A stretch of 64,000 nucleotides of DNA from the NCBI GenBank assembly GCA_903813345.2, contig CAIIXF020000001.1, positions 36,301,366-36,365,365 on the forward strand. The letters run 5' to 3'. The translations under genes were made by a program, and so were the position numbers. Source of the DNA: Owenia fusiformis. Its lineage: Eukaryota > Annelida > Polychaeta > Sabellida > Oweniidae. The notes under the pieces were generated by a model that saw only the letters and a list, made by a program, of their open reading frames with translations, was not told the DNA's origin and made no database searches. Every line of letters begins with the position of its first letter. Position 1 is the first letter of the stretch. This document shows positions 1-64,000 of the stretch, one piece after another.

Positions 1-1428
1 CAAATGCCATGTGCTTCCTGGTTTCGGCCATCTTGGATTTTTTGATTAAGTTATAAGTTACCTTAAGCGTATAATGTTAAGAGAAAGTTCTTGGTCAAAA
101 TGGTTACTGTTTATATCATATAATAATTCATTGTGACATCCATCAGTTTTGTGTATTGCCATTCATTACAATAATTGATTTTTAATTTAATAACTGTCAA
201 TTCTTATAAAGATGTATAGTAAGTAAAATAGGTTTTCACTTAAAATAGGTTAAGAAGGTGAAGTGATTACCTCACAAAAATATTTCGTGATACTTATACA
301 CTTATTCTATAATATATAGTATTTAACTTGAATTTCTACTCTGAATCCCCATCAGCTAACTATACTACCCTCTGACTATTAATAAGGATTTAACAATATG
401 AGGGCTGAAAAAGATCTAATTTAGAGTTTTCATTGCATTCTAAATAATGAGAGTCTGAATATACATGAATGTCAGCAAGGCTGAAAATGTAGTTTGTGTC
501 ATAATTTATTGACTATGTCTAGTCTTAAATCTAGTCTTTAATTAGAGAATAAAATTTGCAAAATGTTAATAAGCCTTTAGGTCCAAAAACTCTTTCCAAA
601 CTTTTTCAACAAAATCATATAAACACAAGCTCACTCAAAGTCATGATGACTAAACTAAGTTTGTTCTGTTCATATTTTCCTTCAATTTTTCTTAATTCAT
701 TTATGATAATTCTATTTTTGTTGTTTCTTAACAATTCAAAACAACTAATAACCAATGCTAATTTCCCACACACTTTACTTATTTCCCCATATATTGAATT
801 TGGAAACTGCCATTAATCACAATTTATATCAAGTTGACTGAACGTGTTATTGGTCATTAATATTTCAAATATTTTCTGACTATTATTATACTTTTGTTGG
901 CTTTTATTCAGGCAAGGTTATACTTTATTATTGTCATTACTGAGATATCAATGCTTATCATTTTTGTTACTTTGTCACTTCACTTAACTTAAACTTTTTT
1001 ACTTATCTGCTTGTAGAATATTATCAACTGTGATATTATATTACATAATTGCACATCTGTTCTGATTTTATTAATCCCCCTTTCTACATATAAACAATTA
1101 CATATTCATAATTGAAATAAATGCATATGCCTATTTTAGCTGTCATGTTCTGCTTTTCTTAAAGTGTATGCAGGTTAATTTTTTACCATATCTCCTCAAA
1201 TTACTTTTATTTATCGTGAATGCCTACCTGAATATAAATTAATATCATAATGTTTAGGCACCTACCTTGTATAGTTTACTTTGATATTACAATAAAAACA
1301 CTAATGTAATATTTCAATCATAAACTAGCTGGGTTTGTTATTAAATCCTAGTCTTTTCTAACAATCATTATGATTGCACTGCTTCCTCACTGTAGCTGTT
1401 TTCTTGTTGAACTGATCTTTGCCTATAG
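1..1428. other. no gene recognised (probable intron of the 2.0-3.2 kb gene)
   Basis: AT-rich sequence without a convincing exon. A plus-strand open stretch at 556-816 has low-complexity composition and no supporting splice sites. Because the next gene enters the window with only its last exons, this part is probably intron of that gene, but this is inference. Confidence 0.4.
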
Positions 1429-1496
1429 CGCAATGTGGCTATATTAGATCTGGCCTCAGTTTACTGTAAAACAATCTGTTTTGTTGCTGGTTCACG
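1429..1496 (+). CDS. candidate internal exon of the 2.0-3.2 kb gene
   Basis: A 68-base stretch lies between a good acceptor (pyrimidine-rich, ending in CCTATAG) and a donor (TTCACG followed by GTATGC). One frame is open and reads RNVAILDLASVYCKTICFVA and on to GS; the other two contain stops. It lies upstream of, and on the same strand as, the exons from 2010. However, its exit phase (two bases over) does not fit the next recognised exon, so either another exon lies between or this is chance. Confidence 0.25.
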
Positions 1497-1577
1497 GTAT
1501 GCATTGATTTTGATAACTGATTAAGAATTCTGCTTGAAATTCTCTTTGTACAGTACTTTATTTTAACTTATGTCATC

Positions 1578-1607
1578 TTTTGTTTGTTTGTTTGTTTGTT
1601 TGTTTGT
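1578..1607. repeat. (TTTG)n microsatellite
   Basis: About seven uninterrupted TTTG units. Confidence 0.9.
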
Positions 1608-2009
1608 TGGTTATATTATTTATCAATATCACAGATGCCGTTTCTATGTATTTGATCCGCTGAATTTACAAATACATATATAGAGAATTTGTAGTTATTA
1701 GAAGTTGTGTGAGTCAGTTATGCTGTTATCCAAAAGGTTCTGGTAGGCATACGTCAAAGAATGATATAATATATATAATATCTGCTAACAGGAACCATAA
1801 TTGTAACAGAGTCTTTGTGATCAATTTATCATGAAGTTATCAAGCTAAGCCATTCATGGTAAATATATGAGGCTAGTCTTTGATTGGGTTTCTATTGTAA
1901 TTTCTTCAACTGCATTCATGTTCTGCATTTACTATAGCGATTAAGGCAAACGATAACGTTGGAGCGTGATGTTAGATCAAAATGTCCACTATTGTTTCTG
2001 GCAAGTAAG

Positions 2010-3160
2010 AGAAGGACTTTTCGAAATTAACTTTTGATGCTCTTCGTTTTTTTGTTGATTATCTTTTAAGTGATTGTATGACAGCAAACAAGTGCAGTGA
2101 CGTAAACTGGCATGTTTTCTCCAAATGTAATCCAATAAGAATTGTTCACCAATTAGTCCCTGCCAAAACAATCGTGACTGTGTTAAATAGCCATGTACCC
2201 CAGGTGATAACAATTGTTGAATCATTTGTTCAAAGTGTCGGATTTTAATTATCGTAAAAGAGTATTAGTTATTAGCTCAGAAGGAAGTCATTATTGAAAC
2301 CGTTGGAATTGACCATAGAATCCAAATGTTCTTTGGATAATAATAGCTCCATTGCGGATTTAGTGGTCTTCCTTTATCATGCTATAATTGCGCTATTGCC
2401 TGTGAAATTGACACACCGCAGAACTGCATTTGTGACTTACCACCATATATTGCCATTGGGTACAGTGTTGATTTATAGAAGGATTGTCCCATGCGTGACT
2501 TTGATACACTTTTCCAGGTATTATTCTAAGATGTTGCAAATAAAATTCATATAAAACGCTATGGCAAATGTTCATTACAGTAAAGCACAGTTAGTTAAAG
2601 TAGAACTGTAAAGTTGTTCATATGCCTACAAGTAAATCAAATATGCTTCATTGATGCTAAAAAGTTGTTTAATTGATCCATTTTAACACATACAGCTGAC
2701 ACAATATTTATGTTATTATCAAAGGATGATCAATATAAAAAATATAAACAGACATTTATTATATTGAATGAATGTTTACTTGCTATTTACAATTACACGC
2801 ATCCAAAGTTTTTATCGACAATTATCAATAAAGCCATTTGTTAGTTTGTTAGTATGCGAACCCTCATACATGTATTAGAGCATGTTTCTGTTTTTGCTAT
2901 TTTTTGTTAACTGATATCTGCCATTTATTCCATCAAATCACAAATTTAACTTGCCACATTTTGTTTAGATTGGACGGTTCCATTTGTAATATCATAACAA
3001 TATTTAATTGTAGTAGACAGTATTATGATGAATCTTCAAGAAATCAATTACAGGTAATTCCGTGGATTTGTACTTAATAACCCCTTTGTTATTTTGTTAA
3101 TTCATTATTTGTTTTGTATTTGCTTAGAAATTTCTACTGGCAGACAGGGATGATGTCTAA
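2010..3160 (+). CDS. last four exons of an unrecognised protein-coding gene
   Basis: I infer a spliced 3' end: exon 2012-2203 (could begin at 2010; donor CAG/GTGATA), exon about 2288-2517 (TTCCAG/GTATTA), exon 2969-3053 (acceptor TTTTGTTTAG, donor TTACAG/GTAATT) and exon 3128-3160 (acceptor TTTGCTTAG), ending in TAA. Each is open in the frame that joins it to the next. The codon split between 2517 and 2969 becomes AGA, and the 3053/3128 junction is in phase 0. The first part is rich in helices (KLTFDALRFFVDYLLSD), as in HEAT-type repeat proteins. The end reads NQLQKFLLADRDDV then stop. I do not recognise the protein. The weak point is the second exon's start: the best-looking acceptor (TTAGCTCAG, exon from 2281) is out of phase with the preceding donor, whereas 2288 is in phase. 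The minus strand is also open across 1989-2225, but it lacks a splice chain. Confidence 0.55.
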
Positions 3161-3187
3161 ATGTTGTTGTTGAAAAATGGATCTTTG

Positions 3188-3193
3188 AATAAA
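3188..3193 (+). terminator. polyadenylation signal AATAAA
   Basis: An AATAAA hexamer lies 28 bases after the stop codon of the plus-strand gene. In an AT-rich genome the hexamer is common, so its value comes from its position. Confidence 0.45.
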
Positions 3194-3733
3194 GATATGG
3201 TTCAACCATCCCCTGTTATAATCAATGGACACATGTTCATTTGTTGCTTGCTGGCCAAACATCAAAATATACTAATTTATTTTCAATGTTTAGTTTTCAA
3301 AAAAAACATACACAATGAGGAGAAATATCGGGAGCATGATAATACATTGTTATTATCTCCTATTGTTGGTCAACATGGTAACCAGCAATTATAATGTCAA
3401 ATAACACATTGGTTGAATCAGGCTACTGATCAATGTGGCCTCATTTAGAATGTCTTCATTTCATCAGTTATTGACTTATTAGTAGAGATTACTTCATATT
3501 GGCATAGTGTATCATATAATAAGTTAGCAACATCTAATTGGGTAGATAATATTGATGACGTAGAATGTCATTTTGGTATCTTCATGCAAACGTACATACA
3601 TTTGGTCCCAAGTGACAGATGCGTTCTTAAACTATGCTCTATAACCAGTAAGTTGCTTTATGAGATTTGACTCATAGATGGATCTGCATCCATAAGTCAA
3701 AACTGCTACTTGTTGTATGATTGTAAGATTGTA

Positions 3734-3866
3734 CAGTGAAACCTGTGAAGGGAAAACCTCTGTAAGTAGAACATTTTCAGAGTCCCAAGACCAATTGACT
3801 TAATGGTAAATGAACACCTTACAGGTGGAACAACACAGGTGTTCTACTTAGAAAGGTTTTATTATA
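3734..3866. mobile_element. degraded pogo-like MITE
   Basis: The left end is TA followed by CAGTGAAACCTG, and the right end carries the inverted form (AGGTTTTATTAT). The interior has repeated GAACACC / GTGTTC words in opposite orientations. TA-flanked CAGT-AACCT termini are typical of pogo/Tigger-type non-autonomous elements. Related pieces occur at about 6607, 8998, 9195 and 10590. Confidence 0.4.
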
Positions 3867-4156
3867 TTTCATTGATAATGTAGTTGCCATGGTAACCTAG
3901 TTTTATGGGAAGGAGTGTATGGAGCAACCCTTGATGCAACTGATGAATCAAAGACTAACCATACATAAGAAATAAAACTTTGATTTTCAAATATTACAAT
4001 CTCCTTTACCCATTGTTCTACTGTCTGCCATCTGACACAAATTATGCTTACTTGCTCAAGCAGATATCATATCCATTTTTGAATAAAAATCATATCACTC
4101 ATAAATCATAAGACATTCTCTATATGTCTTTTGATGCATTGTTTATTACATTTCTA

Positions 4157-5244
4157 CGAGGGGTGATCAATAAGTAATGGACGCTTTTTTACACAGATAC
4201 TTTTTATAGACCAATTCCTTTGATTTTCCTACCAGTGATACATCATTCAATTATCTATCAATTCTGAAGATTTGAAGACAAAATATATAATACATGTTGA
4301 TATATCCTTATTTCCGTGAAGGAGGTACAGGTACCCCGGGACCGACATTTACGTCACATATTCTGAAGCTATTTTAGCTTGTTTAACATGCAATGCAGTT
4401 GAATTCAGGCTGAACAAAACAAACCATTATGGTCATGAATTACCCCATTTTGTTATGCCATAGTTGATTTTGAATATTTTATCATCACTATGTGGTATTC
4501 ATGCCACATTCATTCCACAGGGCCCTCTAAATAGGTTCCATCAAGTGCTACAAGTACACAATTCCTCATCCTCTTAAAATCTCAAAATTGTGAGACAAGG
4601 CTGAATCCATTCTCTGACATGGTAGCAAGATGCAGTTGCACGGGTTGTTTTATTTCATCAATGTCAATAAACCTGCGTCCTTTCTCTATAGAAATAAGTA
4701 GTATAGAAATGAACAAGTCACGTGTGAGCAGATCTGGACAATATGGTGCATTGGCCAAGGGCTCAATTTTGAGGTCCAGGGTTATTGTTTTCTGAACATT
4801 TTGAGATCTGTGGGCAAGTGCATTGTCCATATGGAGTAGGGCGTTCCCTTCTCTCACCACCTCTTTCTTCCACAATGCTTTCTCAAATTGACCTGCAAAC
4901 CCTTCCATACAACACTCTGACATCACAATACTTTCTGTTTATGTGATACCAGTCAGCAAAAAATTTCAAACAACACAACACTTGTTGCATATAAAAAGTT
5001 CAAATCCAACTGAAATATACCAAACTGGCTAAAAACTGAATATGTGACGTAAATGTCGGTCCCGGGGTTCCTGTACATCCTTCATGGAAATAAGGATATA
5101 TCAACATGTATTATATATTTTGTCTTCAAATCTTCAGAATTGATAGATAATTGAATGATGTATCACTGGTAGGAAAATCAAAGGGATTGGTCTATAAAAA
5201 GTATCTGTGTAAAAAAGCGTCCATTACTTATTGATCACCCCTCG
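4157..5244 (-). mobile_element. mariner-like DNA transposon, non-autonomous, with 207-bp inverted repeats
   Basis: The ends are exact inverted copies beginning CGAGGGGTGATCAATAAGTA, flanked by TA dinucleotides at 4155-4156 and 5245-5246, the usual Tc1/mariner target duplication. The inverted repeats run 4157-4363 and 5038-5244. By eye they differ at about four positions (about 98% identical), so the copy is young or homogenised. The interior of about 670 bases encodes only the C-terminal half of a transposase on the minus strand. Inverted repeats of 207 bp are much longer than the roughly 30 bp usual in mariner. TIR-proximal sequence includes TTACGTCA-type words. Confidence 0.85.
4582..4926 (-). 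pseudogene. mariner transposase, C-terminal catalytic fragment
   Basis: This is a 114-residue open frame. It contains HMDNALAHRSQN (matching the mariner H-DNA-P-H block with the second catalytic Asp) and APYCPDLLTRDLF (matching the P-YSPDLAP-D block with the third Asp). The two Asp are 35 residues apart internally, one more than the standard D34D of mariner. After a stop at 4582 the same frame continues with RNCVLVALDGTYLEG, which matches the family's usual C-terminal end (cysteine, then G-Y-E/F-G), so the frame is interrupted near its end. The helix-turn-helix DNA-binding half and the first Asp are missing, so the protein cannot be an active transposase. It would have to be mobilised in trans. 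Confidence 0.75.
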
Positions 5245-5246
5245 TA

Positions 5247-6606
5247 AATGACTCATATCTTGTCATAACTTGTCACATCCAAATTCTTCTTAGCTTCTTA
5301 ACTAATTCTGAGATACTTGTAAATTCTGTTAATTAATGAAGTTAATGATAGTTACATCTCATTAAGATTCAGAAATCAGAATTATAAAATCCTAGGTTGT
5401 GGTTCTAAAATATAAATGCATTATCACACTTATATGACAAGCACATAGCTAACAAAGCACTTTAGAGTAATAAGTGCTGGAAAATATTTCCCGAGACATT
5501 GGTCAAGTAAATACAGTAATCAGGTTATTTCAGCTTAATTAATATCACAGTTGTTCAGCAAAAGGATTTGATTAGATTAGTAGTGGTTTGTTTCTTGACT
5601 CTGTATTATTGATGTTGTTCTGGCATCTGCAACCTGTCAAACCTTTTTTTTATTCTTTGCATTGCACTTTCATTGCTAACTTGAGCTTCATAGCCTGGTG
5701 AAACGATGAGTGCTGTCCAAAAAGTTCTGAAATTATTTTGTATATCAAAGAGTTTTTATTGATTCTTGCTGATGCATCATTGAGCATATTCTATTTTTTA
5801 ATTTTCAAAAACTTCTAAATGATTGGTTTCATGTTGGTGATATATTGTTGCTGTGATATCCTAGATGGGGCAACCCTTGTATGCAACTCACACTACAGAT
5901 GTCTTACAGAGACTATTTCAGGCTGTTTTGGAAGTTTCCTAGACAGCACCACAAAGCATCACAGAAATAGAAAAATTTCTTCTGAAGGATGCTGATTCCA
6001 AGGATATTTATAAGCTTAAAAGAAATTATTATATCAGTTATTCATCTGTACATTGTACCTACAATGACAAGTCAATTCTTGCTTCTAATCAGAAATGCAA
6101 AATTTGGTTCATATGGATTGTTCAACTTTGTGACTCTATGTGACTCCATCTTTTTTTTATGGGTGTCATTGCTGGTAATTTACAGAAATCAACTTTTTTT
6201 ACCATCGAATGGTGCCTTTTTGCCTTCACACTGGATTTGATATTATGACCTGGTAGACCAATGAATGACATAGATACGATAAGTAGTTTCGTTTGCAAAA
6301 TACTCTGTATGTAGATCTCATGATAGATGATGTTTTTTCAGTTATTCATGATGATGTAACTTCAAGTCTATGTTATTTCATACAGATGATTTATGATGCA
6401 AGTATAAATATGTTTATATAAGAAATATTTGATCACTGCGGATGCATAGTAATTGGCTTCATGATGAAGTTCCAAGAAAGATTTTGATGTTCCAAACACA
6501 GAGGATGAGCTAATACAGTCTCATACACATATCCAAAAATGATTCAGCTTGAAGTCGTATGATTAAAAATAGTCTATTACACCAATAAAATAGATTAAAC
6601 CAAATA
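5247..6606. other. no gene or clear repeat seen
   Basis: AT-rich non-coding sequence. The only open frame (5989-6240, plus) is hydrophobic, low-complexity and without splice context. Confidence 0.5.
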
Positions 6607-6775
6607 CAGTACAACCTGTCTGATCTGAACACCTCTGGGATTGGCCAAAAGTGTTTGAATTAGCAAGTGTTCACATTTCAAGAATTTAAAATATGTGAGA
6701 CAATGGGAGATGAGGAATTCAAGACTGAGAAAACGTGTTTACACTGAGAGGTGTTTGGATTAGAGATATATAGAA
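6607..6775. mobile_element. degraded pogo-like MITE relic
   Basis: It begins TA-CAGTACAACCTG with GAACACC shortly after. Near the other end it contains the inverted words GTGTTTACAC and GAGGTGTTTGG. Same family as the element at 3734. The right terminus is not clear. Confidence 0.35.
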
Positions 6776-7419
6776 TCCAATGTGAAACATGAGAATATAT
6801 CTAAAAGGAAGATAAGAACTCTTGTGTTAATTATAAAAAAACCACCGCCTCCATTTACCACATATCTACATATAATGCAGAAAAATAGTTTTTGTCAATA
6901 AAGTGTTTGACATTAGTCATCCCATTTAATCATGAATAGCCAATCAAAGTACATTTGAATTAATTCCCCTAGTTGTTTTTTCCAGGATATAACCCAATAT
7001 GAACTCCACGCAAGAACATCATCTTTCAAATATGTTTTTGTGTATTTGCAGCAAAAATCACATTAGGACAATCAATAATGACATAGCTGCGAATAAAGTG
7101 GCCGTTTATAAGAACGATGAAATCCCTCCTAATCACATTTTTATTTAAAATTTGCCCAAGTGTTAAAACGGGAAAGTAGTTAAGTAGGACATTGACATCA
7201 GTGCTTGAATTAAAGGGTACAAATGTGCAGTGTTTCAGCTGAATTTAAAGGAGCACAGAAGACTGGAAGATATCTTACTCTATTTCTGACATTCATATCT
7301 TGAATTGTAGGTGTTTGCTGATTGGACCGAAATGTACCAAGAAGAATATATTAAGTAATAAGTTAATCTGAAAACATAGGATAAAATTCTATGCTAAGGG
7401 CTGATGTGAAAAAGTCACT

Positions 7420-7492
7420 CCAACCTGGTGGGAATCGAACCCACAAACGCCCGATTACATGTCAGGTGCTTTACCACTTGAGCTACGGAGCC
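7420..7492 (-). repeat. tRNA-like sequence (Thr-type), probably a SINE head or tRNA pseudogene
   Basis: On the minus strand a 73-base cloverleaf can be drawn: GGCTCCG acceptor start, A box TAGCTCAAGTGG, anticodon stem CCTGA/TCGGG enclosing CATGTAA, and B box GGTTCGATTCC in a 5-bp T stem. The anticodon would be TGT (threonine). Base 33 is A instead of the invariant T, and the acceptor stem barely pairs, so this is not a functional tRNA. Sequence following on the minus strand (GGAGTGACTTTTTCACATC) may be a SINE body. Confidence 0.55.
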
Positions 7493-7499
7493 GACTGAT

Positions 7500-8736
7500 T
7501 CTCTCACATCAACATTGCATATATGGCATCACAACCATGACTTACATGCCCAGTCTACTGGACCCATTATGAAGTTTACCTGTCTTTCCAGGTTGTCAAT
7601 CACACTATTCATGATGTCACATGTTAATGGAGTGAGAATGAATCCAGAAGCTATCATGAATCCATTAGTATGCTTTTACTTAAAATGAATATATTGACTC
7701 AAAATATAACAATGCAAATCCATGCCCCATTGGGACTGTAGCTTCTATTCGCAGATAATCACATAACATCATATCTTGATGAGGTTTACTATGTAGATTA
7801 ACCTCAACCCACATTTGAAATTATCAGGATCGTATCAGTGTCAACTACCTATATGTTAGATTTTTGAGCCAATTTGTGTTTCAACACAGAGCTACAGTCC
7901 AAACTCATTAACCCATCCAGGGGAAAATGCATCTGCCAGTATGCAAACTATCTACTATCTGAGGGGGAAGAGAGAGAAAAAACTGTTTAAAAAGCTTCTC
8001 ACTCTTAAGACCAGGGAATACACTATTGATGGTCCCCTTAAAGTTCAAGGGTACTTATATTAATTATATGATTGAAAGAATGAGAATATGTCATTGTCAA
8101 AATTCAAGCAGGTTTAACAAAAGTAATAGCGCTGCTCTTATCTGAGTCTGAAAATGATTTTTAGTGACAGAAATATCCATCATTCTTGACATCCAAAGGG
8201 TAAATGGCCTGCATGGAAAAGTTATTTGACATGTTAGGTGAGATAAAATCAAAAAATGAGCACTTTTCTTGCCAATTTATTTCTGAGGAAGGGGCAGAAT
8301 GGGTTCCTAGATAAATAAGTTAATCAATTAGGTTACTGCTTATCAGGTTAAAAATTGTTACGGACAAAAGAATTCTTCATATTTGTATGCTCAGAGACAT
8401 ACACTGTAACGTGTTTCTTTATATTTATGTGTTTCCGGTATCCCATAATCAGATAATATAAAATCTATGATAGTGTTCTGGAAAGTATTATTAGTCACAA
8501 ATCCTTTTAAAATCCTTTTAAGAAAACATTGAAGAGCAAGACGAAGAAGCTTGGCCTATTTAACACAACTGATGAGCGACCTTGAAAAAGAAATTGGAAG
8601 AAGCTGTTCAGGTTAACAGATTAATTGTGTCAGAGATTGTTTAATAGATCAGGAGCGTTCTAGATCTTATGGCATGTGTTTATAGAGATGCTGCTTACAA
8701 GATCTTCAAGTACAGTTGGGAAACTTACTTTTTCAC
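7500..8736. other. no gene or clear repeat seen
   Basis: AT-rich sequence with short mixed open frames only. Confidence 0.45.
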
Positions 8737-8895
8737 TTTTGCACATGCCCGTAGCCAGGGGGGTGGGCCAAAAATCATGCAGTTTTATCACCGTTCTGAC
8801 GATTTTCATGTGATTTTGGGCCAAAGACAAATTGAATCCACCTGGCAAAATCTGTTTGCATGTACCTGTATCTCATATTTAAGGGTTTATTAGGT
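8737..8895. mobile_element. relic of a hAT-like or palindromic non-autonomous element
   Basis: It contains GCCCGTAGCCAGGGGGG, a terminus type common in hAT-derived repeats. The segment closes with TGTATCTCATATTTAAGGG, which resembles the border word TGTATCTCATACTTGAGTGG of the palindromic element at 16.1 kb. No matching opposite terminus was found. Confidence 0.3.
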
Positions 8896-8997
8896 ATAAA
8901 CTAATAGAACAAAACAGTATGCATGACATATTTATGGTTGGCTCATCTTGTGATTACTTGACTCTTGTGAACTCATCTCTTGTACATCTTTCTTGTA

Positions 8998-9329
8998 GAC
9001 ACCTTTCTGAACACCTTTCTCTAGTGAGTGTTCTGCTTATTTGAAACTGGCTTATTCTACTGTAATTGACTAGAATAATTTAAATCAAAGGTAGGTTGGT
9101 TATACTTTAAGATGTTTAATTTTCTTACTCTGTTCATTTTGTAATTTTTTTTAGTGTTTTCCCTTTGTCACTTGTGCATAAAAATGCCAACAAAGATACA
9201 GAAGAAACTGTATAAGTGGAACACCTTTGGTTCCTCTAAAAAGTGTTCCACTTGGGAGGCATTCCACTTTCAGAGGGACTTTGAAAAATGTTCCACTTAT
9301 GGAAGTGTTCTAGTTTACAAGTTTTACTG
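8998..9329. mobile_element. GTGTTCC-rich MITE relics
   Basis: Two adjoining pieces. At about 8998-9065, GAACACC words end with CTACTGTA. At about 9195-9329, GTGTTCCACTT and AGTGGAACACC are repeated and the end is TTTTACTG-TA, the inverse of TA-CAGTAAAAC. These match the pogo-like family at 3734 and 6607. The short open frame at 9154-9336 is repeat sequence, not a gene. Confidence 0.4.
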
Positions 9330-9336
9330 TACTTAG

Positions 9337-10589
9337 TTGAAATATATTCTGACAATTAATCTTTGATGGAATGTGATATTTTGTGGAATAACTAATGAAG
9401 ATATCAACACTATCAAGAAGCAAATAGATATAACAAATGAAAATATGACCATTGACATAAAGCACTGCAAAACAATATTGGTAATTCAAAACATGAACTA
9501 ATTGGAAACAAAGATGAGGATAAGACAGGATATAATCTTTTTCTATGCCCTAGATAAGATATTAGATTAGCTTTCAAAATGTGTTATTTGACACAATAAG
9601 GTGCTATCTTCCAAAAGAAGGTGTTATTTAAAAGGAATAAAAGGATAAAGGAGAATTTTATGATTCTAATATCCTAATTGGTAGGATGGCTTATAATGGA
9701 GTATGTGAAAGTTAGGTTAGAAAGAGGAACAAAACATCAGACAAAGTAGTGTAAGGACAATCATATGCAAAATAAATAAATGTTATATTGGTACAGTATT
9801 GGGAAAGATAGTATGGGGAAATTAAAAATATTAAAATATTAATGAAATATTCGATAAAACATTTAGTTAAAATACTCAGGTATTTTTAATTATCAGTGTG
9901 ACCTCTTTTCATTTTCAAACCATGATTGAGAAGTAATAACCGTCAGTGAAACCCTGCACGTTTTCACCCACTGATTTCTACTTGTCTGACAGCAATTAGT
10001 GAACAGCTACATCTGTCCTTAGTCAACCATGCCCACTCATCATCATCCAAAGTGAAACGGCAGATAAGAGGGGCTCTGGCATACCAGAATGATGCCCACT
10101 CACTATTCTCTAAGGTGTCAACAATGAAGAACAGACCCATTACATTACATTAAGATAGAATGAAGAAATTAGTTTCTACACATCTTACTCATAAACTTTC
10201 CTGAACTTCTGCAATTGACATTGCCGTATTTCTAAATGAATGCACTTCAAATGAAGCATTCACCATATTAGCACTTGTAGTTCCTGTCTTTGGCAGCCAA
10301 GCCAATATAACTCTGGTTTTACTCTCTGCACTTGTTCTATTGTAAATCAATGCTAAAGTTGCTGCAAAATGTCAAGACTGGCTTGTTCTAAGCAGTATAT
10401 GCTATAGGGATTGCTGATTGATGTAAGACTTGATTATGTCTGGTTTGTTTGATGATGTTTTCATTGCCAGTTTGGATATCCATCAGTCTGGTTTTAGATT
10501 CCCAATTTAAGCAACAGCTTTAGTTGCTCGGCTATCTGATTGATAGATTGTTATATTGTAAACATATAAATATAGTTCTTATTATATTA
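9337..10589. other. no gene or clear repeat seen
   Basis: AT-rich, low-complexity in parts, without an exon-like stretch. Confidence 0.45.
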
Positions 10590-10830
10590 AAATGAAACCT
10601 GTTTTGCAACTAGCCATGATTCTAGAAAAAATGAACACCTTCATGTGAACACCTTTTACATGAGAACTATTGATTTCATTCCTAAAGAATACCCCTCTCC
10701 CATAATGAACATCTTTCACATTGGAACACCTCCCTGATCCTAAAAAACACCTCTTACACATGAATATATCTGTATTTCTAAAGGACTCCTCTCACCTGTC
10801 AATGACCCCCTGTTTATGTTGTATTATTTA
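10590..10830. mobile_element. MITE relic with repeated GAACACC words
   Basis: It starts with ATGAAACCTG and has GAACACCT, GAACACCTT, GAACATC, GGAACACCTC and AACACCTC at short intervals, like the interior of the pogo-like family. The ends are not resolved. Confidence 0.3.
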
Positions 10831-12257
10831 TATATTAATATGTAAAAGATCTAGTTACTCACAAGGTAGTAATTAATTATCTTTTGGTTCCCCTGAAGAT
10901 GACATGTATTTGTCATATTGGACTATTAAATTTCATTATAAAAGCAATATGTAATACATACTTTTCTGTACTTGTTGTAATTGGGGTCGTTGACTCTTTC
11001 CCTTAGAAAACATTGGATACAGAATATCTTCTTGTCTTATAGTGTGTGCCAAAACTCCAGAAAATCACAAAAACCTATGTTGTGGTAGCTTACTATGAAG
11101 TGACCCATTATCATTATAGATTGGTCCATCAACTATTCATTTTTACTTGTCTGCACTCAAAAAGGTGACACGAATGGGCTAAACGGCTTGCCACAAGGTG
11201 CAACCATCAAAAAGATGAGTTTGGAAAAAATTATTTTTTTCAAATAATAGCAATGAGTATACAATATAGTAGACGAATTTGATATTGATAAGTATGATAG
11301 TCCATTTGCGTGTGGCCATTTTTATAAAAAACAATAATTGTGAAGAATTATATATTTCTGACCTGAAAATGCCATCTTGATTCAAAAGTCATGGTTGTTA
11401 ATGATAATATTCCTATTTCACCTATTCAATGTTTTCAAAATATTTTAATTACCATTATATTCATTTTTGGCAAAGTAAATAAATATAGGGCTCACACAAG
11501 GATCAACTTTATTTGCAATCTTTTCATATTAAGTGATGTTTTGAAAAAATATAATATTAATCACAATTTTATTTGTTAAATGTTTAACAAAATAAACATA
11601 GTGTGTTTATTTCATTCTTTTGACTGAAAATCGCAATTCATGGCTCTTCCTCTTAGAACGGCAGGGGATATGCAAGTACAAAAACAGTCTTAAAAAAAGT
11701 TGATCCTTGTGTAAGCCCTACACTTATTTACTTTGCCAGAAACTGATATAATAGTTATTCGGCGGTATGAAAATCATTTCAAAGGTAAAATAGGAAGAAT
11801 GTCATTGAACTTGGAATAAAAAGCATTATATGGTTAGAAATACCCAATTTTTACCATAATTGTTTTTAATAATACAACCATACCCTAATGGACTATCTTT
11901 ACATTTCAATAACCAATGTGCATTCTATTTTGCATGTTTTACTGCAATTATTTGAAATTGGGAAACACATCGGCTTACGGATCCAATAGTATAGTTTCCA
12001 TATAGCTTTTGAAATCTCACTAAATCTCGTTTTTCGTGAGATTTTAAGAGACTTGCATATTAGACCTCTAATGACTTACATTACTTTCTTTTAAATGGTA
12101 TATTTGAATTCAGTGGAATGTTTTCTCCTAAAATAGCTTTGATTTACACAGTTATGTAATTTGAATAATTTTCTATGACAATTTAAAAAAAGTTGGGCCA
12201 AATGTCCATAGATGCAATGCTAAAATTCTTTAAAACCGTGGATTATTTGTATGTCAA

Positions 12258-12590
12258 TCGCCGGGTTGGCCTAGTGGTTAAGGCCTTGGTCTGAAAAGCA
12301 GGAAGTCTGGCTTCAAGCTGAAAAGTAGAGGTCTTGGGTTCAAACCCAGGTCACAGCACTTCTTGTGATTTGTCTTTGACCTATGACTGCTGACCTATAC
12401 CGGCGATTACTAGAGTGCTGCTAACTCGATAAAAGGCTGGCGCTGGCTAGAATTGTCTATGGTTCTAGCCAGGATAAAGATACCAGTTCTTCAACTCGAC
12501 AATGGGAAGAACTGCTCTACCTAAGTGACTAATATGTCAGGATATGACATCTAAAAGAGTCGATAAAAGATATATATAAAATATATATAA
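12258..12590 (+). mobile_element. tRNA-derived SINE
   Basis: The head from about 12260 has a polymerase III A box (TGGCCTAGTGGTTAAGG) and, after a longer than normal middle part, a B box (GGGTTCAAACCC). The body includes a short hairpin (GGCTAG...CTAGCC) and the tail is AT-rich (ATATATATAAAATATATATA). The widened gap between the boxes means this is not a tRNA. The conserved body may belong to one of the wide metazoan SINE superfamilies, which would need a library comparison. Confidence 0.75.
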
Positions 12591-13544
12591 TCAACATTAG
12601 CATGTTTAATCACAACATGTTCATAAACAGGGTCATCATGTGGTATATCATTCAAGTTTTATACAGATTCAACAAACACACTTTGATGAATCATGAAATT
12701 AAGCCACTTTTCCAAGATTTTAGCATGTAAGTGAATGGAGCTCTAGCCAGATTCAAAAGCTGAATAAAAGATGGCAGCACGAGATTTCATTGATTTTTCT
12801 GCTATTTAGAAACTATCCTATTCAGAACTACTAGAGAAAGTAACTCTCGTGAAAAACTTCGTCAACGTGACAGTTGATTACTGATTGCAGTCATTAAACT
12901 AATGACCTCATATTTGGATATCCTCTCTTCTGATATGATTTTACAATTTACTTCAAATTGGCAAAGTACCAGATACAGTGTGGCAAGTAATATCTGACGG
13001 TCATATATTTTACCATGACTACTTTCTCAATATAAATATGACATTTCTCAAAACACAATATGGTATCTTTCAAGAAAATTCAATTCTCAATGATAATAAA
13101 AAATATCATTCGAACAATCTAAAAAACTATGAATAGGGAACTCATCTCAATATTTTTTGAACCTATTTACTCAACAGAGGTTCGTCTTTTTTATTTGGAT
13201 TGCATTTTAGTATTATTCAACAAGTGGTCTAAAACCTTTTCATTAGTAGAATTGTAATGAAAGTCTAGTTTTGGCGATATCAATTTTCAATGACCAAAAT
13301 TATGCTGAAAACAATGGATAGTTTGAGTTTTTCCAATGGAAAATATCATGGAATTTGTGGTTTTTAACTTTATCACATTTCAATACCCGTCCCCTTTTCA
13401 GATTTTGTTAATTCATTAGCGTAGAAGAACTTTTGATATATTCAAATTAAGAAAAAATACTTTAGAAAATAAGCCTAATATTTTTCAAAAAGTGACAAGG
13501 TGGGGATGTTATCAATAATATTTCAGATATATTTCATATATTTA

Positions 13545-13725
13545 TATTTTCAATTTCAATTTATTTATACATTCAAGCATTATGTTTACAATTATTATTC
13601 ATAACAGGTGGCACCACAGGTGATGCTTATACCCGTACATTGAGAAGTAAAATATGTAGTGTATCATTAAGTTGTCAAGGAACCAGTATGAAATCATAAA
13701 AAAATAAATTGAAAAATAAAGGTTT
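13545..13725 (-). mobile_element. 3' tail of a LINE (CR1/L2 type suspected)
   Basis: On the minus strand the segment runs through AATAATAATTG and ends TAAATAAATTGAAATTGAAA. Such short-unit AATTGAA tails close many CR1/L2-like LINEs. No coding part is visible. Confidence 0.35.
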
Positions 13726-13844
13726 AGGGGGATTCATGATGTTTTTTTCTTTTCAAGTGAAGAAGTTGGATGATATCATTTTTATCACGGGGACTTTACA
13801 TAAGAAAAATCATATTGTTTTCACAAAAAACACATTCAGTCCCA

Positions 13845-14545
13845 AATCGCCAAATACTAAAATTAGATATTGAGCAATGACCTTGAAATGATCTTGATCC
13901 ATAAACACTGACATGGATCTCTGGTCACTTTATCATTGGTCATTAAATAAGACTGTAGCCCCACAGTAGCCAACTACCTAGATATTGACCTTTGACCTTG
14001 AAATGACCTTGACATCAGGTCACCTAATCATTGGTTGCCAAAGGTCTCAGTTGTTCTCAATTGCCTTTAAACTCCGAATTGCTAGATATTGACCTTGGAA
14101 GTCACCCTATCATGAGTCGCTAGGGGCCACAGCAGATCCCAGGGCCTTAATACACCAAATACTTAGATACTGATATTTGGCCTTGGAATAACCTTGACCT
14201 CAGGTCACACATTCATGATTCACAAAGGGTAACCTCAGCCCAAAAACGCCAAATACTTAGATATTGATGACCTTGAAATGATCTTGACCTATAGACCTTG
14301 ACCTTGACAACAGGTCACCTAATAATCGTTTGTCAAAGGTCAGAATTATTCTCAATTGCCTTAAAACATCAAATTGCTAGATATTGACCTTGAAATTACC
14401 TACACCCATTCAGTTGATCTTTACCTCAGGTCACATAATCATTGGTGGTGAAGGGTCACACCATCGGCAAAATGTCTTAAAATGCCAACTACCCTAGATA
14501 TTGATATTTTAAACTTGAAATGACCCTGACTTTTGACCTATTTTG
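13845..14545. repeat. degenerate repeat block rich in TGACCTTGA
   Basis: About five diverged units of roughly 130-150 bp. Each has a GATATTGACCTTGAAATGA core, an AGGTCACCTAATCATTGGT-like part, and a CTCAATTGCC or similar part. TGACCTTGA and AGGTCA words recur throughout. Scattered related words occur at 18.73-18.78 kb and 51.29-51.43 kb. Confidence 0.7.
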
Positions 14546-15977
14546 AATACATGTTTTATGAACAAAACATACGAAGTTGAAAACTGATCTATTTGAAATG
14601 AAATTGCTGCTAATGTTTCAAAACTAAGGTATCTGTATTGCAAAAGTAATATTTAAATTGAATAAACCAAAAGAGATAGACTTAAATTATTTAATTTTCC
14701 ATCAGATTTAGAAAAAATATAACTCTTAAGTAAATGTTGCAATGAATGCTCACACATATCTTGTTGTATATCAATCTAGTGTAACTGATACAGGTATCAC
14801 TCTGACACGTATCTGTGAAGTGAACAAATCAAACTTCTTTGATGTTGATGTAATGCAAATTGGTATCTTTTAATATGATGTCCGTAAGATAAACCATCAA
14901 TACTCATCACTGTCACACCCATTACTTCAAGATGATGTCTCTTAGATAACTGTCTGCAAGCTATAAACTGAAAAGAATCAACTTCACTATATGCTGCATC
15001 ACTATAAATATAGAGGGTTGTCCTGGAAGTAATGCGCTATATGCTCGTAATACTTTTTTATTCAAAATCAAAAGTCAATGATACTATTCCTATTTTACCT
15101 ATTAAATGATTTTTATATATCCGAATAACCATTTTATAGGTTTTTGGCAAAGCAAATAATTGTAGGCCTCACACAAGGATCAACTTTTTGAAGACTTTTT
15201 CGTACTGGTGTAGACTCTCCTGCTTGCAAAGCAAGGGCGGTGAATTGAGATTTTTCAGTCGAAACAAGAAAACAAACATATAACTATTTTTTCTTCAACA
15301 AATAAAATATAAAATTGAGTTTACCTTCGTATTTTTTCAAAACATCACTTAAAATGAAAATGCTGTGAACAAAGTTGATCCTTGTGTGAGCCCCATAATT
15401 ATTTTTTTGTCAAAAACTAATGAAATGGTTATTGGTATATTTAAAAGACATTGACTATATAAAATAGGAATAATATCCTTGATAACAGTAACTTTTTAAT
15501 TGAAAATGCATTTTTAGGTCATAAATATCCAATTTTTTACCATAATTGTTTTTCATAAAATTACCACACCCGGATGGACTATCATTACACATCAATATTA
15601 AATTTGAATCCTATTTTGTATACTTACAAGTATTATTTAAAAAAATGTATATTTTTCAAACTCATCTTTTGGACGGTCGCACCTTGGTGAAAGCCGTTTA
15701 GCCCTTTCGTGTCACTATTTTGAATGCAGACAAGTAAAAATGAATAGATAATAGAGCAATCTAAAATGACTATGGGTCAATTCATAGTAAGCTACCACAA
15801 CATAGGTTTAGTCTAACTAAGCCACTTAGAAAGCAATTTGGCACACACTTATTACTTTATGTCTAAAATACTTCAAAATATATTGCATAGTTGGATTTTA
15901 TGATTTATTTATTTTCATGATGCAATTCTTATTCTCATGGATTTATAAAGTTGTTAATTTCAGGAAAATACATAGGG

Positions 15978-16118
15978 GTTATGCACTGGGAGGTTTTGGA
16001 TACAGGGAATATCCCGAGGGATATACAATATATCTTCCCGAGGGATCGAAGGGACCGAGGGAAGATGTTTTGTATATCCCAAGGGATATTCCATGTATCC
16101 AAACCGACCGTGCATAAC
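15978..16118. repeat. GC-rich foldback palindrome
   Basis: This imperfect palindrome has arms of about 65 bases: GGTTATGCAC...TTTGGATACAGGGAATATCCC is answered by GGGATATTCCATGTATCCAAA...GTGCATAACTGG, with GGGATCGAAGGGACC at the centre. Short open frames seen on both strands here are by-products of the palindrome. Confidence 0.85.
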
Positions 16119-16465
16119 TGGTGTATCTCATACTTGAGTGGGTTTAGGGTAGATATAACCTTTTCCACCTTTTTCAAATGACAAGATATTTATATTGAAC
16201 ATTTTCGGAATATTCTTTTTGTTCAATACAATGAAATTGTAACATTTAAACTTAAAAAATTTAAATTTTAAAATTAAAAATTAAAACTTTTGGTATTTAA
16301 ACTTTTTTAAACTTTTGAAAAATTCCCGGGAGCGGGATAGATATATTATATCTGCCCGCATTTGGCCTGGAGCGGGACATATACAATATATCCTGCCCGC
16401 TCCTCAGATACGATATATATTCCCGGGTGATATCTACCCCAAACCCACTCAAGTATGAGATACAT
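16119..16465. repeat. nested palindromes bounded by an inverted repeat
   Basis: The border GTGTATCTCATACTTGAGTG at 16120 is repeated inverted at 16430-16462. Between them lie an AT-only stretch of about 90 bp and two further imperfect palindromes around GCGGGATAGATATATTATAT (16335) and GGAGCGGGACATATACAATA (16370), both ending in GCCCGC. The structure resembles a non-autonomous foldback element with GC-rich stems. Confidence 0.7.
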
Positions 16466-16482
16466 AGTAATATACGATACAT

Positions 16483-17668
16483 TTAAGATATATTCACTTT
16501 GATTTTGATTTTAATGGCTTCCTTATTAAATATTGGAGCTCATTTTATATTTCGTTTTGCGCAGAGTAATAGATATACTTGTAGATGTACCTAGATTATT
16601 AGTTGACCTTTCATAAATATTCTAGATGTATCAGAAATGAGAAGATTCAGTGACCTACATTTTATGCTTTTAAAGGTCACTGAATTTTTAAAGTTTGAAT
16701 ACATTGAATACTTAAAGAGGCAGACTATGTTTAGAATGAATACTTGAAAATAACATGGGACTCTTAATTACAGTGGGAAGCTATCAAAATTATTGAAAAT
16801 AGGGAACTTCTTTGATTGATTCTACATCTATGAAGAATATCTCCATCTACAAGTATATTACTAATCTCAAAAGCATCATGTCCAAAATGAAATGCAATCA
16901 AAATTTCAAATATGTATTTTATTTGTCAATCTGATGTTTTTCATAATTTCAGAATAAGTCACCTTGACCTCGTGGTAACAATGTAATAATTGGGTGTTTG
17001 TATGATGAGAAGAGAAAAGAAGACCATTATCATTTCTATGGTATCGGATATTATTAAAAGGTATGTAATATTTCACACACGGCTTCTATTTTGAAATGGC
17101 AACTATCATCTCATTTAACAAGTCATGATCAAATGGGGAGCCATATAATTAATACTCCAGCCTTGAATTATGAACTCCTAGTTTAATAAAAAAGTTCATC
17201 ATTTTCATGCTGTATGATATGGTCAAATCAATCTATTTTATCTTCAAATGTATGCATAGAGGGTGCTTCCAACAGTCCTGAACATAACCTGACAATTGTA
17301 TTGATGACAAAAACATACAATCAGAGTTATACACTATACCGCCCCTTTAAAATGTGTCAAAAGTACATTGACATAGAGTCTAAAGCAGGATTCTGGGAGT
17401 GAGTGTGTGGAGACTCCTTCTCAATTCATTTACATGGGCAAATTGGCTTATTTGCTATGTATTATTATGTCTTTGGCAAGATTATTACTATTAATGAAAT
17501 GGCCAGTTGTTACCTCAGATAATCTGGAGCAATTAGAACCAATTAGATGTGGAGAATTCTAGAACTGTCTGAGAATGATGTAACTATCACTAAAAATGTT
17601 ATGTACAGTATTCCTATTTAGTAAAATAAAACAAGCTGCTTATCCATTGAAGAATGGATCACTAGTTA
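16483..17668. other. no gene or clear repeat seen
   Basis: AT-rich sequence without recognisable coding or repeat structure. Confidence 0.45.
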
Positions 17669-18656
17669 TCCCACCGAACGAAGTTCGAGAGGGATATAGG
17701 AAAGCCGTCCGTTCGTCCGTCCGTCCGTCCGTCTGTTTATCCGGGCGATAACTCAAATACCGTTTCACGGATTTGATTCAAATTTTATAGGCTGCTCGAG
17801 AAGGAATTTTCAATATGGCCACTGAATTCAAAATGGCCGTCATTTTTTGTAAAAAAGTAATCTTTAATAACTAAAATACTAGTTTGCGGATTTGGTTCAA
17901 ATTTTATATGCTGATGCCTAGGGACACAGTAGATATGTTCGAGTAAAAATTTTCAAGATGGCGGCTAGATTTCAAAATGGCGGCCATTTTTCGTAAAAAA
18001 ACTTAATCTTTGATAACTCAAATACCAGTGAACGGATTTGGCTCAAATTTTATATGATAATGCCTAGGGACACAATAGATCTGTTCAAGAAAGAATTTTC
18101 AAGATGGCGGCTTGATATTCAAAATGGCGGCCATTTTTGTAAAAAAATGTAATCTTTGATAACTCAAATACCAGTGAACGGATTTGGCTCAAATTTTATA
18201 TGATGATGCCTAGGGACAAAGGAGATCTGTTCGAGAAAGAATTTTCAAGATGGCGGCTGAATTTCAAAATGGACGCCATTTTTCGTAAAAAACGTAATCT
18301 TTGATAACTCAAATACCAGTGAACAGATTTGGCTCATGTTTTATATGATGATTCCTAGGGACACAGTAGATCTGTTGGAGAATTTTTTTTCAAGATGGCG
18401 GCTGAATTTCAAAATGGTAGCCATTTTTCATAAGAAAAAACGTAATCTTTGATAAGTCAAATACCAGTGAACAGATTTGGTTCAAATTTTATATGCTGAT
18501 GCCTAGAAACACAGTAGCTCTGTTTGAGAAAATTTTTTTAAGATGGCGGCTGATCTTCAGAATGGCTGCCATTTTTCATTTTCATTTTCGTAATCTTTGG
18601 TAACTCAACTGCCGTTCGGTGGGCTTTGCTACTCCGTGGAGTTGCTGTTTTTCTAG
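17669..18656 (+). mobile_element. Helitron-like, pearl-type non-autonomous element
   Basis: It starts TCCCACCGAACGAAGTTCG after an A and ends CTAG before a T. A hairpin ACTCC-GT-GGAGT at 18631-18642 lies 10 bases before CTAG. TC start, CTRR end, 3' hairpin and A/T insertion are the hallmarks of Helitrons. Subterminal inverted repeats (CCCACCGAACG / CGTTCGGTGGG) are also present. Inside is a (CCGT)n tract (about 17707-17735), then tandem core units starting near 17747, 17866, 18012, 18158, 18303, 18451 and a partial one at 18599. The spacing is 145-148 bp after a shorter first unit. A tetranucleotide tract followed by about 160-bp cores is the layout described for bivalve pearl elements. No Rep/helicase is encoded. 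Confidence 0.85.
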
Positions 18657-20543
18657 TTAGTTTTGTCTTAAGACTAACCATTTATAATTAGATACAAAAT
18701 GTACACAAACTGGAAATACTCATACATGTACATTGACCTTAATCTTTTAAATGACCTTGAATTCTAAACCTGACCTTGAACATAAGTGACCAGTAAGTTA
18801 GATGTCCATATATTCATCATTAACCTTCTGGGGACCCTTAGGGTTAAGGAGAAGCAGACCCCCACATGTTAAAAGAACATATGGAACTGGACATACAAGT
18901 ATAAGAGGTTGGAAATGTATCGAAGTATTATTCCCCTCTTTGCTTAGTTCTAGCACTGGATGTTGGGTCAGTTCTACCATTGATGGGATGTTTACAAATT
19001 AAAAAGTTTAAATGTGATAGCTTTAATTAAGCTGTCATGCAAGTTGCTTCACAAGCATTATATTTTAAAGATTTATTACTCATTTGTTGGTAATTCTCAT
19101 GATCTAATTAACCATCTTTTCGATTATGACCATGGCTAAAGAATTTAAATGAACTGGCCATAAGTGTGGTTTCGTTCTCAGTTTCATATATCTTCACAAG
19201 TGTCATGAAACTAATTTCAGACCTGACTCTCTTTGCAGAATATTGGTGTCTAGGGAGCCATGTCATTGCAACATTTTGATACCTTATACCTCTAAATTCT
19301 CTAGAATGTATGCCTCTGGTGACATAAAATACATGTCTGTCTCTTTTATTGCCTACTTTCAGATAATTCTCCTGGTGCTTCTAAGCCAACCTTGAATGAT
19401 ATTTCATGTTAGCTAACTTGGATTGATTTTTTATGCCCATTTTAGCCATAAAGGAAAAGGAAACCAATTTGTTAATAATGATGTGGTAATATAGATATTT
19501 ATATAAAATAGGTTTATGTTTCATATAATCACTCAAGCAAATTACTTTAGTATAAATCCTTTTATAATTACATGATAAATTAGTTTCTGAGATGCATCGA
19601 GTTGTCAGATAAATCCAGTAATGATACCAATGAGTTCTGAGGCCTAGGAATAAGATAAAAATGGTTAAAAAATATCCTTATACACTGAGCCATATAATTA
19701 TTAAACTACACGATATGCTAATACTTGATACGAATAACACTGAAAAAGATGTGTCCATGAATACTGGACATAACATAAGAAACAGTGTTTCTGGAAAATT
19801 CAATAGTACTGCTTTCCCGGACTTCAGAACAACCTCATCTCATTGATTTGATTCAAATCATGTTATTTCTCCACCATTTTCTTGTAAAAAGATTAAATCT
19901 GTTTTAATAGCAACCTATCTTTTCCTCATCCTTTCACTTATGAAATCGGAATTGTGGTAAAAATACTCACAAAGAATCTGAAGTGAAGCTAATCTGATGA
20001 GGATTAATACACTGTGGCGGGGCTGACATTGAAAGATTCCCAGGTTTACTGAAATGAGTAATTACCACATCAATAAAAGCCAGTTAGGCTATAAGATCTT
20101 AACCTTGTGAGTACAGTAATTTCCTGAACTCGTAAGATTTGTCCCTTGATTGACAATTATCTTCGCACGTTTAAAATGGTACTCCCATTGGTTCAAATCC
20201 TAATTTTTGAATCAATATCATACGATATATCTCAATAAAAAAGGAAGACATGTTGAGCTTTTGTTCTTTCTGTGTTTCATCTGGTACAACCCTACTTAAC
20301 TTAAATACCCTTTGCATAAGGTCATATTCATCTATACTCTTTAAACGAGAGACATTTCTTTGATATGGCTCATATCTAAATTGGAATATGTAGTCAGAAA
20401 ATCAAGACAGTACATTTTCTCCCGTTTAATTGCTATCATTAATTTCACTTTCAAACTCTAAATGATAAAAGGTCATGAAAGCTACATAAAGATCTTATCA
20501 ATATCAGAAATGGGAAATCATCTGTTAAATAACCAGTCAGAGG
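18657..20543. other. no gene or clear repeat seen
   Basis: Mostly AT-rich. Short open frames on both strands near 18800-19000 overlap one another and have no splice context. A few TGACCTT words occur at 18730-18780. Confidence 0.45.
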
Positions 20544-20544
20544 G

Positions 20545-21172
20545 TAGATTGGCTACCTGATAAGGGTAAATATTGTTAAACCCATAAGGATTTAGAGTAA
20601 ATATAGTAAGAGTCCCAAAAAGATTCAGGGTAAATGTTGCTAGACCCATAAAGATTCATGGTCAATTTTGTTAGACCCATAAGGATTCAGGGTAAATACA
20701 AGGTATTGTTAGCCCCATAAGGATTTAGAGTAAATATTGTTAGACCCCTAAGGATTCTCGGTAAAATTTGTTAGACCCCTAAGGATCCAGGGTTAATAAT
20801 GTTAGACCCATAATGATTCAGGTTAAATATTGTTTGACCCATAAGGATTCAGGGTAAATATTGTTTGACCCATAAGGATTTAGGGTAAATATATTTAGAG
20901 TCCCAAAAGGATTCAGGGTAAATTTTGTAAGACCCATAAGGATTCAGGGTAAATATTGTTAGCCCCATAAGGATTTAGGGTAAATATTGTTAGACCCTTA
21001 AGGATTCTCGGTAAAATTTGTTAGACCCGTAGGGATCCAGGGTTAATATTGTTAGACCCACAATGATTCAGGGTAAATATTGTTTGACCCATAAGGATTT
21101 GTGGTAAATATTGTGAGACCCACACGGATTTGTGGTAGATATTATTAGACCCATAAGGATTTGTGTTAGATA
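20545..21172. repeat. 31-bp minisatellite
   Basis: About 20 units of GACCCATAAGGATTCAGGG plus TAAATATTGTTA, with variants (AGCCCC, CTCGG). A run of about eight units is repeated with the same order of variants about 250 bp later (20711 and 20961), showing a higher-order duplication. Confidence 0.9.
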
Positions 21173-21177
21173 TTTAC

Positions 21178-21467
21178 CAGTGGCATAGCGTGGGTATTTT
21201 GTGAGTGTACACCGCGAGTAAGCGAAATAGACGTGCTTTGAGGGGGGTTCGGGGGAGGTCCCCCCAAGAAAGTGAAAAAGAAAATGAGATAGCATTTTGA
21301 GCGTTCTGGGGTGTTTGGATAACGAAATTCCGACTATTATGGACGAATAGAATGTAAATTATTAGCCATTTTTGAAGTGTGGGGCAAATCAATATAAAAA
21401 ATCAACTATTTTCTAAATTTTGAGAGTACGCCATGGCGTTTTATGCGTATATGACGCTACGCCATTG
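21178..21467. mobile_element. 290-bp MITE with 5-bp target duplication
   Basis: The ends are CAGTGGCATAGCGT and its inverse ACGCTACGCCATTG (two mismatches), flanked by TTTAC at 21173-21177 and 21468-21472. The interior contains a short GGGGGGTTCGGGGGAGGTCC-type G/C hairpin. CAGTGGCGTAGC termini occur in hAT-like non-autonomous elements, which normally make 8-bp duplications, so the superfamily is uncertain. It sits at the end of the 31-bp array. Confidence 0.75.
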
Positions 21468-22064
21468 TTTACTTTTATTTTTGATGCAGTTTTTAAGTTC
21501 ATATAAAATTTAGAAAATTATTAATGAAAATTTGTATCAATAATTATCCTTATCTAGCTCAGTGGGGGACAGATTTTGAGTGATATAAGATTTGCAGAAC
21601 AGAGTGACATCACAATTACCTTGTTTAAATATGAATAAGATATAAAAAAGTATCTGCTATAAATCTTGGAGTCTTGGTAAGTTAGGGGAGTTCAAGTAGA
21701 ATGAATAATTTAACTAATTAAAACAATTAGGATCACTTGTTTGCAACCATATTTGTACTTGACCTTTTATTTCTGGTTTTGGTTTCAGAGGGATAAATGT
21801 CTTTGATATAAATCATGATACTGTAGGTTACCTAAGACAAGAAATATTAATTTATTTGCCATTTTCAACCTTCGACTCTGAATATTGATTTTATCCTTGG
21901 GGAAATATATATATCACCCTGGCTCCCTATTCTGGTACTACTTTGCTTCTACTTCTCCAGAACATCTGACAGCATAACTCTCATCAGTGATTTCCCAAGG
22001 TTTTTTCTCAATATGATGCTTAATTTTACTTGTTTTGTCGAAGCTACCTCATTACTTAGACAAG

Positions 22065-23755
22065 CTGGTAGCATATTTTCAAGAGTGCATTACCCAGATG
22101 ATCAAACACATTTTCAAGAGTGCATTACCCAGATGATCAAGCACATTTTCAAGAGTGCATAACCCAGATGATCAAGCACATTTTCATAATTGCATTACCC
22201 AGATGATCAAACACATTTTCATAATTGCATTACCCAGATGATCAAGCACATTTTCAAGAGTGCATTACCCAGATGATCAAGCACATTTTCAAGAGTGCAT
22301 TACCCAGATGATCAAGCACATTTTCAAGAGTGCATAACCCAGATGATTAAGCACATTTTCATAATTGCATTACCCAGATGATCAAACACATTTTCATAAT
22401 TGCATTACCCAGATGATTAAGCACATTTTCATAATTGCATTACCCAGATGATCAAACACATTTTCATAATTGCATTACCCAGATGATCAAGCACATTTTC
22501 AAGAGTGCATTACCCAGATGATCAAGCACATTTTCAAGAGTGCATAACCCAGATGATTAAGCACATTTTCATAATTGCATTACCCAGATGATCAAACACA
22601 TTTTCAAGAGTGCATTACCCAGATGATCAAGCACATTTTCAAGAGTGCATAACCCAGATGATTAAGCACATTTTCATAATTGCATTACCCAGATGATCAA
22701 GCACATTTTCAAGAGTATATTACCCAGATAATCAAGCTCATTTTCAAGAGTGCATTGCCCAGATGATCAAACATATTTTCAAGAGTGCATAACCCATATG
22801 ATCAAGCATATTTTCAAGAATGCATTACCCAGATGATCAAGCATATTTTCAATAGTGTATTACCCAGATGATCAAGCATATTTTCATAATTGCATTACCC
22901 AGATGATCAAACACATTTTCATAATTGCATTACCCAGATGATCAAGCACATTTTCAAGAGTGCATTACCCAGATGATCAAGCACATTTTCAAGAGTGCAT
23001 AACCCAGATGATTAAGCACATTTTCATAATTGCATTACCCAGATGATCAAACACATTTTCAAGAGTGCATTTTCCAGGTGATTAAGCACATTTTCATAAT
23101 TGCATTACCCAGATGATCAAGCACATTTTCAAGAGTGCATTTTCCAGGTGATTAAGCACATTTTCATAATTGCATTACCCAGATGATCAAGCACATTTTC
23201 AAGAGTATATTACCCAGATAATCAAGCTCATTTTCAAGAGTGCATTGCCCAGATGATCAAACATATTTTCAAGAGTGCATAACCCATATGATCAAGCATA
23301 TTTTCAAGAATGCATTACCCAGATGATCAAGCATATTTTCAATAGTGTATTACCCAGATGATCAAGCATATTTTCATAATTGCATAACCCAGATGATCAA
23401 GCACATTTTCATAATTGCATTACCCAGATGATCAAGCATATTTTCAAGAGTGCATAACCCCAGATGATCAAACACATTTTCAAGAGTGCATTTTCCAGGT
23501 GATCAAACACTTTTTCAAGAGTGCATTACCCATATGATCAAGCATATTTTCAAGAGTGCATTACCCAGATGATCAAGCATATTTTCAAGAGTGCATTACC
23601 CATATGATCAAGCATATTTTCAAGAGTGCAATACTCAGATGATCAAGCATATTTTCAAGAGTGCATTACCCATATGATCAAGCATATTTTCAAGAGTGCA
23701 ATACTCAGATGATCAAGCATATTTTCAAGAGTGCACTACCCAGTTGATCAATGCT
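22065..23755. repeat. 35-bp minisatellite with higher-order structure
   Basis: About 48 units of ACCCAGATGATCAAGCACA plus TTTTCAAGAGTGCATT. Two main variants alternate (AAGAGTGCAT and ATAATTGCAT). A block beginning near 22691 recurs nearly unchanged beginning near 23181. That offset of 490 bp is exactly 14 units. Confidence 0.95.
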
Positions 23756-24460
23756 GATCTATTATCTTATGATTCTAATTTCCCAACACCTTGAAATGTC
23801 CTAATACTCAACAACCACTGACATTTATTTGGCATATACGTAAATACATTCTCATTCAGTTTTTCAACATCAGTTCAATTTTGTTAGAGGTAAAGTTCAT
23901 CATGACCCTAGAAGAGGTGCATGCAATAAGAAGATAATTGGGATGCTTCAATGGATAGGGCTGATCCCATTATTACAGTAATCTGTTACAAATCTTTCAA
24001 ATTATAGATATGTAGATGATGTGTCCCAAGAGAAGGGTAAAGCTTCTATCTGGAATGTTGTTGAATGATAGTGATATCGCCTTTGTATTATTTGACACAA
24101 TTTTTGACAAAACTAATAACTATTAAATGTTCCCCTTGATGCATGCTAGAAAGCTAATTGCTTTTAAAGGGAACCATCTCTTACCTACACGTAGATTCAA
24201 TATTTTTCACCTTACAATTGGTATATTAATCCCATTACTATAAGTAACATTACGATAAGTGAATATGTTTTGCATCTCCCAATTCAAAATTACCAAGACC
24301 CAGATTGTGCCTGCTAATACATGGAGCCTGTTGCATGTTTTCGGGTTGAATTAAAAATTGCTACTGATGGATTTACTGCTTCTTATTTTTCAATTAAAGG
24401 AAGACTCTTAGAAAGAGCAATTTTCTCAAAAAAATCTTTTTAAACCTTCTCATATCATTT
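23756..24460. other. no gene or clear repeat seen
   Basis: Unremarkable AT-rich sequence. Confidence 0.45.
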
Positions 24461-24568
24461 TCCCACCAAAGAAGTTCGAGGGGGATATAGGAAAGCCATC
24501 CGTCTGTTATTTAGCAAACATGTTTTATTGGTTGGGATTTGCTACTCTGTGGAGTTGCTGTTTTCTAG
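24461..24568 (+). mobile_element. minimal Helitron/pearl-like element, termini only
   Basis: It starts TCCCACCAAAGAAGTTCG, has GGGATATAGGAAAGCC, and closes with GGGATTTGCTACTCTGTGGA, GTTGCTG and CTAG before T. The 3' hairpin ACTCT-GT-GGAGT is kept. At 108 bp it is the element at 17669 without the tetranucleotide tract and core repeats. It is flanked by T on the left instead of the usual A. Confidence 0.75.
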
Positions 24569-27204
24569 TTTTAGAAATTCTAAAAGTTCATGGTTTATTG
24601 ATCTTCCATCTATCTATTGATTTATCTGACATGATATTTTGGTTAAAGTGAACTGATAAATACCTAAAACATTTGTTGATAGCTTGATATATAGAGCAAA
24701 ATTGTTATAAAAGCATTCATTGCGATTTGACTCTGATTTTTGAACATTTGCCATTGTGAACTTAAACCTTTTGTCGTTAATTTCAGAAATAATGACTTAT
24801 CATGCCAAAATTGTCATTCTATCTACATCTACAACTATGAACTTGAAATGAATGAAATGTTAGCTAAATTAGGGCTACATTGTAATCAATAAATATTCAC
24901 ATTGAGCCAACATTACAATGGTTTTCTATCAACTGGAATCCTTTGATGATGTTTTGCATTATTTCTTGGCCAGTATTATGCTACATCTTTTAATAAACAG
25001 AATATAATTACTGTAGTTGAAGTATTATATTTATAACAAACACACAAAAAGAATTTTGCAGTAGTCCGTATTTTTGATAGACATACCAATATTGTAGGCT
25101 AATAATCAAATCAGTGATATACAGTAACAATTTCTGTGTTAAATGGAAATTGAGGTTACCAGTTGGTTGAGAGAGGTCACATGAATATTCCTGACACTTG
25201 CGGATAGTTGTAATATTCACTCAACATTTTTATATTTGAGTAATTTTTCACTATGGCGGATGATTCTTTTTAATTCATATCCAAATATATTATAGAACAT
25301 TCATGGTGGACTTTTACAGTTTATTAGCTTGAAAGATTCCACCATACTGAATAATATCAATTCTGTTACCTAAGGATGAGATACTGAGACTTACCTGGTT
25401 CTGGTTCATAGCAGTCTTTGTTGTTGTCTGATTATGTATCTTAATAAACCTGGAATTTATGAATAAATGATAACTTACTTTTACTTATTTAGCTCTTCTT
25501 TATATGTTATTTCTATTTCTCTTTCTATTGTGTTTTGTGCACAATAGAAAATTACATCATTGTGGCAGCTTTCAGTGCTATTCGATAATTCGATAATGTT
25601 GCATTCATTTCCAAAGTGAGTCCTCATCACTTTTGTACCTGATATTTGGATTCATATGTCAAATTATGGCTTTATTTTCATCCTGCATCATAAGCCCCTA
25701 AAACATTAGTTGAGATGTTGCAATTCAGGACTCAGCACTGTTTTCTTGTTTATTTTACATTACTAAGTTTGTTTTCCTTGGACAAATCCTGGAGTTATCT
25801 GCCTGTTAAACACTTGGCAAACTCGATGGTATGTCTACGTGTCAAAGTTTTGAATTGGAATTTGATCATTGCTGATGTTTCTCAATTCATTATAATTCTG
25901 TTGACAGATCTAGAAATGGATATATCATTTTTTGATTACTTTATCAATTAATTGTAAAAGAATGTCTGTTCACCTTATCATGTTTATAGTTTAGAGCCAG
26001 AGCTAATATTGCGTGAGGTTTGTTCAAGCTAATCTGTCACTGGAGCTGTGATTCTATAGAAAGGCGACTTAATATCAGCAAAGTATGAATTTATTTGTTT
26101 AAATAATGACCAATTAATCATCTATGTTTTGTTCTCTAATCTCTTTGACATATAAGATGAAGACAGATATCCATTCGAAAAATATTAACAATTCATTAGA
26201 AAGTGAAAGGCCACAATATTTCTTATTAATCTATTTTCTTTACTCAACCCCAGGAAACATTAGTGCTGACAGATTCCTATTCAAAGAGCCAGTTATCCAG
26301 CTTTAATTTGATATATGATTGTTGTGCTCATAGGGTGGTAAGTCATAAAGTTCCCATAGTTCCTGTTGTTGGAGACGTGTTTTTGTCAATTTTAGATTAG
26401 GGTATTTGTTCTTTAACAGTTCAACGGAAATATAAAAGGAAGTATAAAATTGTATTTTTTCCGTTGATAGCAACATTAGAAGGTGACAGAAATCAGAATG
26501 ATCTGTTATTTCCTATGAGTTTACTAATAGCTTCACTTGTACATTGTTTAAAGTCCATACAAGTCAACTGGTATTGACATTTTAATTTACAAATCTTGTC
26601 CAAAGCTTTTAGTGAACTGTTTGGTGACATAATGTTCGATTTTGATTGAGAGCAGCTATGATTGAGATTGATTCCTTATTTCTCTACATCCCTATCCTTG
26701 AATTCGATTCGGTCGTATTTACAAATACATTATACAATTTAGGTTTATTTGTTATTTGCATGTTTAATTGAAACAAGAGTGATTACTCTGTTATAATGAT
26801 CCATTAGCCATTAGTGTTGTTCCATTTTACCAGAGTTTTAGTGCATGATTTAAAATACTTTGTGTTATATTTTCCTACATTATATGAATGACAATGATGG
26901 ATCCATCCTCTGTGTTAATAAATTATTTAGGGAACATAAACTGTTATATGTATGATCATCTGTTCCAGCTTTTATGAAAAAGGAAATATAATTCTACAGA
27001 GAGGCAACTTCCAATTACATAACCTCTTATAAATGTAAATGATATTTTATCCTTATTGATTTTTTACATTCCCATACATAAGTCAAGCAACTGGAAATCC
27101 CAATCAGATGGCATATTAAACCTGTTTATGTTCAAATATTTATTTTGTACAGTTGCAAATCTGATGAATTTTTTTAAATTGCCAAAGATAATCAGGTTTT
27201 AACA
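24569..27204. other. no gene or clear repeat seen
   Basis: AT-rich. Open frames at 25715-25951 and 26124-26306 are hydrophobic and low-complexity, without splice sites, and I do not regard them as genes. Confidence 0.4.
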
Positions 27205-28590
27205 TGTTGTCCAACTGAAGGTGACTTATTGTTGCCAAACTTTGGAGGGGAGTGTATATTATGTCCAACTAAATGTGACTTCTTGCTTCCAAACTTTGGA
27301 GGGGAGTGTATATTATATCCAATTGGAAGTGACTTATTGTTGCCAAATTTTGGAGGGGAGTGTACATTATGTCCAACTGAAGGTGTTGTTGCCAAACTGT
27401 TGAGGAGAGTGTATATTATGTCCAACTGAATGTGACTTCTTGTTTCCAAACTTTGGAGGGGAGTGTATAACATGTCCAACTGAAGGTGACTTTTTGATTC
27501 AAAACTTTGGAGGGGAGCGTATATTATGTCCAACTGAAGGTGACTTCTTATTGCCAAACTTTGGAGGGGAGTGTACACTATGTCCAACTGAAGGTGACTT
27601 CTTCTTTACAAACTTTGGAGGGGAGTGTATATAATGTCCAACTTAAGATGACTTCTTGTTGCCAAACTTTGGAGGGGAATGTACACTATGTCCAACTGAA
27701 GGTGACTTCTTGTTTCCAAACTTTTGAGCGGAGTGTATATTATGTCCAACTGAAGGTGACTTCTTGTTTCCAAACTTTTGAGGGGAGTGTTCATTATGCC
27801 CAACTTAAGATGACTTATTGTTGTCAAACTTTGGAGGGGAGTGTACACTATGTCCAACTGAAGGTGACTTCTTGTTTCCAAACTTTTGAGGGGAGTGTAT
27901 ATCATGTCCAACTTAAGATGACTTCTTGTTGCCAAACTTTGGAGGGGAGTGTACACTCTGTCCAACTGAAGATGACTTCTTGTTGCCAAACTTTGGAGGG
28001 GAGTGTACACTCTGTCCAACTGAAGGTGACTTCTTGTTTACAAACTTTGGAGGGGAGTGTATACTATGTGCAGCTGAAGGAGACTTCTTGTTTCCAATCT
28101 AGCGAGGGGAGTGTATATTATGTCCAACTGAAGGTGACTTTTGTTTCCAATCTTTGGAGGGGAGTGTATATTATGTCCAACTGAAGGTGACTTATTGTTG
28201 CCAAACTTTGGAGGGGAGTGTATATTATGTCCAACTGAAGGTGACTTATTGTTGCCAAACTTTGGAGGGGAGCGTATATTATGTCCAACTGAAGGTGACT
28301 TATTGTTGCCAAACTTTGGAGGGGAGTATATACTATTTGCAGCTGAAGGAGACTTCTTGTTTCCAATCTTTGGAGGGGAGTGTATATTATGTCCAACTGA
28401 AGGTGACTTCTTGTTTCCAATCTTTGGAGGAGAGCGTATATTATGTCAAACTGAAGGTGACTTCTTGTTTCCAATCTTTGGAGGGGAGTGTACACTTATT
28501 GTTTCCAATCTTTGAAAGGGGAGTGTATATTATGTTCAACAAAATGTGACTTCTTATTGCCAATCTTTGGAGAGGAGTATATACAATGTA
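27205..28590. repeat. 54-bp minisatellite
   Basis: About 25 units of CCAACTGAAGGTGACTTCTT plus GTTTCCAAACTTTGGAGG and GGAGTGTATATTATGT. Spacing is 54 bp, with one 49-bp unit near 27373-27422. Because 54 is a multiple of three and the unit has few stops, long open frames appear on both strands (up to 225 codons, repeating LEGSVYYVQLKVTSCFQT). Conservation is equal at all positions, which argues against coding. Confidence 0.95.
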
Positions 28591-31500
28591 ATGTTGGATT
28601 TAAATATTGGTAGGAAGTGTTTTATACAAATTGATTAGGCATAATGGAGATATATTGGTTCTATATTTAATACATTATTTGACATTATCTCACAGATTGA
28701 TATTATGGATAAAAAACTCTTAAAGGCAACACTAAATGTGAGTCATGTAAATCCCCAATGTGACCTTACTTAAGCTATTACTATTGAAAGGTTTATTCAG
28801 TTTTATGATTCAATTGAAAAAAAGTTTAAATTCTATAGTCTTTGCCACACCTTTTAATTAGACATAATATGTAAACAATTTGGATGTTTGAATCATTTAT
28901 CCTAAATGCTAGAGCAAAGGGTGCTTTGAAGAGAGTAAATGAAGGGGGATGGTATCCATTGCTCCCACCCACAGTCCACACTTTTAATTCAGAAGATGTT
29001 CCATGAATTATATTTGTTAAAACTAACAGATATTTGTAATTAAGATAAATGATGGCTCATGTGCTTCGGATCTAATGATGCAATGCTGGGCTCAGTCGCT
29101 GTGGAATTTTGCTGATTGATCACTCTCATTTATCTAGTTCCCATGTCATATTATCTACTGATATAAGTCAATTGATTATATTCTAGGTCTTGTGTCATGT
29201 TTCACAGATGTGTTATAATTTTCTATGAATGGCAGGTTCTATTAGATCATATCCGAATAAGAACTATAGTTCAAAGGGGATATATGTGAAAAGCTTTCTG
29301 GCTTTGTATGATGGGTTGGTTGGTTTAGTTGAGGCCATATGATACCAAAATAAGTAGCCACATGAACTATATTCCAGTGTCTCCTAAAGGCTTCTCAGCT
29401 CAATATCACCCCTGTCATTTTTTCTAGACACTTACTTGAGTAACATTTGTCTGATATTGTTCACATGACTTATATAATTGCATGCTTAAATTATAACAGA
29501 TTATATCTATACTATCATCAGAGGTAATCTTGAGGGAAATAAATGGATCTCCCTAGGATCCACATGGACAAGGGATAAACCCTCTGCCCAAAACTGAGCA
29601 TATATGGTATATGTATTCCATATAATCCTACTATGAAAACAGTTTTATGGCCTTTTATGACTAATATTAAAAAATTCAGTTTTTAAATTTTGTGAAGTGG
29701 GACTGGAATAGAAGACTTAGGCAAAAACAGGACCGAGAACCTGAGCAGGTAAAAGATACATTGATAACTTCATTGGTGCGATATTGTGAGCTACAGGTAT
29801 CTTGTTTTTTATCATTTAACTTTGAAATGTAATTGAGCAATCTATTAATGACAAGGATTCTTTATTGCAGATGTGCAATAGCTCGATGAGGTAGTCCTCA
29901 CACCTATCCTTTCCTTGTTTTTTATTATTTGATTGATTTCATTTCCAAAAGAAATGGGGCAAGTACTTGATTAACTGAGGAAGGGAAATTCACAAATGTT
30001 GCGGCTCTGAAGTAAGATGAAGTGTTGGGCGGGAAAACATGTTTGTAATAAAGAAGTTGTAGAAACCCTCAATGGCCCTCCTTTGGAATGCCCATCAATA
30101 GGTTATCTTTATAAAGATAAACCAATAGGAATAAGATAATTTTAAAACTAGCTTTAATGGTACGAGTGATACTTTAAAGGAGTTCGATGATATTTATGCC
30201 AATAAATGAATTTCAGAGCGGATATTGTGCCTCTTTCTGTCTATTTGTTCATCCAAGCTTTCATTTGTTTTGCTAACATATGGAGTTCATCTATGGTCCA
30301 TAAATTTCTCCAGAAGATAGTTCACGTATCAATCTTCTTTGTGAGTCTGACCAAAACTTAATTTCAAAATGGCTGCTGGCTACACTTTCAAAGATGTCAC
30401 TGCCAGAAGTGGTAACATTATTATGATAGTCTCCAACTTTTTGTGGACGTTGTTTGGTAGCTGGACATTTTTTATGAACATAAATTGTGACTGGCATTTG
30501 TCTTTGGTGCTAATGCCTGTAACAAATGTAGAATATAGTTCAGAGGAGGGATACTAGGGGTTACTGTTGGCTTTTTGGTTTTCTGTATAAAAAAGCTATT
30601 TCTCCTTTTCTGGCCTGTCACAGCGCCATCTAGTGTTTGATAAAAGGAATCAAGGTTTATTCTCGTTAGCATAAGTACTAATCTATCAGGAAACATTTAC
30701 AAGTTTGGTTAGATACAGAATTTTTAGAGATGACAGATTTTTAACTGCAATCTTGACCCGTAATTGTTATGATTTGCAATAACTGCCCATACCAGGTGGT
30801 GATATGTCATGTTAATGCTTGTTAATATGCTGATGTTGTAGGTAGAATCTCGAATATCCTTAAATAGCTAAATTAAGGTAGAGAATGCACATTGTATATG
30901 AGGACAAGATATGTTTCAATGGTATTATCTAGAGACTTAGGCAAACCGAGGTTATTTGTCTTAACAAACATATGAATATAAAAATAAGTTAATACGTAAA
31001 TGATGATTTCTCTTGATAGTTCAACCAAAGATTTCTAAAGACATTCCGTGAAGGTTGTATGTCCTGTTGCAGAACCCCTGTTTTCACGACTTTGAAATAA
31101 TGATGTAGACAGTTCTTGATTTATAATTATGAATTTATATTAGTATATATGTATTGGAAATGTATTAATTTATAGCTGAGTTAAACAGGGGACCTTTTTT
31201 GAGCAAAAGCAATGGTCTATTTTATTAAAGAAATCTGCTCAAGGGATCTTCTATTTTTAGAAATGGATAGCAAGTGTAAATCTGTACCTGGAAAATGTTA
31301 AGACCCATCGGTAGAGTTGATTTTCTAAGAAAATTATTCTTTATATAATTGTTTTTTTTTGTAACATTTTCTCGCTTTCAATGAGTAAAACAATTTTAAC
31401 AACAATTAGATATAATTTAATTTTTTAAACAGCATTATTTATTATATTTTAGATAAAAATTGTTTTTGATTTTCACCACCAGATAAATGTGATAACAAGT

Positions 31501-32869
31501 AGGATGTCATTGAAAAAAGAAAAGCTAAAAGAGTTTTATTATCTAATCTGATGATTACAACATTTGACAGTCTATATTTTAATTTTATCTGACACTGTAA
31601 GGTTCTGAATATTCTGAAATGATTTTGATAAATGGCCCTAGTCGAAATCCTCCATAAGTTAAAAAAATTACAAGCGATTTGCTTGAAAAAAATCGAGGAC
31701 ACATTACAGCAATATCAATACTAAAGGGTTCCATGTAATGAAAATTATGGTCCAATAGGACATATTTCTTGATTTTCCAGTGGGTTTGGTTAACACTTAA
31801 TTGTTCATTTGCCAACTACAGCGTGTTAGAATCTGAAAATAAATCTGTTTTTATACTTTAGTCATGAAATGTTGTATGTTTACTCCTAATTATATTTCCT
31901 CATAGTTCGAAAATTGGGAGACCTTACAAATGCCCTGCACTTTCACATTTGGGGCCTTTTGACCTTATGTTTAATTCAAGGGCAATTATATCCCTTTATA
32001 CTTCATGATAATTGATCCTACTCCTCTGTATCATATTATTTATTGCTCTTCCTGTATGTTATATAGTGATTCTGGTTTTCTAATAATAATGTTTAATAGC
32101 TAAGAATGATTAATTATCATTTAATATTGAAGTTATTACACAGAATGAAGGAGATTTGCAAACACAATATAGGGTAACTGCATAATAAACATGTCACTTC
32201 AAAGCTCTTAATTGTTCAGAATTGTTTATTAATTATTTTATTGTTTAGATTTATTACATGTATGACAAAGAACTGATTTTCATGGTTGGTTTCATATGTT
32301 GATCCAGTTTTTCTTCCATTTTCAAATGTTGTTCCTTGTCCTTTTTATCATATAATGTATGTTTTCTTGTACAGTAATGTTTATCATATTTGTTAACAGT
32401 TTGTGATTTGAGAGCAGGATATATCAATATCTCCCATAGAATAACCCTTCTAATATTTGACAGTATATATAACACAAAATAACCATTAAGTATTGCATTT
32501 TTCCTTAGAATTACCTTTGAAAGTTTCCTTATTCAAATTTAAAACAAAATGTTTTCACAAACATAGATTAGAGTGAAAGATTCCTGATGTCCCTACTGAA
32601 TAAAACATGCATCCTGACATACACGCAACAACAGTACCTCGTAAACAACAATTATTCTATGTGTGCTTTTACTGACAAAAGGACAGTTTGACCCAATGTT
32701 TCATTAAAGCTTAAGCCTCAAGCATCTGACTAAAGGAAATTGTCTTTTTACATGAAGCGATCATTAAATCTGTCTGCAGCATTGACATGGATCAGACAAG
32801 GGTAGTCCTTTGAATTGAAATCACTATTAAACAGAGAAAATCCCTCATTCATAATAACTTTACATTCAC
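28591..32869. other. no gene recognised; one repeat-end fragment at 30794-30835
   Basis: AT-rich sequence. At 30794-30835 the words AGGTGGTGATATGTCATG and TTAATGCTTGTTAATATG match the right end of the inverted-repeat element at 51155-51690. At 30291-30700 both strands carry short open frames and the word CAGCGCCATCTAGTG, which suggests an old repeat, but I could not place it. Confidence 0.4.
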
Positions 32870-33290
32870 ATATTTGTATCCCAAGTTACCTTGACACAAT
32901 TGAATATCACATTTCTTGGACACATTTGTATACCACATTTTCTTGACACACTTATATAATATATTACCTTGACACACTTGAATATTACATTTCTTTGACA
33001 AACTTGTATACCACATTACCTCAACAGACTTATACCACATTTACTTTGACATACTTGTAAGTACCACATAACCTTGACACACTTATATACCACATTACTT
33101 TGAAATACTTGTATACCACATCACCTAACTTACTTGTATACCACATCACCTTGACACACTTGCATACCACATTACCTTGACACACTTATATACCACATTA
33201 CTTTGACATACTTGTATACCACATTACCTTAACACTTATATACCACATTTCCTTGACATGCCTATATACCACATTGCCTTAATATGTTCA
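32870..33290. repeat. degenerate ~26-bp minisatellite
   Basis: About 15 units of TTGACACACTTGTATACCAC plus ATTACC. Later units are better conserved, early ones carry more changes and length differences. Confidence 0.85.
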
Positions 33291-33299
33291 CCTTGTGAG

Positions 33300-34454
33300 A
33301 TGATTAAGAAACCACAAGAAACTGGTAAAGTGATGACAGAATATAATATGAGATTTGGAAATTAGATAATAAAATAGCAACATGTCAATCCTTATTTGCA
33401 TTAATGAGCAAGTCCAAGGATTTCAGTAAATCACTTTTACATTGTAATAACTAATTAAATCCATTTGTTATATACGATTATCAAGGTATTTTCAATTACA
33501 GAAAATCTCCAGCTTATAAACTGTACAGGGATATACATTTACATGTCTCCAACCTATTGTGTTTTCTTTCAATCCCATATCAAATAGATTAAAAACACCC
33601 ACAATTGAACGACTCAGTGTCTAAAGCCGGAACATACTTAATTGTGAGCAACATCATTAAGCCTTCAGAAGCTATCTAAGGAATAAAAGGTATTTTTGTC
33701 CAAACTCTGTAATCGTCTCTTTGGTGCATATCATCCTAGTTCTATTCAATGTGATAATAGTGAAATGTACTGCTAATATTACATAGAGCATCTTGTTTTA
33801 TTTGTTTTTATAAGTTTGATGCTCAGAAGATTACCTGCAAAGCATGATCATATTCTATCTGGAGAGGAGAGTGTATAATTTGAACCATATTTATAATAAG
33901 TGAAGGGTGAAAAAAGAAGGAATAATATAATATTTCTATCTAACTTAAAATCACCTTTGAATGTATTCTATCATGATTAAATTGATAAAAATATTTCAGA
34001 ACAAGTCAAAGCATTAGTTCAAAATATGCTTTATTGAGCATGTCCAATATTTTCTCTCTTTGTATTGCTTAACAGCCTATAGAACTAATTGCATTTATTG
34101 TCATAAATATTTTTGTTTTAAAATATATTTAAAGATGATATAAAGACATTAACCTACTGGGGGGTACCATTTTGAATTAATGATGTCACAATAACCCTAA
34201 TTAACATTGCCAGTATAGGTTAAAGATATAATTCCTGTATGATTGATACAGTTTTTCTGTACCCTTTGCATTTGTTCGACTTTGCTTCTCAAAAGAGAGC
34301 TTCATCCTCACTCTTTCAGTTTTCAATAAATCTTAGAACTCACCGAGCTAATCAGAGTTCATCGTCGGAATAAGAACAACTTTCTAAATATGGCCATTTT
34401 CTCTGATGTAATCACATAGTTATTGTGCACGCTTTTAGCACATGTTCCTTCCAG
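33300..34454. other. no gene or clear repeat seen
   Basis: AT-rich, non-coding in appearance. Confidence 0.4.
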
Positions 34455-34528
34455 CTTGCTGATTGGTTGAGAAAAGTTCAGCGTGGCAAGTTTGAAAGGA
34501 TTTATGACCCCAGCTGTCATGGGCATCG
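34455..34528 (+). CDS. isolated candidate exon
   Basis: A strong acceptor (CACATGTTCCTTCCAG) is followed by an open frame reading LADWLRKVQRGKFERIYDPS and then CHGHR, with a weak donor CATCG/GTTGTG. The residue composition (charged, amphipathic) is more protein-like than the surroundings. No partner exon or homology was recognised, so this may be chance. Confidence 0.22.
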
Positions 34529-37020
34529 GTTGTGGGGGGGGTTGCTAAATTGTAATATAGTCTATACTAGGCAGAGGGTAGTTTATAACCAGACTCTGAG
34601 CGCAGGGTAGTTTTACTGAGATCTGTTGAAATAAAACATCATGAACTTCCATATACATTCTCTATCTTTAAATGCAAATGTTTTTATAAGTTTTGGATAT
34701 TTTCTACTTCACCTGTAGAATGTTATAATAAGCATTTTGAGTTGCCATTTTGAATTAAAAGTAGGTCAATATAACAATTTTCAATTAATCTATTTTACTA
34801 TCACAGGCCTAAGTTCAAAGGGCATGGCAAATATAGAATACTTGGGCATAGCTTTCCTTCAATTGATTTATAGGCAGCTACCTTGTGAGGCAATACTGTC
34901 AGTGATTCTTTTTGAACGCACTGAACAAACTATTGCCCAGGGATTAGGATGGAATCTTGGAGCAATTAAGTCCTCTTTGTAATAGAATCACTGAACATAT
35001 ATTTTTGTCGACTTTTTGTAATCCTGAAAATAGAATCCTATGGGTGCTTGCATTTAGTAATTAATAGGCATATAGAAGATCACAATGTTGAAGGTAATGA
35101 CCTAGTGTTGATTGAACAGTTAGTTCATGGAGGACAACCCACCCTCTCTGGGACCTAACAGCTTGCTCTGTGCATGACCCTAAATTCATCAACTGTTCAT
35201 ATAAAGTTCCCTTTATCTGGATGTTGGATTATAGGGTGAAACATTTTCAATATGTTTTTATGAATTCTTGATGACTTTTTAGCATATACTGTAGAATTAC
35301 CCTTTCTAGGAGTTTAACTATGTTCATACTCTTCAAATGAGATCTAAGATATTGATGTAGCCTCAATGGTCAGTCAGAACTCAGAACACAGAATAAATCA
35401 GTAAATCAAACTATTATTTCAAGCCTATGATAAGTAATCTGGAATAAAAGAACACCAATCCTTCAATTATTTAGCCTTTAAAACTTACGATTAATAGTGG
35501 GCTGTATAGCAAGGTTGGTCGGGGTCGGGAGCTGGGGATAATTTTATTGCTTAAATATTACCATATCATCATCCTACATTAGAATCCACTCAGTCTAACA
35601 TCAATTTCTGGTGCGAAAGTTGTCATTTTTGAGTTTTACCCCCCTTGAAGACAAATTCTTGGGGGTACTATGACAAATGCTTATAACTAAAGAAGTATTT
35701 ATTTGATCATCTTCATTTTTGGCATGGGTAATAAACAGGTATGTTAAAGTAAAATTTGAAAAATTTATACAAATCGGGTGATTACTCCATTCTACAGATA
35801 ATAATTCAGGTATTTCCAAGGGTCAATTTCAACATTTTCTGAATGATGACATGAAGTGAAAATAACATTATGACCCAATGACATATTTATTGAATGTTTT
35901 TAGGCTTTAGAAAATAATTTGACTATATAAGCTAAAATAATAACATAAGAATTGTACCATATTGATAATTCTTCATCGCCATCCAGGCACAAATAAACCC
36001 CACCCCCTCCCCATTTTGAATATAAAGGTCTATACCTGAAACTTCCTCAAATAGCTATATTTCAGAAACTATTACAGCCTACATTCCAAAATTTATCATG
36101 GTGATTATACACATCATACTGTGCATAATAGACATATAATTGAGATTTATCCATTCTATAACTAATAATCAAGGTATTTTCAAGGTTCAATTTCAGCATT
36201 TTCGGAATGTCGCCATGAAGTAAAAATTACATGACCCAATGACATATTTATTAAATGTTTTTAGGCTTTAAAAAATAATTTGACTATATAAGCTAAGATA
36301 ATAACATAAGAATTGTTTGATATTGATAATTCATCATCGCCATCCGGGGATAAATACCCCCCCCCCCCCATTTGCGAAAATAAAGGTTTTTACCTGAAAC
36401 TTTCTCAAATAGCTATATTTCAGAAACTATTACAGCCTCCATTCCAAAATTTCTCTTGTTGATTATACACATCATACTCTGCATATTATACATATAATTG
36501 AAGTCTTAACACTTTTTGACCGAGTAGCTTATAATAATAGTATATTTATTAGACATCTTAGAAATCAAAATATATGTTTTAGAAGGTTGTCAGAACACTA
36601 CAAGAGAGATATTTTGGATTGTCATCATTTTTGAGAATATTACAAAAACATATTTATTTTATGCAATAATCACCTATTTTCATTTAACATAATTGAAATA
36701 CATTATCCAGCTAGTTTTAATGATTTCAGTATACATATTTAATCCTGAGATGCACTTAGGTTTGATATCCATGAAGTAATCGTTTCTTTTTTGTTTGTAA
36801 TTTATTTTCTAAGCATAAAACTATAAGCATTAAATCTGTATGCTTTAGGATATACATAATCAGTACCGATGACTAAACATTCAATTGACAACATCCAGTC
36901 AATATGCTTGACAACATTCAATAATGATTAATATGTTTGACCAATATGTTTTTGAATAACTTCACCATACAATTTGCTTGAGTATTCACTTCAACATTTG
37001 CTTCAAGCAGTTGAACATTG

Positions 37021-37541
37021 TTAGTTATCAACATCACCTGAAAAGATTTCATCTATGAGATCTGTCATATCATCATCAATTTCGTCATCTGATTCTTCGT
37101 TATAAATGTCTACCAACTCTTGTGGAAGAATAGCATTTGGATTTTCAGCCCATTGTATATCAAGTTCACCATCTTCTAGGATCCATCCATTTTGCCTTTG
37201 GTCAAAATCTATAGAGTTTCCAAGTTCTTGAAAGATTGCATGCATGTCCCCCCTCTTGACCAGCTGTTTCAGAGGGTTTATTTTTCCCTTTCTCATGAAG
37301 GCACTGGTGGTATCACACCCTGTAAAACAGTGGATACCAATCAGGGTGGCTGTGATTGGATCACCCAAACCTGCTGCAACTGTCTTCAGATCAATGAGGC
37401 GCCTCTTGTTTGAAACTCCAGTGTCAAACAGTACTTTGAGAAGTAGGCACTTGTTTGCTGTAATGTAGCAGGAGTATGAGTACATCTGTGTCTGGAGATC
37501 TGACAAGTATGGTCTTGGCCTCAGCCCCAACCTGCCTAAAT
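37021..37541 (-). pseudogene. PIN/FEN1-like (XPG-I-type) nuclease-domain gene, left-arm copy
   Basis: It contains ILVRSPDTDVLILLLHYSK, then RRLIDLKTVAAGLGDP, then GIHCFTGCDTTSAFMRKGK, then GWILEDGELDIQW and an acidic end (NEESDDEIDDDM). The S-x-D-T-D and G-C-D-T patterns are arranged as the metal-binding Asp of XPG-I/PIN folds (FEN1: 'EDMD...GSDY'). Many invertebrate genomes carry multi-copy uncharacterised proteins with these motifs, probably encoded by mobile elements. Compared with the right-arm copy it lacks the block containing LPPC. The frame changes between the DTD and GCD parts, so the gene is broken. Confidence 0.6.
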
Positions 37542-37559
37542 TGGCGTGTTCTGCATGAA

Positions 37560-38431
37560 TTTAAGAGAAGGCATAGAGGTAAAATGCAGCCACTGCTAGT
37601 GAAAGGTCCCAAAACTAAAGTCCCAAAAAATGGAAGGACTTCCTTTCAAATAGCAAAAACAAAATTCAGCTTGTCCAACTTGTCCTCGCAGAATGGAAGA
37701 AGGACAAATATGCCAAAAAATCAGAACACGCCAATTTACTTTGTCTGTCAGGAGAAGTGCTTCTTACTCACAAGTGATGGGTCACATGTTGTTAGTGAGG
37801 AAGTCCTAGACCTAAGGTGCAACCATGATGAAGCTGACACAAAATAATTCTCCATGCTTTATATGCATCAAGGCAGGTGGGGCCCAGACCATACTTGTCA
37901 GATCTCAAGACACAGACGTTCTCATACTCCTGCTTATTTACAGCAAACACCTACTTCTCAAAGTACTGTTTGACACTGAAGTTTCAAACAAGAGGCGCCT
38001 CATTGATGTGAAGACAGTTGCTGCAGGTTTGGGTGATCCAATCACAGCCACCCTGATTGGTATCCCCTGTTTTACAGGGTGTGATACCACCAGTGCCTTC
38101 ATGAGAAAGGGGAAAATAAACCCTCTGAAACAGCTGATCAGGAGAAAGGACATGCATGCAATCTTTTTTGAACGTGAAAATCTATAGTTCTTGACCAAAG
38201 GCATCTTCAAAAACTCGAAAGATTTGTGTGCATCAGTACATCAGTCTCTTCCTCCGTGCAGGTCATCCCTTGTTCAACATTGTAAAATATGTAACTACCA
38301 AGGTTACTTATGGAAGCAGTCTCACAAAGCCCAAATGAAGAATCAGATGACGAAATTGATGATGATATATGACAGATAATGAAGTCAACAATTTCATAGA
38401 TGAAATCTTTTCAGGTGATGTAGATAATTAA
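37560..38431 (+). pseudogene. PIN/FEN1-like nuclease-domain gene, right-arm copy plus single-copy centre
   Basis: The central single-copy part encodes TPIYFVCQEKCFLLTSDGSH, then RCNHDEADTK, the E-A-D-T motif that usually precedes the DTD motif in this family. The right arm continues with TILVRSQDTDVLILLL, GCDTTSAFMRKGK and a remnant LPPCRSSLVQHCKICNYQGY, matching the family's L-P-P-C...H...Y-Q...W block, and the terminal GDVDN before TAA at 38431. It lacks the GWILEDGEL block that the left copy has. Several frame changes make it non-functional. The gene orientation shows that the left arm arose as an inverted copy of the 3' end of this gene. Confidence 0.6.
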
Positions 38432-39811
38432 CAATGTTCAACTGCTTGAAGCAAATGTTGAAGTGAATGCTTATAGTTTTATGCTTAGAAAATAAATTAC
38501 AAACAAAATAGAAACGATTACTTCATGGATATCAAACCTAAGTGTATCTCAGGATTAAATGCATATACTGAAATCATTAAAACTAGTTGGATAATATATT
38601 TCAATTATGTTAAATGAAAATAGGTGATTATTGCATAATATACATATGCTTTTGTAATATTCTCAAAACTGACGACAATCCAAAATATCTCTCTTGTAGT
38701 GTTGTGACAACCTTCTAAAACATATATTTTAATTTCTAAGATGTCTAATAAATATACTAGTATCATTAGCTACACCCTAAAAAGTGTTAAGACTTCAATT
38801 ATATGTATAATATGCAGAGTATGATGTGTATAATCAACAAGAGAAATTTTGGAATGGAGGCTGTAATAGTTTCTGAAATATAGCTATTTGAGAAAGTCTC
38901 AGGTAAAAACCTTTATTTTTTCGAAATTGAATTGGGGGGGGGGGTATTTATCCCTGGATTGCGATGAAAAATTGTCAATATCAAACAATTCTTATGTTAT
39001 TATCTTAGCTTATATAGTCAAATTATTTTCTAAAGCCTAAAAACATTTAATAAATGTGTCATTGGGTCATGTAATTTTTACTTCATGGCGACATTCCGAA
39101 AATGCTGAAATTGAACCTTGAAAATACAGTACCTTTATTATTAGTCATAGAATGGATAAATCTCAATCATATGTCTATTATGCACAGTATGATGTGTATA
39201 ATCATCATGAGAAATTTTGGAATGTAGGATGTAATAGTTTCTGAAATATAGCTATTTGAGGAAGTTTCAGGTATAGACCTTTATATTCGAAATGGGGAGG
39301 GGGTGGGGTTTATTTGTGCCTGGATGGCGATGAAGAATTATCAATATGGTACTATTCTTATGTTATTATCTTAGCTTATATAGTCAAATTATTTTCTAAA
39401 GCCTAAAAACATTCAATAAATATGTCATTGGGTCATAATGTTATTTTCACTTCATGTTGACATTCAGAAAATGTTGAAATTGACCCTTGAAAATACCTGA
39501 ATTATTAACTTTAGAATGGAGTGATCAGCCGATTTGTATGAATTTTTCAAATTTTACTTTAACATACCTGTTTATTATCCATGCCAAAAATGAAGATGAT
39601 CAAATAAATACTTCTTTAGTTATAAGCATTTGTCATAGTACCCCCAAGAATTTGTCTTCAAGGGGGGTAAAACTCAAAAATGACAACTTTCGCACCAGAA
39701 ATTGATGTTAGACTGAGTGGATTCTAATGTAGGATGATGATATGGTTATATTTAAGCAATAAAATTATCCCCAGCTCCCGACCCTGACCAACCTTGCTAT
39801 ACAGCCCACTA

Positions 39812-40635
39812 TAATGTCTGATGTTAACTATTAGTACCATGGTATATTTTTCATTATACTGTATAATTTAGTACTATATAAGTGCCTGTAAATAATGCTC
39901 AACGATCGATAAAAACAAGAATATTTTAGGATTTACTATATTTTCTGGAAAAGAATATTTGCAAGGCAATTATTTAGCAAAAGAAACTGTTTACGAAATC
40001 TCACATTATGGTTAATGAACTACATTAGAAAACATAGGTTGACTTTGAGAGTCTACTGATTCAGTATCTTTAGGGAAATGACATGCATGACTACTTGCCC
40101 ATATAGAGACTATAACTCAACACAAGACGTGACCAGTCATGAATTTTTATCTAACTGACCATTTAGTGTCTATTTAGTAACAGACTAAGGACACTGGCAT
40201 GTTAAATTGCCAACTGAATCACAAAATGAAATAATTAGTTTTAAGGGTCAGGATTTTAAAAATGAAGTTATGTTTTAAGGGTCAGTCATATAGAAAGATA
40301 ATTAAATTGTATCATCTAAAACTGAGACAGATGCAAGAACTTTTGTGATTTGAATGTTTCAACATCATTGATTTGTTTTATGAACTTTGAGAAACAGTTG
40401 AAAACCAAGACAACAGACATAAGTAGACACCATATAGAGTTATGTTTTCAATAGACCTTTACTAACCATGAATCAATAAAATAAGAAGGTAAACTATAGG
40501 ATCTGCCAGAAATATTGAGTAAGCTAGTGAAGAAAATTATAAACTTTGTTAGTAAATGTTCTAGGCATATAAAAAGGAGAAAAATCGGTGTCACTGAATT
40601 TTTTTTAAATTTTCATGCATAGTGGAAAATTATTA
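39812..40635. other. no gene or clear repeat seen
   Basis: AT-rich sequence between the giant inverted repeat and the Helitron-like element. Confidence 0.45.
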
Positions 40636-41455
40636 TCCCAACGAACGAAGTTCGTTAGGGATATAGTGAAGCCCTACGTCCGTCCGTCAGTCCGTCAGTC
40701 CGTCAGTCTGTCAGTCCGTCAGTCCGTCCATCCGTCCGTCCGTCCGTCCGTCCGTCCGTCCGTCCGTCCGGAAGATTACTCAAATATTAGTGGACGGATT
40801 TTCTTTATATTTGGTGGAAAGATGTATATTGATGAATAGTTTTACGCAAAAAAAGATTTTTCAAGATGGCCGCCGCTTTAAAAATGACGGGACTTTTTCG
40901 TAAAAATCATAAATTTTTCATTCTAAACCAAAGTAATTAATATTATTGTTTGAAATTTTGGTAGTATATTCGCAACATCTATCTATTTCACATATATTCC
41001 GTGTTTTTCATCCTGACCCCCAGGGGCCGTGTATGGGGGGTCAGGAAAACAGAAATTTTCGCTAATTTTTAGATCTTTCTGAAGTATAGCTTTATTATAC
41101 TCAAATGAAAGGCAATTAAGAGTAAATTGCAAATACTGTATCTTTTTTCTGATTCGAGCCTCGTAAAATTCAAAATGGCCGTCTAATGTACGATTTCGCA
41201 ATCATTTTTCGATCCCTTCAAAGTATGGCTATATTATACTCAAATTGAAGGAATTTTGGAGTAGATCACAATTATGCTATTATTTTTCAGATTTGTACCT
41301 CAGAAAATTCAAAATGGCAGCTTTGCAGGAATTCACAATTCTAAAATCTAAATTTTTTCAATTTTAACCAAAGTAATGAGTATAATTAATTGGAATTCGG
41401 TAATTGATATTTTGTTCGTTGGGATTTGCTACTCCGCGGAGTTGCCATTATCTAG
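40636..41455 (+). mobile_element. Helitron-like, pearl-type non-autonomous element
   Basis: It starts TCCCAACGAACGAAGTTCGT after an A and ends CTAG before a T. The 3' hairpin is a perfect palindrome ACTCCGCGGAGT at 41431-41442, 9 bases before CTAG. Subterminal inverted repeat: CCCAACGAACG / TGTTCGTTGGG. A long (CCGT/CAGT)n tract covers about 40676-40770, followed by diverged core units with CAAGATGGCCGCC and AAAATGGC words. The plus-strand open frame at 40615-40839 (RPSVRPSVRPS) is the microsatellite read in frame, not a gene. Confidence 0.85.
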
Positions 41456-42503
41456 TTATTGTACCTTCAAGTAATAACCTAGATATGTTTGTTTGCTCTT
41501 TGTGCAAAACTGAAACATGTAAACCATGTATGGAATGAGTTATGTGATCTTCAAAAATATGGGACTCCAATTAGAAAGCATTAAAATTTCTGGACAAACA
41601 AAATTACATTAACTTTATAGAACTTTTGTTCAGGAGGAAACAAATATAAAATATTTACCAATAAAACAATCACTACCTCTAATAGAATTAGAGAATTGAA
41701 TAAAAAACAACATATGGTTTTAAAAAAGCTGGACATAAAAGAATGATAATCTCAATGCTATGAGGCTGAACGATATGTTGAACATTTGGCACCTGTGTCA
41801 CACTTCAAATCAGTCGTTTATTATGCCATTTAGTTTTACCTTTATTAGCTAAAAGGTTTTTTGCGTGCCCAGACTAGCAGACTGAGCCATTATGATGGAG
41901 ACGTATGACGCAATGATGATATGAATCCGTACAGATTCAAATTCGGGAAATAAAACAGAATACAAACACATCAACTCATATCACTCGTGGAAACCATGAT
42001 CCCTATATCAATAAAATGTTATCAACTACATGTACTTTTGAATCACCCCTCATCTGGACATATTTGGTCATATCATTAAAAGGGATCGCCTGTGTACAGT
42101 GTGCCTCAGTGACATAGGTGCTAAGGACTAGATTGCTTTTTTCTATAATAACAAGCTATCTACTCACTTAATGAAGTTGATAGCATGTAGAATGCTAAGA
42201 ACCATAATATACATGATAGACATGATAGTTGATTCTTGAATCAATCCTGCCTTTATAAATTGTGGTACAAAAGTCAGAAATGTGATTAAGTAAATGTGTT
42301 ACTTCCATGCTCCAACCATAGGATAACCTTTACACAACAGGAAGTCCCTTAAACCTCTGCATCTTCTATCATGCCCATTGCGTAATTTTACAATTTTACG
42401 TAGATCGCTCTATTTCTTTAGCATTTGTTATGGCAACTGTAAGTTAAGACAACTGTTCAAGTGTTTCCCAAATGAACCATCACATCTCACAGATCATCTC
42501 ACT

Positions 42504-42610
42504 TGTAAACTGTACTTTACCTCTGTCTTTCATTATGTAGAAATGCTTTCCCATTGTAAACTGTACTTTACCTCTGTCTTTCATTATGTAGAAATGCTTT
42601 CCCTTTGTAA
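42504..42610. repeat. 51-bp tandem duplication
   Basis: TGTAAACTGTACTTTACCTC plus TGTCTTTCATTATGTAG and AAATGCTTTCCC is present twice without change, with the start of a third copy at 42605. Confidence 0.9.
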
Positions 42611-43366
42611 ATTGAGCATGGCAAAGCAAAAGATTAGAAACTTAATACTTTATATATTATATGTTATACAGGTTGCGTTTCCTTAAATGATATTTGACAT
42701 TTTGAAGAAAATAGGCAATTTGAAAATGGGTTCAAGTTTTTGAAAAATGGGCCCATACATGTGTTTTCAAAAATGAATCCGTGAGGGTTGGGAATTTTCA
42801 GAAAAAATATTTTTGCCTCTGAGCCTCTCCTTATTAATTTCCAGGTCCCTAACCCTTAACAAGAACGAGTAAATCCCTAGCTAAAACTAAATCCCAAACT
42901 AAAATTAAGTTTTACAATACCTGGAAAATTAACTTTTAATGCAATCACAGTAGCATTCAGAAAGTTTACTTTGTAAAGAGAATATCTTTCTTTTCAAGTG
43001 TGAGTTTGTTAATGGACCTTTCCAATCAGTGCACTTGATACAGGATAGTTGCATTTCATCAACCTGATTCCTTCAATAGGGGAGACCTTTGATTATTCCA
43101 TTATTGTTGGGATAGTTTTGAAGCATAAAATAACTTAATCTGTCCATTTATATTAACCTAAATAAGTTGATAGATTTACGCTTTGAATCTGAATCAAACA
43201 AAGTTGTCCTGGAACTCAATCTAAACTCACAACTTTCATTGCATAGTGAAAATGTTATGAAATTATCGTAAATCGAATTATTTCGTCTTCATGAAGCTTA
43301 CTTTCAATTCCAGTTGATACAATAAAAGTAATTGACAATGACAAATTAATATTGTTTTTCCATTTC

Positions 43367-43390
43367 ACGTGGGGTGTATAAATATAGATT
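43367..43390 (+). promoter_or_regulatory. possible core promoter: CACGTG plus TATAAATA
   Basis: An E-box CACGTG is followed 8 bases later by TATAAATA. No coding exon was recognised within the next kilobase, and TATA-like words are common in AT-rich DNA. Confidence 0.18.
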
Positions 43391-46300
43391 CAGATCCTTG
43401 AGACGTAGATAAGGTATAGATTTCTTTTCTGGTTATTTTCTAAAACAAAGACACAGTGTAGTGTGAAAATCACAAGGGAGTAAACTAATCAGAGCATCAG
43501 AAACTGCAGCGACAGGAGTACGTATTTGGTAACAGCGATCATACAAGAAAGAAAATGAATTAAACGTCCCATTGCCTACCCTATCTTGTTCCTCAATCCT
43601 TTGAGAAAAAAATTGTTTAAATGATTAATTTGCATGGTTTCCCTAGATAAAGGAATTGGATATTAGTTAATTAGAAATACACTAGGGACATTATGATATA
43701 AAATATGTATTCAAATTGCAATCCATTTAGGTTTGGTTGATTTTGTAAATTGCAAGTCAAGCAGATAAATCCCTGGCTTTAAAGAAATCAGGCATCAACA
43801 CTTATTTTAACCAGGATTTCCCATGGGATAAGGAAACAGTAACCACGATTTGACATTTGACAAACTCTGTGATGCAAAACTATTGATCAGGACTTTGACA
43901 ATAAGAAGGGGTGTGATTTACAATTCACCCCCTCCCTCCCCCTCCTTGTGACGGCCTAGCTAACTGTAGATTTTACAGAAATTCCTCAAGAAGAGGTTCT
44001 GAATTACAAAAAGTAAAACGTTCAATTTGTAATATATGAAATACCAGTTTTTAAGCATCTGAATATGCTAAGAAATTGTTTTCTTGTTAAGTGGTCAAGT
44101 GGTCAATACGGATGTTTTGAACCTTACCCTGTTTTATTATTAGATTTCCTCCATTTGTTTATACTGGGAAGGGTTCACTTTCATAAACATGATCTTTCTG
44201 CAATTCTATCCAGGCGTAAAAAAGTAATTTTTGGCATCTATAGCCAGATGATGGGAATGATATGAGTGGATCAATATGGACCCATTAATATCATATTCTG
44301 ATAATGATATATCATATGCAAAATTAACAGTTGAAACAAGATGAACTATATGAGTGCATGAAGCCCTGATGCCCTTACATCTATATTAAATATAAAAAAA
44401 TTCTTAAAATATGAGAACTTAATAAAAAATGGTAGAATTATGAAAAGAATAAACATGATCGGAGTATATTTTATTCAGGGGTTTCTAAACATTTTAGTAA
44501 TAATAGGGAAATGGTTTAATCAAGCATGAAGTACTGTTGATGTCTTTTCCATGCTCTTTAGAAAGCGTAGGTTTGATAATGAAGCGATAGCGTTATGTAA
44601 TCTTCATTTTACATAAGAGTATTTTGAGTAGATTGGACATTGAAATCTACTTTGTTTTCTCAATTAGACATCTTCAAGACAGGGAGATATCTTATATTGA
44701 ATCCCAGGCAATTTCAACAGCCAATATATTCTAATGATTAAACGAAAAATTATACCCTCTGTAATGAAATTAAGTCATTGTGTTGCAATCCGGAACTGGA
44801 CTGTTTGAACCTCGGCTTTATCAGTTTTCCTAATCTTTGTCTGGATTTCATGATAGGACTTTAGCTGCACTTAAGCAACATTGACAATGAAATGGATTTT
44901 ATGCATAAAACAATATTATATATCAGATTGAATTATAAGGAAATAAGGAATTCTTGGATTATAATTACTTTTTCTCATTTTTATGTCTGCTGAATTTCAC
45001 CATCTTTGTTCACTCATCTCTCATTGGTCTGAACTTAATGAAGACTGAACGTGTGAAGATGGAATTTCACTGCCTTCCCATGTATTATTATTTCACTCAG
45101 CAGATAATCTTTTTTGTCTACGGATTACCATGCTTTTGATTTCTAGGCTGTTATTATATTGTTTCTATGGATTCACAGATCATTGTTTTTATTCAGATGT
45201 TGTGATTATTTTGACTCATTATTTAATAAATGTTCTTGTAAAGTTTGAGCTGTGTACTATGCTGTCCTTAATGCCCCCCCCCCCCTTTGACAACCCACTT
45301 GATGTGGCCCCATTGATGGAGAAATCAAGGCATATTTCAAGGGGAGATATTCTACTAACTGGCAGCTGCAACATCAGTTTACATTTACTGTTAAAAGGTA
45401 TGCCACAACTCATAATTCTGATTTGTTGATGGGTCAGCTGAACACATACCCTTCATAAAAATTCAACCTTGTTTACATTCTTGAAATAAAAAATTATTCT
45501 TTGAAGACAGTTTACCTATCTTGAATATTTAGTTAACAAATCACAGCCCTACATTTCTGCTTGGACACAAGATCAAATTCCCATTTTATTAAAGGCGATG
45601 AAAGTTACACTTGAAGATATGAGAATCAAAACTAAAATCATTTGAATTAATATAGTCAGAGGATAGTGTTGCTATTGAACTGATGGAGGCTCAGGGTACT
45701 GGACATGTTGTCTGTTCTTTTATGTTACTCCGCATCTACCTGAATCATGTTGATTGAAACATCATAACGTACTAGAGTATGCTCAATCAGGGTTGGAGCT
45801 ACTATAGCTCTGGTAGATCTGGGACGGGGTTGTGCATTTCAAGATCCAGCCCTGTAAGGGAAGCCTAAAGTTAATTCAGAGATCAGATATATTTCTGAAC
45901 TGTGATATCCTTTATAAGTTTTCTCTGATCTAACATCTGATTTATCACCATGGGATTTATTTTTATCATCAAGAGATCGAGTGCAATCAACTGACAAGTT
46001 TATAAAAAGTTCATAAAAGTTGCACTCGCACATATAATTTATTTTATGACACGGTCACATATAGAAATGATGTTTAATGCCAAAATGTACATAATTAGAA
46101 TCAATTTTGATCAGTGGATGAATGGTTGTTCCTCACATTTATTTAAAAACTTTTAGATTATTTCACTGTTTAAGCACAATTGCCTGCCTTCTTTTTTTTC
46201 TCTTGCTTTAGCTCACGCTGAACACTTTTGTAACACTTATTTTCTATGTTCATCAGTAAATAGAACCATTTATCACAAATTATATGTTCTTTATTTGAGA

Positions 46301-46570
46301 AAATAGCACTTTTAAAACAAAATCTGACACAAGATGAACTCTAAATCGCTTCATAAATATTTATTACCCTCGTAAATAACTGTATAATATGAGAGTTAGA
46401 ATAACCTTATGCTTTTTAGAAAAAGTCAATAGTTTGAGATTACTTAAATGCCATATGTGTGTTAATATATTTTAATGTAGGTTAAAGACTGTTATAAGTA
46501 CATAAGTACATATTGTTAAACGTATGGCCTTGTATTAGTACTGTTTTATCTTCACAATAAGTCATTTAGT

Positions 46571-47136
46571 CATCAATTGTAAAAATGTCATAAATTGTAA
46601 CAATGTCATCAGTTGTAACAATGTCATCAATTGTAACATTGTCACCAATTGTAACAATTTCACCAATTGTAACAATGTCATCAATTGTAACATTGTCACC
46701 AATTGTAACAATGTCATCAATTGTAACAATGTCATCGATTGTAACAATTTTACCAATTGTAACAATGTCATCAATTGTAACAATGTCATCGATTGTAACA
46801 ATGTCACCAATTGTAACAATGTCACCAATTGTAACAATGTCACCAATTGTAACAATTTCACCAATTGTAACAATTTCACCAATTGTAACAATGTCATCGA
46901 TTGTAACAATGTCATCGATTGTAACTATGTCACCAATTGTAACAATGTCACCAATTGTAACAATTTCACCAATTGTAACAATGTCATCAATTGTAACAAT
47001 GTCACCAATTGTAACAATGTCACCAATTGTAACAATGTCACCAATTGTAACAATTTCACCAATTGTAACAATTTCACCAATTGTAACAATGTCATCGATT
47101 GTAACAATGTCATCGATTGTAACAATGTCTTCAATT
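46571..47136. repeat. 18-bp minisatellite
   Basis: About 31 units of ATTGTAACAATGTCACCA with variants (TCATCA, TCATCG, TTTCACCA). Runs of variants recur in blocks, pointing to segmental duplication. The unit length is a multiple of three, so open frames with six-residue repeats (SPIVTM on plus, LLQLVT on minus) appear; these are artefacts. Confidence 0.95.
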
Positions 47137-47139
47137 GTA

Positions 47140-48097
47140 ATTCCAGTGAGGTTGAAAGATTGTACTCTTTCTGTTGATTATCTTGATTTCAATATATTGT
47201 GTTATTTTTGTTTACTGGTATTATGCATATAAACCATGAGTTTAGTCTTGTCTGTATAAAAGAGTTTATAAAGTTCACAATTTTATTATCGCACCTTTTG
47301 GTTGCTTTATTGTGATCAGTTCTTTTGTTGTTATCAGAATATAAGATGATTGGATGATGGTATCATCTGAAAATATAACATTTTCATCAAAGAACTTAAT
47401 AAGCCTGGGGGGCTAAGACTTTGTGCAAGACTACCTTGTAAAGTCCAGTACAAAAATTCAAAGTGATTTGAATACATGCTGTGTTATCTTTGAAGAAGCA
47501 ATATTTCCCTTTATCCTGATTTTGAGCATGTTAATTGCTATACTATCTAAGAGATACCCCTAACATATGCTCTTGAAAGCTAATTATATCCCCAACCTTG
47601 ATAAAACCCAGAAAACACAAGCTTGCAGAAAGAGAGCATCTTTATTGATAGTATATAGCATACCTTAGACAAATTGCAAAGATAACCAACATACTGCGAA
47701 CTCTAGAATGCTATTAGAGGATGTCCCTCGGGTAATAATAGTAAAGCAGTGGAATTCCTTTGATTTTAAATTGCTTAATTTACATGTAGACGTGTTACTT
47801 TAGCACGTGTTACTTTATTTTAAATGCCATATTAGGTGTGCCACAATGAAACAAGTGCAAAAAGTGAAAATCCTGGTCATCGCAATTCCATCATGTACTA
47901 AGATTAAATAATCTTTTTACGTTCAATTATTCACCCATTCATCTCATATATTGACATAAGAATTATAAAAGTAAATTCTGAATCGATTGATTCAGAGTTT
48001 TGTATGTAAAGGATAATCAAGTATAACAGTACAATGATAAAATGTTAATGTGACATAACTCATTTGATTTTATTAATATGAAAATGTCTACTTACAC
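47140..48097. other. no gene or clear repeat seen
   Basis: Ordinary AT-rich sequence. Confidence 0.45.
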
Positions 48098-48172
48098 GTC
48101 TCTGTTCACGGGTCACCAAATACAAATCTTCATCTGTCTCTGTTCACGGGTCACCAATTAATACAAATCTTC
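48098..48172. repeat. 38-bp tandem duplication
   Basis: GTCTCTGTTCACGGGTCACC with ATACAAATCTTCATC occurs twice, 38 bp apart. Confidence 0.85.
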
Positions 48173-48854
48173 ATCACTCGCTCTTTCCAATGTTAACTCT
48201 GTGTGTCATTTTTTAAATCAAGAACGTCAAAGTTGTTCATGTATTTGTGAAATTGAACTGGTTGTTCATAAACTGAATCAGTGTTTGATGAGTTACTGCC
48301 TGGATCATCCAATCCTTTGCAGGTGAAGTATCGATGTATTGTTTAATATTTTACCGCATGTTTAACCAAACTGATGCTCTTTCATTTAGTGTCTTATGAA
48401 GAGCTTATGTTCTTACCATGTCTATAGGCCACTAATGATCTCTGATCTTAAAACTATATCTGTGGCGGACCATTCATGACTTATATACTACAGTAGCTTT
48501 GTGTGAAAACTTTGGAAGCCAATTGGCTGCTGGGGAAATCCGGCAAACAATAGTGCAATGTTTTATTATTTTCTTTACAAATGCTGTCAGTAGATTCGGT
48601 ACATTTCCACATTCCACATGATTTGGTCGCATTGTTGTTTCAACAGCCCTCCATTACATTTAACTTTCCATATACATTATTTACTACAAAGTTTAATTTG
48701 AAAAGTTAAGATGTAAGATGACTTACTACAAATGTAGGTAGAATGAGCATGCATGTACATGTAATGTTATAGTGATTGGTGATACATGTGATATGGGGGT
48801 GCAGCCCTCTGGTAATGATGTTTTGGGGTCTAAGTTGTCTGAAAGGTGTTCTAG

Positions 48855-49195
48855 ATTATTTATGCTAGGTGTTCAGGAATTTAAAAATGTTCTGTATTCT
48901 TTATACAGGGTGTCCAGGAATTTAATGATGTTCTATACTGTAAAGGGTGATCGTAAAGTAAAATGAAAAGTGCTATATTCAGGATGTCTAGGAATTTAAC
49001 TATCATCTTGATTTTAAACACAGGGTGTCCGGGAATTTAAATGTGTATATGGAGTGTGTCCATGGATTTAAGGATGTTTTAGATTTATTTGAAGGGTTTC
49101 TAAAAATCTTAAGGTGTTCTATATTGTATATACTGTACAGGGTGTTTAGAAATTTAAGGATCTTCCACATGGACATGGTGTCTAGGATTTAAGGA
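48855..49195. repeat. degenerate repeat around GTGTCCAGGAATTTAA
   Basis: Seven or so occurrences of GTGT(C/T)CAGGAATTTAA or close variants (GTGTCTAGGATTTAA, GTGTTTAGAAATTTAAGG), usually with ATGTTCTATAT after them, at irregular 35-65 bp spacing. Confidence 0.7.
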
Positions 49196-49499
49196 AGTTC
49201 CCTGTTATATATACAAAACCATATTCTCTCATATATATGTAATGGTAACTGTACAATAATCTGATTGAGTATGATACAAGAGAAGATCAAAGGAATTCAC
49301 CTGGCTCTGAGTTTTCTCAGTGATTATTGAGATCTTGTCTTCTAATTGTGGCTTAACCTGGCTTTACCAAAGCAAACAAACAAACAAATAAACTGGCAGT
49401 TAAACTACAGTAAACAGTCTAGCAATTAGTCTGTTCATTCTCATAGACATTTAGCAATAGATATTTCTCATGTTATCTTAAAGCTTTATCTTTTGATTT

Positions 49500-50374
49500 T
49501 TGTTCGACACAATTCTTAAAATCGCGGATTCGGTAGTATTGAATCTCTAATAAAGATGGCGCGAAAGTTTTTCCTTATAAGGTCAAAATATTTCCCATGA
49601 TGCAGTTCGCGGGGGAACAAAATTTTTCTACCTTGTTTTTCCCCGTTGGTTTAACATGGGGATTTTCATACCCATTTTTCAAGCGATATTTTCGATCGAA
49701 TCTCCATGCGATCGGAGAAAACAAACTATCAGAAACAATTAGTCTTTTAATAATCTTTATATAACATATATTTTTTTTCATTTTATTGGCTCCTAACGGG
49801 GTGAAAACAATGATTGAAAATGGGAGTATATTCCGGAAGAGAAGAAGTCACGTGACTAGTCGCCATATTGGAAAAAGCAATTCCATTCGACTTTCAACAC
49901 GTTCATGCCAATATTACCGCACTACAAACTGTAACATCGATGCAACAACTGAATAAAAGTACTCATCTTCATATTACATTATAGAGTTACGTTGAAAACC
50001 CACAAACAACTGAGCATTTGACCAAAGAAGACACGTCGCTATTATCTAGGTCAAGTTTAGTGGTTCGAAAGCAAATCTTACATACTCGTTTCCGAATTTT
50101 GTTGTTAATTGTATAATCTTTTATTGATTAAATCTGGTATACTGACTATTAATTCAATGACAAAGAAGAAGAATTCCGATGGTGTCATTTTTTTATTTAG
50201 CTTGCGGGTGTAAAAACAAAATTGCGTAATTAATTTGATTTAGAACTTTCGGGTCTCACAAATAGCTACACGAAATGCATCGTTGAAAAATATTGACCAA
50301 TCAAATTTTGTCCTTTTTGAGTACATATATGCACCATATATGCGAACGTTCTGATTCAAAGAGCGAACAGCGAA
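49500..50374 (+). promoter_or_regulatory. CpG-containing promoter-like region
   Basis: This stretch is richer in CpG than the rest of the window (ATCGCGGATTCGG, GATGGCGCG, GTTCGCGGGG, TCGATCG, TGCGATCGG, GTTCCGGAAG-like words). It carries recognised motif types: AAGATGGCG (YY1-like), TCACGTGAC (CACGTG E-box), CGCCATATTGG (YY1/CCAT-type) and ATTGGCTCC (inverted CCAAT). Preserved CpG in an otherwise depleted sequence suggests an unmethylated promoter. Direction is inferred from the open frame that follows. Confidence 0.45.
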
Positions 50375-50608
50375 ATGGAGAATTATAATATAGTACCAGT
50401 GATGCAAAAGGGAGGCTCGAGTAAGGTGTTGAGAGGCAGTGGGCAGAGACCCAATCTGATGTCTCAAATAGACAGAAATGAATTTTTTGGAACGATTATC
50501 GCTTTAGTAGCAGGAGAGCAAATACTCACATTTCTCCTAAATATTCAACTTCTCGTCATTTTTTTGCTGGTTACCAGCTATTCCATCATCATAATATTTG
50601 TGGTTTAG
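50375..50608 (+). CDS. possible first coding exon after the CpG-rich region
   Basis: The first ATG after the promoter-like stretch opens MENYNIVPVMQKGGS. A strong donor (CTCGA/GTAAGG) lies after 46 coding bases. If it is used, the phase fits a later open stretch at about 50668-50731 (ACWGFPVCALLVWFEKMSLT), bounded by ATCTAG and ACAG/GTAGTA. Without splicing the frame runs 77 residues and ends in a hydrophobic tail. I do not recognise either version. The 5' location beside preserved CpG is the main argument. Confidence 0.3.
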   Translation: MENYNIVPVMQKGGSSKVLRGSGQRPNLMSQIDRNEFFGTIIALVAGEQILTFLLNIQLLVIFLLVTSYSIIIIFVV

Positions 50609-51154
50609 TTCTAGAGTGACAGCTATGTTTTATTATATCTTGTGGTTAATGTTTTGTATGGTGTATCTAGGTGCATGCTGGGGGTTTCCCGTCTGTGCTC
50701 TCCTGGTGTGGTTTGAGAAAATGTCATTAACAGGTAGTATCCCGCAAATTTCTGAATGCTACAGCAAATGTTTGTGTTAAAATAATGCACCAAACTAGGA
50801 CAAAGCTGAATGTTTCATAGTTCTATAATGACTGAAATTGAAAAAATCATTTAAACTAGGATGGGTACCTCATCTGGATTTCCAAACCTGGTGCAAGAGT
50901 TTCCGATTATTGTCCATTAATCAACTCAGGTTTGCCTTGTTGAAAGGGTTATAACATGGTTGCTCATAAAGCTATCCTAACTAATCATAAACCTGTTCTA
51001 AAGAGTTCATTTACCTTTAACATATATTCATCATTTTTGTGTACCTTTTGCTGATTGTATCATGTGTATGTTGGGACTGAAAGTTTTCTTTGCACAATTT
51101 TTTTTTGCTTTGAATACAGACCAACTGCAAGTCAATGTGTGATTTTAATTTGAT

Positions 51155-51690
51155 TGTTATTATGTCACCATGAAGAAGTGGTAACATATTGTTATGGTGT
51201 CCGTTTTTTGTGGCGGCGGTTGCTGGTTGGCAGGTGGTGGGCGGCAGTTGGTGTCTGTAACAAATTCTTAAAACTTCCAATAACTTTAGATTTAAGATTT
51301 GACCTTCAATGACCTTCTCAAGGTCAAAGAAAGGTCAAAATCATCTACAAGTTCTCAAAAACTCATATCTGACTAAAGATTTGACCTTCTATGACATTCT
51401 TTAGGTCAAAAAAGATTTAACCTTCAATGACCTTCTCAATGTCAAAAAGGTAATTTTTCAACTTGCTTCAAATTGATCAATTTCTTTTTCAAAATCGCCT
51501 ACAAGTTCTCAGAAGTTCAAATTGACCATTTTTTCAAAATCATCTACAATTTCTCAGGAGTTCAAATCTGACTTTAGATTTGACCAATTCTTTTTCAAAT
51601 TCATCTATAGAGTTTTCAGAAATTCAAATCTGACTTAAGATTGAACTAATAATATTGTGAGCACCTACTGTAGGTGGTGACATTTTGTCA
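51155..51690. mobile_element. non-autonomous element with imperfect inverted ends
   Basis: The left end ATGTCACCATGAAGAAGTGG is answered at the right by TGTAGGTGGTGACAT, inverted. Between them are diverged tandem units with GACCTTCAATGACCTTCTCA, AAATTCATCTA and TTCTCAGAAGTTCAAAT. A fragment of the right end is at 30794-30835. Confidence 0.5.
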
Positions 51691-51719
51691 TGTTAATGCC
51701 TTGTTATAATGTTGTTTAG

Positions 51720-52500
51720 TTTTTGGCTCTCATGGTGAGCTATTCTTATTGTCCACTTGTCTGCCTGTCCGTCTATCTGTCTGTCTGTCAACACATTGGC
51801 AGCTAATTCAAAATCCTCCACAGCAATTAGAACGATTTCACTTTTAAAATGTGTCTATATGAGGTTGTCAATTGTTTCGCAAGTGGCGGCTCAAAAGCTT
51901 GCCTTATTTCAAAAGGTTTTGAGCTCTTTTTTTGGTTATGACTCCACAAGTTTTCAAACCAATTCGCTTGAAATAGTACAGGTACTTTAATTTATAGGTT
52001 ATCAATTAAGGCCTACACATTTCAGCAAAAGAAGTTGCAAAGATTCAAAATGGTCACAACTTTTATTGCGGAAAAATCAGGTTTTCAGTTTGTCTTTGGT
52101 CATAACAGCAAAACATGTCGCAAAAATTCAAAATGGCTGCCACAGTCTTATTGCAGAAAATCAGGCTTTAAGCTCTTTTTTTATCATAACTTCACAAGTA
52201 TTCCATCAATTTGCTTAGAATTGTACAGTTACCTTAATTTCTAAGTTATCAATAATGTTTACAAGCTTCAGCAAAATATGTCGCAAAGGTTCAAAATGGC
52301 TGCCAATTTTATTGTAAAAAAATCACGTTTTTAGTTTTTTTGTCATAACTTCACAATTATTTGATCATCAATTTGCTTGAAATTGTACAGGTACCTTAAT
52401 TTATGGGTTATCAATACTTTGTTTACAAGTTTAGGCAAAATATGTTGCAAATTTCAAAATGGCCGCCACTTTTATTGCATAAAAATCATGAATAAACCTA
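51720..52500 (+). repeat. pearl-type repeat: CTGT tract followed by ~160-bp core units
   Basis: GGCTCTCATGGTGAGCTATT leads into a (CTGT/CCGT)n tract (51750-51790). About four tandem core units follow, with TCATAACTTCACAAG near 51936, 52099 (truncated), 52190 and 52346. Full units are 156-163 bp and each contains AAAATGGC(T/C)GCCA. The layout is that of the Helitron/pearl-like elements in this window, but a TC start and CTAG end were not identified. Confidence 0.65.
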
Positions 52501-52907
52501 CTTTTTAGTGTGATTGTGAAATTCCTCTGTTCCAATTTCATTATAGAAAATGGTATTTTCATTTCAGCTAGCCAAGTACAAAATTATTATCAACCTTTCA
52601 TAATGTGCAAAAACTTAATTTATTCTAAGTTCCTACGGTGAAACATTAAACATATTGAAACTTTCCTATGTGAGCGCAGTACCCATGGTACCATTCATTT
52701 ATAGATTATACTTAAATGTTTTCACCCTCTCTGTTGTGTACACTTGACTCAATGCTGGGGAGATCACCGCTGATGTCCATATGGGGATGCCACGAGGGTG
52801 CAATAAAATGGAACTACTATGCATAAAAGTTGCATATACCTGTTTGGGGGTACAATATATAGGGGTACCATAGAATTATTGCTTCAAGGTTTAATCATCT
52901 TTAATTA

Positions 52908-53090
52908 TCCCAAGGAACAAAGTTTGTTAGGGATATAGCAAAGCCATTAGTCCATTATTCATGTATCCGTCCAATTGACTGTCCAGTAAATATCTCATAT
53001 ACTATAATAAAAAGACCAATTTTCATCATTTTCAGTGGAAGGTTGTAAAATATTGTATGTGTTACACAAAAAAAATGAATTCAAAATGTG
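52908..53090 (+). mobile_element. 5' fragment of a Helitron/pearl-like element
   Basis: It starts TCCCAAGGAACAAAGTTTGT after A, then TTAGGGATATAGCAAAGCC and a worn TCCGTCC tract. No 3' hairpin or CTAG end was found, so the element is truncated or decayed. Confidence 0.6.
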
Positions 53091-55034
53091 TGATTATCTT
53101 AAGCTCTGATCACACCAAAGTAGATCCTATCGCATCATAAAAATTATAAAATGAGCTGTGGTTGGTATTATATCTAATATATGATGCTAGTTCTGAAATG
53201 TTTTGTTTTGATTATATACTTGGTTGTTGTCTTTGTATTGACATAGATATATCACCATCACTATCCTTTACATCTGGGCATGTCTCGTATATCTAGTTGA
53301 GAGTCATTCATAAAAATGTTTAAATCAGTACTTGACAGATAAGGTACCCTACCTTAAATATCTGAGTCACATACTTCAGGAACATGTGTCACATATTAGT
53401 CAGAGCTGGTTAAGAATCATGTTTAGTTATGTCCCTACAACTTTAGATCCGGCTATGGTGACATTTTAAGGTCTTCTTTCTCGAGTGTTACATTAATCAG
53501 TTTCTTTCATGTCAGTTATGAATCCATATCTCCATTGTTATGTGTATTTAGAAGTCTATATTAAGATATAAGTTGGGGCTTAATAGGATATTAATTTCAG
53601 ATGTTTTTTAGTTCATACAGTATTAATCCTTCAAATAGAATCAGTAGAAGTGTATAAGGCATCACCTTTTGAAGTTTCATGAGTGTCAATAGGTGTATAT
53701 TAGTAGAGGTATTGCAATTAAATTGAAATATTTACTAATTTTATGACATCAGTCATTGTTATAGATATTGTTTTGTGACCAGCATCAGCTTTGGCAACTG
53801 TAACAATTATTACACTTTTTGCAAAATAATGAATTTCCAGATTGATTTGAAACTTCAACGATGAAAATTTAATTGACTTTATTTTATCACAGAAATATGC
53901 ACACATGCCAATGGGAAAGGACCAGAAAATTATTATAGAACACAACAAGAGAAGCAAAACAAACACCAACTATTCCGAATCATAATCTTATTTGAAAAAA
54001 CAACAACAATGTATAATACCCCCTCCCCAACAATTCAAGTACAAATATCACAATTAGAGACTGTAACACCGATGGACATTTCATTCATACTTAAGTCATT
54101 ACATTTTAAGTCATTAAAAACATATTCATCCACATCCAAGCCTAATTTGTGTATTATAGAATTGGATGTTTTATTCCATTTCCATACTGTGATAGATCTA
54201 CCAAGTGATATTCAAATTAATTCTTCCTCCTATAGCTCTATCCTTAATACTGTAGTAGTGCAATGAACTTTAAAGGTTATTGGAGTTTGTCAATCCGTCT
54301 GCACGATCACGGAGACCCTTCTCATACTTTATTTCCCTGGTGTTGGTTGCTTGGAGTGACCAGATAGTTTGCACTTTTAACGCTCTACTTGCTTTTCCTG
54401 CTTTTCCTCCTTTTCCTCTTTTTCCTCTTTGTATGCTTAATTCCCTTTGTGGTTTGCACTTTCCCCTTTTATTGACTTTGTGTACCAATATTGATGTGGC
54501 TGAGTTGGAGTATTTTGGTAAGTGGTCCGAAAATGACTTTAAACTATACAAAATTTTTCCGGTTTATACACATGCTGTCTAAATAGTCAATTAATCCCAT
54601 ACCCTAACAGGTTAAACATAATTTTTAAATAAAATAAATATACATAATATGTTTTAGACTATACACCATACACTGAAGCGTTCATGGACTTGTTAATATA
54701 GTTCAGGGACCCAGTTATGTCTTATTTATTGAATCCATGCAGGGAAGGGGAGTGTTTCCATGGACTAAAACGTTAAACCCACCTATGCCCAGTCACAAGC
54801 CTGAGGAACCTGCTTTTATATCTAATGTGGATTTTTATCTTACCAAATATGACTTCAATATTAATATGGGTTAAACCTATAATAAATTAAATACTGGATA
54901 TGACAAATAAATAAAATCAATTATAATATACCTACATGATGTAGATATCTAAATGTTGGTCTGAATTTATCTTTGTGGAAAGATTGTATGCTTTAGTTGC
55001 TCTTTAACAAAACATGTGGGACAGTGTATCTATA
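53091..55034. other. no gene recognised
   Basis: AT-rich. Open frames at 54009-54266 and 54280-54582 overlap a pyrimidine-rich stretch (CTTTTCCTCCTTTTCCTC) and a minus-strand frame. They look like repeat-derived sequence (possibly an old LINE 3' region), not genes. Confidence 0.4.
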
Positions 55035-55300
55035 TATTACAAGATGTCCGTTGATCCGTCCGTCCGTTTTCTGGCTAGATCAAAATGTTTAACCCTCAAG
55101 TCTGGACCCTGAAGAAATGAAAATGACTAACATCACAATCAAATACAAGACAACCAAGACAAAGAAAGAAGTAAAAAGACAATAAAGAAGAAAGAAGACA
55201 ACGACTGAAGACACTGATGTAGCAGCAACAAATGACGTCCGTCTGTCTGTCCATGCATTCATCTATTAATCCATACATAGATCTGTGTAATAGCTCAAAT
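55035..55300. repeat. worn CCGT-tract relics of pearl-type elements
   Basis: GTTGATCCGTCCGTCCG at about 55050, and ACGTCCGTCTGTCTGTCC at about 55235 followed by AATAGCTCAAATACTGGTTC, which recalls the core start ATAACTCAAATACC. The ends are not recognisable. Confidence 0.4.
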
Positions 55301-55417
55301 ACTGGTTCACTTCTTCAAACACATTTGTACCAATTGTGAATCGCCCTCATCTTAATACAGTACAACCTAATATGAATTATTCTCTAGTTTTCATTTTAAA
55401 GGTCCATAAGTCTATTG

Positions 55418-58241
55418 TTACATACAGAAATTCAATTCAAACATGTTTGTTTCCTTTCTCGTAACAAATAATCGTGTGGTGTCACAAATTTCATATTCAA
55501 AATTTCCCCAAAAATTGTACATGTTACTTATAAGAATGTTCAAAGCAGATTGGTCAAATCTATGACAATTCCTGTAAGCACTTCTATCTTTACTCTCTTC
55601 ATCACATTTGATTCTAGAACCAACTGGGGCGATGCATTGTGCATTTAATGCACATAATAAAAACCATTGAAAGAAATGTTCATAAGCAAATTTGGTGTTG
55701 TATATTAAAAGTGCACCACATCCATATGTAGTGCGTCCTCTCATCTCTTGCTCATCTGCTGGGAGAAACTCATACATATCAGGGTGGGTCACAGCAGATA
55801 TTTTATTTATGAATGTGTTGATAAAAAGCACCAGTCCATTTCCATTTTTCATTTTCTCCCATAGTGTCTCTGTTTCTCCTGTTTTGAAACGAATTGATGA
55901 GTCAACCCAGAATACACCTACTCTGTGCTCTGTCATCATCTCCTAAAAACACAATTCTTATAAATTATGTATATAATATTAATTACAAATACTCCTTAGA
56001 TTTTGTTATTAATTAGAAAAAAATCATTTCAATAAATTCCAAATGAAATTGATTGTTTTCAATAAGGGAGTTGCTATATAGCTGAATAAATAGATGTTAC
56101 CACTGATTTTTATTTATTATTTATTTTGTTGGCCCAGACTGCCATAGGCTTATTATGTTAAAAACCTGCAATAGTCACTTAATTTCTTGATTTATCAACT
56201 CCAATGCATGGCTTACGATGGGATGACCCTGTCAATATATATATTGTGATTAATCATGGAGATTTTGGTTGTCAAATGAATAAACCAAGGTAACATTGCA
56301 TCAATGGAGATTTGGCCCACACCTTTTTTTAGAAAAGTTGAGAAAGTCATTGAAAATGATTTAGATAACATAACTTTATGTATTATATTTTACTGAATTC
56401 AAATATGCTATTAAAAAGGAGGTTTGATATGCAAATCTCTTAAAATCCCCATAAAAACAATAAACTAGATTTCTATAAAAAAAAGTCCTCTGTTGAAAGG
56501 CATCAGGATAAAAAATTATTATATGTACATGTATATGGGTTCAAGAGATAGTGCAAAGGTTCTGCACATTACCTTGATTATGAGTGGCTTAAAGGCATAG
56601 GTCTTTATAATGGAGACATGTGGTGGATAAGCCTCAAAGTCAAACTGCCTGTACTTCACTCTACACATTGTTTTAATCTTTGCCACATTCTCATCTTCAA
56701 GGCCAATGTCATAGTAATAAATGTCTCGGTCAGGATAATATGTCTGTATGCCACCTATCAGTTCCAAGCTCTCATTAAAATGATTCCTTGATGATGCTGT
56801 TACGAATACAAAATTCTGAAGCATTTCTTCTGACAGCTCAACAAATGAAGATTCTGGTGGAGGGATTTGGAGTCTTTGAAGCATCTCTTCTGTGGCTTCC
56901 AGTGGTCTCTTTGCTCTGAAGTGTTGGTCATATAGATTATTTGTATATACAAACAGTCTTCTCTTTTGTGTCACCTGATCTGAATATGTTGCATTCCCAT
57001 CACTGTGAATGAGACTCCTTCCAACAATAAGCTTAAAATAAAGAATATCAGTCCAGTTTGATAAAACTATGTGCATACTTTGAAGTTTGGTCCCAGAGGA
57101 TTGGGATTATGATATTTTATAAAGAGTACCATCTAAATCTACATGTTTTAAACATTTTTTTTTTTAACATATTATTTATTTCCTTCATAATCAAAAAAAT
57201 ACACAAAATATCTACTACCAATCGCCATAGGCATTCTAGGTAGTTTAAATTACAATAGAGGATTAATTACAGTAATCATAGATGGTTTATTGGTAATGTG
57301 AGAGGTTGGGAGGGAGGGGGGGGGGGTTGTCACAAGATACAAATGAGAAAAACATTAATTTGATGGAAACTTATAACAGGCCTGTACAAATTGCATCACT
57401 ATATCTATCAGGATTTTCTGAGAATCAATAGTGAGTTCATTTTCATAAATTAAGTATTTGACCTGTTCTGTCTTACTAGAAATAAGTTGAGTATCAAACA
57501 ATAAATTTTGTTCACGAAGTGCAGTCATCATTTTATTACGTTCATGGGTATGGCGAGGGCAGGTTAGAATGAAATGCTTTGTGTCTTCAGTAGAGCCGCA
57601 GAGGCATTTGTTGTCAATTATTCCAGTAAAATTATGAGTTTTAAACATCACTGCCTCTTACATAATGCATCGATTAAAATGAATACATATGAAATAGTTT
57701 GAAGGCCATATACTTATTAATGGGCTTAATCAGATTGTGACCCTCCTGGTAAAGAAATTCACAACTAGTTAAAGTAAATAAGTTAACAAGTTGTAATAGC
57801 AAAATTTGCGTATTCTAATCCAGGATTGAGCCAGAATTGTTCCAATTTGAAGTCAGATGTTCTGTGTCAAACCATTTTAAAAAACTTCATCCGGAAAATA
57901 TAATTGTGTCATAAGAGAAAATAAAAATTGTATGTTTTGCATTAACATGTACTTATTATTGAAAGGCAAATTGTTCAAGGGGAATGGATCAAAAGAGCTG
58001 AATAAAAAAAAATTTGCAAATTGAAATTTATTTTTCAGTTTTCCAATATTTTTAATATGTATTGGATGTGTTTTTTTTTCAAGTGAGAAAATTATGCAGA
58101 GAAGTTAAATTCTGTAGCTTCTTGGCTTACCTTGTAATTGTTCATCATAAGATGCATGATAATAATTCCGAAAATTCCTATGGTGACGAACAATTTTAAA
58201 ATATTTTTATACCTAACTTTACAGTAAAAATAAGACAACAT
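55418..58241 (-). CDS. type II membrane glycosyltransferase-like protein (DUF1647-like), complete three-exon gene
   Basis: The exons are 58131-58241, 56573-57031 and 55418-55942 (minus strand), all joined in phase 0. Donors are AAG/GTAAGC and AAG/GTAATG; acceptors are TTTATTTTAAG and GTTTTTAG. Total is 364 residues plus TAA. Exon 1 starts at the ATG at 58241 and encodes MLSYFYCKVRYKN, then a hydrophobic anchor (about residues 15-33), i.e. a basic cytosolic tail and signal anchor typical of Golgi enzymes. Exon 2 has a stem with a possible N-glycosylation site (NAT, about 50), FVFVTASSRNHF (111-122), YYYDIGL (142-148) and YPPHV (172-176). Exon 3 has FWVDSS (201-206), a likely DxD-type site, and CHRFDQSALN (316-325). 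These blocks match uncharacterised invertebrate glycosyltransferase-like proteins (DUF1647 is my best recollection). Donor and acceptor sugars are unknown. A LINE tail lies in intron 1; a paralogue follows at 63.8 kb. Confidence 0.85.
56295..56375. repeat. dispersed repeat, copy 1 (partner at 61408-61486)
   Basis: ATCAATGGAGATTTGGCCCA with CACC, TTTTT and AGAAAAGTTGAGAAAGTCA is matched at 61408-61486 (ATTAATGGAGAACTGGCCCA, AGAAATGTTGACAAAGTCA). This copy lies in intron 2 of the glycosyltransferase-like gene; the other lies between the paralogues. Confidence 0.7.
57155..57720 (-). mobile_element. LINE 3' end inserted in intron 1
   Basis: A minus-strand frame at 57355-57651 encodes the end of a non-LTR retrotransposon ORF2: CLCGSTEDTKHFILTCPRHT then HERNKMM, the Cys-x-Cys...His-x4-Cys motif that follows the reverse transcriptase in many LINEs. 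It is followed by about 190 bp of untranslated sequence and a run of 11 A (T at 57155-57165 on plus). The element is 5'-truncated. Its orientation is the same as the host gene. Confidence 0.75.
57721..58130 (-). other. rest of intron 1
   Basis: AT-rich intron sequence between the LINE fragment and the exon 1 donor. Confidence 0.5.
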
Positions 58242-58556
58242 CATATATTATGTAGGTATCTTTTGTAAGTAAACTATGAAAATAGGGCACATTTATCTTT
58301 GTTTAATGTTATGACTTTGACATAACTATAAAGCCTCAAACCATTATTGAGACTTGCATTGCATATAGGCATGTAACACTCTTGGGTCATAATAAAAACA
58401 ATAAAACAAAAAAGTCTGGGAAGTGTCTGTCTGAATGGTGATTCTGAACCAAGGTAAAATATGAGATCTATAAACACCAAAACATTAATATTTCTGATGG
58501 GATAAATTAAGGTATAAAATTTTCTAAAATTAGGTATTAGAGGTCTCAAAAATAAA
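58242..58556. other. 5' side of the glycosyltransferase-like gene; no clear promoter
   Basis: AT-rich, with no CpG-rich stretch or TATA element that stands out. Untranslated exons may exist further upstream. Confidence 0.4.
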
Positions 58557-58558
58557 GT

Positions 58559-59720
58559 ACAGGAATTTTCATTTCCTGAATAAACCTTCTACCAACTAGA
58601 AGTCTTTCTCAATGGAAATACAGTACGGGCCAACCATGTTTAAACGTTAATCATGATACCATGGTTTACCATGGTCTATCATGATCGGCAATGAAATTAC
58701 CACCAACTCTGACCATGGTGGCAATGATGTTTTTTGGTCAATTTCTGACCATGGTATACCATGTTATATCATGTTATATCATGTTTCATGGTATTTCATG
58801 TTCAAAGTTAACCATCAAATACCATGGTATTATCATGGTATTTCATTGCAATGTTCCTGACCATCATGTACCATGGTATTACCATGGTATATCATGGATG
58901 ATGGCATTTCATGGCATTTCATTGTAAGATGTGACAATCAAATACCATGGTATTTCAATGCCATGTTCCTGACCATCATTTACCATGGTATTACCATGGT
59001 ATATCATGGTTGATGGCATTTCATTGTAAGATGTGACAATCGAATACCATGGTCATAACATGGTATTTTATTGCCATGTTCCTGACCATCATTTACCATG
59101 GTATTACCATTATATATCATGGTTGATAGTATTTTATTGTACGATGTGACAATCAAATGCCATGGTCATACCATGATATTTCATTGTAATGTACCTGACC
59201 ATCATTTATCATGGTTGATGACATTTCATGGTCGAGAGCTTTGACCATGATGTCATTGCATTTGATGGTTTCTGACCATGAAATACTGCGAAACGGCAGT
59301 ATCTTTTCAATGGAAATCTCGCGCTGTTAACCATGAAATGCAATAGTGCCATTTAAAGATCATGATCGGCCATGGTATTACCATGGTATTTCATTGCATT
59401 TCATGGCCACATACCATGGTATGCCATGGTATGACCATGGTCCATTTCAACATGGAAAGATGTAGGTGTAGAAGTCTTTCTCAATGGAAATACAGTACAG
59501 GCCAAAGGTGTAGGAATTTTCATTTCCTGAATAAACCCTCTTCCTACTAGAAGTCTTTCTCAATGGAAATACAGTACAGGCCAAAGGTGTAGAAATTTTC
59601 ATTTCCTGAATAAACCCTCTTCCCACTAGAAGTCTTTCTCAATGGAAATACAGTACAGGCCAAAAGTGTAGGAATTTTCAGTTCCTGAATAAACCTTCTA
59701 CCCACTAGAAGTCCTTCTTA
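58559..59720. repeat. 79-bp tandem repeat interrupted by a CCATGG-rich block
   Basis: Units with AGAAGTCTTTCTCAATGGAA, ATACAGTACAGGCCAAAGG and ATTTTCATTTCCTGAATAAA start near 59471, 59550, 59629 and 59708, exactly 79 bp apart. Another unit lies at 58559-58644. The CCATGG-rich block separates it from the rest, so that block probably inserted into or expanded within the array. Confidence 0.85.
58645..59455. repeat. array of self-complementary TACCATGGTA words
   Basis: I count 18 CCATGG sites in about 800 bp, most within TACCATGGTA or ACCATGGTAT. Longer units of about 100-115 bp are visible (GTAAGATGTGACAATC near 58924 and 59026, a variant near 59138), each followed by CCATGG words and CCTGACCATCAT. 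ATCATGATCGG occurs near both ends (58678 and 59359). Every word can pair with itself and with any other, on either strand. Confidence 0.85.
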
Positions 59721-61470
59721 GACTATTGGAGGTCAGCTGAAGTCATTTAAATTAGGCAACAAACAAATAATATTTGCAGAAGAGCTTGATTCAGTTGTGT
59801 CTCTAGCCCCATTGGAAAGCAATGATGAGTGACCATTTATTATAGATTATTGTGTTAGTGTTTTATGAAACAAAATATTTAAAAGTATGTTCTTACTTCC
59901 CAAGAAATATTTTTTGGAGTACATCATACTGTAGGTACATGTAGGTGCTGTAATATTTCATAAATAATGGGTACATAATGATTAATCATGTGTGTGCCTG
60001 CCTGGTGCGTGCCTGCTCACCTGTGAGACTTGTTTTCTCTTTTCCTACACCTGTTATGTGATCTTTTTCTTGGTGGTTGTCTTTTAAAATGTCAGTACAC
60101 ATGTATATGTAATCTATATTGTGAAAATTAGGAGATTTCAAAAAACAACCAGGTTTGAGATATCATTCTTTAAGAAATGGTAATAGTGTAATACATGCTT
60201 TAAATTATTGCAATTACCATTTATATATAGTAAACACCAGAGCCTAATCTTTAATTATTGTCTGATCTTGTCAGTAAGAATATCAACACTACTCTACACT
60301 ACACTACAATTCTAGCTAAAGCACCTGACATTCATTTCCCACATAAACACCCATAAAATGCTTCATTTGAGATCAGATTTCACCACTATGAAAATATGAA
60401 TCATTTGTAGTAGTCAAACGTTTGATTTCAGGGTAGGACTGAGTTATGTTATGTTTTAGAATTGTATAAGAAAAGAAGTAATATAGATAAAACCTTGACT
60501 TAATGTTTGAACTTTTCCTGTCTAAAAGCTTTAGATAAACAATATGTGTGACTACAGAATAAATGGTATACAAAAGTGATTGCTAATAAATAAATTGAAA
60601 GTGAATATTCTAGAATATTGACACCATAGGGGTTAATCCGTACTCTCACTTTGTCTGATATATTTTGAATTACGACAGACTGCTGTTCAGGTGCTTCCCC
60701 TCACTTGTTTCCTTGTTTTGCACTTTTAAGTCTTTTGTTTTGTAATTATTATGTGCACTAAGTTGCACTTTGAGGGCTCATATTTCATTCTCAACATAAA
60801 GTCAATGAGATAGGAAACTCCAAATATCCCAAAAATGATCTAGCATACAAAGAAACGTGAGTGTCTCCCCCTATCCCTTAGATATTATGAAGAAGTTCTT
60901 ATTCTATTAAGAAACCCATTTGGTATGAATGAAGATAAACGTGGTTATAGTTCTTTTAAGTACAGTTATTATTTCCTCAGCTTGATTTTCTGACATTGAG
61001 CTATTGTGAAGTGAAATTGAACTGAAGGTGTTTCAAATATTTTTAGGATGGTGAAAGTTCACAAAATGTTAATTCAGAGGTCTTAAATCACTTGCTGATT
61101 GGTTAAAAAGGTATTTTACAAGAAAAGAATGAAAAGAAAAATATTCATCAATTGAATCTGTAATATTATATTAATGAAAACATACGTTCAGTATTGAAGT
61201 CGTATTATTATAGCATAAGGTGATGATATTGTCAGATTTTATGCTGTTTTAGAAGTGAAAGATGTTAAATTATGCATGCCGTTTCTTTTCAATGCAATAA
61301 GACACATAGTTGAGAATTAGAACAGTTGTTTAAAGATACAATTTGAACTAATTGAATGAAGAAATGACAAATAAATTTAATAAGTTAAAAGATTTTTGAA
61401 ATTGTATTAATGGAGAACTGGCCCACACTTTTCTAGAAATGTTGACAAAGTCAATAAAAATCGGACTTAG
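59721..61470. other. no gene recognised; second copy of the dispersed repeat at 61408-61486
   Basis: AT-rich non-coding sequence between the tandem paralogues. Confidence 0.4.
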
Positions 61471-61471
61471 T

Positions 61472-61625
61472 TAACGTGACAAAGTAAGTGATAGGTTGTT
61501 AACATGACAAGTATAGTCAGAAGTTGTTAACATGGCAGATGTAGTCAGAGGTTGCCAATGTGACAGATGTAGTCAGAGGTTATTAACATGACAAGGTATA
61601 GTCAGAAGTTGTTAATATGACTGAT
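61472..61625. repeat. 28-bp minisatellite
   Basis: About five units of TTAACATGACAAGTATAGTC plus AGAAGTTG, with variants (GGCAGATGTAGTCAGAGG). Confidence 0.9.
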
Positions 61626-63795
61626 TTTGACAGTAGCTACAAAATCACTGAGTACCTTAAGATCAAGGTATCTCCCTGTATTGCATCATTCATCTAAGGG
61701 CTTCATTTATTCTTCAATTCAGGAAAGAAGTGAAATTGGACCCTTGGACTATTTGATAATCTATAGATGCACTTCTTTTATAGATTTTAATTTATCAGAG
61801 ACACTTCATGTATCTATTCCAAAGGATAGTACATGTATTAAGACTGGATCCCACAATGGCTTTTTGATTTTTACTACCTTGCACTGATATTACAACAAGA
61901 ACTGAACTGAACCATTTTGTTGTTAATTCTATGCTTTATACTTTTGAATATTTTGAATGATGATGAATAATCAACTTTAGATGAAATCGCAAGCTTTTAC
62001 ATTAAAAGCTTTGAGACATGTGTACCCCTGTGTATATAATGTATACGTTGCTTTTAAAGAAAATGAGATGAACAGAGAAACCTCCAGGCATAAGAGGAAT
62101 CTTGTGACAAGATAAATCCATATATTTGCAATAAAACATTTTGATGTTATGTCTAATTTGTGCTTAATTTCTCTTTATATAGCAGTATATGTCAAGATAA
62201 TTATATTTTACTGCTCCCAATTGGGATGTAAGGCATTATCAACAGTTGTATGCTAAATACAACAAAAGATAGAAAAATTATTTCTCCTAGATGCTATTGA
62301 TAATGCTGCATTTACATCTTACCCTGCATGTAAAATGCTTCAATGACAAAAATATACCTTCTTTCTAAAAGGTACTAGGTACTAAGGCTTTCTAAATGTA
62401 AAGTGCTTATAGAAGTTAATACTTATATAAGTGTTTATATTAGTAATTGATTCCCTGAAATATATAAAAGTCAGAAAATCTGGAATTTAATTAAGGTTCA
62501 GAGAGGAGAATAAATGGCACAATTAGGCCAAGTAGGAAAAATAGTGTCTTGTTTGTTTGTCAACAGCAAAAGGTGGCAAAATCAACAAAAAGGTCTATTA
62601 TTTTTAGCTATTAAGTATGAAAATTTACATGGTTTTAGAATTAAAATACTCTTTCATACAATAAAATCCTGATGCAAGAATTTATTCCTGGTCTAAGGAT
62701 GAAACTTGAAATACAGGCATACATAGCTGTCCTTACCGTGACCATAGGTTTTATTTTGACTTTATCCAGACACTAATCCTTTTGGCTAGAATATAAGAGA
62801 AATAAATGGTATAACTCCCATTACTCCAGACAGATGAATGTAGCCAATGCTCAAAGGGGCAAGTCAGCTTTACATTTGAGGGATGGCTTTTAAAGCTTTC
62901 TCATTCATTAGACCAGTCTCATTTTGTCCATATTTCTTTCTTCAGATTTATTTTCAAAATATCGAATGCTTAGAATACAAAACTGGAAAAATTATCTGTT
63001 CTCCAAGCCATGATGGACCTGGCAACAAAATGAAATATATGAACATTTTATTAATACTATGGATAATTCCTAGTTCATAACATTAACTCTATTTCCTCTA
63101 AGGCTGAACTAGCAAATGATGATTGTGTTTATAGTATATGTGTACCTTCCTTTATGATGTTTCATTGGAATTTTAATATTTATTATTAATATAACATTTA
63201 TTCATCATGTATGTCTGTTAAATTATTAATACTGATTCAATTTTTGTCCATACTCTTCACTTTTTAAAACTTTTCATTCATTGACCATTGCCATGCCATG
63301 AGCTAGCCTTTGATGATTACATAATGGTGGTATGACAGGAGGCTTTGACTCATGTAAAAATACTTATGCTCAAATTGTTCTTCGATGTTAGGTAGAGGCA
63401 GTCCTTGAAATCAAATGGGCAAGAGGAGAGTGGGTCCAAAAAAAATTGAAAAGGTTTGAGAAAATTGAGAAATGTTTTTTTTCTGAATTAGGCCCAAAAT
63501 TAAAAAAATGATGCCCCAAAATGTCATATCAGTTTGTTGTATATACAATTCTTCTGTTGCCAAGTTTAAGGGCCCTCCAACCAAGTCCACCAATGCAAGG
63601 GTTGATTTCCTTCAGCAAATGAAGCTGATGAATTTCCAGCATATAAAGAGAACTGGATCAACAAGTTTGAGAAAGTTCTAACTACACATGTTCTATAACA
63701 TCTACTTTATAAAAACACAATTTTATAGGCATTAATGATGGTTTCTCTAAACAAATTTCCTTGTTATGGCTTCATAAAGGTCCACAATGCTGATG
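61626..63795. other. no gene recognised
   Basis: AT-rich. Frames at 61627-61887, 62883-63080 and 63411-63593 have no splice support; the last resembles repeat sequence. Confidence 0.4.
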
Positions 63796-64000
63796 TTACA
63801 CACAGAAGTTTAATTCAAACTTGTTTTCTGTTTCCCCTCTTATAACAGAGAGCTTTTTAGTGTCACAAATTTCAGCCTGAAAACTTCCCTGAAAATTGTA
63901 CATGTTACTTATGAGAATGTTCAAAGCAGATTGGTCAAATCTATGACAATTCCGATAAGCACTTATATCTTTTTGCTTTTCATCACATTGTTTTTTGGAA
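63796..64000 (-). CDS. last exon of a paralogous glycosyltransferase-like gene (cut by the window edge)
   Basis: Read on the minus strand from the window end, the frame is open to TAA at 63796-63798. It encodes SKKQCDEKQKD, then ISAYRNCHRFDQSALNILIS, NMYNF, EICDT and FELNFCV at the end. It aligns without a frame break to the last 60-odd residues of the gene at 55418-58241, at roughly 70% identity, including the HRFDQSALN block. Nucleotide similarity runs on about 20 bases past the stop (TAAAGGTCCA) and then fades. The rest of the gene would lie to the right of the window. Same orientation and about 8 kb spacing point to tandem duplication. Nothing here suggests decay, though only this piece can be judged. 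Confidence 0.85.
   Translation of the reverse strand, partial: SKKQCDEKQKDISAYRNCHRFDQSALNILISNMYNFQGSFQAEICDTKKLSVIRGETENKFELNFCV

What the first reader, a model, noticed from the sequence alone, without database searches (positions are those of the whole stretch)
35495..39811. Giant inverted repeat in which a nuclease-type gene was folded back on itself
About 2-kb arms, differing at about 2% near the ends, flank only 325 bp. Both arms end towards the centre in the same gene part, and the single-copy centre supplies the preceding coding sequence in frame order only for the right arm. So the left arm looks like an inverted copy of the gene's 3' half plus its downstream region. This suggests an element that generated its own very long terminal inverted repeats by inverted duplication, with homogenisation or recent origin. 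The protein family (E-A-D-T, D-T-D, G-C-D-T motifs, XPG-I-like) is abundant in invertebrates but poorly described as part of a mobile element.
Basis: partly seen in the sequence, partly recalled or inferred. Interest (0 to 1): 0.72.

Follow-up and report, generated by a model that had tools for sequence, protein, structure and literature searches.

The report
Fold-back palindromic DNA transposon family
This 4.3-kb stretch is one copy of a jumping-DNA family in which the end of the element's own nuclease-like gene was copied backwards onto the other side, making most of the element a giant hairpin that cannot make the protein yet has spread through an animal genome.

Summary
35495-39811 is a long palindrome with a short centre and is one copy of a multicopy DNA transposon family: its ends lie at 35 or more loci of the window's 498-Mb genome (capped lists, lower bound). 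Of 21 loci examined, 20 have both ends (TAGTGGGCTG...CAGCCCACTA), and all 20 have identical 3-bp target duplications. Of 31 copies or part-copies, 18 hold the same loop and 18 have coding sequence on both arms, so the fold-back is a family trait, not an assembly artefact. The coding remnant shows no codon-position constraint: non-autonomous. The same genome holds intact relatives (1,429- and 1,526-aa ORFs, 0.5-0.7-kb inverted repeats, TAGTG...CACTA ends, 3-bp duplications), apparently AcademX-like, with a C-terminal FEN/XPG-like domain supported only by weak profile matches and seven invariant acidic positions. No intact parent was found, but the searches were capped. Centre junctions carrying inverted right-arm pieces suggest hairpin-templated copying of one arm onto the other (inferred). 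Galileo (P superfamily) recruits ORF ends into its inverted repeats likewise; here another superfamily does it, and most of the element is arm. New variant of a known kind.

The parts
35492..35494 (.). left 3-bp target site duplication (TAA)
35495..37523 (+). left arm: inverted copy of the 3' half of the gene, the downstream region and the terminal repeat
35780..36510 (.). ~360-bp subterminal tandem duplication in the left arm (mirrored at about 38795-39520 in the right arm)
   Evidence: (families D2-D5, D7, D8)
36832..36980 (.). left-arm stretch without a right-arm partner
37021..37560 (-). 179-codon open frame: C-terminal part of the nuclease-like protein (GCDTTSAF motif), left-arm copy
37524..37553. 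type-B centre junction: 37526-37537 is an inverted copy of about 37871-37882, and 37538-37553 of 37722-37737 (coordinates read by eye)
37554..37877 (+). centre (loop): preceding coding sequence that runs on only into the right arm
37878..39811 (+). right arm: 3' half of the gene (broken frame), downstream region, terminal repeat
39812..39814 (.). right 3-bp target site duplication (TAA)

Best explanation
A copy of a non-autonomous, largely palindromic TIR DNA transposon family derived from an AcademX-like autonomous element. In an ancestral copy the left part was replaced by an inverted copy of the right half (3' half of the nuclease-like gene, 3' region, right terminal repeat). The likely route (inferred) is break or gap repair in which the two existing terminal repeats annealed on one strand and the fold-back primed synthesis along the other arm. 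The hairpin element kept both ends that the transposase needs and was then moved by a transposase supplied in trans (inferred). Shown: element boundaries, 3-bp duplications, the palindrome as a family trait, a shared loop in 18 of 31 copies or part-copies, no codon-position constraint, intact relatives with the same terminal pentamer and duplication length. Inferred: the repair mechanism, trans-mobilisation, the AcademX assignment.
For: Ends at 35 distinct loci (two capped lists of 40, merged). Both ends in 20 of 21 loci and identical 3-bp duplications in 20 of 20. Inverted arms in all 20, from 221 bp (L025) to about 2.2 kb. In 31 copies or part-copies: coding segment on both arms in 18, on one arm in 8, absent in 5; 3' region on both arms in 23; loop in 18, each time followed by the coding segment on the same strand. 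Codon positions 1/2/3: minor-allele rates 2.4/3.8/2.9% over 24 arm sequences of 12 copies. Relatives: 6.6-kb element, 674-bp TIR, 1,429-aa ORF, TAGTG..CACTA, duplication TTG; 6.4-kb element, 521-bp TIR, 1,526-aa ORF, TAGTG..CACTA, duplication AAG. Type-B centres with inverted right-arm pieces in 11 of 16 readable centres. Nuclease domain: seven acidic positions, the only acidic ones among 28 invariant columns of 8 relatives; hhalign P 0.0004, probability 35%, against P 0.023 for a reversed control; Exonuclease 1 first among solved structures, E 0.069.
Against: No parent with an intact gene was found, so donor and helper are unknown; that search is incomplete (one search scored 150 of 287 candidates and cut its list, one search scored 33 of 1,165). 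The intact relatives share with this family's ends only TAGTG and, in one of two, the next G. 13 of 31 copies or part-copies gave no loop match, so a single origin is shown for the others only. No Pfam XPG match; the XPG_I model finds 8 places in the genome, none in these elements; with three relatives the profile tests gave nothing. No Academ reference could be compared.
Confidence: 0.82

Rival explanations
1. The palindrome arose not by fold-back repair but by recombination: two copies inserted close together in opposite orientation, the inner ends were deleted, and the outer ends then moved as one unit.
For: Gives the same final anatomy; some family copies lie near each other (for example C10:37064010 and C10:37085988).
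Against: Ten of 11 type-B centres carry two short inverted right-arm pieces with a skipped stretch between them, which fits templated synthesis better than one deletion. This bears on arm extension, less on the founding event.
Confidence: 0.25
2. It is a CACTA/EnSpm-type element rather than AcademX-like.
For: 3-bp target duplication and a TAGTG/CACTA pentamer at the termini.
Against: The pentamer is reversed (here 5' TAGTG ... CACTA 3'; CACTA elements begin 5' CACTA, recalled); three relatives gave no Pfam transposase match and end in a nuclease-like domain.
Confidence: 0.06
3. Assembly artefact: a false palindrome made by joining reads of both strands.
For: Long palindromes are a known assembly problem (recalled).
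Against: The same structure with diverged arms and its own 3-bp duplication stands at many separate loci.
Confidence: 0.01

Closest known systems
Galileo (P superfamily) in Drosophila willistoni, PMC4168063 (passages and section 10 read)
   Same: Terminal inverted repeats grow by tandem repeats and by recruiting the final piece of the transposase ORF (69 bp to over 500 bp), repeated in reverse at the other end; no functional copy found there.
   Different: Other superfamily, 7- or 8-bp duplications. In Galileo the recruited ORF piece is one variation among copies; here the coding fold-back is in 18 of 31 copies or part-copies and most of the element is arm.
AcademX lineage of Academ DNA transposons (PMC10045372, passages; the primary AcademH paper is not held)
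   Same: 3-4-bp target duplications and an encoded nuclease. Curated bivalve Academ elements average 5,565 bp (PMC10294476, passages); the two intact relatives here are 6.6 and 6.4 kb.
   Different: The window element is a derivative without an intact gene; the assignment of its relatives rests on duplication length and the nuclease-like domain.
Mu killer of maize (PMC3440606, start of abstract seen in the listing)
   Same: A partial inverted duplication of a transposase gene with terminal repeats of the master element.
   Different: Mu killer is described as silencing MuDR, with a proposed hairpin RNA; the family here is multicopy and transposing, with no RNA evidence.
Drosophila Foldback (FB) elements (recalled)
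   Same: Very long inverted repeats with internal repetition and a short centre.
   Different: Duplication length and sequence differ (recalled); no sequence relation tested.

Membership tests
TIR DNA transposon | Fixed inverted termini | tested here: met
   TAGTGGGCTG..CAGCCCACTA at both ends in 20 of 21 loci
TIR DNA transposon | Fixed-length target site duplication | tested here: met
   3 bp, identical in 20 of 20; none identical at 4 bp
AcademX | 3-4-bp target duplications | tested here: met
   and two intact relatives; definition from PMC10045372
AcademX | Encodes a nuclease (XPG/FEN type, the type recalled) | tested here: inconclusive
   seven invariant acidic positions, hhalign P 0.0004, Exonuclease 1 E 0.069; no Pfam XPG match
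AcademX | Academ-type DDE/D transposase domain | not testable with these tools
   no Academ reference sequence or profile at hand; the primary paper is not held
Galileo / P superfamily | 7- or 8-bp target duplications | tested here: not met
   3 bp in 20 of 20
Autonomous transposon | Intact transposase gene in the element | tested here: not met
   179-codon fragment and a broken right-arm frame; no codon-position constraint
Mu killer-like silencer | Transcription into hairpin RNA and small RNAs | not testable with these tools
   no expression data

The most novel reading that the evidence does not exclude
The palindromic family is a mobile, self-copying equivalent of Mu killer: read-through transcripts of its arms fold into a ~2-kb hairpin of the nuclease-gene end, feed small-RNA silencing, and helped to silence and eliminate its own autonomous parent, which was not found in this genome while the hairpin copies persist.
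Probability: 0.1. Interest if true: 0.72.

Novelty: new variant of a known kind. Interest (0 to 1): 0.4.

Why it matters
It shows that recruitment of the gene's end into the terminal repeats, called a unique trait of Galileo in the 2014 paper read here, also occurs in an unrelated DNA transposon group with a nuclease-like domain, and goes as far as elements that are mostly arm. The two centre types give a footprint of how one arm is copied onto the other, and the parent that was not found makes it testable, with small-RNA data, whether hairpin derivatives silence their helper.

Tried and rejected
Tried without result: Pfam and NCBIfam for the window ORF and the relatives (nothing above a curated cut-off); relatives of the nuclease-like domain in viral contigs (395 pattern matches, none confirmed); AlphaFold2 of the 179-residue window ORF without an alignment (mean pLDDT 36, so no fold search was made); the primary AcademH paper (not held); papers holding 'Academ', 'XPG' and 'transposon' as whole words (0). 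The alignment of 1,100-bp arms was distorted by deletions and was replaced. The bacterial promoter scan says nothing here.

Considered and rejected: assembly artefact, because many loci show the structure; strong homogenisation of the arms, because a copy's own other arm is the (joint) nearest sequence in only 6 of 20, 3 of 24 and 2 of 16 arm sequences. The conservation of the tips (0.25% non-consensus at positions 1-20, 5.6% at 251-290) is not used as evidence of constraint, because the copies were picked by a search with the outer 207 bp (40 of 96 candidates scored).

Limits: the set of 31 is 21 elements cut at their ends (L022 without its right tip) plus 8 central part-copies and 2 joined stretches, so an arm counted as absent may lie outside a part-copy. 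In one search only copies with an oriented loop and both segments were used: 10 (outer), 12 (coding) and 8 (3' region) of 31; its shuffles ignore kinship among copies, and L010 and L014 share an unusual centre. C12:30726081, C5:12783673 and C7:16545971 were not fetched and are judged only by the hits. For C7:22639142 only 1.4 kb was read; it does not continue the gene upstream. The 8.5-kb pair of ends on C12 was read only in part (L043).
Full report
What is there. The stretch 35495-39811 is a 4,317-bp palindrome flanked by TAA on both sides. Its arms are 95.3% alike in the outer block (alignment of 1,352) and 90.9% in the coding block (alignment of 331). The outermost ~290 bp differ by 1.7%. 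The arms are interrupted: 36832-36980 exists only on the left, and the coding parts have lost different pieces. Each arm carries a ~360-bp tandem duplication. The stretch between the innermost paired blocks is 37524-37877.

It is a transposon family. The outer 207 bp match at least 40 places in the window's own 498-Mb genome (40 of 96 candidates scored), and the outer 66 bp likewise (40 of 85). Merging both lists gives 35 distinct loci, a lower bound. I fetched 20 further loci and, with the window copy, examined 21. Twenty have both ends, TAGTGGGCTG...CAGCCCACTA, and all 20 have an identical 3-bp sequence on each side (12 different triplets); none is identical at 4 bp. The one without both ends, L022, lacks the right tip. 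Lengths run from 2,494 to 5,963 bp. All 20 have inverted arms at their ends, from 221 bp in one deleted copy (L025) to about 2.2 kb.

How far the fold-back is shared. In 31 copies or part-copies (the 21 above, 8 central part-copies, 2 joined stretches) the coding segment stands on both arms in 18, on one arm in 8 and is missing in 5; the 3' region stands on both arms in 23, on one in 7 and is missing in 1. The window's loop sequence matches in 18 of 31, and in all 18 the coding segment follows it on the same strand (first seen). A search of the genome with 297 bp of the loop found 25 candidate places, all scored, with 26 matches. I read this as one ancestral palindrome; for the copies without a loop match a separate origin is not excluded.

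Two centre types. Sixteen centres could be read. Five (type A: L011, L024, L026, L027, C6_9963) pass from the left arm straight into gene sequence that, read by eye, encodes IKDPERRCRGK in copies such as L026 and matches SIKDIERHRRGR of the 1,429-aa relative. Eleven (type B, with the window) hold inverted copies of right-arm pieces there: ten hold two pieces with a skipped stretch between them, and L009 holds only the second. I read type B as a later extension of the left arm by synthesis on the right arm while the element was folded back; this, and the order A to B, is inference.

Arms do not strongly homogenise. Within copies the two arms differ by 2.3% (outer, 10 copies), 3.9% (coding, 12 copies) and 5.2% (3' region, 8 copies). 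Opposite arms of different copies differ by 3.1, 5.1 and 5.8%. Random re-pairing gave values this low at p 0.0005, 0.0005 and 0.0015, yet a copy's own other arm is the (joint) nearest sequence in only 6 of 20, 3 of 24 and 2 of 16 cases. So some arm-to-arm exchange or shared descent is visible, but it is small. Same-side arms of different copies are slightly closer than opposite-side arms in the coding and 3' regions (p 0.011 and 0.005), not in the outer part (p 0.48). The shuffles ignore kinship among copies.

The gene is a passenger. In 24 arm sequences of 12 copies the minor-allele rate at codon positions 1, 2 and 3 is 2.4, 3.8 and 2.9%, so there is no sign of protein-level selection since the fold-back. 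The window keeps one 179-codon frame on the left arm; the right-arm frame is broken.

Autonomous relatives. Apart from matches in family copies, the best matches of the window's 179-residue ORF are long open frames at 46% identity or less (150 of 287 candidates scored, list cut). I read two such elements to both ends. One (C2, 1,429-aa ORF) has 674-bp inverted repeats, ends TAGTG...CACTA and a TTG duplication. The other (C1, 1,526-aa ORF) has 521-bp inverted repeats, ends TAGTG...CACTA and an AAG duplication; a copy on C8 is 99.6% identical over the last 1.7 kb and stops at the same CACTA. Open frames with nearly the same score stand at further places (1,526 aa at two places on C8 and, with one stop, on C11; 1,317 aa on C4, 33 of 1,165 candidates scored), which suggests recent movement. 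Neither element is the direct parent: beyond TAGTG (and one further G in the second) the ends differ. A divergent loop-bearing place on C7 does not continue the gene upstream.

What the protein is. No Pfam or NCBIfam family is matched above its cut-off, and the XPG_I model over the whole genome reports 8 places, none in these elements. In eight relatives 28 columns of the C-terminal domain are invariant, and the acidic ones are exactly seven: D, D, E-x-D, D-x-D and D. They stand in the order and spacing style of the FEN1 active-site acids (recalled). Profile-profile comparison with a FEN1-like protein and host nuclease exons aligned D-x-D and G-C-D in register at P 0.0004 (probability 35%); the reversed control gave P 0.023. 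With only three relatives the values were 0.029 and 0.78. A profile of the eight put Exonuclease 1 first among solved structures, E 0.069, over the S-x-K-x-x-x-R and G-C-D motifs, with no single stretch significant on its own; with three relatives only unrelated chains were listed. I take the domain as probably FEN/XPG-like. With the 3-bp duplication this fits AcademX, described as making 3-4-bp duplications and encoding a nuclease (PMC10045372, passages). Bivalve Academ elements average 5,565 bp (PMC10294476, passages). The Academ transposase domain itself could not be compared.

Mechanism. Shown: a fold-back shared by many copies, multiplication with exact 3-bp duplications, no coding constraint. 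Inferred: terminal repeats such as the relatives' 0.5-0.7 kb give a fold-back primer; after a break or incomplete gap repair in the left half, the left end anneals to the right end and copies the right half up to the loop; the product keeps two good ends and is moved in trans. The rival, two opposite insertions fused by deletion, gives the same anatomy but does not explain type-B centres as simply.

Comparison. [quoted passage not shown] A similar amount of coding sequence stands in paired blocks of both arms here (blocks I3, I10, I12, I14 and I16 add up to 463 bp, part of I10 lying beyond the stop codon), in another superfamily and with all of the 3' region. Mu killer of maize, a partial inverted duplication of a transposase gene with terminal repeats (PMC3440606, abstract start in the listing), suggests the boldest reading: hairpin RNA from these copies may have silenced the parent that was not found. 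Nothing here tests that.

Noticed in passing
C1:31430899-31437327 in G000 (L066, L050) and a copy on C8 (L053): Intact 1,526-aa ORF element with 521-bp inverted repeats and a 99.6% identical copy (last 1.7 kb compared): an autonomous AcademX-like transposon that probably moved recently.
   Followed up: partly
L051, L069, L070, L071, L072: More distant relatives end in a cysteine-rich tail that L049, L050 and L073 lack; the only Pfam match to it is insignificant (TCR, E 3.5).
   Followed up: no
window 35780-36510 and 38795-39520: Subterminal ~360-bp tandem duplication in both arms, its traces also in other copies; perhaps subterminal transposase-binding repeats.
   Followed up: no
C12:9098307-9106852 in G000: A pair of family ends 8.5 kb apart, longer than any of the 20 measured elements; perhaps a nested insertion.
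   Followed up: no
window 56522-57106, - strand: Open frame matching Pfam DUF1647 (E 2.4e-22), probably an exon of a host gene.
   Followed up: no
window 7427-7486, - strand: tRNA-like match in Rfam just above the gathering score; could be a tRNA-derived SINE.
   Followed up: no
window 22070-23751, 27208-28492, 46569-47140: Long minisatellite arrays (35 bp x48, 54 bp x24, 18 bp x32); the second and third give long repetitive open frames.
   Followed up: no
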